From Erwinia billingiae Eb661 (GTDB lineage Bacteria > Pseudomonadota > Gammaproteobacteria > Enterobacterales > Enterobacteriaceae), in assembly GCF_000196615.1 (NCBI RefSeq), contig NC_014306.1:4030001-4094000 (forward strand): 64,000 nucleotides of DNA, given 5' to 3'. Each line of letters opens with the position of its first letter. Positions within the stretch are counted from its first letter, which is position 1. A program made the position numbers and the translations under genes. Shown one piece after another: positions 1-64,000 of this stretch. The notes under the pieces are model-generated. The model saw only the letters and a program-made list of their open reading frames with translations, ran no database searches and had not been told where the DNA came from.

Positions 1-660
1 GATGGCTTCCAGATCGTGACCTAAGCCAATCACCTGATTAACCATCGCATCACACACCTGCTCCAGGTGGGCATAATCCACGCCGGAGCCGATATGCATA
101 TGGATGCCGACCAGCTTCAGCCTGTGTTGCTTGATGGCTTCCAGCGCCAGCACCAAATCGGTATACCAGATGCCGTGCTTGCTGTTTTCGCCGCCGGTAT
201 TGGTTTTCTGACTGTGGCCGTGACCAAAACCGGGATTGACGCGCAGCCACACCGGATGGCCTTCAGACACCTCGCCCAGCTGGTGCAGCATATCGACGGA
301 ACCGGCGTTGACCGGGATTTTCAGCTCGGCCAGACGTGCCAGCGTCGGCTCATCCAGCACGTCGGCGGTGAAGACAATCTCGTCGCCGCCCGGTGTGAAG
401 CCGGCCACCAGCGCACGCTCAATTTCGCCCAGCGACACCGAATCCACCTTCACGCCTGCGGCGCGCATCAGGCGCAGAATATGGATGTTGGAACAGGCTT
501 TTTGCGCAAAGCGCACCACATCAAACTGCTGCAGCTGCGAGATACGTTCGGCAATGACGCTGGCGTCATAGGCCCAAACCGGTCCACCGTACTGGCGCAC
601 CAGCGGCAGCAGGTTGTCACGGGTTAAAGCGGTTTGGGTGTTGGTAAGTAAGCGTGGCAT
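1..660 (-). CDS. lysA: Diaminopimelate decarboxylase LysA (3' part missing at window start)
   Basis: LysA performs the last step of lysine synthesis, decarboxylating meso-diaminopimelate to L-lysine with pyridoxal phosphate (PLP). The first 220 codons lie in the window; the rest runs off the left edge. Reading back from the ATG at 660, the protein starts MPRLLTNTQT. The PLP lysine is K54 in FAQKACSNIH, followed by the family strings VDSVSLGEIE and, further on, HMHIGSG of the alanine-racemase-like barrel. The start is supported by an AGGAG ribosome site 8 nt upstream. It is divergent from lysR, the arrangement found in E. coli, where LysR with diaminopimelate activates lysA. The identification is secure; the gene is partial only because of the window edge. 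Confidence 0.97.
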   Translation of the reverse strand, partial: MPRLLTNTQTALTRDNLLPLVRQYGGPVWAYDASVIAERISQLQQFDVVRFAQKACSNIHILRLMRAAGVKVDSVSLGEIERALVAGFTPGGDEIVFTADVLDEPTLARLAELKIPVNAGSVDMLHQLGEVSEGHPVWLRVNPGFGHGHSQKTNTGGENSKHGIWYTDLVLALEAIKQHRLKLVGIHMHIGSGVDYAHLEQVCDAMVNQVIGLGHDLEAI

Positions 661-779
661 CGGGACTCTCCTGAAGATAATAAGGCTATTACGCCACAGC
701 CTGAACAGGATGAAAAATATCTGTTTTAACGGAGTCTATTCATCCATGATATGACTTCAATCGTCTCCAGGATAAAAGT
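661..779. promoter_or_regulatory. Divergent lysA/lysR control region
   Basis: These 119 bases separate the start codons of lysA (minus strand) and lysR (plus strand). By analogy with E. coli, LysR should bind here, activating lysA and repressing its own gene. The interval is AT-richer than the flanking genes, as expected for a promoter, but no -10/-35 pair or LysR box is assigned with certainty. The call rests on the conserved divergent gene pair. Confidence 0.5.
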
Positions 780-1700
780 ATGGCTGGCATTACGCTGCGA
801 CATATCGAAATTTTTCACGCCGTGGTCACCGCGGGCAACCTGACGGAAGCCGCTGCGTTGCTGCATACCTCGCAGCCCACCGTCAGCCGCGAACTGGCGC
901 GTTTCGAAAAGCTGGTCGGCCTGAAGCTGTTCGACCGCGTGCGCGGCCGTCTGCAGCCCACGGTGCAGGGCCTGCGGCTGTTTGAAGAGGTTCAGCGTTC
1001 CTGGTATGGCCTGGACCGGATCGTCAGCGCCGCCGAAGGCCTGCGCCAGTTTCGTCAGGGTGAACTGTCAATTGCCTGCCTGCCGGTGTTTTCGCAGTCG
1101 CTGCTGCCGCTGTTTTGTCGGCCCTTTTTGCAACGCTACCCGGACGTCAGCCTGAACATTATTCCGCAGGAATCCCCGCTGCTTGAAGAGTGGCTCTCCG
1201 CGCAGCGCTACGATTTGGGGCTGACGGAAACCCGCCTGACGCCGGCCGGAACCGAGCGCACCGAGCTGTTTACCGGTAATGAGGTGTGCGTGCTGCCGGA
1301 CGGTCATCCGCTGGCGGCGAAAGCCTGCTTAACGCCGGAGGATTTTGCCGGTGAGGATTACATCAGCCTGTCGCGAGCCGACAGCTATCGCCAGCTGCTG
1401 GACAATCTGTTTCATGAGCAGGGCGTGCAAAGGAGGATGGTGCTGGAGACGCACAGCGCGGCGTCGGTGTGTTCGATGGTCAGAGCCGGCGTCGGCGTGT
1501 CGATCGTCAACCCGCTGACCGCGCTGGACTATGCCGGAAGCGGCGTGGTGATCAGGCGCTTCAGTATTGATGTGCCCTTTACCGTCAGCCTGGTCAGGCC
1601 ACGCCACCGCCCTTCTTCGGCGCTGGTTGAGGCTTTCTGCGCCCATTTACTTGAGCACATCAGCCTGGTTAACCAGCGCCTTGCGGCGTTATTGCATTAA
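780..1700 (+). CDS. lysR: LysR, transcriptional activator of lysA
   Basis: This 306-residue protein is a LysR-type regulator: an N-terminal winged helix-turn-helix (about residues 4-62, with LTEAAALLHTSQPTVSRELA as the recognition region) followed by a two-lobed effector-binding domain (about 90-295). In E. coli LysR senses diaminopimelate and switches on lysA. The length is close to the E. coli protein (311) and the gene is divergent from lysA, which decides the orthology. The ATG is preceded by CCAGGAT about 8 nt upstream. Its 3' end overlaps the end of the convergent exporter gene by 4 bp, so there is no terminator between the two. Confidence 0.95.
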   Translation: MAGITLRHIEIFHAVVTAGNLTEAAALLHTSQPTVSRELARFEKLVGLKLFDRVRGRLQPTVQGLRLFEEVQRSWYGLDRIVSAAEGLRQFRQGELSIACLPVFSQSLLPLFCRPFLQRYPDVSLNIIPQESPLLEEWLSAQRYDLGLTETRLTPAGTERTELFTGNEVCVLPDGHPLAAKACLTPEDFAGEDYISLSRADSYRQLLDNLFHEQGVQRRMVLETHSAASVCSMVRAGVGVSIVNPLTALDYAGSGVVIRRFSIDVPFTVSLVRPRHRPSSALVEAFCAHLLEHISLVNQRLAALLH

Positions 1701-2860
1701 GCGTTGACGGTCTGCGCCTGTCCACGTGACGGACGGAAGGTAATCAGACAGAGGATCAGGCCGCCGACCGCCAGCACGGCCGCCGCCACCGGCACCGCCG
1801 TCAGGCCATAACCGCTGCCAATCACCGCACCACCGGCCCAGGCACCAAAGGCGTTCCCGACGTTAAAGGCGGAGATATTCAGCGTCGACACCAGGTTCGG
1901 CGCCTCTTTACCGTGACGCACCACGTTGATCTGCAAACCCGGTACGGTGGCAAAGGTGGCCATCGCCCACAGGAACAGCGTCAGTTCGGCCAGCCACAGC
2001 GCATGGCTGGTCCAGCTGAAGATCAGTGAAAACACCGCGATCAGCGAGAAGCTCAGGATCAGGCTCAAGGACAGCTTGCGGTCCGCCAGCTTGCCGCCAA
2101 GAATATTGCCCACCGTTAACCCGCCACCAATCAGGAACAGCGTCCAGCTGACGCCTTTGTCGCTGATGCCGGTCACCTGCAACAGCAGCGGCGCAATATA
2201 GCTGAACAGCGCAAACATCGCGGCGGCAAAGAACACCGTCATCAGCAGTGACAGCCACAGCTTGCCGTTCGCCAGCGCGCCAATTTCGCTGGCAAGGTGC
2301 ACCGGCTTTTCATCGCGATTGGTGGGCAGGCTGACAATCAGGCCAATAAATGCCAGCACGCCAATCACCGACACGCCCCAGAAGGTGGCGCGCCAGCCGT
2401 ACAGCTGACCAAACCAGGTGCCCAGCGGCACGCCAAGCACGTTCGCCAGCGTCAGGCCGGTAAACATTAGCGCCACCGCCGACGCCTGCTTGCCTGGCGC
2501 AACCAGACTGGCCGCAACCACCGCACCGATGCCGAAGAACGCACCGTGACAGAGGGCAGTAACGACGCGCGCTATCATCAGCAGGTTGTAGCTATAGGCC
2601 AGTGCACAGAGCCCGTTGCCAATAATGAAAATCACCATCAGCAGCATCAGCGTGCGTTTGCGCGGCAGCTTCGCCGTCAACAGCGCCATAATCGGTGCGC
2701 CAATGGCCACACCCAGCGCATAACCGCTGATCAGCCAGCCGGCGGAAGGAATGGAGACGCCGAGGTCTCCCGCCACTTCCGGCAGCAAGCCCATAATGAC
2801 AAATTCCGTGGTGCCGATAGCAAACGCACTCAGCGCCAGCGCCAGTAAGGAAACAGGCAT
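1697..2860 (-). CDS. MFS efflux transporter, AraJ/YdhP-like (DHA1 group)
   Basis: This 387-residue protein has about twelve hydrophobic segments and the signatures of drug:H+ antiporter-1 exporters: AIGTTEFVIMGLLPEVA at the N-terminus, GYALGVAIGAPIMALL in helix 2, and the motif-C-like stretch LTLANVLGVPLGTW in helix 5. It most resembles E. coli YdhP and AraJ, inner-membrane exporters of poorly defined substrates. It lies between lysR and the racemase gene, where E. coli has nothing comparable, so it belongs to a locally acquired or rearranged block. The substrate cannot be deduced. A CRP-like site lies 73 bp upstream of its start. Confidence 0.88.
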   Translation of the reverse strand: MPVSLLALALSAFAIGTTEFVIMGLLPEVAGDLGVSIPSAGWLISGYALGVAIGAPIMALLTAKLPRKRTLMLLMVIFIIGNGLCALAYSYNLLMIARVVTALCHGAFFGIGAVVAASLVAPGKQASAVALMFTGLTLANVLGVPLGTWFGQLYGWRATFWGVSVIGVLAFIGLIVSLPTNRDEKPVHLASEIGALANGKLWLSLLMTVFFAAAMFALFSYIAPLLLQVTGISDKGVSWTLFLIGGGLTVGNILGGKLADRKLSLSLILSFSLIAVFSLIFSWTSHALWLAELTLFLWAMATFATVPGLQINVVRHGKEAPNLVSTLNISAFNVGNAFGAWAGGAVIGSGYGLTAVPVAAAVLAVGGLILCLITFRPSRGQAQTVNA

Positions 2861-2932
2861 GTCACACTCTCCAAATAAATAACGGTCAGGCCAGAAGCCC
2901 GAGGGGGCGTTCCCGGTTGCGGGGATTAAAAG

Positions 2933-2948
2933 TTTGATTCAGATCACA
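2933..2948. promoter_or_regulatory. Candidate CRP site upstream of the MFS exporter
   Basis: TTTGATTCAGATCACA matches the CRP pattern TGTGA-N6-TCACA at nine of ten positions, with a perfect right half-site and correct spacing. It lies 73 bp upstream of the exporter start, a distance compatible with activation. One sequence match alone is modest evidence. Confidence 0.45.
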
Positions 2949-3114
2949 TTAGCAATTAAAGCACAGCTTACCGGCGGCTTATAGATCGGGTCTGTCAAAG
3001 GTCTGTTGCTGATATCGCAATAATCGGCAAACTTTTCAGCAGTAAGTGTTATCCCGCTGAATTAACGGGTTAAAAAAACAGCGAAATTGCCATTTTTACG
3101 AAATCTTTATGGTC

Positions 3115-3120
3115 TATAAT
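3115..3120 (+). promoter_or_regulatory. Candidate -10 element for the trypsin-like lipoprotein gene
   Basis: A perfect TATAAT lies in an AT-rich run. No good TTGACA sits 16-18 bp upstream; the closest sequence there is T-rich. If used, transcription would begin near 3127, leaving a leader of about 215 nt before the ATG at 3344. Confidence 0.4.
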
Positions 3121-3343
3121 TTGCTTCATCCGGCTGTTACATAATACTTTCTGAACAATAGCTTCTAAGATTGATCTGACTTTTCCCGCTTCGGGCGACG
3201 ACAGATTGCCATCTGAGTCAGAAGCCGTAGGCTTTGAGCCTTGTTCAAATGATTAAAGTTTTGCGATGAAGAGCCGATACCTCGAATGGATTCACGGGCG
3301 TTTCCTGAGCTGTGCTTGATCGATTCATTACCGAGGAAGAAAG

Positions 3344-3967
3344 ATGCGACGCGCTGTTTGCCTGCTTGCCCTGTTAGCCAGTGGCTGTTCGGTAGGAAAA
3401 TATGAGTACAGCAAAGAAGCCGAAAAGCGGGTGGATATGACTGTCACCGGCATTCCGACCGTGCTCGGCGTCGGCACGCTGGGCACCACCATTCCGCTGA
3501 CCGCGGACTACAGCCTGACCGCCGCACACGTCGCCAAATTCTCCCTGTATCGCGTCAAATCCTACCATCCTGAATGCGACCTTGCGGTGGTTTACCATAA
3601 GAATGGCAACGTCCCGCCGCCGCATTTCCGCAATGGCCACATTGGCGACAAAATCAATCTGTATGGCTACAGCTTTATCTCGGCGATGCCGGTGGCCTCA
3701 ACCGGCACCAACCTGGTCAATACCGGGCTGAAGAACGACTGGAACAAGGTCAGCTGCGTGGTGGTGGCATCCGATGCGGGCGTGGTGAAGGGCATGTCCG
3801 GCGGCGCGGTGTATAACGCCTCGGACGATTCCATTGGCGGAGTGATTGTCGGCTATTCCAGCCGCATCAACGACCTGAAGTCGGGCAAAGAGCTGTATAA
3901 AAACGTTTCCCTGTACGTGCCTTATGCCCGCTTTAAAGACTGGCTGAACGACGCGATCAAATCATAG
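3344..3967 (+). CDS. Trypsin-like serine protease, predicted lipoprotein
   Basis: This 207-residue protein starts with a short signal peptide ending in a lipobox-like ASGC, so Cys15 would be lipidated; Ser at +2 favours the outer membrane. The body looks like a small chymotrypsin-fold protease: His62 in LTAAHVAK, Asp79 in ECDLAVV and Ser152 in the loop GMSGGAVY form a plausible catalytic triad. The His-to-Asp distance of 17 residues is short, as in compact bacterial and viral trypsin-like domains. A strong ribosome site GAGGAAG precedes the ATG. It has no counterpart at this place in E. coli. Target and function are unknown, and a proteolytically inactive binding role cannot be excluded. Confidence 0.8.
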   Translation: MRRAVCLLALLASGCSVGKYEYSKEAEKRVDMTVTGIPTVLGVGTLGTTIPLTADYSLTAAHVAKFSLYRVKSYHPECDLAVVYHKNGNVPPPHFRNGHIGDKINLYGYSFISAMPVASTGTNLVNTGLKNDWNKVSCVVVASDAGVVKGMSGGAVYNASDDSIGGVIVGYSSRINDLKSGKELYKNVSLYVPYARFKDWLNDAIKS

Positions 3968-3978
3968 CCTCGCCCACA

Positions 3979-4677
3979 TCATCGATCGGACAGCATAAAA
4001 TCAACTGCCGCAGCCGCATGGATCGCGGTGGTATCGAACACCGGGATCGGGCAATCTTCCGCCTGCAGCAGTAAGCCAATTTCGGTACAGCCAAAGATAA
4101 TCCCTTCCGCGCCCTCGGCCACTAACCCGGCAATCACCTGTTGATAATATGCTTTCGACGCCGGGCTAAACTCGCCCAGACAGAGCTGTTCAAAGATGAT
4201 GCGGTTTACTTCCTGCCGCGCGGCGGCATCGGGCACCAGGGTTTCAATGCCAAACTCGCTGGCCAGCGGCCCGCGATAGAAATCCTGCTCCATGGTGTAG
4301 CGCGTGCCCAGCAGCGCCACGCGGGACATCTTTTGCTGCTGAATGGCTTTGGCCGTGGCTTCCGCGATGTGCAGAAAAGGCAAACCGCTTTGCTCGACGA
4401 TCGGCGCGGCGACTTTGTGCATGGTGTTAGTACAGAGCACGATGCCTTCCGCGCCGGCTTTTTTCAGCGCCAGCGCCGCATCGGCCAGCATCTGCCCGGC
4501 CCGATCCCAGTCGCCGCTGGCCTGACAGGCTTCAATCTCATGAAAGTCCACGCTGTACAGCACCAGCCTCGCCGAGTGCAGGCCACCCAGCCGCTGTTTG
4601 ATCCCTTCATTGATCAGGCGGTAATACGGCACGGTGGATTCCCAACTCATGCCGCCAATCAGTCCCAAGGTTTTCAT
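3979..4677 (-). CDS. ygeA: Broad-specificity amino-acid racemase YgeA (Asp/Glu racemase family)
   Basis: The protein of about 232 residues matches E. coli YgeA almost end to end ([20 protein letters not shown] region, [16 protein letters not shown]). The family racemizes amino acids without cofactor, using two cysteines; here they sit in VLCTNTMHK and FGCTEIG. Two ATG codons are adjacent at 4680 and 4677. The second has the better AGGA spacing (7 nt) and matches the E. coli start MKT. In E. coli ygeA follows lysR, so its position is ancestral. Here it is also 70 bp downstream of and co-oriented with the DUF1989/ABC array, and could be its last gene. Confidence 0.92.
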
Positions 4678-4747
4678 CATCGCGTCCTGGTGAAGGGCTA
4701 AAAATCAGTCCCTCACTATTCCGCATTCTTCGCTGCGGATCAATTTA

Positions 4748-5419
4748 TCAGGCAGGAACCCACGGACCTTTTACTTCGCTATCAGAAAAACCTTCCGCCA
4801 GAATGCGTACCGTTGCGTCGCGCGGGGTGTTATCGCCCTGCCCCTGAATGCTGACGATATCTTGCGGGCAGGCGGAGAAGGCCACAAAGCAATCCATCTC
4901 GGCACGCAGCACGATGTAATCGCCCGGCCGGGTGACCACCGGTAGCGTTTTCAGGGTGAGGCCATCCGGCTGCACCTGAATATTCATAAAGATATTAAAG
5001 GAGGCCAGGTTGCCATGCGGCAGCGTCACACCCAGCTCGGCCATCCCTTCGTGCAGATTGTCATGGCAGTTACGGTGCGGCTCGGTACAGCCCAACAGCT
5101 CATAGCGACGGGCATCGCAGGCGGCCATAAAGGTATCGTGGACGCCAGGCGAGGTGTCGGCAACCACGGTCAAAATGGGATGGCGCTGGTTGGTGATAAA
5201 GCTGTCGCCGGTCTTCGGGTTCAGGCGCTGGTTCCAGACACGGGTCGCCTCCATACACATGTATTCGCTGACGTCATCGGCGTTATAGGCCCAGCAGTCG
5301 ACAACCTGGGTGCCGTGGGTATTGATAACCTGCACCGCTTCGCCTTTTTTCAGGCGGAACGCTTTGCCATGACGCGCCGGGACAAGGTGTTCTTCGCGGC
5401 AGAGTGAGTCTTGTTGCAT
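4748..5419 (-). CDS. DUF1989 family protein A (urea carboxylase-associated / carboxyguanidine deiminase-like)
   Basis: This 223-residue cytosolic protein belongs to DUF1989, the family of the urea carboxylase-associated proteins. Two such proteins form carboxyguanidine deiminase in guanidine-degrading bacteria. Family motifs are intact: GVHDTFMAACD (92-102), HRNCHDNL (115-122) and SACPQDI (182-188), carrying the Cys and His residues thought to hold metal or act in catalysis. It is the last of three DUF1989 genes on the minus strand and follows the permease pair by 13 bp, so it is probably co-transcribed. No carboxylase is encoded nearby, so a guanidine pathway is not established. Family assignment is firm, substrate unknown. 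Confidence 0.88.
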   Translation of the reverse strand: MQQDSLCREEHLVPARHGKAFRLKKGEAVQVINTHGTQVVDCWAYNADDVSEYMCMEATRVWNQRLNPKTGDSFITNQRHPILTVVADTSPGVHDTFMAACDARRYELLGCTEPHRNCHDNLHEGMAELGVTLPHGNLASFNIFMNIQVQPDGLTLKTLPVVTRPGDYIVLRAEMDCFVAFSACPQDIVSIQGQGDNTPRDATVRILAEGFSDSEVKGPWVPA

Positions 5420-5432
5420 CGGATGCTCCTGG

Positions 5433-6098
5433 TTAGCCCGGCGAACGGGCGAGATAACGGGTCATCCGCCTCTCGGCCCGGCGGGCAAGATGATCGATAA
5501 CGCTGCAAAGCAGCCAGTAAATCAGCGCCACCGCCAGATAGATCTCCAGCGGCGCGTAGGTTTCGGAAATCGCCTGTTTGGCGGCATACATAAATTCAGG
5601 CACCGACACCACCGACAGCAGCGCGGAGTCTTTAATCAGCCCGATCAGCAGCCCAACCAGCGGCGACAGCATCTGCGGCAGGGTTTGCGGCAGGATCACA
5701 TCGCTGAAGGTGCGGAACCGTCCCAGCCCGAGAACGCGGGATGCCTCCCACTGACCGCGCGGCAATGCCTCAAGCCCGGCACGCAGGACCTGCGCGATAT
5801 AGGGCGCGTAATACAATGTCAGTGCCACTACGCCCACCACCGGTGAGGAAAGGGTGATGTCGTATTCGGGCAGCACAAAATAGAGCAGATAAATCACCAC
5901 CAGCAGCGGCAACCCCAGCGTAACCGAGCTGTAGAAACGCAGCAGCGGTTGCCAGAACGGCGCAGCCCGCATCAGTAACAGTGCCAGGGTTGAGCCGGCA
6001 ATCAGTGAGGCGATCGCCGCCACCACGCACAGTTGCAGCGTCACCAGCATGCCCTGCCCCAGCGAAGGTGCAGCGGTAATAATTGCCTGCCAGTCCAT
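5433..6098 (-). CDS. Polar amino-acid-type ABC transporter permease (second of the pair)
   Basis: This 221-residue inner-membrane protein belongs to the HisM/GlnP permease family. It has about five hydrophobic helices and the EAA loop GQWEASRVLGLGRFRTFSDV near residues 125-145, which docks on the ATPase. Its ATG overlaps the stop of the preceding permease gene (TAATG), implying translational coupling and a heterodimeric membrane channel. The adjacent binding protein is also of the amino-acid class. No ATP-binding subunit is encoded in the cluster, so one must come from elsewhere if the transporter works. Confidence 0.92.
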   Translation of the reverse strand: MDWQAIITAAPSLGQGMLVTLQLCVVAAIASLIAGSTLALLLMRAAPFWQPLLRFYSSVTLGLPLLVVIYLLYFVLPEYDITLSSPVVGVVALTLYYAPYIAQVLRAGLEALPRGQWEASRVLGLGRFRTFSDVILPQTLPQMLSPLVGLLIGLIKDSALLSVVSVPEFMYAAKQAISETYAPLEIYLAVALIYWLLCSVIDHLARRAERRMTRYLARSPG

Positions 6099-6748
6099 TA
6101 CGCTCTCCCCCGCTGTTCCAGCCAGCGCGCCGCCCGGATAAGCGGCAGCGCAATCAGTAAGTAACCCAGCGAAACCAGCAGCATCACCTGCGTGGCCTCA
6201 TAGCTGCGGGCAATGACAATCTGCCCGGCATAGGTTAGCTCGGTCAGGGCGACCACCGATGCCAGCGGCGTGGTTTTCAGCAGGATGGTAAATTCATTGA
6301 CTAACATCGGCAGGCTGGCGCGCATCACCTGTGGATTGATGATGTACCACCAGGTCAGCCAGCGGCTCAAACCCAGCGTTCTTGCCGCCTCCAGCTGGCC
6401 GCGAGAAACCAGACGCCGGTTTACCCGCAGGATTTCGGCGACATAGGCGCCGCTGTTCATGCCAATCGCCACAACGGCGGCCAGCAGAGGCTGGCCGCCC
6501 AGGCCTAACAACGGCAAGGTAAAGAACACCACAAAGAGCTGGACGATGGCGGGCGTGCCGCGCATCAGGCTGACATACAGTCGCCCAATCAGACGCGGCG
6601 GCCAGCTGCGGCAGAGTTGCAGGTAGCAGCCGATTTGGCCGAGTACCAGACTCACTAACGCCGCCAACGCAGTCAGTTCAAGCGTGACCAGTAAACCCCG
6701 GCCCAGCTCAGGCAGTCCTGCGGTGACTTCTGCATCCAGCCCCAACAT
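6098..6748 (-). CDS. Polar amino-acid-type ABC transporter permease (first of the pair)
   Basis: This 216-residue permease is of the HisQ/GlnP type, with the conserved N-terminal pattern GLLVTLELTALAALVSLVLG, the string SLMRGTPAIVQLFVVFF, and an EAA loop GQLEAARTLGLSRWLTWWY. It would pair with the following permease, with which it overlaps by 1 nt. It starts 4 bp after the third DUF1989 gene, so the whole array reads as one operon. The substrate is probably amino-acid-like, judged from the binding protein rather than from the permease itself. Confidence 0.92.
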   Translation of the reverse strand: MLGLDAEVTAGLPELGRGLLVTLELTALAALVSLVLGQIGCYLQLCRSWPPRLIGRLYVSLMRGTPAIVQLFVVFFTLPLLGLGGQPLLAAVVAIGMNSGAYVAEILRVNRRLVSRGQLEAARTLGLSRWLTWWYIINPQVMRASLPMLVNEFTILLKTTPLASVVALTELTYAGQIVIARSYEATQVMLLVSLGYLLIALPLIRAARWLEQRGRA

Positions 6749-6752
6749 CGCG

Positions 6753-7403
6753 TTATCCGCCCGTAAAGTCGTGAAGATTTTCCGCTACCGACAGCAGCAG
6801 CGGCGCCGGCTTATCGTTACCTTCAATGCCGGTACAGCAGGCCGAGGCGATAAACAGCGTATCCTGCACCACGCGGCAGGTAATGCTGTCGCCGGCTTGG
6901 GTCAGGTTCGGCTGTGGCCGAATGTCACCGTTGCGGGCCAGCTCAACATGCATAAACAGGTTGATCGGATCCGGCAGCTTCGGCACCGCCATCTGCAAAC
7001 GAACCAGTTCCGCTTGTACCGCGTCATAGCAGCCCTGCTGCCCCTGATAGCCCTGCGCGCTCAGCCATGCCGTGGTCGAGGCGGGCAGCAGCAAATCGTG
7101 GCGGCGAACGCTGTCTTTCCCCAGCACCATCACCGGACGGCGGCGGTTGTTGACCATGCGCATCCCCGAGCCCAGCAGATAGCTGTTGCTGAACACGCGG
7201 GTGTGGTGGACCGACAGCCAGACATTCGGTTCAGCCAGGCTGAAACCATACAGGGACGCGACGGCACCGGCGTCTGCCGCAGCGATCCGCAGCAGCTGGC
7301 CGCGCAGCACTTTGATGCTGCCGACGGTTCCCGCTGCAACCCGGACGGGTTCAGCCAGGGTACGGGGAGTATCAGAGGCAAAGCCTTCTTTCATTAACAG
7401 CAT
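6753..7403 (-). CDS. Divergent DUF1989 family protein C, key motifs lost
   Basis: This 216-residue protein aligns along its length with its two DUF1989 neighbours (pattern RRPVMVLGKDSVRRHDLLLP, then PINLFMHVEL and GDSITCRVV), but the motif residues differ. The GxHDxxxxACD segment reads RRHDLLLPAST (100-110), HRNCxDNL reads QQGCYDAV (122-129), and SxCPQDI reads SACCTGI. It is therefore unlikely to carry the same active site and may be a structural partner in a hetero-oligomer, as two unlike DUF1989 chains are in carboxyguanidine deiminase. It starts 1 base after protein B ends, with GAGG 6 nt upstream of the ATG. Membership in DUF1989 is inferred from context plus partial motif retention. Confidence 0.72.
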   Translation of the reverse strand: MLLMKEGFASDTPRTLAEPVRVAAGTVGSIKVLRGQLLRIAAADAGAVASLYGFSLAEPNVWLSVHHTRVFSNSYLLGSGMRMVNNRRRPVMVLGKDSVRRHDLLLPASTTAWLSAQGYQGQQGCYDAVQAELVRLQMAVPKLPDPINLFMHVELARNGDIRPQPNLTQAGDSITCRVVQDTLFIASACCTGIEGNDKPAPLLLSVAENLHDFTGG

Positions 7404-7404
7404 T

Positions 7405-8019
7405 TCAGGCCTCGCTTAGGGTGTAACGGTCAGAAACGGTGATATCAATCGGGGTGACCTGCAGGCCGTTACCCGGAATAATGTCCTGCGGGCAGGAAGA
7501 GACGGCGCAAATGAGGTCGCACAGGGCTTCGAACACAATGCTGTCGCCGGCGCGGCTGTTAGGGTCGGTCACTTCCATCCGGCCATCGGCGGTCACCGGG
7601 CCATTCTGGAACAGGTTAAACGGCTCCGGCAGGCTGTAGTAAGTGATGCCAAATGGCTTCATGCCTTCCAGCAGGTTATCAACACAATTGCGGTGCCCTT
7701 CGACGCCGAAATCGATACTGAAACGCGTACGATCGCAGGCGGGCACGTTGGCATCGTGGATGCCAATGCTGTCCGAGACAATCTTCAGCATCGGCCGGTT
7801 TTCACTGGACCACAGCGCATCGCCCGGCTTAAAGAACAACGAGCGCAAGTGCTGACGGGTGTGAACCGGTGAAAGCTTCTCCTGGATATTCTCAGCGCTG
7901 ACGGCGACAAAGTCGGCCGCCTGCTGGCCGAGGGTGTCGATAACGGTAATAAACTGGCCTTTACGCACGGTGAACGTCTGGCCGTGTCCGGCGGTAACAT
8001 GGACATGTTGCTGGCACAT
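7405..8019 (-). CDS. DUF1989 family protein B (urea carboxylase-associated-like)
   Basis: Starting at the ATG at 8019, this is a 204-residue protein. An upstream in-frame start at 8133 would overlap the binding-protein gene by 110 bp and is rejected, because AGGAA sits about 8 nt before 8019. Family motifs are intact: GIHDANVPACD (86-96), GHRNCVDNL (108-116) and SSCPQDI (174-180). Protein A and this one are the two members likely to be catalytically competent. It lies 4 bp after the binding-protein gene and 1 bp before DUF1989-C, so the genes are tightly coupled. The reaction is unknown; by family analogy it would be hydrolysis at a C-N bond of a guanidino- or ureido-type compound. Confidence 0.88.
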   Translation of the reverse strand: MCQQHVHVTAGHGQTFTVRKGQFITVIDTLGQQAADFVAVSAENIQEKLSPVHTRQHLRSLFFKPGDALWSSENRPMLKIVSDSIGIHDANVPACDRTRFSIDFGVEGHRNCVDNLLEGMKPFGITYYSLPEPFNLFQNGPVTADGRMEVTDPNSRAGDSIVFEALCDLICAVSSCPQDIIPGNGLQVTPIDITVSDRYTLSEA

Positions 8020-8023
8020 AGTC

Positions 8024-8860
8024 TTATTCCTGCGGGATAAAGTTATCGGCAGGCACGACGATCGTGGTACCAAGGTATTGCTGCTGCAGTTTGGCCAGCT
8101 CGCCCGATTTCTGCATCGCCAGAATATGGTCACTGATGGCTTTGTTCAGCGCGACATCGTCTTTACGGGTAGCCCATGCCATCCACTGCGACGGACCCAC
8201 TTCGCCCACCTGGCTCAGCTTAGCCGGGTATTTTTTGGCGACCGGGGCCAGCACCGCAATATCATCGATAACGAAATCGGCACGTTTGGTCATCAGGGCG
8301 CTGACCGTCTGATCCAGCGTATCCACGCTGATAATCTCAATCGGCTTCAGGCCTTTGCTTTTCAGCGTTTCGTTGAAGGTTTTCAGCAGCTGCTCGGGCA
8401 CGCTGGTGCTTTTCGCCGCGCCGCGCAGGCCGGCCAGCGATTCAATGCTCAGCGGCTTAGCGCTGAATTTTCCGGCTTCATCTTTGCGGATCAGAATGCC
8501 GTTAACGGTTTTGCTGTAGGGAACGGTGAACAGCACTTTTTTTGCCCGCTCGGCATTGACGTTCAGCGAGGAGCCTTCGGCATTGAACGAGCCGGAAATC
8601 AGACCTGGGATGATGCCGTTGAACGCGGTCTTCTGAAAATCGAGTTTCACGCCGAGATCTTTCGCCACCGACTGCATGATCGAGACGCTGTAGCCGATGA
8701 TTTCGCCTTTATCGTTGGTGTACTCATACGGCGGAAAAGTGGGGTCAATACCGACGGTCATTTTGCCGCTGGCTTTGATGTCCGCCAGAGTATCTGCCTG
8801 AGCGAGGCCGCTGGCGCCTAAGGTCAGCATTGCAGCGAGGAGAAGCGTTATTTTTTTCAT
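8024..8860 (-). CDS. Periplasmic amino-acid-type ABC binding protein
   Basis: From the ATG at 8860 the protein is 278 residues with a clear signal peptide (MKKITLLLAAMLTLGASGLAQA, cleaved near residue 22). A longer frame from 8977 would put 39 extra residues before that signal and is not favoured. The fold is solute-binding family 3: GIDPTFPPYEY (37-46), NGIIPGLISG, SSLNVNAER (97-105) and TKRADFVIDD (191-200). By alignment with HisJ, Arg105 and the Asp at 199/200 match the residues that hold the alpha-carboxylate and alpha-amino groups, so an amino-acid-like ligand is expected. It is the first structural gene after a control region bearing a perfect 16-bp palindrome. Confidence 0.9.
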   Translation of the reverse strand: MKKITLLLAAMLTLGASGLAQADTLADIKASGKMTVGIDPTFPPYEYTNDKGEIIGYSVSIMQSVAKDLGVKLDFQKTAFNGIIPGLISGSFNAEGSSLNVNAERAKKVLFTVPYSKTVNGILIRKDEAGKFSAKPLSIESLAGLRGAAKSTSVPEQLLKTFNETLKSKGLKPIEIISVDTLDQTVSALMTKRADFVIDDIAVLAPVAKKYPAKLSQVGEVGPSQWMAWATRKDDVALNKAISDHILAMQKSGELAKLQQQYLGTTIVVPADNFIPQE

Positions 8861-8979
8861 TGGTGTTTCCCATGGTGTTGGTGAAGTGCCTGTCAGAGCT
8901 AATTCACCTTTCGTGCCAGTTTTGCGCTGGCCCGTTTTCACGGGAGAGGAGGAAATTCCTTTTTCCTTTAAAATCACTG

Positions 8980-8995
8980 AGAAACAATTGTTTCT
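8980..8995. promoter_or_regulatory. Perfect 16-bp palindrome, candidate operator of the RpiR-type regulator
   Basis: AGAAACAATTGTTTCT is a perfect inverted repeat placed 120 bp upstream of the binding-protein start and 118 bp downstream of the end of the RpiR-type regulator gene. RpiR-family proteins bind as dimers to such inverted repeats. Its position between regulator and operon makes it the best operator candidate, but no experimental motif supports it. Confidence 0.5.
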
Positions 8996-9112
8996 TTAGT
9001 GGGTAATATTTTTTCTCGGGTTTCTTTGGCCCTGTTTTCGCCATTTTTGACGGTGATTGAGGTGAACGTTGACGGTGCAATAACGCGCGGCGATTGCACT
9101 AAAAGCGTGCAG

Positions 9113-9964
9113 CTATTCCAGTTCGTCGAGCCACTGGTGGATGTTTTCGATCAACGCCAGCCGATCGCTACTGGCTTTGCCTTTCTCACGGGCCACCAGC
9201 GAGCAGAGAAGATTGCAAATGCCTGACAGAGAGGCGGTGCTGTCAAAGATCAGGCTGCCTTCCGTGTGGCAACGGATGATCCAGCTGGCCTGCTTCGCCG
9301 GTTTACCGGAGAGCACATCCGACAGATAAAGCATCGGCACCTTCAGCTCATTTAAGGCGTTCATCGCGCTATTCAGAGCCGGCATACGACGCCGCAGTCC
9401 GACGCAAATCGCCACATCTTCCGGGCCTAATGCGGCCAGAGATTCCGCCAGTGAATCCCCTGCTTTTGGCAGCAGCTGTACGTCGCGATGAACATGAACC
9501 AGATCGCGGTAGATCAGCGAGGCGATGGTCTGGCTGTGCCGCCAGCCAAGCACCACTACGCGGCGCGCTTGAGCAATCGCGCTGACCACATCGGCCAGCT
9601 GTTGGGCATCCAGCGAACGGTAGGTATTAACCAGGTTGGCAATTTCGCGCTCCAGATGGCTCTGGATCAGCGAATCCAGGCCCGAGGTTGCCTGAAACTG
9701 TTGCAGATAAAGGGGCGATCCGCCGCTTTGCAGCTCGCGCACCTGACGACGGGCGGCGTCAAAGCTTTCGTAGCCCAGATGTCGGAAAAAACGGGTGGTG
9801 GTGGCTTTAGAGACGCCAGCGCTTTGCGCCAGTTCCGTTGCCGTGTTCATGGCCAGCTGACCGGGTGCCGCAAGGATCACATCCGCTAAACGCTGCTCAT
9901 GGGCTGAGAGTTGATCCCAGCACTGTCTGATGCGGCTCTCAAGCGAGGCCTGTTTCGCGCTCAT
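9113..9964 (-). CDS. RpiR-family transcriptional regulator (HTH + SIS)
   Basis: This 283-residue protein has an N-terminal HTH_6 domain (about residues 1-80, with ELAQSAGVSKATTTRFFRHLGY as its recognition helix region) and a C-terminal SIS domain (about 125-255) that in this family binds a phosphosugar or related ligand. It is co-oriented with and 252 bp upstream of the DUF1989/transport array, so it is the probable local regulator. RpiR-type regulators next to amino-acid ABC and DUF1989 genes, rather than sugar genes, point to a non-sugar effector, but this is inference. The start is supported by AGGAAGA about 4 nt upstream. Confidence 0.87.
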   Translation of the reverse strand: MSAKQASLESRIRQCWDQLSAHEQRLADVILAAPGQLAMNTATELAQSAGVSKATTTRFFRHLGYESFDAARRQVRELQSGGSPLYLQQFQATSGLDSLIQSHLEREIANLVNTYRSLDAQQLADVVSAIAQARRVVVLGWRHSQTIASLIYRDLVHVHRDVQLLPKAGDSLAESLAALGPEDVAICVGLRRRMPALNSAMNALNELKVPMLYLSDVLSGKPAKQASWIIRCHTEGSLIFDSTASLSGICNLLCSLVAREKGKASSDRLALIENIHQWLDELE

Positions 9965-10024
9965 CTGTCTTCCTGATGAAAAAAACCATCCTGCAAAGCG
10001 CGTGCCCGCTTTTCGCAGGGATCT

Positions 10025-10054
10025 AAAAAAGGGGCGAATTGCTTCGCCCCTTTT
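10025..10054 (-). terminator. Rho-independent terminator of lysS
   Basis: On the minus strand, GGGGCGAAGCAATTCGCCCC is followed by six T residues, 20-50 bases after the lysS stop. The arms also carry flanking A and T runs. Confidence 0.9.
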
Positions 10055-10073
10055 GCTGTTTTTTACGACGACA

Positions 10074-11594
10074 TTACTTGCCCGATGGACGCATTGCCGG
10101 GAACAGGATCACGTCACGGATGGTGTGGCTGTTGGTAAACAGCATCACCATACGGTCGATCCCGATGCCCAGACCGGCCGTGGGTGGCAGGCCGTGCTCC
10201 AGTGCGGTCACGTAGTCTTCGTCATAGAACATGGCTTCGTCATCGCCCGCATCCTTGGCATTCACCTGCTGCAGGAAACGCTCGGCCTGATCCTGAGCAT
10301 CGTTCAGCTCGGAGAAGCCGTTACCGATTTCACGCCCGCCGATAAAGAACTCGAAGCGGTCGGTGATTTCCGGGTTCTCGTCGTTACGACGCGCCAGCGG
10401 GGACACCTCAGCCGGGTATTCGGTAATGAAGGTCGGCTGGATCAGATGGCTTTCTGCGGTCTCTTCGAAGATCTCGGTGACCAGACGGCCCAGGCCCCAG
10501 CTCTTCTCGATTTTGATGCCCAGTGACTGCGCGATGGCGGCCGCTTTATCAAAATCGTCGAGGTCGGCGAGGTTGGTTTCCGGACGGTATTTCAGGATCG
10601 CTTCTTTCATCGTCAGCTTGTCGAACGGCTTACCGAAGTCGAACTCCTGCTCGCCGTAAGGCACCACGGTGTTGCCGAGAATGTCCTGAGCCAGCGTACG
10701 GAACAGGCTTTCGGTCAGTTCGATCAGATCTTTGTAATCCGCATACGCCATATAGAGTTCCATCATGGTGAACTCTGGGTTATGACGTGGCGAAATACCT
10801 TCGTTACGGAAGTTACGGTTGATCTCAAACACGCGATCGAAACCGCCAACCACCAGACGCTTCAGATACAGTTCCGGCGCAATACGCAGGTACATATCGA
10901 TATCCAGCGCATTATGATGGGTGGTAAACGGACGGGCAGACGCCCCGCCAGGGATCACCTGCATCATGGGGGTTTCCACTTCCATAAACTCGCGGCCAAC
11001 CATAAAGCTGCGGATACCCGCCATGATTTGCGAACGAATTTTGAAGGTTTTACGCGACTCTTCGTTGGCGATCAGATCCAGATAACGCTGACGGTAGCGG
11101 GTTTCCTGATCGGCCAGGCCGTGGAACTTGTCCGGCAGCGGGCGCAGAGCTTTGGTCAACAGACGCAGTTCGCTACAGTGGATCGACAGCTCGCCGGTTT
11201 TGGTTTTGAACAGCTTACCGCGCGCGCCGACGATGTCGCCAAGGTCCCACTTCTTAAACTGCTCGTTGTAGATGCCTTCCGCCAGATCGTCACGGGAAAC
11301 GTACAGCTGGATGCGGCCGCCGACGTCCTGCAAGGTGACGAAAGAGGCTTTACCCATGATGCGACGGGTCATCATACGACCGGCCACGCTCACTTCGATG
11401 CCCAGCGCTTCCAGCTCTTCGTTCTCGCGTCCGTCGTATTCAGCATGCAGCTGTTCGGAGATGTGGTCACGGCGGAAATCGTTCGGGAATGCCACGCCGT
11501 TTTCACGCAGCGCGCTGAGTTTTTCGCGACGTGCTTTCAGTTCGTTATTCAGCTCAAGTGCGACGTCAGCGCCCTGCGGTTGTTGTTCAGACAT
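10074..11594 (-). CDS. lysS: Lysine--tRNA ligase LysS
   Basis: LysS charges tRNA-Lys with lysine using ATP. The 506-residue protein has the OB-fold anticodon-binding domain (about 65-145) and the class II catalytic core: motif 2 in [20 protein letters not shown] and motif 3 in [13 protein letters not shown] near the C-terminus. The sequence is close to E. coli LysS throughout ([20 protein letters not shown] region). It lies 9 bp after prfB on the same strand, as in E. coli, where prfB and lysS form one operon. It ends at a strong terminator. Confidence 0.98.
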
Positions 11595-11603
11595 GTCAGT
11601 TCC

Positions 11604-12702
11604 TTATAGCCCTGCTTTCAAGCTTGCTTCAATAAAACGGTCCAGATCGCCATCCAGCACCGCCTGAGTATTACGGGTCTCTACGCCGGTACGCAGATCC
11701 TTGATACGTGAATCATCGAGCACGTATGAACGGATCTGGCTTCCCCAGCCGATGTCAGACTTGTTGTCTTCTAACGACTGTTTCTCAGCATTTTTCTTCT
11801 GCATTTCCAGCTCGTACAGCTTCGCCTTCATCTGCTTCATCGCCTGGTCTTTGTTCTTGTGCTGAGAACGGTCATTCTGACACTGGGTTACGGTGTTGGT
11901 CGGCAGGTGAGTAATACGTACCGCCGACTCGGTCCGGTTAACGTGCTGACCACCCGCGCCTGAGGCACGGTAGACGTCAATACGCAGGTCGGCCGGATTG
12001 ATTTCGATATCGATATCGTCATCCACTTCCGGATAAACGAAAGCCGAGCTGAAAGAGGTGTGACGGCGGCCGCCGGAGTCAAATGGACTCTTACGCACCA
12101 GGCGGTGAACGCCGGTTTCGGTACGCAGCCAGCCGAAAGCATAATCGCCGATAATCCGCAGCGTCGCGGATTTGGTTCCGGCAACCTCGCCTTCGGACTC
12201 TTCAATGATTTCGGTCTTGAAGCCTTTGGCTTCTGCCCAGCGCAGGTACATACGGACCAGCATACCGGCCCAGTCCTGGGCTTCGGTGCCGCCAGAACCT
12301 GCCTGAATATCAATGTAGCAGTCCGCGCTGTCGTACTCGCCGGAGAACATGCGGCGGAATTCTAACTCGCCGAGCTTTTTCTCAAGCACGTCGAGTTCAG
12401 CAATGGTTTCGTTGAAGGTTTCTTCATCGTCGGCTTCGACCGCCAGTTCCAGCAGGCCCCTGACATCTTCGAGTCCCTGCTCCATCTGATCCAGCGTGTC
12501 GACGATGGCTTCGAGCGAGGAACGCTCTTTACCCAGCGCCTGGGCGCGATCGGGTTCGTTCCAGACGTCGGGCTGTTCCAGCTCGGCGTTAACTTCTTCT
12601 AAACGTTCTTTCTTGGCATCGTAGTCAAAGATACCCCCTGAGAACGCCACTGCGCTCAGAGAGATCCTGAATTCGGTTCTTTACCGGATTAATTTCAAAC
12701 AT
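11604..12702 (-). CDS. prfB: Peptide chain release factor 2, with programmed +1 frameshift
   Basis: RF2 ends translation at UGA and UAA. The gene starts at the ATG at 12702 (MFEINPV), reads 25 codons to an in-frame UGA at 12625-12627, and continues in the +1 frame from GAC to 11604, giving 365 residues, the E. coli length. In the main frame the stop-recognition tripeptide SPF (KSPFDSGG) and the catalytic GGQ ([14 protein letters not shown]) are both present. Taking 12650 as the start would skip the first 25 codons and yield a false N-terminus, since no good ribosome site precedes it. Expression is autoregulated: low RF2 slows termination at the UGA and favours the shift. Confidence 0.97.
12625..12639 (-). 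promoter_or_regulatory. prfB recoding site (internal Shine-Dalgarno, slip codon, UGA)
   Basis: Reading on the minus strand the site is AGGGGG TAT CTT TGA C. The AGGGGG (12634-12639) acts as an internal Shine-Dalgarno, CTT (12628-12630) is the slippery P-site codon, and TGA followed by C is the weak stop context. This is the same element as in E. coli prfB. Confidence 0.97.
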
Positions 12703-12791
12703 GATTTTAGAATCTTTTAAGGACATGAATGTAACTAAGCAGTTTAACCGAATTTGCCTGCGGATTGTAGCGCTGAAGAGGCGGCAATTTC

Positions 12792-12820
12792 GGCCAGCGG
12801 GAGGAAATTTGCCGCTGGCC
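12792..12820. other. Strong 9-bp hairpin between recJ and prfB
   Basis: GGCCAGCGG and CCGCTGGCC form a perfect stem around an 11-nt loop, 12 bases after the recJ stop codon. No T-run follows on either strand, so it is not a standard terminator. It may mark an mRNA processing or pausing site between recJ and prfB. Confidence 0.5.
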
Positions 12821-12831
12821 GGTGTCGGTGT

Positions 12832-14550
12832 TTACAGCGGCCAGAGATGATCGATGATCAGCTGCACGCTGCGGTTGCCGCGAAACTCGTTGATGTCCAG
12901 TTTGTAAGCCAGCTCAACCTGCCTGACGCTCGGGTCCGGCCACTGGGTGGTGTCGATATTAAAGGCGATACCATCCAGCAACGGGCCGCCGCCCAGCGGT
13001 TCGATCATCACCTTAAGGTGACGCTCGCCAACCAGACGCTGCTGGATCAGCTTAAATTTACCGTCGAACTGCGGTTCCGGGAACGCCTGTCCCCACGGAC
13101 CCGCTTCACGCAGCAGTTCTGCGGTGGTAAGCGTCAGCTCCTGCGCCATCAGTTCACCATCGGACCAGACCACGCCCTGCAGCGCTTCCGCATCCAGCCA
13201 TTCACCCACCAGATCGCCAAAGTGCTGACGGAACCGATCAAAATTCGCCTCTTCCAGCGACAGTCCGGCCGCCATTGCATGGCCACCAAACTTGATGATC
13301 AATCCGGGGTGCAGCGTATCCAGCCGCTCAAGCGCATCGCGCATATGCAGCCCGGCGATGGAACGACCGGAACCTTTTAGCGTGCCGTCGCCGGAAGGAG
13401 CAAAGGCAATCACCGGACGGTGGAAACGCTCTTTCAGCCGCGAGGCCAGAATGCCGACCACGCCCTGATGCCATTCCGGGTGATACATGGCGATGCCCAG
13501 TGGCAGCGCTTCGTCTTTGCTTTCCAGCGCATCGCACAGGGCCAGCGCTTCGGTCTGCATTCCCTGCTCAATCTCTTTGCGCGTCTGGTTTAACGCATCC
13601 AGCTCGCTGGCCAGCATCCGCGCTTGCGCAATGTCTTCACTCAGCAGCAGCGCCACGCCGACCGACATATCGTCCAGCCTGCCCGCCGCATTCAGCCGTG
13701 GCCCCAGCGCAAAACCTAAATCACTGGCGGCGAGCTGGCGGGGATCGCGGTTAGCAATCTCCAGCAGCGCCTTAATGCCGGCACGGCATTTTCCGGCGCG
13801 GATACGGCTTAAGCCCTGCCAGACCAGAATGCGGTTGTTGGCATCCAGCGGCACCACGTCGGCAACCGTGCCCAGCGCGACCAAATCCAGCAGCTCGGCC
13901 AGGTTCGGCAGCACTTCAACGCCGCTGTCGCGCAGACGCGCACGCAACGCCAGCATCAGGTAAAAGGCCACGCCAACGCCCGCCAGCGAGCGGGACGGAA
14001 ACGCGCAGTCTTCCAGATTCGGGTTAACGATCGCTTCCGCCGCCGGCAGCGTTTCGCCAGGCAGGTGGTGATCGGTGATCACCACCGAAATCCCCTTCTC
14101 ATGCGCCAGATCCACGCCAGCATGGGAAGAGATGCCGTTATCCACGGTGACGATTAACTGCGCGCCCCGCGCTGCCGCTTGCTCAACCACTTCCGGACTC
14201 AGGCCGTAACCATCGTCAAAACGGTTAGGCACCAGGTATTTGATGTTGCGGCCGCCCATGCTGCGCAGCGCCAGCACCGTCAACGCGGTGCTGGTGGCGC
14301 CATCGGCATCAAAATCTCCGACAATCATTATGCACAGGTTATCGGCGAGGGCTTTTTGCAGGATTTCAGCAGCGCGCTCAATGCCGGACAGGGAATGGAA
14401 CGGGTGCAGATTTTTTGCCCCGCGCTCCAGTTCAGCCGCTTGCAGAACACCCCGGTGCAGATACAGACGGCGAAGCAGAGGATGGAGTTCGTCAGGGAGC
14501 TCGGCTCCTTCCACCGCCTGGCGGCGGCGGAGTTCGGTTGGGCTAGTCAA
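12832..14550 (-). CDS. recJ: Single-stranded-DNA-specific 5'-3' exonuclease RecJ
   Basis: RecJ degrades 5'-ended single strands in RecF-pathway recombination, mismatch and base-excision repair. The 572-residue protein (E. coli 577) shows the DHH-phosphoesterase motifs: GDFDADG (78-84), VDNGISSHAG, ITDHHLPGE with DHH at 160-162, GVGVAFYLM, and GGHAMAAGLS of the DHHA1 domain. The C-terminal OB-like domain ends in RGNRSVQLIIDHLWPL, much as in E. coli. The dsbC stop is only 5 bp upstream, matching the xerD-dsbC-recJ operon order. The N-terminal residues differ from E. coli, so the start is likely but not proven. Confidence 0.97.
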   Translation of the reverse strand: MTSPTELRRRQAVEGAELPDELHPLLRRLYLHRGVLQAAELERGAKNLHPFHSLSGIERAAEILQKALADNLCIMIVGDFDADGATSTALTVLALRSMGGRNIKYLVPNRFDDGYGLSPEVVEQAAARGAQLIVTVDNGISSHAGVDLAHEKGISVVITDHHLPGETLPAAEAIVNPNLEDCAFPSRSLAGVGVAFYLMLALRARLRDSGVEVLPNLAELLDLVALGTVADVVPLDANNRILVWQGLSRIRAGKCRAGIKALLEIANRDPRQLAASDLGFALGPRLNAAGRLDDMSVGVALLLSEDIAQARMLASELDALNQTRKEIEQGMQTEALALCDALESKDEALPLGIAMYHPEWHQGVVGILASRLKERFHRPVIAFAPSGDGTLKGSGRSIAGLHMRDALERLDTLHPGLIIKFGGHAMAAGLSLEEANFDRFRQHFGDLVGEWLDAEALQGVVWSDGELMAQELTLTTAELLREAGPWGQAFPEPQFDGKFKLIQQRLVGERHLKVMIEPLGGGPLLDGIAFNIDTTQWPDPSVRQVELAYKLDINEFRGNRSVQLIIDHLWPL

Positions 14551-14555
14551 AACGA

Positions 14556-15260
14556 TTAGCCACCCGCTTTCTGGCTATCAAGCAGCTGTTTCATTTCCTG
14601 CGGCCCCTGATAACCAGGGATCATCATGCCGTTCTGCAACAGAATGGCTGGCGTGCCCTGGATGCCGTACAGGATCCCCAGCTTGTAGTGCTGAGACAGG
14701 TCGATTTTGCAATCAATCGGTGACACTTCGCCGCCGTTCATCGCGGTGGTGAAGGCCTTTTTACGATCGGCAGCACACCAGACGGATTCCATGTTTTTCG
14801 CCACCTGGCCATTCATCCCTTCACGTGGGAAAGCGAGGTAACGGACGGTGATCCCCAGCGCGTTATAGTCAGCCATCTGTGAGTGCAGCTTGCGGCAGTA
14901 GCCACAGGTGATATCGGTGAACACCGTAATCACATGCTGCTCTTTTGGCGCTTTGTAAACGATCATCTGCTCGCTCAACGCCTCGACTTTCTTCTCCAGC
15001 AGCTTATTGGTGACGTTGACCGGCTGGCCACCGCTGACATCATACAGCGGCCCCTGAATAAACTGCTTGCCGTCTTCGGTCACGTAGAGCACGCCGCTCT
15101 CGGTCAGCACGGTTTTCATGCCTGGCAAAGGGGAAGGCTGGATTTCAGTCTGCTGCAGACCCAATTTCTTCAGCCATTGCTGAATGGCGGCATCGTCTGC
15201 GTGTGCCACACCGCTAATGGCGGCGATCAGCAGAGAAAGTACCAGGTAAGGCTTTTTCAT
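14556..15260 (-). CDS. dsbC: Periplasmic thiol:disulfide isomerase DsbC
   Basis: DsbC reshuffles wrong disulfides in periplasmic proteins and is kept reduced by DsbD. From the ATG at 15260 (AAAGGAC ribosome site) the protein has 234 residues, with a signal peptide (MKKPYLVLSLLIAAISGVAHA), an N-terminal dimerisation domain and a thioredoxin-like domain with the active site CGYC at 119-122 in TDITCGYCRKLHS. A second cysteine pair characteristic of DsbC is also present (VWCAADRKK and PIDCKIDLS). A frame from 15302 adds 14 residues before the signal peptide and is rejected. Confidence 0.97.
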   Translation of the reverse strand: MKKPYLVLSLLIAAISGVAHADDAAIQQWLKKLGLQQTEIQPSPLPGMKTVLTESGVLYVTEDGKQFIQGPLYDVSGGQPVNVTNKLLEKKVEALSEQMIVYKAPKEQHVITVFTDITCGYCRKLHSQMADYNALGITVRYLAFPREGMNGQVAKNMESVWCAADRKKAFTTAMNGGEVSPIDCKIDLSQHYKLGILYGIQGTPAILLQNGMMIPGYQGPQEMKQLLDSQKAGG

Positions 15261-15311
15261 CGTTTGTCCTTTAAGGGCCTCATTCGCGGGCCGTTTATTC
15301 ACTCCGCCAGG

Positions 15312-16205
15312 TCAGGCCCGCGGATGATGCTGTTGATGTAACTGACGCAGCCGCTCGGTGGCAACATGCGTATAAATTTGGGTAGTGGAGAGATCGCTGT
15401 GCCCCAAAAGCATCTGCACGACGCGCAGATCCGCCCCGTGGTTCAGCAGATGCGTGGCAAAAGCATGGCGCAATACGTGAGGCGAAAGCTTCGCGCTGTC
15501 GATCCCTGCCAGTGTGGCGTAATGTTTAATGCGATGCCAGAAAGTTTGCCGCGTCATCTGCTGCGCGCGGCTGCTGGGGAACAGCACATCCAGCGTCTGG
15601 CCGTTCAGTAGCCAGGGCCTGCCGTACTCCAGATATTGCTCAATCCAGTGCACCGCTTCTTCGCCCAGCGGCACCAGCCGTTCTTTGTCACCCTTGCCAA
15701 TCACCCGCACTACGCCCTGCCGCAGGCTGACGTTGTTAAGCGTCAGGCTCACCAGTTCCGTCACGCGCAAGCCGGTGGCATACAGCAGTTCCAGCATGGC
15801 TTTATCGCGCAGCTCAATCGGCTGTTCAACGCTTGGCGCCTGCAACAGCCGGTCAATTTGTGCTTCGCTCAGGTCTTTCGGCAAACGCTGAGGGAGTTTA
15901 GGGGAAGCCAGCAGCGCGCTGGGATCGTCTTCGCGCAGTTTCTCACGATAGAGATACTGAAACAGCCGGCGCATGGCGCTCAAGAGGCGAGCCGAACTGG
16001 TGGCTTTATAACCGCCCTCCACTCTTTCCGCGAGGAAGCCCTGCAAATCGACGGCATCGACTCGCAGCAAATTTGATTCATTGTGCTGTAGCCACCCCGC
16101 CAGAGACAGTAAATCCAGCCGGTAAGACGCCACGGTATTCTCAGCCAGATTGCGCTCTATCCACAAGGCATCCAGAAATTGCTCAATCAGATCGCTGTCC
16201 TGCAC
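15312..16205 (-). CDS. xerD: Site-specific tyrosine recombinase XerD
   Basis: XerD works with XerC at dif to resolve chromosome dimers at the septum under FtsK control. The 297-residue protein has the core-binding SAM-like domain (1-90) and the catalytic domain with the complete tyrosine-recombinase set: R147 (TGLRVTEL), K171 (GKGDKERLVP), H243 and R246 (HVLRHAFATHLL), H269 (LGHSD) and nucleophile Y278 (TTQIYTHV). These sit one position before their E. coli counterparts, so this is the chromosomal XerD, not a mobile-element integrase. It heads the xerD-dsbC-recJ group. Confidence 0.98.
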   Translation of the reverse strand: MQDSDLIEQFLDALWIERNLAENTVASYRLDLLSLAGWLQHNESNLLRVDAVDLQGFLAERVEGGYKATSSARLLSAMRRLFQYLYREKLREDDPSALLASPKLPQRLPKDLSEAQIDRLLQAPSVEQPIELRDKAMLELLYATGLRVTELVSLTLNNVSLRQGVVRVIGKGDKERLVPLGEEAVHWIEQYLEYGRPWLLNGQTLDVLFPSSRAQQMTRQTFWHRIKHYATLAGIDSAKLSPHVLRHAFATHLLNHGADLRVVQMLLGHSDLSTTQIYTHVATERLRQLHQQHHPRA

Positions 16206-16261
16206 CTCTTCCCCTTTTGCTGGCTGCGGTCGCTGACTGCGCCGCAGAGGCTCAATTCTGA

Positions 16262-16267
16262 TATAAT
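16262..16267 (+). promoter_or_regulatory. Candidate -10 element of fldB
   Basis: TATAAT lies 37 bp before the fldB ATG in the short xerD/fldB divergent interval. No good -35 hexamer is visible, which fits an activator-dependent promoter. E. coli fldB belongs to the SoxRS regulon, but no SoxS box is assigned here. Confidence 0.5.
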
Positions 16268-16303
16268 CTGCGCCATTGCACCAAGTAAATTGAGTTATCA
16301 GAT

Positions 16304-16822
16304 ATGAATATCGGGCTTTTTTATGGTTCCAGCACCTGTTACACCGAAATGGCAGCTGAGAAGATCCGCGATTTTATTGGCGAAGACCTTGTTACCCTGC
16401 ACAATCTGAAGGATGACGCTCCGCAGCTGATGGAGCAGTACGATATGCTGATCCTCGGCATCCCAACATGGGATTTCGGCGAGTTGCAGGAAGACTGGGA
16501 GGCAATCTGGACCGAGCTGCCTGCGCTGAATCTGCAGGGCAAAGTCGTGGCGCTTTATGGAATGGGCGATCAGGGCGAATACAGCGAGTGGTTCCTTGAT
16601 GCGCTGGGCATGCTGCATGACGTGCTGATGCCATCAGGCGTGAAGTTTGTGGGGTACTGGCCGAATGAAGGCTATGAGTTCACCAGCAAAAAACCGCTGA
16701 CCTCAGACGGCAGCCACTTTGTCGGGCTGGCGCTCGATGACATCAATCAGTTTGATGCCACCGATGAACGCATTGCCCAGTGGTGCGAGCAGATCCTGAC
16801 CGAAATGGTCGAATCGCTGTAA
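16304..16822 (+). CDS. fldB: Flavodoxin 2 (FldB)
   Basis: FldB is a small FMN electron carrier, induced by superoxide stress in E. coli. The 172-residue protein begins [20 protein letters not shown], where the SSTCYTE loop binds the FMN phosphate, and has [14 protein letters not shown] and [13 protein letters not shown] for the isoalloxazine loops. These match long-chain flavodoxin FldB rather than FldA. Its last 17 bases are the first unit of a tandem repeat that continues past the stop codon. Confidence 0.95.
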
Positions 16823-16907
16823 TGGTCGAATCGCTATAATGGCCGGAGCGTTGTAATGGTCGAATCGCTGTAATGGTCGAATCGCTGTAATGGTCGAACA
16901 GCTATAG
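16806..16907 (+). repeat. Six tandem copies of a 17-bp unit covering the fldB stop codon
   Basis: The unit TGGTCGAATCGCTGTAA occurs at 16806, 16823, 16840, 16857, 16874 and 16891. Copies 1, 4 and 5 are identical, copy 2 has one change, copy 3 (TGGCCGGAGCGTTGTAA) has four, and copy 6 ends in TAG. Because the unit begins inside ATGG and ends in TAA, each junction reads TAATGG, giving a string of five-codon frames MVESL-stop that overlap by one base. The array fills most of the gap between fldB and cptA and looks like slippage amplification of the fldB 3' end. Confidence 0.9.
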
Positions 16908-16911
16908 TCTG

Positions 16912-17310
16912 TTAGCCCGGCGTCAGCAACTGCTGACGCAATGCCCGCCAGTCGCCTTCATCCATGCTGTCGCGGCACAACCACAGTTTTTCCTTCTCGC
17001 CTTTCGCTGAGCTTAATTTCAGGAAAATCGCCTGTCGGGTCATCCACGGGCGGCCACAAATCTGCCAGCGCTTCTGCCGCCACTGCATTTGCTGATGCTC
17101 AAGCAGCGAAATCACGCCTTCACGACCGCGGATCCGCCGCTGGCTGCGCACGCATTCAAACACCACCAGCGTCAGCAGCAGCATCCACACCAGGGTGAAA
17201 CTGGCAGGCCAGGGCGCGAGTAACAGCGCAAGGATCACCACGCCGTGCAGCAACAGAGAAATCCACTGGGCACGCCATGAGATCCGTAAATCAGAGTGCC
17301 ACAGGGCCAC
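16912..17310 (-). CDS. cptA: YgfX/CptA family inner-membrane protein
   Basis: This 132-residue protein has two N-terminal hydrophobic helices (about 14-50) and a basic, tryptophan-rich soluble part with the family string [20 protein letters not shown]. It is the partner of SdhE; in E. coli the pair has been described as a toxin-antitoxin-like module acting on FtsZ/MreB, although the toxin role is debated. Its start overlaps the end of sdhE by 20 bp, the usual arrangement. The symbol ygfX is equally used. Confidence 0.9.
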
Positions 17311-17557
17311 GTTGCTGATTTCGCTGTTGGATCAAATTGACTATCCGCTTCAGCTCAGCATCATCCGGCTCACCGTGATTCATCAGCCAGTTAAAGAGGT
17401 CAGGATCGGGGCTTTCGAGCAGACGCACGAACTGCTGTTTGTCATTGTCGTCCAGCGTATCGTACTCAAACTTGAAGAACGGCATGATGGCGATATCCAG
17501 TTCAAGCATGCCACGGCGGCACGCCCAGTGAACCCGTGCTCTGTTACTAATATCCAT
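17291..17557 (-). CDS. sdhE: FAD assembly factor SdhE (YgfY/CptB)
   Basis: SdhE helps attach FAD covalently to succinate dehydrogenase and fumarate reductase. The 88-residue protein has the signature R-G-M-x-E-L-D ([16 protein letters not shown]), in which the RGxxE residues are needed for flavinylation, and ends [19 protein letters not shown]. The start at 17557 (MDISN) matches the E. coli MDIN start; an upstream ATG at 17566 adds only three residues. It is divergent from ygfZ. Confidence 0.95.
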
Positions 17558-17774
17558 TTTATCCATCGTCAGTCAGTCAAACATGGCGGCTAGTGTAGCG
17601 CTTTTTTCCGCTGATGTTGATGCCGTCGTGATCGGCATGCGGGCGGGTGCGCAAAGCAGTCGCATCTGTTGCAGGGTTATCACGCGATTTGTGCCTCGTT
17701 TCCAGAAAACTGGTTGCAATGCCAGTGGGCTCTTTTAACATGAACAGCATAGCTCCCACATTCAGGATGGAATC

Positions 17775-18758
17775 ATGCCGACACTCTCTTTCCCACCCCG
17801 TCATCCCACGGCCTCTTCACGCCTGCCGCTTACGCTGATCTCTTTAGAAGAGTGGGCGCTGGTCACGGTGACCGGTGCCGATCGCGTTAGCTATCTGCAA
17901 GGCCAGGTGACGCTGGATGTTGCTGCGCTGGCCAGCAATGGCCATCTGCCTGCCGCCCACTGCGATGCCAAAGGGAAAATGTGGAGCAACCTGCGTCTGT
18001 TCCATCGTGGCGAAGGTCTGGCCTATCTGGAGCGCCGCAGCCTGCGTGACAACCAGATCACCGAACTGAAGAAATATGCGGTGTTCGCCAAAGTGGCCAT
18101 CCAGCCGGATGACGAAGCGGTGCTGCTTGGCGTGGCCGGTTTCCAGGCGCGTTCGGCGCTGAGCGGTTTCTTTACCGCGCTGCCGGACGCAGAAAACCCG
18201 GTTATCCAACAGGACGACACAACGCTGCTGTGGTTTGCCGCGCCTGCGGAACGTTTCCTGCTGGTGACCAGCCGCGAAAAAGCCGACGCGGTGCGGAAAG
18301 GACTGGAAGGCGAAGCGCAGCTCAATGACAGCACGCAGTGGTTGGCGTTGAATATTGAAGCCGGTCTGCCGGTGATTGATGCCGAAACCAGCGCGCAGTT
18401 TATTCCGCAGGCCACTAACCTGCAGGCACTGGACGCCATCAGCTTTAAGAAAGGCTGCTATACCGGGCAGGAAATGGTGGCTCGCGCTAAATTCCGCGGT
18501 GCCAATAAGCGCGCGCTTTACTGGCTGGCGGGTGCGGCAGGACGTGTTCCGGCTGCCAACGACGCGCTGGAAATGAAGCTGGGTGAAAACTGGCGTCGGA
18601 CCGGCACTATTCTGACTGCCTGTCAGTTAGACAATGGCGAGGTCTGGGTTCAGGCGGTATTGAATAACGATCTGGAACCTGACACCGAACTGCGCGTGCA
18701 GGGTGATGAAGGCGGCAAGCTGGCGATTCAGCCGCTGCCCTATTCTCTGACCGAATAG
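17775..18758 (+). CDS. ygfZ: Folate-binding tRNA-modifying protein YgfZ
   Basis: YgfZ is a tetrahydrofolate-dependent protein that supports certain iron-sulfur enzymes, notably the tRNA methylthiotransferase MiaB. The 327-residue protein resembles the glycine-cleavage T-protein fold and carries the diagnostic motif KGCYTGQE (226-233) with Cys228, known to be essential. It sits between sdhE and trhA as in E. coli, and a bidirectional terminator follows. Confidence 0.96.
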
Positions 18759-18774
18759 CAGTTGTGAACTAAGT

Positions 18775-18798
18775 AAAAGGGGCCATTCGGCCCCTTTT
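18775..18798. terminator. Bidirectional terminator between ygfZ and trhA
   Basis: GGGGCCATTCGGCCCC is flanked by AAAA on the left and TTTTT on the right. It can end ygfZ transcripts on the plus strand and trhA transcripts on the minus strand. Confidence 0.9.
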
Positions 18799-19452
18799 TC
18801 ACATCACGTAGAAATAAATTGCCAGGAAGTGGCAGACGCTGCCGCCCAGCACAAACCCGTGCCAGATAGCGTGGTTGTAAGGAATACGCTTCGAGACGAA
18901 GAAAATGACCCCGAGCGAATAGATAATCCCGCCGATGGCCAGCAGCCAAATCCCGCCCGCCGACAGCTTCATCGCCAGCTGATAAACCACCACCAGCGAC
19001 AGCCAGCCCATCATCAGATAGGTGATGACTGACAACGCTTCAAAACGGTGAACAAACGCCAGCTTAAACAGCACGCCGATCAGCGCCAGGCTCCAGATCA
19101 CCACTAACATGCCGTGCGCCAGCGGCGAATTCAGGCCGACCAGCAGGAATGGCGTATAGGTGCCGGCAATCAGGATATAAATCGCGCAGTGATCCAGCCG
19201 TTTCAGCCAGAATTTGGCGCGCGGATTGGGGATGGCATGATAAAGCGTGGACGCGAGGAACAGCAGGATCATGCTGCCGCCATACAGGCTGTAGCTGGTA
19301 ATCGCCACAGGCGAAGCCTGCATGGCGACGGCCTGAACCAGCAGGAGCACCAGGCCCACAATCCCGAAGATTAAACCAATGCCATGACTGATGCTGTTCG
19401 CTACTTCTTCAGCCAGCGAATAGCCCTCAGCCATCAGAGTCTTGTTACTCAT
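18799..19452 (-). CDS. trhA: TrhA/YqfA, hemolysin III (PAQR) family membrane protein
   Basis: From the ATG at 19452 the protein has 217 residues (E. coli YqfA 219) and seven predicted membrane helices. It has the PAQR/hemolysin III motif residues: [42 protein letters not shown], and a C-terminal [16 protein letters not shown]. In E. coli it is linked to membrane energetics homeostasis (UPF0073). A frame from 19596 adds 48 residues and is less likely, since GGGAG precedes 19452. There is no evidence that it is a haemolysin. Confidence 0.93.
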
Positions 19453-19713
19453 AAATATGTTTTCTCCCTGCCCGCAACGGGCCTGAAATCCTTTCTTAAC
19501 GGGGCTCTCACCGTCTTTCATTAAACGGGTTATCGGCCAGTGCGCCCGAAAAATGAGCAGAAACAGAGTAACTGAGAATAATTTCAGAGTACACATGTAA
19601 GCCTAAAAATAAACGGTGATGCGGTGTAACGCCCATTTTTAGGAAAGACCTCCCTCACGCTTTGTCTTACACTGGTTGCCAAATTTTTTATCAGGGAAGT
19701 GAAGAGGCCAGCC

Positions 19714-20322
19714 ATGTCAGAGAGCGTATCCGCAGTAGATTTCGGTGAAATGACAGACGTTTTTCAATTTTTAATGGAACTGGATAAGTTGAAAAGCGTT
19801 GAAAGGCGCACCCGAGTGATTGGCACGGATCGTCATGAAAACTCGGCTGAACACAGCTGGCATCTGGCGGTGGCGGCGATGAGCCTTGCGCCGTATTGCG
19901 GTTTTCCGGTCGACGTGCAGCGCGTGGTGCAGATGGCGCTGCTGCATGATGTGGTGGAGATTGATGCCGGTGATGTGCTGGTGTATGACCTGGCCGCCCG
20001 CGAAGCCATTCACGCGCAGGAAGTGGCCGCCGCCGATCGCATCTTCGCCCTGTTACCGCCAGCGCAGCGCGATCGGTTCCGCGCGCTCTGGGACGAGTAT
20101 GAAGCGGGCGAGACGGCTGATGCACGCTTCGCCAATATGCTTGATCGTGCGCTGCCGATTATCCAGAACCTGCACAATCAGGGCCAAAGCTGGAAGGAAA
20201 ACGGCATTCGCCTGGAACAGGTGGTCAGCCGCAATGCGGTGATTGCCCAACAGTGGCCGACGCTGTGGGGACACCTGAAGCAGCATCTGCATCGCGCGCA
20301 GCAACAAGGCTGGCTGCTGTAA
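19714..20322 (+). CDS. HD-domain phosphohydrolase (YfbR/HDDC2-like)
   Basis: This 202-residue protein carries an HD metal-binding fold: H41 (DRHENSAEHSWH), H47, the HD pair at 78-79 (ALLHDVVEID) and a later D in FANMLDRALPI. The family includes 5'-deoxynucleotidases such as YfbR and HDDC2. The start at 19714 is chosen because AAGAGG lies 6 nt upstream, better than the GTG at 19699. Its stop overlaps the start of the next gene (TAATG), so it is translationally coupled to an RpiR-type regulator of a beta-glucoside PTS. Its substrate, possibly a nucleotide or sugar phosphate, is unknown. Confidence 0.85.
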   Translation: MSESVSAVDFGEMTDVFQFLMELDKLKSVERRTRVIGTDRHENSAEHSWHLAVAAMSLAPYCGFPVDVQRVVQMALLHDVVEIDAGDVLVYDLAAREAIHAQEVAAADRIFALLPPAQRDRFRALWDEYEAGETADARFANMLDRALPIIQNLHNQGQSWKENGIRLEQVVSRNAVIAQQWPTLWGHLKQHLHRAQQQGWLL

Positions 20323-21050
20323 TGTTTACCCACCATAACCTGGCCACCCTCAATAGCCTGGAACTGCAGGTGTATAATTTCGCCATTAAGAATCGCGATA
20401 AGGTCATGTATATGACCATTCGCGAGCTGTCTGATGCCGCACAGGTGTCCACCACCACGGTGCTGCGCTTTTGCCGCAAAATGAATTGCGATGGCTATTC
20501 CGAATTTCGCATCCGTTTTAAGCTCTATCTTGAGCAGGAACAGCAGCAACCGGGTTATTCCGGCGTCAGTGAAATCGTCAGCTTTTTTAAAAGCATTAAC
20601 AATGAAGAGTTCGAAAGCTTAATTGATCAGGCGGTAAAACATCTGGTCCGGGCGGAAAGGATCATTTTCGTCGGTGCAGGCACCTCAGGAACCCTGGGGA
20701 AATATGGCGCGCGCTTCTTTTCCAACGTCGGCAAGTTCAGTAATTATATCGATGACCCTTACTATCCGGTTAATAGCGATATGTATAAGGATGCCGTCGC
20801 CATTATATTATCGGTATCTGGCGAAACGCCGGAAATATTACGTCTTGCCAGCCAGTTTAGTTTGCATCAGTGTCAGGTGATCTCGATCACTAATAATGAC
20901 AATTCGTCGCTGGCGAAGATGGCAGACTTTAACCTCTCCTATCATATGCCACAGCTGCTGGTCTCCGGCGAGTATGACGTCACCACGCAGGTGCCGGTGA
21001 TCTATATTCTGGAAACTATTGGCCGCAGACTGGCCAGTAAACTGAAATAA
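20322..21050 (+). CDS. RpiR-family regulator of the beta-glucoside PTS module
   Basis: From the coupled ATG at 20322 this is a 242-residue protein with an N-terminal HTH_6 domain (residues 1-75, MTIRELSDAAQVSTTTVLRF) and a SIS phosphosugar-binding domain (about 100-225, RIIFVGAGTSGTLGKYGARF). It lies just upstream of a PTS EIIBC and 6-phospho-beta-glucosidase pair, so a phosphorylated beta-glucoside or glucose 6-phosphate is a reasonable effector. An in-frame start at 20253 lies inside the HD gene and is not favoured. The base composition is AT-richer than its neighbours, hinting at separate acquisition. Confidence 0.88.
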   Translation: MFTHHNLATLNSLELQVYNFAIKNRDKVMYMTIRELSDAAQVSTTTVLRFCRKMNCDGYSEFRIRFKLYLEQEQQQPGYSGVSEIVSFFKSINNEEFESLIDQAVKHLVRAERIIFVGAGTSGTLGKYGARFFSNVGKFSNYIDDPYYPVNSDMYKDAVAIILSVSGETPEILRLASQFSLHQCQVISITNNDNSSLAKMADFNLSYHMPQLLVSGEYDVTTQVPVIYILETIGRRLASKLK

Positions 21051-21074
21051 AAAACGCCCTGTTTTTTTCATGTG

Positions 21075-21099
21075 ACAAATCACATCGCCGGTGATTTGT
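21075..21099. promoter_or_regulatory. Inverted repeat before EIIBC, candidate RpiR operator
   Basis: ACAAATCAC and GTGATTTGT are perfect 9-bp arms with a 7-nt spacer, 100 bp before the EIIBC start and 25 bp after the regulator stop. No T-run follows, so an operator is more likely than a terminator. The match is by symmetry and place only. Confidence 0.5.
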
Positions 21100-21198
21100 T
21101 ATATCGTGACAATATTCGTTTCCTTGTTAAACTCGCGGTAATAATAATAAACCTGTGACTCCAGTCAGGAGCAAAGGTACCCTACCGAGGAGTAAGAC

Positions 21199-24203
<3,005 letters not shown>

Positions 24204-24212
24204 CGGTAAATC

Positions 24213-24244
24213 GCCGGGGTGGATCGTTAGCGGTTCACCCCGGC
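24213..24244. terminator. Hairpin between convergent bglA and ygfF
   Basis: GCCGGGGTG and CACCCCGGC form a perfect 9-bp stem in the 47-bp gap between two convergent genes. The T-run is poor on both strands, so its efficiency as a terminator is uncertain. Confidence 0.55.
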
Positions 24245-24250
24245 CTTCAG

Positions 24251-24994
24251 TTAGCGCCCACCGGCGGCATCAATAAAGGTGCCGGTGATATAGGAGGCCT
24301 CATCGCTTAGCAGCCAGCAAATGGCCTGGGCGATCTCCTCAGGATGACCGCCACGCTTCATCGGGATCGCCGACGCCACCCGATCAACCCGGCCTGGCTC
24401 GCCGCCGTCGGCATGCATCTCGGTGTAGATAAAGCCCGGCCGGACGCAGTTTACCCGGATACCTTGCGCCGCCACTTCCAGCGAAAGACCTTTAGTCAGC
24501 GTATCCATCGCCCCTTTCGACGCCGCGTAATCGACGTATTCGCCGGGCGCGCCCAAGCGGGAAGCTGCCGACGAGACGTTGACGATCGCACCGCCCTGCC
24601 CGCCATGATTCAGCGCCATGCGTTTTACCGCTTCGCGACAGCAGATAAAACAGCCGGTGACGTTGGTGGCAAACACCCGGTTGATGCGCTCTGCGGTCAG
24701 CTGCTCCAGCGTGGTCTGCTGAAAGAGAATGCCGGCATTGTTGACCAGCGCGGTCAGCGTGCCCGGTTGGCGGTCGATCAGCGCAAACATAGCTTCCACC
24801 TGCTGCTCTTGCGCAATATCCGCCTGCACGCTGAATGCCTGTCCGCCCTGCCGTGTGATTAACGTCACCACCTCTTCTGCCGCCGCCGCGTTCTGATGAT
24901 AATTCACCGCAACCTGATATCCCCGCTGCGCCAGCAACAGCGACGTTTCTCTGCCGATGCCGCGTCCACCGCCGGTCACTAAAGCCGTTTTCAT
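24251..24994 (-). CDS. ygfF: Short-chain dehydrogenase/reductase YgfF
   Basis: This 247-residue SDR oxidoreductase has the nucleotide-binding motif TGGGRGIG near the N-terminus, NNAG (LVNNAGILF), a catalytic Ser in VNVSSAASR and the Tyr-Lys pair YAASK. The start at 24994 is preceded by GGGAG; a frame from 25048 would run through the gcv terminator and is rejected. Location next to gcvP matches E. coli ygfF, annotated as a putative sugar or glucose-1-dehydrogenase-like enzyme. The substrate is unknown. Confidence 0.93.
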   Translation of the reverse strand: MKTALVTGGGRGIGRETSLLLAQRGYQVAVNYHQNAAAAEEVVTLITRQGGQAFSVQADIAQEQQVEAMFALIDRQPGTLTALVNNAGILFQQTTLEQLTAERINRVFATNVTGCFICCREAVKRMALNHGGQGGAIVNVSSAASRLGAPGEYVDYAASKGAMDTLTKGLSLEVAAQGIRVNCVRPGFIYTEMHADGGEPGRVDRVASAIPMKRGGHPEEIAQAICWLLSDEASYITGTFIDAAGGR

Positions 24995-25008
24995 CACTTC
25001 ACTCCCAT

Positions 25009-25035
25009 AAAAAAAGGGCACCTCATGTGCCCTTT
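25009..25035 (-). terminator. Terminator of the gcvTHP operon
   Basis: On the minus strand GGGCACATGAGGTGCCC is followed by seven T residues, 29-45 bases after the gcvP stop and directly before the ygfF ribosome site. It therefore separates gcv from ygfF transcription. Confidence 0.88.
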
Positions 25036-25060
25036 CTACTGTAGCCAATTTGCCGGATAA

Positions 25061-27934
25061 CTACTCGTATTCGCTCATCGGCACGCAGGAACAGAACAGA
25101 TTACGGTCGCCGTAGACGTCATCAAGACGCTTCACGGTCGGCCAGTATTTGTTGTCGCTGCCTGCCGGGAACACCGCCAGCTCACGGGTGTACGGATGAT
25201 CCCAGTCACCGACGATTTCCATCTGCGTGTGCGGCGCGTTGACCAGCGGGTTATCGTCGGCAGGCCATTCACCTGCCGCAACACGGTCGATTTCCATGCG
25301 GATCGCCAGCATCGCGTCAATAAAGCGGTCGAGCTCAATTTTGCTTTCTGATTCGGTCGGTTCAACCATTAGGGTTCCCGCCACCGGGAACGACATGGTC
25401 GGCGCATGGAAACCGTAGTCGATCAGGCGTTTGGCGATATCCAGCTCGCTGATCCCGGTCTGCTCTTTCAGCGGACGGATATCCAGAATACATTCGTGCG
25501 CGACGCGGCCATCACGTCCGGTGTAGAGGATGGGATAGGCCGACTGCAGACGCGTGGCGATGTAGTTGGCATTGAGGATAGCCACCGAACTGGCCTGCTT
25601 CAGCCCTTCTGCACCCATCATGCGGATATACATCCAGCTGATGGGCAGAATCGATGCGCTACCGAACGGGGCCGCAGAGACCGCGCCGTTCTGGGTTAAC
25701 ACACCATCAATCTGCACTACGCTGTGACCCGGCACAAACGGTGCCAGGTGCGCTTTCACGCCGATAGGTCCCATACCCGGACCGCCACCGCCGTGTGGAA
25801 TACAGAAGGTTTTATGCAGGTTAAGGTGGGAAACGTCCGCGCCAATATAGCCAGGCGTGGTGATCCCCACCTGGGCATTCATGTTCGCGCCGTCCAGATA
25901 AACCTGGCCGCCGAACTGGTGCACAATCTGACAAACTTCACGGATGGTTTCTTCGTAAACGCCGTGCGTCGACGGGTAGGTAACCATGATGCAGGAGAGA
26001 GCATCGCCGGTCTGCTCGGCCTTAACCCGCAGATCGTGCAGATCGATGTTGCCTTGTTTATCACAGGCGACCACCACCACCGACATGCCCGCCATCTGCG
26101 CAGAGGCCGGGTTGGTTCCGTGCGCGGAGCTTGGGATCAGGCAGATATTACGCCCGCCTTCGTTACGGCTTTCATGGTAGTGACGGATAGCCAGCAGGCC
26201 GGCATATTCACCCTGCGCACCCGAGTTTGGCTGCATACACAGTGCGTCGTAACCGGTTAACTGCACCAGCCACTGGGAAAGCTGGCCAATCATCTGCAGG
26301 TAACCTGTCGCCTGGTCGGCCGGACAGAATGGGTGCAGCTCAGAGAACTCAGGCCAGGTGATGGGGATCATCTCGGCCGCCGCGTTCAACTTCATGGTGC
26401 AGGATCCCAGCGGGATCATCGCCTGGTTCAACGCCAGATCTTTACGCTCCAGGCTGTGCATATAACGCATCATCTCAGTCTCGCTGTGATGACGGTTAAA
26501 CACCGGATGGGTCAGGATCGGATCCTTACGCAGCAGCGCAGCAGGCACCGACGTGCTTTCCTCCGCGACCGACGCGTCCAGCGAATCAATATCCAGACCG
26601 TGATTTTCGCCCAGCAGAATCGAGAACAGCGCGACGACATCTTCACGCAGTGTGTTTTCAGCAAGCGTAATGCCGACGGCATTAAGAATATCGGTACGCA
26701 GATTCACGCCGAAGCTTAACGCACGATCCAGTACGGCCGCTTTATCACTGACTTCAACGGTCAGCGTATCGAACCAGCTGTGGTGACGCAGCGTCAGACC
26801 GCCTTTTTGCAGACCGGCGGCAAGAATGTCGGTCAGACGGTGAATACGGGAGGCAATGCGCTTCAGCCCAACCGGTCCGTGGAACACCGCATACAGGCTG
26901 GCGATGTTGGCCAGTAAGACCTGCGAGGTACAGATGTTGGAGTTCGCCTTCTCACGGCGGATATGCTGCTCGCGAGTCTGCATCGCCATACGAAGCGCGG
27001 TATTGCCTGCGGCATCGCGCGAGACGCCGATAATGCGGCCTGGCATGGAGCGTTTGTGTTCATCACGGGCGGCGAAGAAGGCGGCGTGTGGACCGCCGTA
27101 GCCCATTGGCACGCCAAAACGTTGCGCGGAACCAAAGACGATATCCGCGCCGATTTTACCCGGCGCCTGCAACAGCACCAGGGTCATAAAGTCCGCCGCG
27201 ACGCTGACGATCACCTTGCGGTTTTTCAGCTCGGCAATCAGATCGCTGTACTCATGCGCTTCACCGGTGGTGCCGACCTGCTGCAACAGCACACCGAACA
27301 GGTCCTGATGATCGAGCACCTTTTCGGCTTTATCGACCAGTACCTCAAAGCCGAAAGTTGCCGCACGGGTGCGCACCACGTCGAGGGTTTGCGGGTGAAT
27401 ATCGTCAGCCACAAAGAAGCGGTTGGCGTTTTTCAGCTTGCTGACGCGTTTGGCCATCGCCATCGCTTCAGCAGCGGCGGTGGCTTCGTCCAGCAACGAG
27501 GCGGAAGCAATATCCAGACCGGTCAGGTCCAGCGTCAGCTGCTGGAAGTTCAGCAGCGCTTCAAGACGCCCTTGAGACACTTCCGGCTGATAAGGGGTGT
27601 AAGCGGTGTACCAGCCTGGGTTTTCCAGCATGTTGCGCAGGATAACCGGCGGCGTCAGCACCGGGGTATAGCCCATGCCGATATAGGATTTGTAACGCAG
27701 ATTCTGACTGGCGATCGCCTTCAGCTCCGCAAGAGCCTGATGTTCAGTCAGGGCATCCCCCACCGCGGGCGGGCTTGGCAACTGAATATCTGCCGGCACG
27801 ATCGACGCGATCAGGTCATGGAGTGAGCTGGCACCGGTGGCATTGAGCATCGCAGCTTGCTGCTCCTGCGAAGGACCAATATGGCGCTCGATAAACGCGC
27901 CGGTGTGTTCAAGCTGGCTGAGAGTCTGAGTCAT
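25061..27934 (-). CDS. gcvP: Glycine dehydrogenase (decarboxylating), P-protein
   Basis: The P-protein decarboxylates glycine with PLP and passes the aminomethyl group to the lipoyl arm of GcvH. The 957-residue protein (E. coli 957) has both homologous halves. The PLP lysine lies in [14 protein letters not shown] near residue 700, next to the glycine-rich loop; [13 protein letters not shown] marks the start of the catalytic half. It is third in gcvT-gcvH-gcvP, 71 bp after gcvH, and ends at a strong terminator. Confidence 0.98.
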
Positions 27935-28005
27935 TAGCGGTAAATCCTGAATCGGGCATGGTAAGCAGAAGCGGGACGAATGGGCTCGTCCCGCAGGGCA
28001 ATGAT

Positions 28006-28392
28006 TTATTCGTCGATGCTGCCTTTGTAAGCATCGGCATCCAGCAGCGAATCCAGTTCAGATTCATTGCTGGCTTTGATTTTGAACAGCCAGCCTTCGG
28101 CGTACGGGGCGCTGTTGACCAGCTCCGGTTCGCCGTCCAGCGCGCTATTCACCTCGATAATTTCGCCGCTGATGGGCGCGTAAATATCCGACGCTGCTTT
28201 CACTGACTCGGCCACGGCGCAGTCGTCGCCCTGGCTGTAGGTGTTACCCACATCCGGCAGGTCAACAAACACCATATCGCCCAGCAGCTCCTGCGCGTGC
28301 TCGGTGATGCCTACGGTGTAAGTTCCGTCGGCTTCTTTGCGCACCCATTCGTGGCTGTCACGGTATTTCAGTTCATTTGGCACATTGCTCAT
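28006..28392 (-). CDS. gcvH: Glycine cleavage system H protein
   Basis: GcvH carries the reaction intermediate on a lipoyl group between the P, T and L proteins. The 128-residue protein has the lipoylation lysine at K65 in [13 protein letters not shown] and the usual hammerhead-fold strings [12 protein letters not shown] and [10 protein letters not shown]. It is in the gcv operon, 29 bp after gcvT. Confidence 0.98.
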
Positions 28393-28421
28393 CGCCAGGC
28401 TCTCCTGAGAGGTTATTGTTA

Positions 28422-29516
28422 TCAGACGACCGGTTTACCGGCGCGTACAAAAATCGGTTTAGTGGCCTTAACCGGCATTTCCCGGTTACGGATCTGCACG
28501 ATAGCCTGCTCGCCAATGCCAGCAGGAACGCGTGCCAGGGCAATACTGCACCCTAAAGTCGGGGAGAAAGATCCGCTGGTGATCACACCTTCACGCAGAT
28601 TGCCTTCGCCGTCGGTAAAGCGTACCGGCAGTTCATTACGCAGCACGCCTTTTTCAGTCATGATCAGGCCGACCAGCTGCTCGGTGCCTTTTTCACGCTG
28701 GGATTCCAGCGCTTCACGGCCAATAAAATTGCGGTCTTCCGGCAGCCACGCCACGGTCCAACCCATATTGGCGGCCAGCGGAGAGACGCCCTCGTCCATC
28801 TCCTGACCATACAGATTCATACCGGCTTCCAGACGCAGCGTATCGCGTGCGCCCAGGCCCGCAGGCTTCACGCCTGCCGCCAGCAGCTTCTGCCAGAAAT
28901 CCGCCGCCTGCTCATTGGGCAGCGCAATCTCGTAGCCTGCTTCGCCGGTGTAACCGGTGGTGGCGATAAACAGCTCACCGGCCTGCACGCCAAAAAACGG
29001 CTTCATGCCGGCCACGGCCTGGCGCTGCGCTTCGTCAAACAGCGTCTGCGCCTTTTCCTGCGCCTGCGGACCCTGTACGGCAATCAGCGACAGGTCGTCA
29101 CGCAGCGTCAGCTCAACGCCGAACGGTGTCGCGTGCTCGCCAATCCACGCCAGGTCTTTCTCACGGGTGGCAGAGTTAACCACCAGACGGAAGAAGTCCT
29201 CGGTCATAAAGTAAACAATCAGATCGTCAATTACGCCAGCCGATGCGTTAAGCATGCCGGTATAAAGGGCTTTGCCCGGAACCGTGAGTTTGGCAACGTC
29301 GTTGGCAAGCAGATAGCGCAGGAATTCCCGGGTGCGCGCACCTTTGAGATCGACAATGGTCATGTGGGAGACGTCAAACATGCCGGCATCAGTCCGGACC
29401 GCGTGGTGCTCATCCATCTGGGAGCCATAATGCAGCGGCATCATCCAGCCATGGAAATCCACCATGCGCGCACCGCAAGCCTGATGCTGTTCGAATAAGG
29501 GGGTCTGCTGAGTCAT
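28422..29516 (-). CDS. gcvT: Aminomethyltransferase, glycine cleavage T-protein
   Basis: GcvT transfers the one-carbon unit from aminomethyl-GcvH to tetrahydrofolate, releasing ammonia. The 364-residue protein shows the folate-binding fold with [13 protein letters not shown] near the N-terminus, [16 protein letters not shown] and [17 protein letters not shown]. It heads the operon and is preceded by a long AT-rich control region. Its products feed the same folate pool used by fau and ygfZ in this window. Confidence 0.98.
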
Positions 29517-30008
29517 ATCATTCCTGTGCTTTACAAGTTGTCATGCGCCTGGTCACAGCCTGTGACGACCGGAACGCAAACGATACCCTGGCTCTGAACT
29601 TACCACCGAATGCGGCCATTAACCATAAGTTAAACGGGGGTGAATCTTTTCAGTGCAGGGCGGAACGGCAACAGAGTTTCCAGCATTTTTCACCAGATTT
29701 CCGCGGCAAACCGCACATAAACGGCAATCAACCGGCAAAAAGTCAGTTTAAAAGTAAGGGTTTCAGGCGAAACAGATAAAAAATAACTTCAGGTTATCAA
29801 TTTATCCATTATTAAAAGTAATGCGAAGTGGGCAGTAAAATTAGAATTTTTCAAACGATGGGCCAAAATGGGGCAGCCGTTGCACTCACCTGAAAAAGCG
29901 CTTCTGTGGGTAAATAAGTTGGTTTAAAGATTAGCAGCAACAGGGGAAAAGCAGAGGAGGGAAAACGTTCAGGGCAAGGTGAACTTCGCCCTGAACGGCA
30001 TCGCAAGG
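29517..30008. promoter_or_regulatory. 492-bp gcv control region
   Basis: This interval lies upstream of gcvT and downstream of ubiI. In E. coli the gcv promoter is controlled by GcvA, GcvR, Lrp and PurR over several hundred bases. Here the stretch from about 29770 to 29860 is strongly AT-rich, suiting Lrp, and ATTAG pentamers like the GcvA core occur near 29838 and 29931. AACGCAAACGATACC at 29573-29587 resembles the left half of a PurR box. A short inverted repeat GTCACA...TGTGAC lies at 29552-29566. No convincing gene is seen, and the individual sites are suggestions. Confidence 0.55.
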
Positions 30009-31211
30009 TTACCGCAACCACTCGGGAAGATCTTTCAGCCCCATCGCCTGCTTCAGCAGACGTGGCTTCACGCCAGGCAGATTATCGGCCAGGCTCAGGC
30101 CAATATCCCGCAGCAGCTTTTTCGCCGGGTTATTGCCGTTAAACAGCTCACGGAAGCCCTGCATTCCGGCCAGCATCATCGCCGCACTGTGCTTGCGGCT
30201 GCGCTCGTAGCGACGCAGATACAGGTGCTGTCCGATATCTTTGCCCTGCTGGTGCAGGCGCTTCACTTCGCCAATCAGTTCGGCGGCATCCATAAAGCCG
30301 AGATTAACGCCCTGACCTGCCAGCGGATGAATGGTATGCGCGGCATCGCCGACCAATGCCAGACGGTGCGCGGCAAAGTTGCGGGCATAACGTCCCATCA
30401 GCGGGAAGCTTTTGCGCTCACTTTCCACCTTACACAGCCCCAGTCGCAGATCGAAGGCCACCGACAGCTGCTGATTGAAGAGATCTTCCGGCATCGACTG
30501 TAAACGTGTCGCTTCCTGCGGCGAAACCGACCAGACAATCGAGCACAGATGCGGATCGCTCAGCGGCAGGAACGCCAGAATACCGTCGCCGTGGAAGACC
30601 TGACGGGCTACCGCGTCGTGCGGCTGCCCGGTGCGGATATTGGCCACCAGCGCATGGTGGTCGTAATCCCAGAACGCCAGCGGAATATCCGCTTTGTTGC
30701 GCAGCCAGGAGTTGGCGCCATCGGCCGCCACCAGCAGACGGGCACTCATCATGCTGCCATCTTTCAGGGTGACAAAGGCTTCGTTGTCGCCAAAGGCCAC
30801 CTGCTGGAGCTCTGCCGGTGCAATCAGCGTGATGTCGCTCAGCTCGCTGGCTTTCTTCCACAGCGCCTGATGAATAATCGGGTTCTCGATAATGTGGCCG
30901 AGGTGCGCCAGCCCTTGTTGACCATCGTCAAAAGCGATGTGACCAAAGCTGTCGCGGTCCCAGACTTCCATACCGTGATAGGCGCTGGCGCGTGCTGCCA
31001 GAATCGAGGTCCAGACATCAAGATGCTGCAGCAGACGTTCGCTGGCGGCGTTGATGGCGGACACCCGCAGCGCAGGCTGCTCAGCCACAGACGGTTCTGC
31101 GGCAGGTTCACGCTCCAGTACCGCGATTTTCATGCCGCTGCCCTGCAGGCCACAGGCGACCGCCAGTCCAACCATACCGCCGCCTGCGACGATAACATCA
31201 TAGGTTTGCAT
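30009..31211 (-). CDS. ubiI: 2-octaprenylphenol hydroxylase UbiI (VisC)
   Basis: UbiI hydroxylates C5 of the ubiquinone ring using FAD and oxygen. From the ATG at 31211 (AAGGAG 8 nt upstream) it is 400 residues, with the Rossmann FAD motif VAGGGMVGLAVACGL at the N-terminus and the second FAD motif LVGDAAHTIHPLAGQG in the C-terminal third. It ends in MGLKDLPEWLR, close to E. coli. It follows ubiH by 13 bp, forming the pepP-ubiH-ubiI operon. Confidence 0.97.
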   Translation of the reverse strand: MQTYDVIVAGGGMVGLAVACGLQGSGMKIAVLEREPAAEPSVAEQPALRVSAINAASERLLQHLDVWTSILAARASAYHGMEVWDRDSFGHIAFDDGQQGLAHLGHIIENPIIHQALWKKASELSDITLIAPAELQQVAFGDNEAFVTLKDGSMMSARLLVAADGANSWLRNKADIPLAFWDYDHHALVANIRTGQPHDAVARQVFHGDGILAFLPLSDPHLCSIVWSVSPQEATRLQSMPEDLFNQQLSVAFDLRLGLCKVESERKSFPLMGRYARNFAAHRLALVGDAAHTIHPLAGQGVNLGFMDAAELIGEVKRLHQQGKDIGQHLYLRRYERSRKHSAAMMLAGMQGFRELFNGNNPAKKLLRDIGLSLADNLPGVKPRLLKQAMGLKDLPEWLR

Positions 31212-31224
31212 TACTGCTTTCTCC

Positions 31225-32403
31225 TTAGCGCTCAACCCAGCCTAACGTGCGCTCGGCGAGCAAATTACGCACCAGCGGCAGCGAGTCCATCGCCATCAGG
31301 CCAAGACTCCTTCCTGCCACCAGCGGTGTATAGCGGTTAGCAAACAACCTGACCAGCGTGTCGGTAATGCCAATGGTCGCCGCGGCATCCGGCTGTCGGC
31401 GCTGCTGATAGCGCTGCAGCGTGGCATAACTTCCCACATCTTCGCCAGCGCGCCAGCTTGCCGCTACCGTTTCGGCAAGCGACATTACGTCACGCAGCCC
31501 TAAATTAAATCCCTGACCGGCGATCGGATGCAGCGTTTGCGCGGCATTGCCGACCAGCGCCAGCCGGTGTGAAACATGCTGTGAGGCAGCCTGCAGCTGC
31601 AGCGGATAGCTGTGGCGCTGCCCGACCTGGGTGATGCGGCCTAAGCGCCAGCCAAACGCCTGCTGAAGCTGGTGAATAAACTGCCGATCGCTCCAGCCAT
31701 CGATTCGGGCTTTATCGTCCAGCGGATGGCACCACACCAGCGAACTTCTGCCCGCAGACATCGGCAATAACGCTAACGGGCCATGCTCGGTAAAGCGCTC
31801 ATAAGCCCGGCCCAGATGGGGTTGTTGAGTTGCTACGTTGGCGATTACCGCCACCTGTTGATAATCCTGCGACTGCCACTGCACGCCGCAGGACGCCGCC
31901 ACCGAGGAGCGCGAGCCGTCGGCCGCCACCAGCAGCTGAGCCGGCAAGGTTTCGCCATTGCTGAGCGTCACCTGCACATCTTGCTGATTGCGCACCAGCC
32001 CGGTAACTTTTGCCGGGCAACATACGCGCACGCCGGGCGCCTTCTTCAGCAGCGTAAACAGCCGCTGGCCGATATCGTGCAGCTCAACCACCTGACCCAA
32101 CGCAGAAATGCCATGGTCGGCAGCATCCAGCGAGACAAAACTGGCATGGCCGCGATCGCTGACGTGAACATGGGTGATGGCGGTGGCGCAATCCTTCAAG
32201 TACGGCCAAAGATTAATGGCCGCCAGCTGCTGACAGGTTCCCGCCGCCAGCGCAATCGCCCGGCCATCAAAACCAGGATGGGATCGGCTGGCGGGTTCGG
32301 TGGCTTCCACCAGCGTGACCGGCACCTGTCCCTGCGTCAGATGAGAAATGGCCAGCGCCAGCGTGGCTCCCGCCATTCCTCCGCCTGCAATTACGATGCT
32401 CAT
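31225..32403 (-). CDS. ubiH: 2-octaprenyl-6-methoxyphenol hydroxylase UbiH
   Basis: UbiH is the FAD monooxygenase that hydroxylates C1 of the ubiquinone ring. The 392-residue protein has IAGGGMAGATLALAI at the N-terminus and LVGNAAQTLHPIAGQGFNLG as the second FAD motif. It is paralogous to the adjacent ubiI. Its ATG overlaps the pepP stop (TAATG), indicating translational coupling. Confidence 0.97.
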   Translation of the reverse strand: MSIVIAGGGMAGATLALAISHLTQGQVPVTLVEATEPASRSHPGFDGRAIALAAGTCQQLAAINLWPYLKDCATAITHVHVSDRGHASFVSLDAADHGISALGQVVELHDIGQRLFTLLKKAPGVRVCCPAKVTGLVRNQQDVQVTLSNGETLPAQLLVAADGSRSSVAASCGVQWQSQDYQQVAVIANVATQQPHLGRAYERFTEHGPLALLPMSAGRSSLVWCHPLDDKARIDGWSDRQFIHQLQQAFGWRLGRITQVGQRHSYPLQLQAASQHVSHRLALVGNAAQTLHPIAGQGFNLGLRDVMSLAETVAASWRAGEDVGSYATLQRYQQRRQPDAAATIGITDTLVRLFANRYTPLVAGRSLGLMAMDSLPLVRNLLAERTLGWVER

Positions 32404-33716
32404 TAGGCTTTCGCTGCCGCCATCAACGCTTCGATCTCGTCCGCCTCTTTCACCACCGTCGCCGTCAGGTTTTCGTTACCTTCAGCGGTGATAATGATGT
32501 CGTCCTCGATGCGAATGCCGATGCCGCGATATTCGGCAGGCACATCCGCATCCGGCGCGATGTACAGACCCGGCTCGATGGTGATCACCATGCCTGGCTC
32601 AAGCGTGCGGTCGCGATCGTTGCCGTACACGCCGACGTCATGCACGTCCAGCCCCAGCCAGTGGCTCAGTCCGTGCATAAAGAACTGGCGATGGGCCTGC
32701 TCTTCGATCAGCGTATCGATATTGCCTTTCATCACGCCCAGCTTCACCAGCCCGGTCACCATGATGCGCACCACGACCGCATTCACTTCACGGATGCTGG
32801 TGCCGGGACGGAACAGTTCCAGCGAGGTGTTTAATGATTCCAGCACGATGTCGTAAATCGCGCGCTGAGGTGCGGTGAACTTGCCGTTGACCGGGAAGGT
32901 ACGCGTGATATCGCCGGCATAGCCTTTCAGTTCACAACCGGCATCGATCAGCACCAGATCGCCATCGCGCATCTGGCACTCATTTTCGGTGTAGTGCAGG
33001 ATGCAGCCGTTTTCACCGGCGCCAACAATGGTGTTGTAGGACGGGAAGCGTGCGCCATGCTGGTTGAATTCGTGCTGGATCTCACCTTCAAGCTGGTATT
33101 CATACATGCCAGGGCGGCATTTCTGCATGGCGCGCGTATGTGCCAGCGCGCTGATGCGGCCCGCTTCGCGCAATACAGCCTGCTCTTCCGCAGATTTAAA
33201 CAGGCGCATTTCATGCACCACAGGACGCCAGTCGGTGATGGTAGCAGGCGCCGTCAGGTTCTGGCGCGAGCCGCGACGCAGCTTGTCCAGCGCCGCGAAG
33301 ACCAGTGAATCGGCCTCAGGGTAAAGTCCCTGCGCGTGATACACCACGTCCAGCCCGTTCAGCAGCAGCGGCAACTGCTCGCCGATATGGTCGTAAGGCA
33401 GCGCGCGATCGACAGAGAGCTTCTCGGGTGCGGCATCCTGTCCCAGACGGCGGCCAAACCAGATTTCTGCGGTCAGGTCACGCACGCGATTAAACAGCAC
33501 GCTGTGATTGTGGCTCTCGTCGCTTTTGATGAGCACCAGCACGGCTTCGGGTTCGTTAAAGCCGGTGAAGTACCAGAAATCGCTGTTCTGGCGATAAGGA
33601 TATTCACTGTCGTTGCTGCGCGTGGCTTCCGGCGCAGCGAAAATCACCGCGGCGCTGGCCGGCGCCATTTTGCTGAGCAATGCAGCGCGTCGACGTAAAA
33701 ATTCTTGCTGGGTCAT
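32403..33716 (-). CDS. pepP: Xaa-Pro aminopeptidase PepP
   Basis: PepP removes N-terminal residues preceding proline, using two manganese ions. From the ATG at 33716 (AGGAG 6 nt upstream) it has 437 residues, near the E. coli 441. The creatinase-like N-terminal domain is followed by the pita-bread domain with metal ligands visible in LIDAGCELKGYAGDITRTFP (two Asp), GLSHWLGLDVHD (His) and ITIEPGLY (Glu), and a final Glu in RIEDDIIIT. An upstream frame from 33821 lies within the ygfB end and is rejected. Confidence 0.97.
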   Translation of the reverse strand: MTQQEFLRRRAALLSKMAPASAAVIFAAPEATRSNDSEYPYRQNSDFWYFTGFNEPEAVLVLIKSDESHNHSVLFNRVRDLTAEIWFGRRLGQDAAPEKLSVDRALPYDHIGEQLPLLLNGLDVVYHAQGLYPEADSLVFAALDKLRRGSRQNLTAPATITDWRPVVHEMRLFKSAEEQAVLREAGRISALAHTRAMQKCRPGMYEYQLEGEIQHEFNQHGARFPSYNTIVGAGENGCILHYTENECQMRDGDLVLIDAGCELKGYAGDITRTFPVNGKFTAPQRAIYDIVLESLNTSLELFRPGTSIREVNAVVVRIMVTGLVKLGVMKGNIDTLIEEQAHRQFFMHGLSHWLGLDVHDVGVYGNDRDRTLEPGMVITIEPGLYIAPDADVPAEYRGIGIRIEDDIIITAEGNENLTATVVKEADEIEALMAAAKA

Positions 33717-33741
33717 CAACTTCTCCTGAGTGTGCGCCCGC

Positions 33742-34320
33742 TTAGTGCAGGGTCGGTTTTTGTACTTCCACAGCGGTTGGCAGCACATGGGTGAAGGTAT
33801 CGTGGCAGAGTAACGCCGCAACGCGAACGTACTCGATCACCTCTTCCAGTGACTGCTCAAGCTCTTCCTGATCTTCGTCTTCATCATAGCCAAGCTGAGC
33901 AATGGTGCGCAGATCGTCGATCGCTTCGCCGGTCTCGCCTTTCACCTTGTCCAGTTTAGGCTGGGAAACGCCCAGACCCAGCAGGAAGTGGTTCACCCAA
34001 CCCGCCAGCGCATCGGCGCGATCGAACACGGTGATGTCATCATCTTCTGGCAGATAGAGCTGGAACAGGAAGCCCTCTTCCGCAAGCGTATTTCCGATGG
34101 CTTCATGCAGCTGTTGCAGCGGCAAAGCCAGCGACTGGGAAAACGCCATGCCTTCGTTGGTCAGCTCATGAACCAGGGTTTGCCAGCTGCTGTCCTGCGT
34201 GCCGCCACAGATCATCCCGCTGAGTAAACCGTGCATTTCGGCAGGTGTCATCCCTACGCCCTGCTGCGTCAGTGCTGAAGCCAGCGCATCATAGCCCGGC
34301 ATTGTGTTTGATAGTGACAT
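33742..34320 (-). CDS. ygfB: YgfB, UPF0149 family protein
   Basis: This 192-residue acidic, helical protein belongs to UPF0149 (YecA-like). It shows the family string [17 protein letters not shown] and a C-terminal acidic run [20 protein letters not shown]. Its function in Enterobacterales is not established; in Pseudomonas a YgfB homologue affects regulation of beta-lactamase expression. It precedes pepP by 25 bp and is probably first in ygfB-pepP-ubiH-ubiI. It is divergent from zapA. Confidence 0.93.
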
Positions 34321-34491
34321 ACGTTTTGGTCATCGTTGGCTGGATAAGTTCGTGTTATGCTACCACCAGGTGCCTCAACGATTCCAGAAAAGGGGTTGTT
34401 TCTTCTATAAGGCGTAGTTATAGTTGCGCCCCTCCCAACCCATTGAGCGGTAAGGGAGATTGGCGGCGAAGTAATCAGTCAGGATGGTGGC

Positions 34492-34821
34492 ATGTCTGCT
34501 CAACCCGTAGATATTCAAATTTTTGGTCGTTCGTTAAGAGTAAATTGTCCGCCTGAACAGCAAGATGCGCTGAATATGGCTGCCGAAGACCTTAATCAAC
34601 GGTTGCAAGATTTAAAAGTTCGCACTAGAGTCACTAACACAGAGCAGCTGGTATTTATCGCTGCACTCAATATTTGCCATGAGCTGGCTGCGGAGAAATT
34701 GAAAACCCGCGACTATGCCAGTAACATGGAGCAGCGCATCCGGATGCTGCAACAGACCATTGAACAGGCGTTGCTTGAACAGGGTCGCATTACGGACCGG
34801 ACCGGCAGTAAGTTCGAATAA
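34492..34821 (+). CDS. zapA: Cell-division protein ZapA
   Basis: ZapA bundles FtsZ filaments and stabilises the Z-ring. The 109-residue protein has the globular N-terminal part ([22 protein letters not shown]) and a C-terminal coiled coil (about 60-100, [20 protein letters not shown]). It is followed by 6S RNA and fau, exactly as in E. coli. Confidence 0.97.
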
Positions 34822-34863
34822 CACCTCATCGTTATCTGTGTTAGAGTGACGGTGAAGTACAAA

Positions 34864-35047
34864 ATTTCTCTGAGATGTTTGCAAGCGGGCCAGTCCCCTG
34901 AGCCGATATTTAATACCATCAGAGTCTGACGCTCTGTAACCTGTGTGCAAGCTCGGTTCGTCCGAGAAGCCTGATGGTTACGACGGCAGTCTCACCTTGA
35001 ACCAAGGGTTCAAGGGTTACAGCCTGCGGCGGCATCTCGGAGATTCC
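34864..35047 (+). ncRNA. ssrS: 6S RNA (SsrS)
   Basis: This 184-nt RNA binds sigma-70 RNA polymerase in stationary phase, mimicking an open promoter. Both ends match the E. coli RNA: it begins ATTTCTCTGAGATG, contains GCAAGCGGGCCAGTCCCC and CACCTTGAACCAAGGGTTC, and ends GGCGGCATCTCGGAGATTCC. The 5' and 3' ends pair (TCTCTGAGAT with ATCTCGGAGA) as the closing stem. The middle differs from E. coli, as usual. It sits between zapA and fau and is normally co-transcribed with fau. Confidence 0.97.
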
Positions 35048-35144
35048 ACTTCTTTACAGCAGTTCCTTTCTGGTACGATCCTGTCCAACACCCAGCGTGT
35101 GATTTCTGTGTTTACCCCTGTCCAGTCTTACTACACGGTGAGCT

Positions 35145-35732
35145 ATGAACCTGAATCTTCTCGATCGCCAGGATATCCGCACCCATGTTCGTCACCTCCG
35201 TCGGGCGCTGACACCCGAGCAGCAACAGCTCGCCGCCGTGCAAGCCGCCGAACGCGCGCTTAATTTTGCTCCGATACAACAAGCCAAAAAAATCGCCCTG
35301 TTTCTCTCTTTCGACGGTGAGCTGAATACCCGTCCGCTGATTGCCAAACTCTGGCAGCACAAGCAACAGGTGTACCTGCCGGTGCTCCATCCGTTCTCCG
35401 AAGGCCAGCTGTTGTTTATTCGTTATGACGAGCACACGACGCTTACACCCAACCGGCTGCGTATTCCTGAGCCGCCGTTGGATATCCGCAATCTGGCCAC
35501 GCTTAGCGAGCTGGATGTGCTGTTGGTGCCGTTAGTGGCCTTTGATAAGCAGGGACAACGGCTGGGGATGGGCGGTGGTTTTTACGACCGCACGCTGCAA
35601 AATTGGCAGCAGCACGGATTTTTACCCGTCGGTCTTGGGCATGATTGCCAGCGGGTTGATGATCTGCCCGTTGCGGAGTGGGATGTGCCGCTTCCAGCGA
35701 TGATCACGCCGTCGAAAATCTGGCAGTGGTAA
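35145..35732 (+). CDS. fau: 5-formyltetrahydrofolate cyclo-ligase (YgfA)
   Basis: The enzyme uses ATP to convert 5-formyl-THF to 5,10-methenyl-THF, recycling a folate by-product. The 195-residue protein has the family's N-terminal basic helix (RQDIRTHVRHLRRAL) and the conserved substrate loop RLGMGGGFYDRTL near residue 140. It is downstream of 6S RNA, with which it shares a transcript in E. coli. A terminator follows. Confidence 0.96.
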   Translation: MNLNLLDRQDIRTHVRHLRRALTPEQQQLAAVQAAERALNFAPIQQAKKIALFLSFDGELNTRPLIAKLWQHKQQVYLPVLHPFSEGQLLFIRYDEHTTLTPNRLRIPEPPLDIRNLATLSELDVLLVPLVAFDKQGQRLGMGGGFYDRTLQNWQQHGFLPVGLGHDCQRVDDLPVAEWDVPLPAMITPSKIWQW

Positions 35733-35746
35733 GGCTGAATCGCTAT

Positions 35747-35782
35747 AAAAAAAAGCCCCGGGCAATTGCCGGGGCTTTTTTT
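35747..35782. terminator. Bidirectional terminator between fau and serA
   Basis: GCCCCGG and CCGGGGC flank a 7-nt loop, with an A-run on the left and a T-run on the right, suiting both convergent genes. E. coli carries the sibC/ibsC locus in this interval; the 90 bases here leave no room for it. Confidence 0.9.
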
Positions 35783-35821
35783 ATGGTGATTAACGGTGCG
35801 GGCGTTAACCCGCCAGCTTAA

Positions 35822-37057
35822 TCAGTACAGCAGACGAGCACGGATGGTGCCCGGAATCGCTTTCATCAGCTGCAGCGCTTTATCCGCCACATCCTGCGGT
35901 GCATCGACATCAATCACCACATAACCCATCTGTGGGGTGGTTTGCAGGTACTGTGCGGCGATGTTGACGCCCTGGTCTGCAAAGATGTTGTTGATTGCGG
36001 TCAGCACGCCGGGACGGTTCTCGTGGATGTGCAGCAAACGGCTCTGGTCGCCATGCATCGGCAGAGAGACTTCCGGGAAGTTAACCGCAGACAGCGTTGA
36101 ACCGTTATCCGAGTACTTAGCCAGCTTGCCCGCCACTTCGATACCGATATTTTCCTGCGCTTCCTGCGTTGATCCACCGATGTGTGGCGTCAGGATCACG
36201 TTATCAAACTCGCACAGCGGCGACAGGAACGGATCGCTGTTGGTCGCAGGTTCTTCCGGGAACACGTCAATTGCCGCGCCCGCCAGATGCTTGTCCGCCA
36301 GCACTTTACACAGGGCAGGAATATCGACCACGGTGCCGCGTGAGGCGTTAATCAGCAGTGAGCCTGGCTTCATCATCGCCAGCTCTTCTGCGCCCATCAT
36401 GTTCTGCGTTGAGAGCGTCTCTGGTACATGCAGGCTGACGACATCACTCATATTCAGCAGGTCAGACAGATGGCGAACCTGCGTGGCGTTACCCAGCGGC
36501 AGCTTGCTCTCGATATCATAGAAGAACACGTGCATACCCAGGCTTTCCGCCAGCACGCCCAGCTGCATGCCGATATGGCCGTAGCCGATGATGCCCAGCT
36601 TCTTACCACGGGCTTCAAAAGAACCCACGGCCAGTTTGTTCCAGATGCCACGGTGTGCTTTGGCGTTCGCGGCAGGCACGCCGCGCAGCATTAACAGCAG
36701 CTCGCCGATGACCAGCTCAGCAACGGATCGGGTATTGGAGAAAGGTGCATTAAATACCGGGATGCCACGGCTGCCAGCAGCAGTCAGATCAACCTGGTTG
36801 GTTCCGATACAGAAGCAGCCGACCGCCACCAGTTTTTCCGCCGCAGCGAAAATGTCTTCAGTGAGGTTGGTGCGCGAGCGGATACCGATAAAGTGCGCGT
36901 CGCGGATGGACTCTTTCAGAGCGTCGCTGTCCAGCGCACCTTTATGAAATTCGATGTTGGTGTACCCTGATGCGCGCAAATTCTCGACCGCGCTCTGGTG
37001 GACGCCTTCCACCAACAGGAACTTAATCTTGTCTTTCTCCAGTGATACTTTTGCCAT
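35822..37057 (-). CDS. serA: D-3-phosphoglycerate dehydrogenase SerA
   Basis: SerA commits 3-phosphoglycerate to serine synthesis with NAD and is feedback-inhibited by serine. The 411-residue protein has the NAD-binding motif GIIGYGHIGMQLG, catalytic TPHIGGST, and a C-terminal ACT domain with the serine-site string LHIHENRPGVL. Its product pathway connects to glycine cleavage and one-carbon genes in this window. Confidence 0.98.
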   Translation of the reverse strand: MAKVSLEKDKIKFLLVEGVHQSAVENLRASGYTNIEFHKGALDSDALKESIRDAHFIGIRSRTNLTEDIFAAAEKLVAVGCFCIGTNQVDLTAAGSRGIPVFNAPFSNTRSVAELVIGELLLMLRGVPAANAKAHRGIWNKLAVGSFEARGKKLGIIGYGHIGMQLGVLAESLGMHVFFYDIESKLPLGNATQVRHLSDLLNMSDVVSLHVPETLSTQNMMGAEELAMMKPGSLLINASRGTVVDIPALCKVLADKHLAGAAIDVFPEEPATNSDPFLSPLCEFDNVILTPHIGGSTQEAQENIGIEVAGKLAKYSDNGSTLSAVNFPEVSLPMHGDQSRLLHIHENRPGVLTAINNIFADQGVNIAAQYLQTTPQMGYVVIDVDAPQDVADKALQLMKAIPGTIRARLLY

Positions 37058-37360
37058 TTCCCGACCCTATTTTTGCGACTTCAGAAGTGCCAGCTTACCC
37101 CTATCTACATCCGGGTATAAGATAGCCTTCTGCCAAAATATCAAAATTTACGGCTGCGGCAATACAAACGATTGCCTGGATGCCAGCACGGCTAACAGGC
37201 AAGGCAGCACAATTTGGCAGATAATCGGGGAATGGTGAAAAGGATTAGCAGGATACGCCTGCGCATGAAAGTTATGTGACATAAGTCACCAAATTTCATC
37301 GGGTTCAGAAAAGATGTTTTTTATCAGAAAATAACCGACGCCGGGGCGGCGCCGGTAAGA
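37058..37360. promoter_or_regulatory. serA upstream region, including the rpiA terminator
   Basis: These 303 bases lie between the serA start and the rpiA stop, both on the minus strand. The part near serA should hold its Lrp/CRP-type promoter; it is AT-rich around 37130-37150 and 37260-37330, but no site is assigned with confidence. A terminator-like hairpin occupies the rpiA-proximal end. No gene is seen. Confidence 0.5.
37325..37356 (-). terminator. Terminator-like hairpin after rpiA
   Basis: On the minus strand ACCGGCGCC and GGCGTCGGT make a 9-bp stem (one G-U pair) with a 5-nt loop, followed by TATTTTCTG. The T-run is short but the stem is strong and lies 5 bases after the rpiA stop. 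Confidence 0.7.
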
Positions 37361-38020
37361 TCATTTTACTATGGTCTTCACACCGTTGGCGGTACCAATC
37401 AGCGCAACGTCGGCACAGCGTGCAGCAAACAGCCCCACCGTGACCACGCCTGGCAGCGCATTAATCGCTTTCTCCAGCGCAATCGGGTCCAGAATTTTCA
37501 GATTATGCACGTCGAGAATAATGTTGCCGTTATCGGTCAGCACATGCTGACGGTATTCCGGCAGGCCGCCCAGCTTCACCAGTTCACGCGCCACAAAACT
37601 GCGGGCCATCGGGATCACTTCCACCGGCAGCGGGAAACCGCCCAGCACATCAACCTGTTTAGACTCATCCGCTATACAGACAAACTTATCCGCCACCGCA
37701 GAGATGATTTTCTCCCGCGTCAGCGCCGCGCCACCGCCTTTGATCATCTGCATCATGCCATTGATCTCATCAGCGCCATCGACGTAGACCGACAGGGAGT
37801 CAATCTCGTTGAGGTCGAACACCTGAATACCCAGGCTTTTCAGCTTCTCTGTTGAAGCCTCAGAGCTGGAGACCGCACCGTCAATCTGGTGTTTGATCGA
37901 GCCCAACGCATCGATAAAGTGAGCGGCAGTAGAACCCGTCCCCACACCGACAATGGTGCCCGGGGTAACATAGTCCAGCGCTGCCCAACCGACGGCCTTT
38001 TTCAGTTCATCCTGTGTCAT
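37361..38020 (-). CDS. rpiA: Ribose-5-phosphate isomerase A
   Basis: RpiA interconverts ribose 5-phosphate and ribulose 5-phosphate. The 219-residue protein has the RpiA signatures [21 protein letters not shown], and [12 protein letters not shown], with the catalytic Asp and Lys. It is divergent from argP as in E. coli. It links functionally with tktA in this window. Confidence 0.98.
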
Positions 38021-38224
38021 GGTAAGTTTAGATTCCGTACAGCTACAGTGTGGCGCTAGTATAAAACAACCCGATGGAAATGACTGCCTTCACGCGGGCT
38101 TTGTTGGCACTTTGGAAGCCAGGCCACAAACCTGAAGCGGGATAATGTCGCCTTTGCCCAGGGCAAAGTGACAAAAATATGGCATAGTGCAGTTTCCACA
38201 CCTGAAAGAGAGTTATCACCCACT

Positions 38225-39121
38225 ATGAAACGCCCGGATTATCGCACGCTTCAGGCGCTGGATGCAGTGATTCGCGAGCGCGGCTTCGAACGCGCAGCAC
38301 AAAAGCTTTGCATTACCCAGTCGGCAGTCTCACAACGAATCAAGCAGTTGGAGAACATGTTCGGCCAGCCGCTGCTGGTGCGTACCGTGCCGCCACGCCC
38401 AACCGAGCAAGGGCAAAAGCTGCTGGCGTTACTGCACCAGGTTGAACTGCTGGAAGAGGAGTGGCTGGGCGATGAGAACAGCGGCACCACGCCATTGCTG
38501 CTGTCGCTGGCGATAAACGCCGACAGTCTGGCAACCTGGCTGCTGCCCGCGCTGAAAACCGTATTAACCGACTCTCCGGTGCGTCTGAACCTGCAGGTGG
38601 AAGATGAAAGCCGCACGCAGGAACGCCTGCGTCGTGGCGAAGTGGTTGGGGCAGTGAGTATTCAACCTCAGCCTCTGCCAAGCTGCCTGGTGGATCAGCT
38701 CGGCGCGCTGGATTATCTGTTTGTCGGCTCGAAGGAATTTGCCGCGCGTTATTTCCCGAATGGCGTGACCCGCTCTGCCCTGCTGAAAGCGCCCGCGGTG
38801 GCCTTCGACCATCTTGATGATATGCATCAGGCCTTTTTACAGCAGAACTTTGACCTGTCGCCGGGCAGCGTGCCCTGCCATATCGTTAACTCGTCGGAAG
38901 CGTTTGTGCAGCTGGCGCGTCAGGGCACCACCTGCTGTATGATCCCGCACCTGCAGATTGAGCGCGAGCTGGCAGAAGGCGAGCTGATTGACTTAACACC
39001 GGGCCTGTTCCAGCGCCGGATGCTTTACTGGCACCGCTTCGCGCCAGAAAGCCGCCTGATGCGCAAGGTCACCGATGCGTTAATCGCTCACGGCCATCGC
39101 GTCCTGCGTCAGCCGGAATAA
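38225..39121 (+). CDS. argP: LysR-type regulator ArgP (IciA)
   Basis: ArgP activates argO in response to arginine and is switched off by lysine. From the ATG at 38225 it is 298 residues and starts [20 protein letters not shown], as in E. coli. The HTH is at about 5-60 ([15 protein letters not shown]), the effector domain follows, with [17 protein letters not shown]. An upstream frame from 38168 adds 19 residues without homology. Its target argO lies about 1 kb downstream on the other strand. Confidence 0.97.
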
Positions 39122-39124
39122 GCC

Positions 39125-39150
39125 ATAAAAAAAGGCTCCCGTTGGGAGCC
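39125..39150 (-). terminator. Terminator of yggE
   Basis: On the minus strand GGCTCCCAACGGGAGCC is followed by seven T residues, 51 bases after the yggE stop. The same stem could form at the end of argP but lacks a T-run in that direction. Confidence 0.85.
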
Positions 39151-39200
39151 CTGAATGCAGCCTACACCGGGCGTTGTCACTGACAGCGCCCTTTTTGCGA

Positions 39201-39926
39201 TTACGGGTTACGCTGCAGTTCAAACACCACATCAACCTGATCGTCGAAGTGAATGCTCTGCTTTTCATAGGTTTCCGCCGCAGAGGTCATCGGTGCGGCA
39301 TCGGCCATTTTATACATGCGCGCGACCGGCATTGGCTGGTAGTTAGCAACGTGATAACGGATGCTGTAAACCGGGCCCAGCTTGGTATTAAAGCCTTTCG
39401 CCAGCTCGCCTGCCTGCTGCGTCGCGTCCTGAATCGCCGCCTGACGCGCCTTGTTGCGGTATTCATCCGGATGGGCCACGCCCAGCTCAACGGAGCGGAT
39501 TTCGTTCAGGCCAGACTTCAGCGCACCGTCCAGCAGCTCGTTCAGCTTATCTAACTGACGCAGAGTCACCTGCACCTGACGCACCGCACGGTAGCCTTTC
39601 AGCACCGCTTTGCCTTCTTTGGTGTAGTCATATTCTGGCTGGGTACGCAGGTTAGCGGCATCAATATCTTTCTTCTCAATGCCATTTTTTTGCAGGAAAT
39701 CAAAGTACTGCGCGACTCGCGTATCGGCCTGAGCCTTGGCTGTCGCGGCATCTTTCGCCGAAATGCTGACTTCAATAGCCAGCGTAGCGATATCCGGTGT
39801 GGCTTCAACACTGGACTGGCCAGACGTCACAACGTGTGGGCCATTCGGCAGCTCATCTGCCAGCGCCAGAGCCGGTACGGTTCCAAATCCAATCATTGCG
39901 GCCAGGGCCAATTTAGTAAGCTTCAC
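39201..39926 (-). CDS. yggE: YggE, SIMPL (DUF541) domain periplasmic protein
   Basis: This 241-residue protein has a signal peptide (to about residue 24, ALALA-DELPN) and a SIMPL/DUF541 domain, starting HVVTSGQSSVEATPDIATL. In E. coli YggE lowers oxidative stress damage when overproduced; the mechanism is unclear. It lies between argP and argO as in E. coli. Confidence 0.94.
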   Translation of the reverse strand: MKLTKLALAAMIGFGTVPALALADELPNGPHVVTSGQSSVEATPDIATLAIEVSISAKDAATAKAQADTRVAQYFDFLQKNGIEKKDIDAANLRTQPEYDYTKEGKAVLKGYRAVRQVQVTLRQLDKLNELLDGALKSGLNEIRSVELGVAHPDEYRNKARQAAIQDATQQAGELAKGFNTKLGPVYSIRYHVANYQPMPVARMYKMADAAPMTSAAETYEKQSIHFDDQVDVVFELQRNP

Positions 39927-40112
39927 TGGGTTCCTCCGTGGGGTATTTAAGTCACATCAAGGTTTACTGACGGGGAAAATTGCCTCACCGCCAGAGAAAT
40001 GTTCCGTCAAAACGCAACAAGCTGGCATATGTTATTGCGTTTTCGGGTATCAGGCTATGACCTTTATTCCTGGAGTGAGTTCCTTGTGACTGAAATCATC
40101 CCCATCAGACAA

Positions 40113-40742
40113 TTACTGGAAACCTGTTGCCTGCAGCGCCAGCTTTAACGCAATGCCCCACATCATTACCCCAACCAGCGCATTGATGATGCGTTGGGCT
40201 TTCGCCGTATTCAGCACCGGTGACAGCCAGGCGGCGAGTGACGCCAGGCCAAAGAACCACAGGATTGATGCGGTGACCGAGCCCAACGCAAACCAGCTGC
40301 GGGCTTCCGCCGGAAGCTGTCCGCCGAGACTGCCGAGCACCACAAAGGTATCGATATAGACATGCGGATTCAGCCAGGTCACGGCCATCATGGTGGCGAC
40401 AATCCGCCAGCGTCCCTGCTTCATCGCGGCGGAGGAAGAGAGGTCAATGTTGCCGCTGAACGCGGTACGCAATGCTCCCCAGCCGTACCACAGCAGGAAA
40501 AGCACGCCGCCCCAGGTCACCAGATTGAGCAGCAGTGGCGATTGGGTCAGCAAGGCACTGCCGCCAAACACTCCGGCGCAAATCAGGACGATGTCGCTCA
40601 GGGTACAGAGTCCGGCGGTCATCAGATGATATTGACGACGCACGCCCTGATTTAACACCAGCGCATTTTGTGGCCCTAACGGCAGGATTAACGCAGCACC
40701 CAGAGCCATGCCCTGAAAGAAGATTGAAAACACGGGAAACAC
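40113..40742 (-). CDS. argO: Arginine exporter ArgO (LysE family)
   Basis: ArgO exports arginine, and canavanine, across the inner membrane. The 209-residue protein has about six helices and the LysE-family strings [18 protein letters not shown] and [17 protein letters not shown]. In E. coli it is controlled by ArgP, whose gene is nearby. It may also limit build-up of guanidino amino acids taken up by other systems. Confidence 0.96.
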
Positions 40743-40784
40743 CTCGTCCTGAATAATTGCAGGCGAGTGTATAGCGGAAGGTTC

Positions 40785-40809
40785 ATTAGAGGAAATGGAA
40801 TAAACTAAT
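40785..40809 (-). promoter_or_regulatory. Candidate ArgP-binding dyad upstream of argO
   Basis: On the minus strand the region reads ATTAG, 15 nt, CTAAT, a dyad typical of LysR-type sites, with a TATAAC-like -10 candidate just 5' of it. It lies 43-67 bases before the argO start. The assignment is by symmetry and position. Confidence 0.35.
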
Positions 40810-40877
40810 GTTATATCAGTTTTACTAATAACGTTAAGGCAAGAAAGGCGAACCGTGGCTCGCCTTTAACTTACTGA

Positions 40878-41792
40878 TTACTCTGGTTTAGGTAACGACG
40901 GCGCCACCTCTGGCGTCGCGGTTTTGACTTCAGCCTGCTGATCTTCAGCCGACTTCACCTGATGCAGGTGAACGTCCATCTGCGGATAAGGAATGCCAAT
41001 CTGATGCGCGTCCAGCGTGCGCTTGAAGTTCTTCATCAGATCCCAGTAGACGTTCTGCAGGTCACCGGCATTACTCCAGCAGCGCACCACGAAGTTCACT
41101 GAAGAGGCGGCCAGTTCATTCAGGCCAATCTGGATGCCCATATCGCGCAGCACGCGAGGCTCGGCATCAACCACTTCCTGCAGCAGCTTAATCACCTGAT
41201 CAACGTCGGCATCATAGGCCACACCGATAATGAACTCATTACGGCGCACCGGCTCCCGCGAGAAGTTAACGATATTCCCGGCGATGATTTTACCGTTTGG
41301 CACCACGACAATTTTGCCGTCGGCGGTTTTCAGGGTGGTAGAGAAGATCTGCACGCTCTGCACCGTCCCCATTACACCGATATCAATGAATTCACCGGTA
41401 CGGAACGGACGGAAGGTAACCAGCAGCACGCCGGCCGCCAGGTTAGCCAGCGAACCCTGCAGCGCCAGACCAATGGCCAGGCCGGCGGCACCGAGCACCG
41501 CGATCACCGAGGCGGTCTGCACGCCTACCCTGCCCAGGGCGGCGATCAGCGTAAAGGCGATGACCCCGTAGCGCACCAGCGCTGAAAGGAAGTCGGCTAC
41601 CGTGGCATCGATATGACGCGCCAGCAGCACTTTATTCAGGGTGTTGGAGATGAGTCGCGCCACAATCATCCCGACGATAATAATCGCAATGGCCGCCACG
41701 ATATTCACGACATAACTCAACAGCAGCTCCTGGTTACGCACCAGCCAACCTCCTGCGTTGTTAATGCCATGTACCACGTTCAGATCTTCCAT
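40878..41792 (-). CDS. mscS: Small-conductance mechanosensitive channel MscS
   Basis: MscS opens on membrane tension to release solutes during hypo-osmotic shock. From the ATG at 41792 (AGGAAAA upstream) it has 304 residues and starts [11 protein letters not shown], like E. coli. Three membrane helices are followed by the pore helix [18 protein letters not shown] with its Gly/Ala packing, the beta domain, and the alpha/beta C-terminal vestibule. The C-terminus is about 18 residues longer than in E. coli, with a proline- and charge-rich tail. Confidence 0.97.
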
Positions 41793-41934
41793 TTCGTTTT
41801 CCTGTTGTTGTTCCCCTGCGGGAAGTAAGCAGTTTTTTGCCAGACAAACTGACATCCCAAACTCAAAGGGTAACCAATAATGCCGCGCTCTGCCAAATAA
41901 GCAGTCAAATTAACAATTTGTTACCGGACAGGCG

Positions 41935-41965
41935 AAAAAAAAGGCCCCGGTAAAGGGGCCTTTTT
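41935..41965 (-). terminator. Terminator of fbaA
   Basis: On the minus strand GGCCCCTTTACCGGGGCC is followed by eight T residues, 25 bases after the fbaA stop. Confidence 0.92.
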
Positions 41966-41989
41966 CATACTGTCGTTAACGCGGCAAAA

Positions 41990-43069
41990 TTACAGAACGT
42001 CGACTGCGTTCAGCTCTTTAAATGCCTGCTCCAGACGAACGATCATTGATGACTGGGATGCGCGCAGCCAGACACGTGGATCGTAGTATTTTTTGTTTGG
42101 CTTGTCTGCGCCTTCCGGGTTGCCCAGCTGGGCCTGCAGGTAGCCTTCGTTCTTTTTGTAGTACTGCAGGATACCGTCCCAGGTTGCCCATTGGGTGTCA
42201 GTATCGATGTTCATTTTGATCACGCCGTAGCTGATTGACTCTTCGATTTCTGCAGCAGAAGAACCGGAACCACCGTGGAACACGAAATCCAGCGAGTTGT
42301 GTGGCAGGTTGTGTTTCTTGCTCACATAGTCCTGAGAATCACGCAGGATGGTCGGAGTCAGCTTAACGTTGCCTGGCTTGTACACGCCGTGCACGTTACC
42401 GAATGACGCAGCGATAGTGAAGCGCGGGCTGATGGCATTCAGTTTTTCGTAAGCGTAATCAACGTCTTCTGGCTGAGTGTACAGTGCAGAAGCGTCCATG
42501 TGGCTGTTGTCCACGCCGTCTTCTTCGCCACCGGTGCAACCCAGTTCGATTTCTAACGTCATGTTGATCTTAGCCATACGGGCCAGATAGGTGCTGCAGA
42601 TCTCGATGTTTTCTTCCAGTGACTCTTCTGACAGGTCGATCATGTGAGAAGAGAACAGTGGCTTACCGGTTTTCTCGAAGTGAGCTTCACCCGCGTCCAG
42701 CAGACCGTCGATCCATGGCAGCAGTTTTTTCGCGCAGTGGTCAGTGTGCAGGATAACCGGCACGCCGTAATGTTCTGCCATCTGATGCACGTGGTGCGCG
42801 CCAGAGATTGCGCCCAGGATTGCTGCAGCCTGTGGCTTGTCTGATTTCAGACCTTTACCGGCGATGAAGCCTGCGCCACCGTTAGAGAACTGAATGATGA
42901 CCGGGGCTTTAACTTTAGCGGCGGTTTCCAGAACGGCGTTGATGGAGTCGGTGCCTACGCAGTTAACGGCTGGCAGAGCGAATTTGTTTTCTTTCGCTAC
43001 TTTGAAGATCTTCTGCACGTCGTCGCCGGTGACAACGCCTGGTTTTACGAAATCAAAAATTTTAGACAT
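41990..43069 (-). CDS. fbaA: Class II fructose-bisphosphate aldolase FbaA
   Basis: FbaA cleaves fructose 1,6-bisphosphate with zinc. The 359-residue protein has the zinc and catalytic strings HTDHCAKKLLPW, EIELGCTGGEEDG, FGNVHGVYKPG and FVFHGGSGSS. It is last in epd-pgk-fbaA, 94 bp after pgk, and ends at a strong terminator. Codon choice is strongly biased, as for a highly expressed gene. Confidence 0.98.
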   Translation of the reverse strand: MSKIFDFVKPGVVTGDDVQKIFKVAKENKFALPAVNCVGTDSINAVLETAAKVKAPVIIQFSNGGAGFIAGKGLKSDKPQAAAILGAISGAHHVHQMAEHYGVPVILHTDHCAKKLLPWIDGLLDAGEAHFEKTGKPLFSSHMIDLSEESLEENIEICSTYLARMAKINMTLEIELGCTGGEEDGVDNSHMDASALYTQPEDVDYAYEKLNAISPRFTIAASFGNVHGVYKPGNVKLTPTILRDSQDYVSKKHNLPHNSLDFVFHGGSGSSAAEIEESISYGVIKMNIDTDTQWATWDGILQYYKKNEGYLQAQLGNPEGADKPNKKYYDPRVWLRASQSSMIVRLEQAFKELNAVDVL

Positions 43070-43163
43070 GTTTTTTGTCCTGTTTCGTCGGTCGTATTAA
43101 GAGATTCGGAACCCGTCAAACGGGTAAATCATTCTGGCGGGAAGCAACTTCCCGCCCCAGTAA

Positions 43164-44324
43164 TTACTGTTTTGCACGCGCTTCAAGCATGGCGACTGCT
43201 GGCAGTGTTTTGCCTTCCACGAATTCCAGGAAAGCACCGCCGCCGGTAGAGATATAAGAGATCTTATCTTCGATACCGAACAGATCGATGGCCGCCAGCG
43301 TATCACCGCCACCTGCGATAGAGAATGCGTCGCTGTCTGCAATCGCATTAGCAATGATTTCAGTGCCTTTGCGGAAGTTCGGGAATTCGAACACGCCAAC
43401 CGGACCGTTCCACAGGATAGTTTTGGCTTCTTTCAAGATCTTAGCCATTGCCAGTGCGGTTTCATCGCCGAAGTCCATGATCTCTTCATCATCTTTCACT
43501 TCGCTGACTTTCTTCACGGTAGACGGTGCAGTTTCAGAGAATTCCGTGCCTACGCGGGAGTCGGTCGGAACCGGGATTTTAAATTCGTCACGCAGTTTTT
43601 TCGCTGCATCAACAAAATCAGGCTCATACAGAGACTTACCGACGTTGTTATCAATCGCCACGAAGGTGTTGGCAATGCCGCCGCCGACAATCACGGTGTC
43701 CGCGATTTTTACCAGCGAGTTCAGCACGTCAAACTTGGTAGAGACTTTAGAACCGCCAACCACCGCCACCATTGGGCGCTCTGGCGATTTCAACGCTTTA
43801 CCCAGCGCGTCCAGTTCGTTAGCCAGCAGTGGGCCAGCACACGCGATTGGGGCAAATTTGCCGACGCCGTGGGTAGACGCCTGCGCGCGGTGCGCGGTAC
43901 CGAAGGCATCCATCACGTAGATATCGCACAGGGCGGCATATTTTTTAGAGAGGGCTTCGTCGTCTTTCTTTTCGCCTTTGTTAAAGCGAACGTTTTCCAG
44001 AACGACCAGCTCACCTTCGGCAATGTCCAGGCCGTCAAGGTAGTCTTTCGCCAGGCGAACAGGAGAAGAGAGTTTGTCTTTCAGATAGTTAACAACTGGC
44101 AGGAGGGAAAACTCCTCGTTGTATTCACCTTCAGTCGGGCGACCAAGATGGGAGGTAACCATCACTTTCGCGCCCTGCTTCAACGCCGCTTCGATGGTCG
44201 GCAATGAGGCACGGATACGTGCATCCGACGTCACTTTCCCTTCTTTCACTGGCACGTTCAAATCAGAACGAATAAGTACGCGTTTGCCAGCAAGATCCAG
44301 ATCGGTCATCTTAATTACAGACAT
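43164..44324 (-). CDS. pgk: Phosphoglycerate kinase
   Basis: Pgk makes ATP from 1,3-bisphosphoglycerate. From the ATG at 44324 (GAGG upstream, [11 protein letters not shown] start as in E. coli) it has 386 residues. Visible signatures are [34 protein letters not shown] and the C-terminal [13 protein letters not shown] nucleotide loop. A start at 44366 would add 14 residues upstream of a good ribosome site and is not used. Confidence 0.98.
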
Positions 44325-44374
44325 GGTGAATCCTCTCGTTGATTCTCTAAGTTTTGACAGGCGCAAACCGCGCC

Positions 44375-45394
44375 CTACCTGAAACCGGTTGCGGCCATCG
44401 CTAACGTTGTGTCGATCATTCGGTTAGCAAAGCCCCACTCGTTGTCGCACCAGACAAGTGTCTTGATCAGGTGCTGACCGCTGACCCGCGTCTGCGTGCC
44501 GTCCACTATGGCACTGTGCGGATCGTGGTTAAAATCTATGGAGACTAACGGTAATTCCGTATAGTCAACTATACCACTAAATGCCCCTTCTGACGCGTTT
44601 CGCAACAAGGCATTAACCTCGCACGCCTGCACCGCCTCCCTCACGCTGACGCTCAAATCAATCGCCGTCACGTTTATTGTAGGGACACGTACCGCTATCG
44701 CCTCAAAACGGTCGTTAAATTTAGGAAAAATACGGGTAATGCCGGCGGCAAGACGCGTATCGACCGGAATAATCGACTGGCTGGCTGCGCGCGTGCGTCG
44801 CAGGTCGGGATGGTACGCATCTATCACCTGCTGATCGTGCATGGCTGAGTGGATAGTGGTCACGGTGCCCGACTCGATGGTGAAGGCATCATCCAGCAGT
44901 TTAATCACCGGAATAATACAGTTGGTGGTGCAGGAAGCGTTGGAGACGATCAGGTGGTCCGGTTGCAGCTCTTTCTCATTCACACCGAAAACCACGGTGG
45001 CATCCAGGTCGTTTCCGCCAGGATGGGAGAACAGCACTTTTTTCGCGCCGGCGGCCAGATGGGCTTCGCCATCTGCACGACTGCCATACACGCCGGTACA
45101 ATCCAGCACCACATCGACATTCAGCTCCTGCCACGGCAGATCGCTGATTTCCGCACGATGCAGCAGACGAATGGTATCTTCGCCGACCCACAGCAGATCC
45201 CGCTCCTGGCGGACATCCCAGGCAAATCGCCCGTGGCTGGTATCGTACTTCAGTAAATGCGCCATTCCCGCCGCGTCAGCCAGCTCATTGATGGCCACCA
45301 CGGTGATCTCTGCACGACGTCCGGTTTCATAAAGAGCACGCAACACGTTGCGCCCGATGCGACCAAAACCGTTTATGGCAATGCGAACCGTCAT
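44375..45394 (-). CDS. epd: D-erythrose-4-phosphate dehydrogenase Epd
   Basis: Epd oxidises erythrose 4-phosphate to 4-phosphoerythronate, the first step toward pyridoxal phosphate. From the ATG at 45394 the protein has 339 residues, the E. coli length. It is a GAPDH paralogue with [17 protein letters not shown] and the catalytic cysteine in [13 protein letters not shown]; substrate-specific residues such as [13 protein letters not shown] separate it from GapA. The start at 45454 is rejected because the E. coli-like [11 protein letters not shown] starts at 45394. Confidence 0.97.
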
Positions 45395-45522
45395 ATCACT
45401 CCTGCATCCGAATTCGGTGTAAAACTGGAGCGTTAGCCTGAGCCAGACGTTCAAATTTGTACAGGGAATTCTTGCATCAGAAAAACTGTACTAAGCCCGT
45501 ATATCTTCAGCAACTACGCAAA

Positions 45523-45536
45523 CTGAAACGGTTCAG
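45523..45536. promoter_or_regulatory. Cra (FruR) site upstream of epd
   Basis: CTGAAACGGTTCAG is a near-perfect palindrome matching the Cra pattern TGAAACGNTTCA. It lies 129 bp upstream of epd. In E. coli Cra acts on the epd-pgk-fbaA promoter, so this is likely a real control site. Confidence 0.7.
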
Positions 45537-45651
45537 CGAGAATAATAGAATGGAGGAATAATAGGAATGACGAGGATCAATTGCTGCGACAATCTTTAGA
45601 TCTAAGTCACAGATTTAGAAAATTCCACGGCCGGGGATGACGGCGGAAAAG

Positions 45652-45681
45652 TGAAAACGGGGCGGAAGCAATCCCGCCCCG
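45652..45681 (-). terminator. Terminator of tktA
   Basis: On the minus strand CGGGGCGG and CCGCCCCG form a stem with a short loop, followed by TTTTCACTTTT. It begins 6 bases after the tktA stop and separates tktA from epd. Confidence 0.85.
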
Positions 45682-45687
45682 CTGGGC

Positions 45688-47679
45688 TTACAGCAGTTCT
45701 TTCGCTTTAGCGACCACGTTATCCACGGTGAAGCCAAACATTTCAAACAGCTGCTCTGCAGGCGCTGACTCACCAAAGGTGGTCATACCGACGATTGCAC
45801 CGTTCAGACCGGTGTATTTGAACCAGTAATCTGCGATACCGGCTTCAATCGCCACACGGGCGCTGACCGCTTTCGGCAGAACCGCTTCACGGTATGCGGC
45901 ATCCTGTTTGTCGAAGGCATCGGTAGACGGCATCGACACCACGCGCGCCTTACGGCCTTCGGAGGTCAGCTTGTCATACGCGCCCACCGCCAGTTCAACT
46001 TCTGAACCGGTGGCGATCAGGATGATTTCCGGCTGACCATCACAGTCTTTCAGCACGTAACCACCGCGAGCCACATTGGCCAGCTGCTCAGCGGTACGAT
46101 CCTGCTGCGCCAGATTCTGACGGGAGAAGATCAGTGCCGTTGGGCCGTCGAAGCGCTCGATAGCGTATTTCCAGGCAACCGCAGACTCAACCTGATCACA
46201 TGGACGCCACAGGCTCATGTTCGGGGTGACGCGCAGGCTGGCCATCTGCTCAACCGGCTGATGCGTAGGACCGTCTTCGCCCAGACCGATGGAGTCGTGG
46301 GTATAGACCATCACCTGACGGATTTTCATCAGTGCAGCCATACGCGCAGCGTTACGCGCGTATTCAACAAACATCAGGAAGGTCGCGGTGTATGGCAGGA
46401 AGCCGCCGTGCAGCGTGATGCCGTTAGCGATGGCGGTCATACCGAATTCACGCACACCGTAATGGATGTAATTACCGGCCAGATCGTCGTTGATTGGCTT
46501 AGAACCAGACCACATGGTCAGGTTGCTTGGCGCCAGGTCAGCCGAGCCGCCCAGGTATTCTGGCAGCAGTTTACCGAAGGCTTCCAGCGTGTTCTGCGAC
46601 GCTTTACGGCTGGCGATTTTTGCTGGGTTAGCCTGCAGCTGTTCGATGAACTTCTGCGACTCAGCCTGCCAGTTAGCCGGCAGCTCGTTGCCCATACGGC
46701 GTTTGAATTCTGCCGCCAGCTCCGGGTGCGCTTTAGCGTAGGCCGCGAACTTCTCGTTCCAGCTGGCTTCTTTCGCCTGACCGGCTTCTTTCGCATCCCA
46801 CTGCGCGTAGATATCCTGTGGGATCTCGAACGGCGCGTGGCTCCAGCCCAACTGCTTACGGGTCAGTGCTACTTCGTCATCACCCAGCGGTGCGCCGTGT
46901 GAATCGTGGGTACCGGCTTTGTTTGGTGAACCAAAGCCAATCACGGTTTTGCACATCAGCAGGGAAGGCTTGTCGCTAACCGCTTTCGCTTCTTCAACCG
47001 CTTGCTTGATTGCGGCTGCATCGTGACCGTCAACACCGCGCACTACGTGCCAGCCGTAAGCTTCGAAACGCTTGGCGGTGTCGTCAGTGAACCAACCGTC
47101 AATGTGACCGTCGATTGAGATACCGTTGTCATCATAGAAGGCAACCAGTTTGCCCAGCTTCAGCGTACCGGCCAGCGAGCACACTTCGTGGGAGATACCT
47201 TCCATCATGCAGCCGTCACCCATGAACACATAGGTGTTATGGTCAACAACATCGTGACCCGGACGGTTGAACTGCGCCGCCATCGTGCGCTCGGCAATGG
47301 CCATACCTACAGCGTTAGCCACGCCCTGACCCAGTGGGCCGGTAGTGGTTTCCACGCCTGCGGTGTAACCGAATTCCGGGTGACCTGGAGTTTTAGAGTG
47401 CAGCTGACGGAAGTTTGCCAGCTCAGCAATCGGCAGATCGTAGCCGGTGAGGTGCAACAGGCTGTAGATCAGCATGGAGCCGTGACCGTTCGACAGCACG
47501 AAGCGGTCGCGATCGGCCCACAGAGGATTCGTAGGGTTATGGTTCAGAAATTCACGCCACAGCACTTCGGCGATATCTGCCATGCCCATCGGGGCGCCAG
47601 GGTGGCCAGATTTGGCTTTTTGTACCGCATCCATACTTAATGCGCGAATGGCGTTAGCAAGCTCTTTACGAGAAGACAT
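45688..47679 (-). CDS. tktA: Transketolase 1
   Basis: TktA moves two-carbon units between pentose-phosphate and glycolytic sugars with thiamine diphosphate. The 663-residue protein (E. coli 663) has the TPP motif [18 protein letters not shown]...DDNGISIDG, the substrate string HSKTPGHPE, and a middle-domain [16 protein letters not shown]. Codon bias is strong. In E. coli several other genes lie between tktA and epd; here they are neighbours. Confidence 0.98.
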
Positions 47680-47963
47680 GTTCTACTCCAGGTCGGATTA
47701 AACGCTTCGCCGTCCTTAACCTATTTTAATCAATGAGTTATCAGGCAAAGTTGTAAAAGTCGACCCTCAATGTACATGAAAGACGGGTCTGCTGTACATG
47801 GCGAAACGTGCAAAATAGCAGGCGTAAACTTGCGGTTTGTGGCTATAACCACTATGCATTCGTAGATGCGCACGTTATAACGCTCTCTTTATAAGCAGCG
47901 TTTTTTTCTGCCGGTTTGGCAGGTTCTTGTTTTTACTACCTTGTTACTGATGGATGAAATAAT

Positions 47964-48716
47964 ATGAAATTACCCCTCTCTTTCGTTTCTCTGGGACTGA
48001 TTACCGCACTTTCTGGTTGTCAGGGAGTAGACAGCAACGCGCTTATGCAGTCTGGTGCGCAGGCCTATCAGGCCGCCACCATTAGCGATGAACAGGTCAA
48101 AGAACTCAGCGTGAAATCCTGTGCGCAGATGGATAGCGAAGCGCAAATTGCGCCCGACTCCAGCCCGTATGCGCAGCGCCTGGCGAAAATCTCCGCCGCA
48201 CTGGGTGACAACATCAACGGCACGCCGGCCAACTACAAGGTGTACATCACCAAAGACGTCAATGCCTGGGCGATGGCGAACGGCTGTATCCGCGTTTACA
48301 GCGGATTGATGGATATGATGACCGACAATGAAGTCGAGGGTGTGCTGGGCCATGAAATGGGCCACGTGGCATTAGGCCATAGCCGTCGCGCGATGCAGGT
48401 TGCTTACAGCACCACCGCTGCCCGTACCGCCATTGGTTCCGTGGGCGGCATCGCCGGTACGCTGTCCCAGTCGCAGCTTGCAGACCTGGGTGAGAAACTG
48501 GTTAACGCGCAGTTCTCGCAGAAGCAGGAATCGCAGGCAGATGATTACTCTTTCGACCTGATGAAAAAGCGCAACATCGATCCTAACGGCCTGGTCACCA
48601 GCTTCGAAAAACTGGCGAAACTGGAAGGCAGCCATCAAAGCTCGATGTTTGACTCCCACCCGGCTTCCGAAGCGCGCGCTCAGCACATCAAAGAGCGTAT
48701 CGCTGCCGGTAAATAA
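47964..48716 (+). CDS. loiP: Outer-membrane metalloprotease LoiP (YggG), M48 family
   Basis: LoiP is an outer-membrane lipoprotein protease of the Ste24/M48 family induced at low osmolarity. The 250-residue protein has a lipobox LSGC at 16-19, so Cys19 would be lipidated. The zinc motif HEMGH is at 130-134 (GVLGHEMGHVALGHS), with a downstream third ligand in ESQADDYS. It is divergent from tktA and lies beside speB, as in E. coli. Confidence 0.95.
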   Translation: MKLPLSFVSLGLITALSGCQGVDSNALMQSGAQAYQAATISDEQVKELSVKSCAQMDSEAQIAPDSSPYAQRLAKISAALGDNINGTPANYKVYITKDVNAWAMANGCIRVYSGLMDMMTDNEVEGVLGHEMGHVALGHSRRAMQVAYSTTAARTAIGSVGGIAGTLSQSQLADLGEKLVNAQFSQKQESQADDYSFDLMKKRNIDPNGLVTSFEKLAKLEGSHQSSMFDSHPASEARAQHIKERIAAGK

Positions 48717-48730
48717 CCGCGTGTTGCCAT

Positions 48731-48760
48731 AAAAAAAGGGCGCCCTTATCAGGCGCCCTT
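48731..48760 (-). terminator. Terminator of speB (shared with loiP)
   Basis: GGGCGCC and GGCGCCC form a 7-bp stem with a 7-nt loop. Seven T residues follow on the minus strand, ending speB; on the plus strand the tail CTTCTCATTT is weaker but may serve loiP. Confidence 0.87.
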
Positions 48761-48779
48761 CTCATTTCTGCTGATGAAA

Positions 48780-49700
48780 CTAGCCTTTGTTAACGGCCTG
48801 AACATGCAGCATATCCAGCGCCAGCGTGGCGGCAGCCAGAGCGGTCAGATCGGACTGGTCATAGCCCGGTGCGACTTCCACCAGATCCATCCCGACGATG
48901 TTCAACCCCTGCAGACCGCGCACCAGCTTGGTTGCTTTATCGGTGGTCAGACCGCCGATCACCGGCGTGCCGGTGCCTGGCGCATGCGCCGGATCGAGGC
49001 AGTCGATATCGAAGGTCAGATAAACCGGCATATCGCCAACGATCTGCTTCACCTGAGCGAGGATGTCATCAACACTGCGGTCGTTAACCTGCGCCGCGTC
49101 CAGCACGTTGAAGCCCAGTGAGGCATCAAACTCGGTACGGATACCGATCTGCACCGAGTGTGCCGGATCGATCAGGCCTTCCTTCGGCGCATGGTGGAAC
49201 ATGGTGCCGTGATCGAAGGTCGGGCCGTTGGAATAGGTATCGGTATGGGCATCAAAATGCACCAGCGCCATCTTACCGAAGTATTTAGCATGAGCGCGCA
49301 GCAGCGGCAGCGTCACGTAGTGATCGCCACCGAAGGTCAGCATACGCTTGCCGTTGGCCAGCAGCTTCTCGGCATGCGCCTGCAGCTTGTCGGTCAGATC
49401 CTGAGAATCGCCAAAGGCGTACACAAGGTCACCGCAGTCGATCACCTTTAAACGCTGACGCAGATCGAAGTTCCACGGCCAGCGGCAGCCTTCCCACGCC
49501 AGGTTAGTGGAGATCTGACGGATCGCGCCAGGGCCCAGGCGGCTGCCAGGACGACCGGAGGTCGCGGCATCGAAAGGAATACCGGTGATCACCCACTCAG
49601 CGTCGCTGTCGTAAGGCTGGAAGTTGATCGGAAAACGCATAAAACCAAAGGCGTTTGACACCAGCGAGTTGTCGTACTGGTTGCCCAGGGTGTTATTCAT
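48780..49700 (-). CDS. speB: Agmatinase SpeB
   Basis: SpeB hydrolyses agmatine to putrescine and urea with two manganese ions. The 306-residue protein has the ureohydrolase metal motifs [20 protein letters not shown] and [18 protein letters not shown]. It follows speA on the same strand, together making the arginine-to-putrescine route. A hairpin terminator lies between them. Confidence 0.97.
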
Positions 49701-49757
49701 ACCAAATCCTCTTTAACTGTGAAGCCGGACCAGGCCAGCTTTTGGCTGAAACAGAGA

Positions 49758-49805
49758 TAAAAAAAATCCCCACCGCGTCGTTAAACCCGACGAGGAAGGG
49801 ATTTT
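49758..49805 (-). terminator. Terminator between speA and speB
   Basis: On the minus strand AAATCCC pairs with GGGATTT over a stem interrupted by an internal loop, with an inner CGTCG/CGACG helix, and is followed by a T-run. It lies 54 bases after the speA stop. It may be partly read through so that speB is also transcribed with speA. Confidence 0.75.
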
Positions 49806-49859
49806 GCAGAGAATTGCCACACCGTCATCGGCGTGGTCAACTCGTCCAGCAGGGGAAGA

Positions 49860-51836
49860 TTATTCGTCTTCCAGATAAGTGTAGCCGTACAAGCCAGATT
49901 CGAACTCTTCAAGGAACTGCGCGCGCAGCTCTTCGTCCAGATCGCTCTCTTTAAGCTGGTTGCGGAAGTGCGTCAGCAGCTCCTGCGGATCCAGCTGCAC
50001 GTATTCCAGCATGTCTGCAACGGTGTCGCCTTCGTCAGACAGATGCACGTCAACGCGGCCATCGGCATAGGCAAACACATCCACCGCTTCGGTATCGCCG
50101 AACAGGTTGTGCATGTTGCCGAGGATTTCCTGGTAAGCGCCGACCATAAAGAAGCCGAGCATCGGAGGATTATCCACATCGTACTGCGGCATCGGCATGG
50201 TGGTGGCAATGCCATCGCCATCCACATAGTGATCGATGGTGCCATCGGAGTCACAGGTGATGTCCAGCAGCACCGCGCGACGTTCAGGCGACTTGTTCAG
50301 CCCTTCCAGCGGCAGCACCGGGAACAGCTGATCGATACCCCAGGCATCCGGCATCGACTGGAACAGCGAGAAGTTGACGTAAATCTTGTCCGCCATACGC
50401 TCCTGCAGTTCGTCGATGATGGGACGGTGCGCGCGGTTGGTCGGGTCAAGATGCTGCTGAATATAGTGGCAGATGCTCAGATAAAGCTGCTCAGCCCAGG
50501 CGCGCTGCGTCAGGTCATAAGTGCCCTGCGAGTAGCCGGTATGGATATCAAACAGATCCATCTGGCTGTCATGCAGCCATTCGCGCAGCGAGCGACGGTT
50601 GTTTGGCTGATGCATCTCCTGCCAGGTATCCCACATGCTGACAATCGGACGTGGCGAATCCGCAGACGGCGTCTGTGGCTCGCTGAATTCGTTACGCTCT
50701 ACGCCGATGATGTTCGACACCAGCACGGTGTGGTGCGCCGTGACGGCACGGCCAGACTCGGTGATCACCGTAGGGTGCGGCAGATTATGCTCTTCGCAGG
50801 CATCGCCGATCGCCCAAATCACGTTGTTGGCATATTCGTTCAGGCCGTAGTTAACGGAGCAGTCAGACTGCGAACGCGTTCCCTCATAGTCCACGCCCAA
50901 ACCGCCGCCGACATCGAAGCACTGAATGTTGACGCCGAGTTTAGCCAGCTCTACATAGAAACGGGCCGATTCACGCACGCCGGTGGCGATGTCGCGAATA
51001 TTGGACATCTGCGAACCGAGGTGGAAATGCAGCAGCTGCAGGCTTTCCATCCGGCCAGCTTCACGCATGATATCGACCAGCTTAAGCACCTGCGTCGCCG
51101 ACAGACCAAACTTGGATTTTTCGCCGCCGCTGGACTGCCATTTACCGGAGCCCTGAGACGCCAGACGCGCACGGATACCGAGACGCGGCACCACGTTCAG
51201 GCGTTCCGCCTCTTCCAGCACCAGCTTCACTTCGGTCATTTTTTCCAGCACCAGATAGACCTTGTGGCCCATCTTTTCGCCGATCAGCGCCAGACGAATG
51301 TATTCACGGTCTTTATAGCCGTTACAGACAATCACCGAGCGGGTCTGACCGGCGTGTGCCAGTACCGCCATCAGCTCGGCTTTCGAACCGGCTTCCAGCC
51401 CCAGCGGTTCGCCGGAGTTGATCAGCGATTCGATAACGCGTTTGTGCTGGTTAACCTTAATCGGATAGACCAGGAAGTAATCGCCGCGATAGCCGTAAGA
51501 TTCCCGCGCGCGTTTGAACGCGGCGTTAATCGAACGCAGACGGTGCTGCAGGATCTGCGGGAAGCAGAACAAGGCGGGCAGACGCTGGCCTTCGACCTCG
51601 CGCTCTTTCACCAGCTTCGCCAGGTCGACCCGGGCTTCCGGGACGTCCGGATTCGGACAGACGCTGACGTGCCCTAACTCATTGACGTCGTAGTAGTTAT
51701 TACCCCACCAGGCAATATTGTAGGTGCGCAGCATCTTGCTGGCTTCTTGATCGCTCATGGCCACCTCCTGCATAGAGCGGAGTCCACCTTGTTCGCCAGC
51801 TGACGAACCCTTCATTGTCTTAATGTCGTCAGACAT
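49860..51836 (-). CDS. speA: Biosynthetic arginine decarboxylase SpeA
   Basis: SpeA turns arginine into agmatine with PLP and magnesium. From the ATG at 51836 (GAGG 6 nt upstream) it has 658 residues, the E. coli length, starting MSDDIK. The PLP lysine lies in [32 protein letters not shown] and HFHLGSQ are also present. Its first codons overlap the stop of a small yqgB-like gene by 8 bp. Confidence 0.98.
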
Positions 51837-51930
51837 TGCGAGCCTCAAATTTCAGTGATGCGGAACAGTTAACTACTATCGCAGGGATAACCCGCAACAA
51901 CAAGCCATCGGCGAGCGGGATATTCAGCAT
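51829..51930 (-). CDS. yqgB: Small YqgB-like protein upstream of speA
   Basis: A minus-strand frame ending at 51829 encodes a short hydrophobic peptide with [14 protein letters not shown], which resembles the core of E. coli YqgB (GLLSQFQAAIVVNC as recalled). E. coli yqgB sits in the same place before speA and is linked to acid stress. The ATG at 51930 gives 33 residues but has no clear ribosome site, and the frame stays open upstream to 52026, so the start is uncertain. The stop overlaps the speA start by 8 bp. Confidence 0.6.
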
Positions 51931-51975
51931 AAAACGCTGAAAGGCCGCGCCAATCGGTCTCTCAAGTATAACATT

Positions 51976-52080
51976 ATGCAATTCCTTAATGTGCGGAATG
52001 AGAAGCCTGTCATGAAAATGTTCCACTTTTTACCTGAGCTGAAAAAAGCTTTAAAGAAAAAAGGCTGGCAATCCGATTAA
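51976..52080 (+). CDS. Possible 34-residue basic peptide upstream of metK
   Basis: A plus-strand frame from the ATG at 51976, or at 52012 for a 22-residue version, ends at TAA 52080. The C-terminal part is LPELKKALKKKGWQSD, a cationic amphipathic helix. A poor GAGAAG-like ribosome site precedes 52012. It lies before the Met boxes and is unlike any gene recognised. It may be a chance frame. Confidence 0.3.
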   Translation: MQFLNVRNEKPVMKMFHFLPELKKALKKKGWQSD

Positions 52081-52095
52081 TGAGTGACCTAAAAT

Positions 52096-52127
52096 AGCCG
52101 TCCAGATGTTAATCCATCTAAATGGTT
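52096..52127. promoter_or_regulatory. Tandem Met boxes (MetJ operator) of metK
   Basis: Four adjoining 8-mers resemble the Met box AGACGTCT: AGCCGTCC, AGATGTTA, ATCCATCT and AAATGGTT. MetJ with S-adenosylmethionine binds such tandem repeats and represses metK in E. coli. The array lies 141 bp before the metK ATG. Confidence 0.7.
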
Positions 52128-52267
52128 AACTTCTAAGCGTCACCTGTTATGTACTGCTCATGGCTTTGCCTGAGGGGGCGCTGGGAACCGAAGCCGGTGA
52201 GAACTGGCAAACAGTCTTTAGCGCTATGCAGTCGTTATCAACCCGTATTCAGTAAGGTAAAGAATTA

Positions 52268-53422
52268 ATGGCTAAACACCTTTTCACTTCCGAGTCCGTC
52301 TCAGAAGGACATCCTGATAAAATCGCCGACCAGATTTCTGATGCTGTGCTCGATGCCATCCTCGAGCAGGATCCGAAAGCGCGTGTCGCGTGCGAAACGT
52401 ATGTGAAAACCGGCATGGTGCTGGTCGGTGGTGAAATCACCACGTCGGCCTGGGTCGATATTGAAGAGATCACCCGTAACACCGTACGCGAAATCGGTTA
52501 TGTCCATTCCGATATGGGCTTTGATGCCAACTCTTGTGCCGTACTGAACGCCATCGGCAAACAGTCACCTGATATCAACCAGGGCGTAGACCGTACCGAT
52601 CCTCTGGAACAGGGTGCGGGCGACCAGGGTCTGATGTTTGGTTATGCCACTAACGAAACTGATGTGCTGATGCCTGCGCCGGTGACCTATGCTCACCGTC
52701 TGGTTCAGCGTCAGGCTGAAGTGCGTAAAAATGGCACCCTGCCATGGCTGCGCCCGGATGCAAAAAGCCAGATCACTTTCCAGTATGACGATGGCAAAAT
52801 CGTCGGTATTGATGCCGTGGTTCTGTCTACTCAGCACGCTGAAGATATCTCGCTGAAAGATCTGCAGGAAGCGGTGATGGAAGAGATCATCAAGCCGGTT
52901 CTGCCAGCAGAGTGGATCAACGCCAGCACCAAATACCACATTAACCCGACGGGCCGTTTCGTCATCGGTGGCCCAATGGGCGACTGTGGTCTGACGGGTC
53001 GTAAAATCATCGTTGATACCTACGGCGGCATGGCGCGTCACGGCGGCGGTGCGTTCTCCGGTAAGGATCCGTCTAAGGTTGACCGTTCAGCGGCATATGC
53101 AGCGCGCTATGTGGCGAAAAACATCGTTGCGGCTGGCCTGGCTGACCGTTGTGAGATTCAGGTTTCCTACGCGATTGGCGTGGCTGAACCGACTTCCATC
53201 ATGGTGGAAACCTTCGGTACTGAGAAAGTCTCTACCGAGCAGCTGACGCTGCTGGTGCGCGAGTTCTTCGACCTGCGTCCATACGGTCTGATTCAGATGC
53301 TGGACCTGCTGCACCCGATGTACCGCGAGACCGCGGCATACGGTCACTTCGGTCGTGAACATTTCCCTTGGGAAAAAACCGACAAGGCTGCACAGCTGCG
53401 TGAAGCTGCTGGCCTGAAGTAA
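52268..53422 (+). CDS. metK: S-adenosylmethionine synthase MetK
   Basis: MetK forms S-adenosylmethionine from methionine and ATP. The 384-residue protein (E. coli 384) has [30 protein letters not shown] and the P-loop-like [23 protein letters not shown] precedes the ATG. Codon bias is strong. SAM made here supplies methyltransferases such as RsmE in this window. Confidence 0.98.
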
Positions 53423-53442
53423 GCACCAGCTTGCAGGACACA

Positions 53443-53466
53443 GGGCACCCGGTGGGTGCCCTTTTT
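53443..53466 (+). terminator. Terminator of metK
   Basis: GGGCACCC and GGGTGCCC form an 8-bp stem with a 3-nt loop, followed by five T residues, 21 bases after the metK stop. Confidence 0.93.
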
Positions 53467-53733
53467 GCTGTCTGACGCTGGCGGAATGGCCATCGCTGTC
53501 TACACTTTTTTTGGCTTCAGACGCGTTGATTGTTAACGGTTACACTCAGAAATATTTACCAATATCTGATAATTAAGAATTAACTCTCTTAACAACCTGT
53601 AGCCTAATGCGCTATTTTCAGCGCTGTCTGATAGAAGGGCACTCGGGAAACAAGTGAAACTATTTACTACTATGACTAACTGGTTATAAAGCGTAAGCGC
53701 GCGTGAAAATGCTGCATTTAGGAATGATCTGGT

Positions 53734-53749
53734 GTGTAACCGATTACAC
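53734..53749. promoter_or_regulatory. GalR/GalS operator of galP
   Basis: GTGTAACCGATTACAC is a perfect match to the 16-bp gal operator consensus GTGTAANCGNTTACAC. GalR and GalS repress galP in E. coli through this type of site and release it when galactose binds. Confidence 0.88.
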
Positions 53750-53752
53750 CAA

Positions 53753-53768
53753 TGTGATCTGCAGCACA
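53753..53768. promoter_or_regulatory. CRP site adjacent to the galP operator
   Basis: TGTGATCTGCAGCACA matches TGTGA-N6-TCACA at nine of ten positions with correct spacing. It starts 4 bases after the gal operator, so CRP and GalR/S would interact at this promoter. Confidence 0.7.
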
Positions 53769-53835
53769 GTCTTGTGGGCCAAGGTTTTCTAACATTTATA
53801 ACAACAATAAGCAGTACCACTTTAATGGAGGCGTT

Positions 53836-55233
53836 ATGCCTGATAATAAGAAAAAGAGCAGGACATCAAACAAGGCGATGACCTTCTTTGTTTGTTTCCT
53901 CGCTGCACTGGCCGGCCTGCTGTTTGGTCTGGATATCGGCGTTATCGCCGGTGCCCTGCCATTCATCGCGAAAGATTTTAACGTTACCGCACATCAGCAG
54001 GAGTGGATCGTCAGCTCGATGATGTTTGGTGCCGCCGTCGGTGCCGTCGGTAGCGGCTGGATGTCTTCCCGCCTGGGCCGTAAAAAAAGCCTGATGATCG
54101 GTGCCATTCTGTTTGTGATTGGCTCGCTGTGGTCAGCGATGTCATCCAACCCGGAAATGCTGATCTTCGCCCGCGTTCTGCTGGGTCTGGCCGTCGGCGT
54201 TGCCTCCTATACCGCGCCGCTGTACCTCTCTGAGATCGCACCAGAGAAGATTCGCGGCAGTATGATTTCCCTGTACCAGCTGATGATCACCATCGGTATT
54301 CTGGGTGCGTATTTGTCTGATACCGCGTTCAGCTACACCGGCGAATGGCGTTGGATGCTGGGCGTGATCACCATCCCGGCCGCGCTGCTGCTGGTTGGCG
54401 TTTGCTTCCTGCCTAACAGCCCACGCTGGCTGGCCGCCAAAGGCGATTTCCGTACCGCTCAGCGCGTACTGGACCGTCTGCGTGACACCAGCGAGCAAGC
54501 GAAACGCGAGCTGGACGAAATCCGTGAAAGCCTGAAGATCAAACAGTCCGGCTGGAGCCTGTTTAAAGGCAACAGCAACTTCCGTCGCGCGGTTTACCTG
54601 GGCGTACTTCTGCAGATCATGCAGCAGTTCACCGGGATGAACGTCATCATGTATTACGCGCCGAAGATTTTTGAAATTGCAGGCTTCACCAACACTACAG
54701 AGCAGATGTGGGGCACGGTGATTGTGGGTCTGGTTAACGTACTGGCGACCTTTATTGCTATCGGTCTGGTTGACCGCTGGGGCCGTAAGCCAACGCTGAA
54801 ACTGGGCTTCCTGGTGATGGCGGTCGGTATGGGTATCCTCGGCACCATGCTGCACGTGGGCATCCACTCTTCAACCGGTCAGTACTTCGCTATCGCCATG
54901 CTGCTGATGTTTATCATCGGTTTTGCGATGAGTGCCGGTCCGTTGATCTGGGTTCTGTGTTCTGAAATTCAGCCGCTGAAAGGCCGCGATTTCGGTATCA
55001 CCGTGTCTACGGCAACCAACTGGATTGCCAACATGATTGTCGGCGCCACCTTCCTGACCATGCTCAACACCCTGGGCAACGCGAACACCTTCTGGGTTTA
55101 CGCCGGTCTGAACGTGCTGTTTATCATTCTGACCATCGTGCTGATCCCGGAAACCAAAGGTATTTCGCTGGAACACATTGAACGTAACCTGTTGGGCGGC
55201 AAGAAGCTGCGCGATATCGGTCATCGTGACTAA
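53836..55233 (+). CDS. galP: Galactose:H+ symporter GalP
   Basis: GalP imports galactose and glucose with a proton. The 465-residue protein has twelve membrane helices and the sugar-porter family motifs: [17 protein letters not shown] in helix 1, SRLGRKK and DRWGRKP after helices 2 and 8, PNSPRWL before the central loop, [14 protein letters not shown] in helix 7 and PETKG near the end. The upstream GalR and CRP sites support its role. Confidence 0.96.
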
Positions 55234-55239
55234 GACTCT

Positions 55240-55268
55240 CTGGCCGGGGAAACCCGGCCAGCTTTATT
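55240..55268 (+). terminator. Terminator of galP
   Basis: CTGGCCGGG and CCCGGCCAG form a 9-bp stem with a 4-nt loop, followed by CTTTATT. The T-run is imperfect but the stem is strong. Confidence 0.75.
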
Positions 55269-55302
55269 GAATTCCCCCCTGCCACATCGTATTCTCTGCC
55301 GT

Positions 55303-55827
55303 ATGAAATCCCTCAGACTTCCCATTGCCCTGCAACAAGCCGTGATGCGCTCACTGCGTGAAAAATTGCAGCTGGCAAACCATCGCCTTGAACGCAGCTA
55401 CCCTGAACCCAAGTTGGTCTACCAACAACGCGGCACGGCAGCGGGCACCGCGTGGCTGCAACACTGGGAGATCCGCCTGAATCCGGTGCTGTTACTGGAA
55501 AATCAGCAGGCTTTTATTGATGAAGTGGTACCGCATGAACTGGCGCATCTGCTGGTGTGGAAACACTTTGGCCGGGTCGCGCCGCACGGCAAAGAGTGGA
55601 AGTGGATGATGGAAAGCATTCTGGATGTGCCGGCGCAGCGCACCCATAAGTTTGAGATTGAATCGGTGCGCAGTCGCTCTTTCCCCTACCGTTGTGGTTG
55701 TCAGCAGCATCAGCTGACGGTACGCCGCCATAACCGTGTCGTCAGGGGCGAAAGCGAGTATCGATGCGTCCGCTGCGGCGATCGCCTCTCTCCCGGCGAG
55801 TTCCAACAATCCGAAAAATCGTCCTGA
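55303..55827 (+). CDS. sprT: SprT family zinc-binding protein
   Basis: SprT resembles the protease domain of eukaryotic Spartan; in E. coli its role is unclear. From the ATG at 55303 ([12 protein letters not shown], as in E. coli) it has 174 residues, with the HELAH zinc motif at 78-82 ([16 protein letters not shown]) and a C-terminal zinc ribbon (YRCGCQQH then YRCVRCGD). A TTG start at 55267 would add twelve residues and is not favoured. Confidence 0.95.
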
Positions 55828-55932
55828 TGGCCAATTATTCAGCAATAACTCGCTGATTTTCTGGCACTGATTTCCCGAAGCGAATCGCATCTGTTACTCT
55901 CGCCGCCTCGTTTATCAGGCCAGGCCCGCAAC

Positions 55933-56646
55933 ATGCTTCGCAAAATTTTTTACTGCTTGTCACTCTCCCTGTTTTTACCGACTTTTTTCGCTCACGGCCT
56001 TAGCCTGGATAACTATCACCAGAACAGCTTTGGTCAGGCCAAAGAATATGCGGCTCAAATCAACGCCGATGCGCCAGGATCGTTCTATTGCGGCTGTAAA
56101 ATCCACTGGAAAGGGAAAAAGGGCGTGCCTGACCTCGCCTCCTGTGGCTATCAGGTGCGTAAAAATGCCAACCGGGCGAAACGCATCGAGTGGGAACACG
56201 TGGTGCCGGCCTGGACGTTCGGCCACCAGCGTCAGTGCTGGCAAAATGGCGGCCGCAAACAGTGCGCGAAAGATGCCGGTTACCGCCAGATCGAAACCGA
56301 TCTGCACAACCTTCAGCCTTCGATTGGCGAAGTGAATGGCGACCGTGGAAACTTTATGTACAGCCAGTGGAACGGCGGCGAGCGCCAGTATGGTCAGTGT
56401 GAAATGAAGATCGATTTCAAAAACAAACAGGCCGAGCCCCCTGCACGCGCGCGCGGCGCCATTGCCCGCACCTGGTTCTATATGCGCGATCGCTATCAGA
56501 TCGACATGTCCAGGCAGCAAACCCAGCTGATGACCGTCTGGAACAAGCAGTATCCGGTCAGTTCATGGGAGTGCGAACGGGACAATCGCATCGCGCGCGT
56601 ACAGGGCAACCACAATCCCTATGTACAGCAAGCTTGCCAGCGGTAA
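55933..56646 (+). CDS. endA: Periplasmic DNA-specific endonuclease I
   Basis: EndA cuts double-stranded DNA in the periplasm. The 237-residue protein has a signal peptide (to about residue 22, FFAHG) and the beta-beta-alpha-metal nuclease motif around [14 protein letters not shown], with catalytic His, and [15 protein letters not shown]. Several cysteines ([17 protein letters not shown]) fit disulfide bonding in the periplasm. It follows sprT as in E. coli. Confidence 0.96.
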
Positions 56647-56720
56647 AATCACTGACCTAAACTAGAGCCCATATTCAGGCCGGATCTGTTTACCGGCCGC
56701 TAACATTTATCAGGATTTCC

Positions 56721-57452
56721 ATGCGTATACCCCGCATTTTTCATCCCGAATTGCTTACCGCGGGCAGCGAGATTGCTCTCTGCGACGAGGCCGCTAACCA
56801 TGTTGGCCGCGTGTTGCGAATGGGTGCCGGACAGGCCCTGGAATTGTTCGATGGCAGTAATCTGACTTTTGCCGCTGAGATCGTGCAGGCCGACAAAAAA
56901 AGCGTCCGCGTTTCCCTCGGCGAAAGCCGCGAAGATAGCCGTGAATCCCCGCTTCACCTGCATTTAGGCCAGGTGATGTCGCGTGGTGAGAAGATGGAGT
57001 TCACCATTCAGAAGGCGGTAGAACTTGGGGTAAATGTGATCACCCCCTTGTTTTCTGAGCGCTGTGGCGTAAAGCTTGATGCTGAGCGGCTGGCGAAAAA
57101 ACACCAGCAATGGCAAAAAATTGTGATTGCTGCCTGTGAACAGTGCGGCAGAAACAGCGTGCCTGAGGTGCGTGAAGCGATGATGCTGGAGCGCTGGAGT
57201 GCTGAGCAGGACGATGGCCTAAAGCTGAACCTGCATCCCCGCGCCAGCCAGAGCATCAATACTCTGCCGCTGCCCGTTGAACGGGTACGCCTGCTGATTG
57301 GCCCGGAAGGCGGCTTAACCGCTGATGAAATCAGCATGACAGCACAATATGGCTTTACAGATATTCTGTTAGGCCCAAGAGTGCTCAGAACAGAAACGAC
57401 GGCCCTGACGGCGATTACCGCCCTGCAGGTCCGGTTTGGCGATTTGGGCTAA
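56721..57452 (+). CDS. rsmE: 16S rRNA m3U1498 methyltransferase RsmE
   Basis: RsmE methylates N3 of U1498 in 16S rRNA with SAM. The 243-residue protein has a PUA-like N-terminal domain ([12 protein letters not shown]...) and a SPOUT knot domain with [14 protein letters not shown] and [16 protein letters not shown], the SAM-binding loops. It is followed by gshB. Confidence 0.97.
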
Positions 57453-57491
57453 CCCATCCGCAAAAAAAAAGAGCTCACTGGAGAAGCAATA

Positions 57492-58436
57492 ATGATTAAG
57501 CTTGGCATTGTGATGGACCCGATTACCTCCATCAATATTAAAAAAGACAGCAGCTTCGCCATGTTGCTGGAAGCACAGCGCCGTGGGTACGAAATTCATT
57601 ACATGGAAATGAACGATCTCTACCTGCGTGGCGGCGAAGCGCGTGCGCGCACCCGCACCCTGAGCGTGGAGCAGAACTACGACAAGTGGTTCGACTTCGG
57701 CAGCGAGCAGGACATCGCGCTGGCCGATCTGAACGTGGTATTAATGCGCAAGGATCCACCGTTCGATACCGAATTCATCTACGCCACCTACATTCTTGAA
57801 CGTGCAGAGGAAAAAGGCACGCTGATCGTCAACAAGCCGCAGAGCCTGCGCGACTGTAACGAAAAGCTGTTCACCGCCTGGTTTGCCGAGCTGACGCCGG
57901 ACACGCTGGTGACGCGCAGTGCCCAGAAAATCCGCGAGTTCTGGCAGGAGCATGGCGACATCATTCTTAAGCCGCTGGACGGCATGGGCGGCGCGTCAAT
58001 TTTCCGCATCAAGAAAGAAGACCCGAATCTGTCAGTGATCATTGAAACCCTGACCGAGCACGGCAACTTCTACTGCATGGCGCAAAACTACATCCCGGCG
58101 ATCACCGAAGGCGATAAGCGCGTGCTGGTTGTGGATGGCGAGCCGGTGCCTTACTGCCTGGCGCGTATTCCAAAGTCCGGCGAAACCCGTGGCAATCTGG
58201 CGGCCGGTGGCCGTGGCGAAGCCCGTCCGCTGACCGAAAGCGACTGGGAAATTGCCCGTCGCGTCGGCCCAACGCTGAAAGCCAAAGGACTGATTTTTGT
58301 CGGTCTGGACATTATTGGCGACAAGCTGACCGAAATTAACGTGACCAGCCCAACCTGCATCCGTGAGATCGAGGCAGCATTCCCGGTTTCAATTACTGGT
58401 ATGCTGATGGACGCGATTGAAAAGCGTCTGGCCTGA
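57492..58436 (+). CDS. gshB: Glutathione synthetase
   Basis: GshB joins gamma-glutamylcysteine and glycine with ATP. The 314-residue ATP-grasp enzyme starts MIKLGIVMDPITSINIKKDS and has LKPLDGMGGASIFRI, KSGETRGNLAAGGRGEARPL and EINVTSPTCIREIE. SD GAG lies before the ATG at 57492. It is 39 bp after rsmE on the same strand. Confidence 0.98.
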   Translation: MIKLGIVMDPITSINIKKDSSFAMLLEAQRRGYEIHYMEMNDLYLRGGEARARTRTLSVEQNYDKWFDFGSEQDIALADLNVVLMRKDPPFDTEFIYATYILERAEEKGTLIVNKPQSLRDCNEKLFTAWFAELTPDTLVTRSAQKIREFWQEHGDIILKPLDGMGGASIFRIKKEDPNLSVIIETLTEHGNFYCMAQNYIPAITEGDKRVLVVDGEPVPYCLARIPKSGETRGNLAAGGRGEARPLTESDWEIARRVGPTLKAKGLIFVGLDIIGDKLTEINVTSPTCIREIEAAFPVSITGMLMDAIEKRLA

Positions 58437-58530
58437 CAGATCGAATGGGGTCAACGGGCCCCTTTATTAACCCGTTAATTACGCCCGGGGCGCCAGCCCT
58501 GGGCGGTTAACCCTACTACAGAATCCTGAT

Positions 58531-59094
58531 ATGAATTTACAGCATCATTTTTTGATTGCGATGCCCACGCTGCAAGACCCGTTATTTAAGCGCTCGGTGG
58601 TTTACATCTGCGAGCACAATGATGATGGGGCAATGGGCGTGATTGTGAATAAGCCAATGGACAATCTGACCGTTGACGGCATTCTCAAGAAGCTAAAAAT
58701 CAGCCCTACCCCACGCGAAGCCGAGGTCAAACTCGACAAGCCGGTCTTTTCTGGCGGCCCGCTGGCGGAAGATCGGGGTTTTATCCTGCATTCAGCCCAG
58801 CGTACCTTTGCCTCCAGCATTCGTGTTTCTGACAACACGGTGATCACCACCTCCCGTGACGTGCTGGAAACGTTGGGAACCCCGGAGCAGCCAAAAGACG
58901 TGCTGGTCGCGTTGGGTTATTGCGCCTGGGAAAAAGACCAGCTGGAAAGTGAGCTGCTGGAAAATGCCTGGCTCACCACCCCGGCCAACAGCAATATCCT
59001 GTTCAAAACCCCGATCGCTGAACGCTGGCGTGAAGCGGCAAAAAGCATTGGCGTGGATATTCACAATATCGCCAGCGATGCAGGTCACGCCTGA
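58531..59094 (+). CDS. yqgE: YqgE family protein (UPF0301/AlgH)
   Basis: This 187-residue protein belongs to UPF0301 (AlgH in Pseudomonas, a regulator-linked protein of unknown biochemistry). It has [23 protein letters not shown] and [13 protein letters not shown], both family hallmarks. Its stop overlaps the ruvX start (TGATG), so the two are translationally coupled. Confidence 0.94.
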
Positions 59095-59516
59095 TGAGCC
59101 ATATGACCTTGCTTGCGTTTGATTTTGGTACCAAAAGCATCGGCGTCGCGATCGGCCAACAGTTAACCGGCACCGCCAGGCCGTTGGCGGCATTGAAGGC
59201 CCAGGACGGCACGCCGGACTGGAACAAGATTGAAGCGTTGCTGAAAGAGTGGGAACCCGATCGCGTGGTGGTTGGACTGCCGCTGAACATGGACGGCACC
59301 GAGCAACCGCTGACTGCCCGGGCACGTAAGTTTGCTAACCGTATTCATGGCCGTTTTGGCGTACAGGTTGACCTTCATGACGAGCGCCTGAGCACGGTAG
59401 AAGCCCGCGCCGAGCTGTTCGAGCGCGGGGGTTTCCGTGCCCTGAGTAAAGGCAGCGTCGACTCCCTTTCCGCCGTGATCATCCTCGAAAGCTGGTTTGA
59501 AAACAGCTGGTCCTGA
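59094..59516 (+). CDS. ruvX: Holliday junction resolvase-like RuvX (YqgF)
   Basis: YqgF is an RNase H-fold nuclease proposed to process pre-16S rRNA 5' ends. The 140-residue protein has [16 protein letters not shown] with the first catalytic Asp, [13 protein letters not shown], and [15 protein letters not shown] with the Asp-Glu pair. A coupled ATG at 59094 is used. Confidence 0.96.
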
Positions 59517-59532
59517 GGTCGCACAATCGTCC

Positions 59533-60540
59533 CTAATCCCCTGCCAGCTGGAGCAGCATTCCCGCTTGTTGCCTCTGTTTGAGGCACTGAGCAAAGGTTT
59601 GCATGCCGACCTGCGATCCCGTTTCCAGTAATCCGCCAAGCTGATGGGTTTTGCCCTCACGGATCAGGTTCGCGACCGCTGGCGTATTGACCAACACTTC
59701 GAACAGTGCGATGCGGCCCTCGCCTTCCGGCTCCAGCCGTTGCGCGATCACCGCCTTCATGCTCCCGGCCAGCTGGCTGCGGATCAGGTTTTTCTCCGCT
59801 CCCGGAAACACGTCCACCAGCCGGTCCACGGCCTGCGTTGCGCCTCGCGTATGCAACGTTGCCAACACCAGATGCCCGGTTTCCGCGGCGGTTAATGCCT
59901 GCTGAATGGTATCGCCGTCGCGCAGTTCGCCCAGCAGGATGACATCGGGATCTTCACGCAGCGCGCTGCGCAACCCTTCGCTGAACGACGCGCAATGCGT
60001 GCCTATTTCGCGCTGCTGGATCAGCGAGCGTTGGCTGTGATGCAGAAACTCGATGGGATCTTCCAGCGTCAGAATATGCCGCGCCTGCTGTTGGTTGATG
60101 GCGGTAATCATTGACGCCAGCGTGGTGGACTTTCCGCTGCCGGTTGCCCCGGTGACCAGCACCAGCCCGGCCTGCAGCTGAAGCAGCGAGCGGGTAATTT
60201 CCGGCAGCTTTAGCGCGGCCATATCCGGGCTTTCGCTGGCGATCGCTCGCAACGCCAGCGACAGCCCCTGCCGCTGGCGGAACAGGTTGGCACGCAGCCG
60301 CGTTCCGTCCGCCATGGTCAGGGCAAAATCCAGCTGCCCGGCCTGTGCGAATGCCGCCTGCTGGGCGTCGGTCAGCCAGTGCCGCGCATGGCTTTCCAGC
60401 ATCGCGCTGGTGACCACCGGTGAAGCGCCGATCGGCTCCAGTTGGCCGCAACGGCGCCAGAATGGAGAATGACCACTGCAAAGGTGCAGATCCGAGGCGT
60501 TATGCTTTACACTAAGGGCCACCATGTCCTCAATATCCAT
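59533..60540 (-). CDS. yggR: YggR, PilT/GspE-like secretion ATPase
   Basis: This 335-residue protein is a PilT-type hexameric ATPase, normally associated with type IV pilus retraction. Walker A is GATGSGKS at 131-138, with Asp-box LEDPIEFLHHSQ, Walker B VILLGELRDGDTI and the His box LATLHTRGATQA. No pilus genes are nearby, as in E. coli, where yggR is also an orphan. It is convergent with ruvX and divergent from yggS. Confidence 0.94.
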   Translation of the reverse strand: MDIEDMVALSVKHNASDLHLCSGHSPFWRRCGQLEPIGASPVVTSAMLESHARHWLTDAQQAAFAQAGQLDFALTMADGTRLRANLFRQRQGLSLALRAIASESPDMAALKLPEITRSLLQLQAGLVLVTGATGSGKSTTLASMITAINQQQARHILTLEDPIEFLHHSQRSLIQQREIGTHCASFSEGLRSALREDPDVILLGELRDGDTIQQALTAAETGHLVLATLHTRGATQAVDRLVDVFPGAEKNLIRSQLAGSMKAVIAQRLEPEGEGRIALFEVLVNTPAVANLIREGKTHQLGGLLETGSQVGMQTFAQCLKQRQQAGMLLQLAGD

Positions 60541-60556
60541 ATAATACTCCCTGACT

Positions 60557-61264
60557 ATGACCTCGATTCAGCACAACCTACAGCAAGTCCGCGAGCGAAT
60601 CTCCGCGGCAGCCGCAAAGTGCGGGCGCGATCCGGCAGAGATTACTTTGCTTGCAGTCAGCAAAACAAAACCCCAGAGCGCGGTCGAAGAAGCTATTGCT
60701 GCGGGCCAGCGGTGTTTTGGTGAAAACTACGTGCAGGAAGGCGTGGATAAGATCCTGGCGCTGGGGAATTCCGCTCTGGAGTGGCACTTTATTGGTCCGC
60801 TGCAATCCAACAAGAGCCGACTGGTGGCGGAGAACTTTGACTGGTGCCACACCGTGGACAGGCTGAAAATTGCCACCCGGCTTAACGAACAGCGTCCGGC
60901 TGATTTGCCGTCGCTGAATGTGCTGATTCAGATAAACATCAGTGACGAAAACAGTAAATCTGGCATCATGCTGGAGGCACTGAGCGAACTGGCAAAAGAG
61001 ATCGCCCTGCTGCCGCGCTTAACGCTGCGTGGCCTGATGGCCATTCCGGCACCCGAAGCAGAGTATTCGCGGCAGTTAGCGGTGTGCCAGCAGATGGCAG
61101 AGGCGTTTAACGCACTGAAAAAAGACTATCCCGCTGTCGATACGCTTTCTCTGGGAATGAGCGACGATATGGATGCTGCAATCGCGGCAGGCAGTACCAT
61201 GGTGCGCATTGGCACCGCTATTTTTGGCGCGCGTGATTACAGCGCCGCTCACAACAATAACTGA
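60557..61264 (+). CDS. yggS: Pyridoxal phosphate homeostasis protein YggS
   Basis: YggS binds pyridoxal phosphate and affects B6 and amino-acid balance, without known enzyme activity. The 235-residue protein has the PLP lysine K36 in LLAVSKTKP, GENYVQEGVDKI and HFIGPLQSNKSR, then LSLGMSDDMDAAIAAGSTMVRIG-like phosphate-binding end. It is 8 bp before yggT. Confidence 0.97.
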   Translation: MTSIQHNLQQVRERISAAAAKCGRDPAEITLLAVSKTKPQSAVEEAIAAGQRCFGENYVQEGVDKILALGNSALEWHFIGPLQSNKSRLVAENFDWCHTVDRLKIATRLNEQRPADLPSLNVLIQINISDENSKSGIMLEALSELAKEIALLPRLTLRGLMAIPAPEAEYSRQLAVCQQMAEAFNALKKDYPAVDTLSLGMSDDMDAAIAAGSTMVRIGTAIFGARDYSAAHNNN

Positions 61265-61272
61265 GGAACCCC

Positions 61273-61827
61273 ATGCTGACGTTGACTTTCCTGGTCAAAA
61301 CCCTGATCGACCTGTACGTAATGGTGCTGTTATTACGTATCTGGATGCAGTGGTCACGAGCCGATTTCTATAACCCACTGGCGCAGTTTGTCGTTAAAAT
61401 TACCCAACCGGTGGTGAAACCGTTGCGACGGATCCTGCCCTCCATTGGCCCGGTAGATACCGCGTCACTGTTGCTGGCGTTTGTGCTGACGACGCTGAAA
61501 TACCCGATTTTGTTGCTGATTCAGGTGGGTGCCTTCTCGGTTGACCCGATGAATCTGCTGGTGGGTCTGTTATCGCTGCTGAAGTCAGCGGGCAACCTGG
61601 TGTTCTGGGTGATCATCATCCGTTCACTGATGAGCTGGATCAGCCAGGGCCGTGGCCCGGTGGATCAGGTGCTGATCCAACTGACCGAGCCGCTGATGTC
61701 CCCTATCCGCCGGATACTGCCCGCGATGGGCGGTATCGACTTCTCGGCCATGGTAGTGATTTTGATCCTGTATATGCTGAACTACCTGGGCATGGACCTG
61801 TTCCCTGGCCTCTGGTATCTGCTGTAA
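61273..61827 (+). CDS. yggT: YggT family membrane protein
   Basis: This 184-residue inner-membrane protein has two copies of the YggT repeat: the first around YNPLAQFVVKITQPVVKPLRRILP, the second around VLIQLTEPLMSPIRRILPAMGGIDFSAMV. Each repeat has about two helices. The role is unclear; in E. coli it has been linked to osmotic adaptation. rdgB follows after only 21 bp, with no yggU between. Confidence 0.94.
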   Translation: MLTLTFLVKTLIDLYVMVLLLRIWMQWSRADFYNPLAQFVVKITQPVVKPLRRILPSIGPVDTASLLLAFVLTTLKYPILLLIQVGAFSVDPMNLLVGLLSLLKSAGNLVFWVIIIRSLMSWISQGRGPVDQVLIQLTEPLMSPIRRILPAMGGIDFSAMVVILILYMLNYLGMDLFPGLWYLL

Positions 61828-61848
61828 CCTGAAAATTCTGGACCTGAT

Positions 61849-62442
61849 ATGCAAAAAGTAGTGCTCGCCACCGGCAACCCCGGCAAAGTTCGTGAAATGG
61901 CTGATTTACTGGCCGCCTTTGGCCTCGACATTGTGGCGCAAACCGAACTGGGCGTGGAGTCAGCTGAAGAGACTGGCCTGACGTTTATTGAAAACGCCAT
62001 CCTGAAAGCGCGTCATGCGGCGGCGATAACCGGCCTGCCGGCGATTGCCGATGACTCCGGGCTGGCGGTCGATGCGCTGGGCGGCGCACCGGGCATTTAC
62101 TCGGCGCGCTATGCCGGGGAAGACGCCAGCGATCGGCAGAACCTGCTGAAGCTGTTGGCGGCGCTGGAAAACGTGCCTGACGATAAGCGTCAGGCGCAGT
62201 TCCATTGCGTGCTGGTTTATCTGCGCCACGCAGAAGACCCTACGCCACTGGTGTTTCATGGCAGCTGGCAGGGTGAAATCACCCGCAGCGCCGTGGGCGA
62301 AGGCGGCTTCGGCTATGACCCGATCTTCTTTGTACCTAAGCTGGGTAAAACCGCCGGTGAGATGACCAAAGCCGAGAAGCACGCGGTTTCCCATCGTGGC
62401 AAAGCCATGACGCTGCTGCTGGAAGCGATGCGCAATGCGTAA
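61849..62442 (+). CDS. rdgB: XTP/dITP pyrophosphatase RdgB
   Basis: RdgB removes non-canonical purine nucleotides (dITP, dXTP) to keep them out of DNA. The 197-residue protein (E. coli 197) begins [17 protein letters not shown] and has [24 protein letters not shown] and [11 protein letters not shown]. It overlaps hemW by 8 bp. Confidence 0.98.
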
Positions 62443-63583
62443 GCTGCCGCCACTCAGTCTGTATATCCATATTCCCTGGTGCGTGCAGAAGTGCCCCTAC
62501 TGCGACTTCAACTCGCACGCGCTGAAAGGGGATGTGCCGCACCAGGAGTATGTGCAGCACCTGCTGGCGGATCTGGATGCCGACCTTCACCTGACCTCCG
62601 GGCGCGAAGTCAGCACCATTTTCATCGGCGGCGGCACGCCGAGTTTGTTAAGCAGTGAAGCCATGCAGATGTTGCTGGATGGCGTTCGCGCCCGCCTGCC
62701 CCTTTCTGCCACGGCGGAAATCACCATGGAAGCCAATCCCGGTGCCGTGGAAGCAGACCGCTTCAGCGGCTACCAGCGCGCCGGAATCAACCGCATCTCA
62801 ATCGGGGTGCAGAGTTTCAGCGCGCAGAAACTGGAGCGTTTGGGACGCATTCACGGCCCGGAAGAAGCAAAGCGCGCCGCTCAACTGGCAACAGATTTGA
62901 ATCTGCGCAGCTTTAACCTCGATTTGATGCACGGTTTGCCGGATCAGTCCCTTGAAGAGGCGCTGGACGATTTACGCCAGGCGATTGCGCTGAACCCACC
63001 GCATCTGTCGTGGTATCAGCTGACTATCGAACCCAACACGCTGTTTGCCTCACGTCCGCCAAAACTGCCGGATGACGACGCGCTGTGGGATATCTTCGAA
63101 CAGGGCGATCGGCTGCTGACGGCGGCAGGTTACGTGCAGTACGAAACCTCGGCCTATGCCAAACCGGGTTATCGCTGTGAGCACAACCTCAACTACTGGC
63201 GCTTTGGTGACTACTTAGGGATTGGCTGTGGCGCACACGGCAAGCTGACCCAGAACGATGGCCGCATTATCCGCACCACCAAAACCCGTCATCCACGCGG
63301 GTTTATGGCCGGAAAATATCTCGACCGTCAGCAGGAGGTCAGCGACAGCGACAAGCCGTTCGAATTCTTTATGAACCGCTTCCGGTTGCTGGAAGCGGCG
63401 CCACGTGCCGAATATCCGCTGTATACCGGCCTGGATGAGTGCAGCATCCGCCCGCAAATCGATCGCGCCCTCAGCGAAGGCTATCTGACGGAAACGGCGG
63501 AAAGCTGGCAGGTGACGGAAAAAGGGAAGCTGTTCCTCAACTCGCTGCTTGAGCTGTTCCTTGCAGAAGAAGAGACGCCATAA
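62435..63583 (+). CDS. hemW: HemW, radical-SAM heme chaperone
   Basis: HemW is a radical-SAM protein related to coproporphyrinogen dehydrogenase HemN that carries heme to respiratory targets rather than making it. The 382-residue protein has the cluster motif CVQKCPYC (C16, C20, C23), [12 protein letters not shown] and the HemN-like GCGAHGK. It lacks the extra N-terminal region of true HemN. It overlaps rdgB by 8 bp, so the pair is coupled. Confidence 0.96.
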
Positions 63584-63590
63584 AAACAAA

Positions 63591-63621
63591 ACGCCTGATG
63601 AACTTCATCAGGCGTTTTTTT
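63591..63621. terminator. Bidirectional terminator between hemW and yggN
   Basis: ACGCCTGATGAA and TTCATCAGGCGT are 12-base complementary arms, followed by TTTTTTT on the plus strand and by TTTTGTTTT on the minus strand. It lies between convergent genes. Confidence 0.93.
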
Positions 63622-63638
63622 ATCGTGCACGGTTGGGC

Positions 63639-64000
63639 TTACTTCAGGCCGGCAATCATCGCCTGGCGCTGATCTTCCAGCACCGTCACCCGGTTACAGA
63701 CTTCATGACCGAAGTTCTGGAAATCCTGCTCCTGCCCTTTCCACTCGTCCTGTAACGACTGCTGTAAACCGCCGAGATTGCCCATCAGCGCCTGCAGCGG
63801 ATTCCCGCCGTTACCGGCCTGCTTGCTGCCCATCTCGTTCAGGCTGTCCTGCACCACGCCGCCCATCGCACTCTGCACCAGCGCCTCGCCATCTTTGCGC
63901 ACCTGATCGATGGCCTGATGATGGAAGGTCAGCCCATCGCTGCGATGCTCAATAATCCGGTTCATCTGCTGTTTCAGCTGCGTATCCAGCGAGGTCAGAC
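63639..64000 (-). CDS. yggN: YggN, DUF2884 family protein (5' end outside the window)
   Basis: The C-terminal 120 residues of a DUF2884 protein are present; the reading frame continues off the right edge. Matches to E. coli YggN include MNRIIEHRSDGLTFHHQAIDQV, SAMGGVVQDSLNEMG and NLGGLQQSLQDEWKGQEQDF. The methionine at 63965 is internal, not the start. YggN is a periplasmic protein of unknown function, and it follows hemW as in E. coli. Confidence 0.93.
   Translation of the reverse strand, partial: LTSLDTQLKQQMNRIIEHRSDGLTFHHQAIDQVRKDGEALVQSAMGGVVQDSLNEMGSKQAGNGGNPLQALMGNLGGLQQSLQDEWKGQEQDFQNFGHEVCNRVTVLEDQRQAMIAGLK

Follow-up and report, generated by a model that had tools for sequence, protein, structure and literature searches.

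An ATPase-less importer operon with three DUF1989 paralogues in Erwinia billingiae may mark an unknown nitrogen-scavenging pathway

What pathway is served by an operon that combines three DUF1989 paralogues with the binding protein and permeases of an ABC importer? The question arises from a locus of Erwinia billingiae Eb661 (contig NC_014306.1), which lies in the window analysed here, a stretch of 64,000 nucleotides. On the minus strand, between 4748 and 8860, a family-3 solute-binding protein (SBP) is followed by DUF1989-B, DUF1989-C, permease 1, permease 2, and DUF1989-A, with spacings of 4, 1, 4, -1, and 13 bp in this order. The coordinates thus bear out the gene order and the tight packing (gaps of 1-13 bp or overlaps) reported in the initial annotation. 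Neither an ATPase nor a carboxylase gene was found between 4748 and 8860 in the open reading frames and profile scans. A MurR/RpiR-family regulator gene, located on the same strand 252 bp upstream of the SBP gene, belongs to the conserved unit; this gene and the putative nitrogen-control signals upstream had been passed over earlier. The features are listed below, where NtrC sites are compared with the consensus TGCACC-N5-GGTGCA.

4748..5419, minus strand: DUF1989-A; PF09347 161.7 bits; Cys triad complete; presumed catalytic
5433..6098, minus strand: ABC permease 2, polar-amino-acid type; PF00528 89.2 bits, TIGR01726 69.1 bits
6098..6748, minus strand: ABC permease 1, polar-amino-acid type; PF00528 63.1 bits, TIGR01726 85.9 bits
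6753..7403, minus strand: DUF1989-C; PF09347 105.7 bits; metal-binding residues missing or unconserved; presumed to be a pseudoenzyme paired with B
7405..8019, minus strand: DUF1989-B; PF09347 164.9 bits (scanned as the longer GTG-started ORF 7405-8133); Cys triad C95, C112, C176 complete; presumed catalytic
8024..8860, minus strand: family-3 SBP; PF00497 114.1 bits (scanned as the longer GTG-started ORF 8024-8977); head-group residues D39, R105, D200
8903..8918, minus strand: sigma54-like promoter; TGGCAC at -24, with an atypical -12 element in this genome
8980..8995, no strand assigned: perfect palindrome AGAAACAATTGTTTCT, presumed RpiR operator; at most one mismatch in 29 of 31 loci
9063..9079, minus strand: second NtrC-like site, spaced about 31 bp from site 1; only one of its half-sites is retained in the window, and several relatives preserve it better
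9095..9111, minus strand: NtrC-box-like site 1; two mismatches to the consensus
9113..9964, minus strand: MurR/RpiR-family regulator; Pfam HTH_6 43 bits, SIS 27.8; opens the unit in 30 of 30 loci

All three DUF1989 proteins exceed the 27-bit cut-off of PF09347, so that the family assignment made at first passes its profile check, and a whole-genome search finds these three as the only DUF1989 genes of the genome. The transporter resembles the polar amino acid importers TcyJLN, GlnHPQ, and EhuABCD in that its SBP_bac_3 binding protein (PF00497) and both HEQRo_perm_3TM permeases (TIGR01726, cut-off 42.2 bits) score above the cut-offs, whereas it differs from them in having no ATPase gene and in scoring below the equivalog cut-offs. 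An aspartate/glutamate racemase gene (4680-3979) lies 67 bp downstream of the operon, outside the conserved unit; in a search with this gene as a query, none of the 30 related loci carried its label within the stretches shown.

The order RpiR-SBP-B-C-P-P-A is kept in 30 of 30 related loci, as the proposed search of other genomes was meant to establish, and the flanks of the cluster differ from genus to genus. The seven genes are packed so closely that no carboxylase gene would fit between them, and an ATPase-like ORF is present inside the cluster in none of the 30 loci; four such ORFs occur outside the cluster, in three loci (L020, L029 with two, and L043). The dN/dS values of 0.06-0.27 (four comparisons) indicate purifying selection. 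A frameshift-like break affects one gene each in three of the 30 loci (the SBP gene in L019, permease 2 in L026, permease 1 in L043). The C gene of L042 is not broken and has its own stop two residues early, and permease 1 of L046 is likewise unbroken, its coverage being merely slightly short. Beyond these loci, no near match to the operon was found in 20,395 E. coli records (megablast, roughly at least 85% identity). Remote copies were found in 0 of 385 and 0 of 349 genomes of other groups, both searches being without a positive control, and in 1 of 277 genomes of another set. A phylum-wide search gave C-like matches in 38 of 398 genomes, most of those inspected being other DUF1989 types, and the cluster is present in one of 20 further loci inspected (L142, possibly identical with the already counted L023). 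Relatives of C also occur in Devosia, Aurantimonas, Herbaspirillum, and Rhodoferax, and the cluster itself is found in plant-associated Pantoea.

A Palleronia plasmid contains the same cluster with an ATPase gene inserted between permease 2 and A (identity to the window proteins: A 66%, B 56%, C 41%, SBP 41%). As this cluster has an ATPase, the gammaproteobacterial lineage has probably lost its own, a reading drawn from a single ATPase-bearing cluster. A genome search for polar-amino-acid-type ATPases gave 59 matches (E up to 1e-30). The best 18 of these 59 all lie no more than about 1.5 kb from an ORF resembling a permease, so the transporter probably uses an ATPase shared with another importer of the genome. 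The stand-alone ATPase suggested as a check was therefore not found among the best 18, and the sharing itself gains indirect support. Both permeases retain an EAA-like coupling loop (GQ.EA...G), which is expected only where an ATPase docks. Comparison of these loops gives no clear winner as the donor of the shared ATPase, with a TcyL-type system narrowly best for permease 1 and the L058 permease for permease 2. An ATPase of the same regulon, sought through a shared operator, is not supported, as palindrome sites with at most two mismatches in the genome number 15 versus 17 for the reversed control. In Rouxiella (L043), a tcyJLN cassette scoring above the equivalog cut-offs lies directly upstream of the cluster, which is suggestive only. 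In addition, the SBP keeps the Arg and the Asp with which GlnH-type proteins grip the head group of an alpha-amino acid.

The three DUF1989 proteins differ at the presumed metal site. The Cys triad is complete in 4 of 4 A rows and 4 of 4 B rows and is missing as a set in 13 of 13 C rows. DUF1989 structures are reported to contain three zinc-ligand cysteines (PMC12560246). The AlphaFold2 model of C (pLDDT 89.4) has 3siy and 3oru as its best Foldseek matches (3siy_D, TM 0.78, rmsd 2.6), and in this model C keeps the DUF1989 fold despite its lost metal ligands. The structures 3ORU/3SIY and 3DI4, whose entry titles give DUF1989 proteins of unknown function, share this fold (B matches 3oru with 118 bits) and differ from C, which is without the metal ligands. 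Judging by these residues, B would be catalytic and paired with an inactive C, and A would be a catalyst in its own right. The family is common, and many database records name its members 'urea carboxylase-associated'. Elsewhere, A-like genes adjoin ureohydrolases, an amidase and deacetylase, or an M20 hydrolase, often together with importers. In one alphaproteobacterium, B-C-A come after a pair of ureohydrolase genes, the genes of a complete ABC importer, and one more DUF1989 gene, the fourth of the locus. The operons of Chelatococcus and Salipiger likewise combine an amino-acid type importer with an A-like gene, whereas they contain two ureohydrolase genes, their own ATPase, and one DUF1989 gene. 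The Chelatococcus SBP, the one compared at this site, has Ser at the position of D200 of the window SBP.

Upstream of the SBP gene, the palindrome is the sole site with fewer than two mismatches in the genome. The sigma54-like site follows it by 60-62 bp, with at most one mismatch in 21 of 31 loci and at most two in 29 of 31; it is misplaced or weak in two Pseudomonas loci. An NtrC-like box with at most two mismatches is found in 19 of 31 loci. These counts come from related loci, and the motif controls are mononucleotide shuffles. The palindrome, the sigma54-like promoter, and the NtrC-like boxes together point to control by nitrogen limitation. Such control may be weakened in the window genome, given its atypical -12 element and the loss of half of its second NtrC-like box. 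A further point against a nitrogen-scavenging role is that sugar metabolism is the more familiar domain of RpiR regulators.

Known DUF1989 enzymes offer two models for the chemistry. Carboxyguanidine deiminase, CgdA/CgdB (UAAP2/UAAP1), resembles the operon in having an adjacent DUF1989 pair, one with and one without the Cys triad, and in serving nitrogen assimilation. The window operon differs in its third paralogue, its amino-acid type transporter, an RpiR gene in place of a riboswitch, and the absence of an adjacent carboxylase or allophanate hydrolase. It also falls on a separate branch: in a midpoint-rooted tree of 52 rows, the Cgd proteins form a branch of their own (100/99), and A, B, and C all fall outside it. 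The TIGR03424/TIGR03425 scores (B 121.9/69.9, A 90.5/53.3, C 43.2/45.9 bits) all lie below the curated cut-offs of 284.7/205.95, and Rfam, with E allowed up to 1, gives no match of any kind, a guanidine riboswitch included, for window positions 1-12000. The tree, the scores, and the Rfam result support a pathway distinct from that of guanidine carboxylase and CgdAB. The absence of a carboxylase, claimed at first, holds for the operon and not for the genome, which has, unlinked to the operon, the gene of a urea carboxylase of full length (score 1990.6 bits against a cut-off of 1303.85). A deiminase variant that is paired with this urea/guanidine carboxylase could draw on its presence and on the lack of any further DUF1989 gene. 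The neighbours of the carboxylase gene read as allophanate hydrolase and a UrtABCDE-like transporter, the latter suggesting urea as the substrate of that operon, and with the Cgd evidence above this makes such a variant very unlikely. Among NCBIfam models, A (112.5 bits) and B (151.5) match TMAO demethylase (Tdm; NF053776; PDB 9q59, 9q5a) best, with C at 42.3, and the three zinc cysteines of Tdm are reported to sit in its DUF1989 domain (PMC12560246). These likenesses would fit demethylation, or C-N cleavage of another redox-neutral kind, for example of an N-methyl or N-oxide amino acid. The scores, however, are far under the cut-off of 1100. Tdm is a single long chain with a GcvT-like domain, whereas the window proteins are stand-alone short chains and the operon shows nothing GcvT-like, whether domain or gene, in profile scans. 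Moreover, demethylation would need an outlet for formaldehyde, none being seen in the operon, and we consider it quite unlikely.

The remaining alternatives concern the assembly of the parts. The initial annotation envisaged one three-chain complex, in which A and B could be two distinct active subunits held on C as a scaffold. The A, B, and C genes indeed stay together in the 30 loci and in Palleronia, and CgdAB offers a precedent for mixed active and inactive DUF1989 subunits, as described in PMC11271267. However, the permeases separate A from B-C, and a lone A-like DUF1989 occurs in 8 of 8 plasmid loci, within the stretches shown and with incomplete gene tables. We hence judge a single complex unlikely; from the original proposal, the distinct pathway finds support and the shared ATPase gains indirect support, while the residues favour B with C and a separate A. 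The lack of a cluster ATPase could also mean that the permeases and SBP act as a sensor, or function without any ATPase, which is highly improbable given the coupling loop kept in both permeases and the ATPase of the Palleronia cluster. That same Palleronia ATPase, together with the three loci that have a broken gene, could be taken to indicate a decayed leftover of a larger cluster, and decay had been named earlier as a concern should relatives always carry a carboxylase and an ATPase. The 30 loci and the dN/dS values, well below 1, contradict this: the genes are open and in order across several genera, and every break lies in a different gene, with assembly error possible. As the order is kept, none of the 30 loci has a cluster ATPase, and selection is purifying, we do not regard the cluster as a remnant and leave that reading next to no chance.

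We therefore return to an inducible nitrogen-scavenging operon, in which an importer with a shared ATPase would supply an amino-acid-like compound to be cleaved by B, with inactive C, and by A; we give this model an even chance of being right. When nitrogen is limiting, transcription of the operon would depend on NtrC and sigma54-RNA polymerase, and the RpiR-type regulator would gate it through its dedicated palindromic operator. The compound taken up by the SBP and two permeases would be rich in nitrogen, probably an alpha-amino acid whose side chain bears a guanidino, ureido, or amidino group, and uptake would be powered by an ATPase encoded elsewhere after the presumed loss of the cluster's own. 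B, putatively a hydrolase or deiminase of the zinc type that C, itself devoid of metal, would stabilise or shape, would make one C-N cut, and A would make a second, presumably later one, releasing ammonium. More tentatively, the operon could represent an undescribed catabolic pathway that has spread horizontally. Its B+C enzyme, a pair that would have formed separately from CgdAB, and A would then remove nitrogen from a non-protein amino acid, possibly a guanidino or ureido compound made by plants, supplied by a nitrogen-controlled importer that has given up its own ATPase for a household one.

In the available parts of a mainly open-access literature on DUF1989, carboxyguanidine deiminase, TMAO demethylase, and shared ATPases, the DUF1989 functions met are a guanidine-pathway deiminase (PMC11271267) and TMAO demethylase (PMC12560246). 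Since no description of this operon was found there, the operon may mark an unknown pathway. The conserved seven-gene unit, with its dedicated operator, apparent nitrogen control, and two likely active and one degenerate DUF1989 proteins, provides a testable system, and its natural pairs with and without an ATPase offer a way to study how an ABC importer depends on a shared motor. The unit could show roles of DUF1989 proteins outside the guanidine and TMAO pathways.

The six genes proposed from the sequence, encoding a family-3 solute-binding protein (SBP), the DUF1989 paralogues B and C, permeases 1 and 2, and the DUF1989 paralogue A, are located where they had been placed, with intergenic gaps of 4, 1, 4, -1, and 13 bp. 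Profile search bore out the assignment of A, B, and C to DUF1989, all three scores being far over the Pfam cut-off, and a genome search found three DUF1989 genes, all in the operon. A MurR/RpiR-family regulator gene lies 252 bp upstream of the operon and is a member of the conserved unit. The contig bearing these genes is 5.1 Mb long, in a genome of 5.37 Mb. The operon and other features of the window are as follows.

4748-8860, minus strand: the six-gene operon
3979-4680: aspartate/glutamate racemase directly after the operon (396.1 bits to PRK10200, just below the 417 cut-off), probably an older neighbour outside the conserved unit
3344-3967: small lipoprotein-like protein with a weak trypsin-like match (20.5 bits, below the 27.6 cut-off), a relative of which adjoins the cluster in 11 of 30 related loci
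48807-49598, minus strand: arginase/agmatinase-family gene (PF00491, 293.6 bits)

The 30 related loci were obtained by scanning one genome per species with an alignment of C. Their hosts include Pantoea, Erwinia, Winslowiella, Rahnella, Rouxiella, Kosakonia, Mangrovibacter, and Vibrio xiamenensis, together with two Enterobacter-labelled records, one unplaced Enterobacterales bacterium, and two Pseudomonas. The order RpiR, SBP, B, C, permease 1, permease 2, A recurs in all 30 loci. Per-gene identity to the window is 56-90%, dN/dS is 0.06-0.27 across four comparisons (one value for B was not computable), and a frameshift-like break affects one gene in three of the 30 loci, a different gene each time. 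The gene lysS is found upstream of the cluster in 12 of the related loci as well as in the window; the flanks differ in Rahnella, Kosakonia, Vibrio, Pseudomonas, and others, which fits horizontal spread. C matches at 1e-10 occur in 9 of 295 sampled genomes of the order, only two of them strong cluster members (the window genome and G238), and in 3 of 37 genus genomes, the window genome counted. The unit is real, maintained, and sporadic.

The cluster had been described as ATPase-free, and this holds throughout: none of the 30 loci has an ATPase-like ORF inside the cluster. ORFs of this kind are found outside it in L020 (one), L029 (two), and L043 (one). In L043, from Rouxiella silvae, a cassette for a cystine importer, tcyJ-tcyL-tcyN (L043:4872-7138), is located directly upstream of the RpiR gene of the cluster, and may be where the shared ATPase comes from. 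In Palleronia, a homologous plasmid-borne cluster (66% identity to the window for A, 56% for B, 41% for C, and 41% for SBP) has the order SBP, DUF1989, DUF1989, permease, permease, ATPase, DUF1989, RpiR. Most simply, and as judged from one outgroup cluster, the ancestral cluster would have carried an ATPase gene that was later lost in the gammaproteobacterial lineage. The best 18 of 59 matches to a TcyN-type ATPase in the window genome each lie within about 1.5 kb of a permease-like ORF, so that none of them is an orphan of this type; if the transporter works, it therefore probably shares a household ATPase. TcyN and the L058 ATPase are weak candidates for this role.

Three cysteines bind zinc in TMAO demethylase and in solved DUF1989 proteins (PMC12560246). 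We aligned A, B, and C with eight further DUF1989 proteins and with sequences from 12 carboxyguanidine deiminase (Cgd) loci. A and B keep all three zinc-type cysteines, and C is without the first in 13 of 13 rows, the other two positions being variable. C has its own invariant set, including HHTRVFSN and GMR, and its model predicts the same DUF1989 fold with confidence (pLDDT 89.4; best Foldseek matches 3siy/3oru). The Cys triad is absent from 12 rows labelled CgdB (TIGR03425 matches) and present in 11 neighbouring rows labelled CgdA, the A/B labels being given in this analysis. Judged by these triads, present in B and CgdA and absent in C and CgdB, the B-C pair would copy the catalytic-plus-inactive layout of CgdA-CgdB. 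In the tree, which leaves out one masked row, the Cgd proteins form their own branch (100/99), B and C each form one branch (100/99 and 100/100), and A groups at 97/97 with DUF1989 proteins found alongside ureohydrolases, deacetylase-amidase sets, and M20 hydrolases.

In an alphaproteobacterium (L148), two ureohydrolase genes are followed by SBP, two permeases (named by eye), an ATPase, a fourth DUF1989 gene, and then B-C-A. Eight plasmid loci with A-like DUF1989 genes, picked from a list of 30 among the 455 records that match Palleronia A and read as annotated, contain ureohydrolases with an amino-acid importer (two loci), amidase with polysaccharide deacetylase (four), or an M20 hydrolase with an importer (two). 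Such neighbours suggest that C-N bonds are hydrolysed in guanidino, ureido or amide compounds. The L148 run (L148:7839-17968) holds four DUF1989 genes, two ureohydrolases, and a full importer; besides it, a hydantoinase-like ORF lies behind a LysR-like gene (both named by eye), and C of L148 contains the whole of protein P0140 (Antarcticirhabdus aurantiaca). Plasmids of Pantoea dispersa (L112) and Klebsiella pneumoniae (L113) carry an operon of amino-acid importer, M20 hydrolase, A-like DUF1989, and cupin, flanked by insertion sequences in the Klebsiella record.

The window SBP keeps D39, R105, and D200, aligned with head-group residues of a protein taken as GlnH from gene order alone; the GlnH-type counterparts hold the side-chain amide, alpha-carboxylate, and alpha-amine. 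At the position of D200, Ser is present in the SBPs of Chelatococcus and L148. This pattern suggests that the ligand is probably an alpha-amino acid, differing from that of the ureohydrolase operons. An unlinked operon of the window genome (L155, C3:752001-771000) encodes a urea carboxylase scoring over its cut-off, with further ORFs named from translations (allophanate hydrolase-like, GntR regulator, UrtABCDE-like transporter). CgdAB is absent from this genome, which suggests that the carboxylase acts on urea, and urea from any route could be used via this operon. Another Erwinia species is reported to have true guanidine operons that include carboxyguanidine deiminase (PMC12186494), so such operons do occur within this group.

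Three conserved elements precede the SBP gene, with distances counted from the SBP ATG picked by script at each locus. The palindrome AGAAACA-NN-TGTTTCT was found in 31 loci (the window and the 30 related loci), in 27 of them at 118-120 bp upstream of the ATG. It has no mismatch in 19 loci, one in 10, two in one, and three in one, and is the only site in the window genome with fewer than two mismatches. An imperfect second copy with two mismatches is found at 23872-23887; such sites occur at chance level genome-wide. The best site for a sigma54-like promoter (TGGCAC-N5-TTGCW) has at most one mismatch in 21 of 31 loci and at most two in 30, compared with 0.3% and 3.7% of mononucleotide shuffles. 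In 29 loci a site with at most two mismatches follows the palindrome at a distance of 60-62 bp, the exceptions being the two Pseudomonas loci. NtrC-box-like palindromes lie near ATG-251 and ATG-220, the best box having at most two mismatches in 19 of the 31 loci, a level reached by 0.3% of shuffles, and their 31-bp spacing resembles that of known NtrC pairs. Several points count against nitrogen control: the loci behind these motif counts are related to each other, the first NtrC-like box might also be a hairpin that follows the RpiR gene, and of the 31 loci only that of the window genome has a -12 element without the usual TGC, while its second NtrC-like box is half kept.

We found no description of the operon in literature on DUF1989, carboxyguanidine deiminase, urea carboxylase-associated proteins, TMAO demethylase, and shared ATPases. 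Its most likely function, to which we give about an even chance, is to scavenge nitrogen: two DUF1989 enzymes, one of them paired with a metal-less partner, would act on an imported amino-acid-like compound, and a shared ATPase would serve the transporter.
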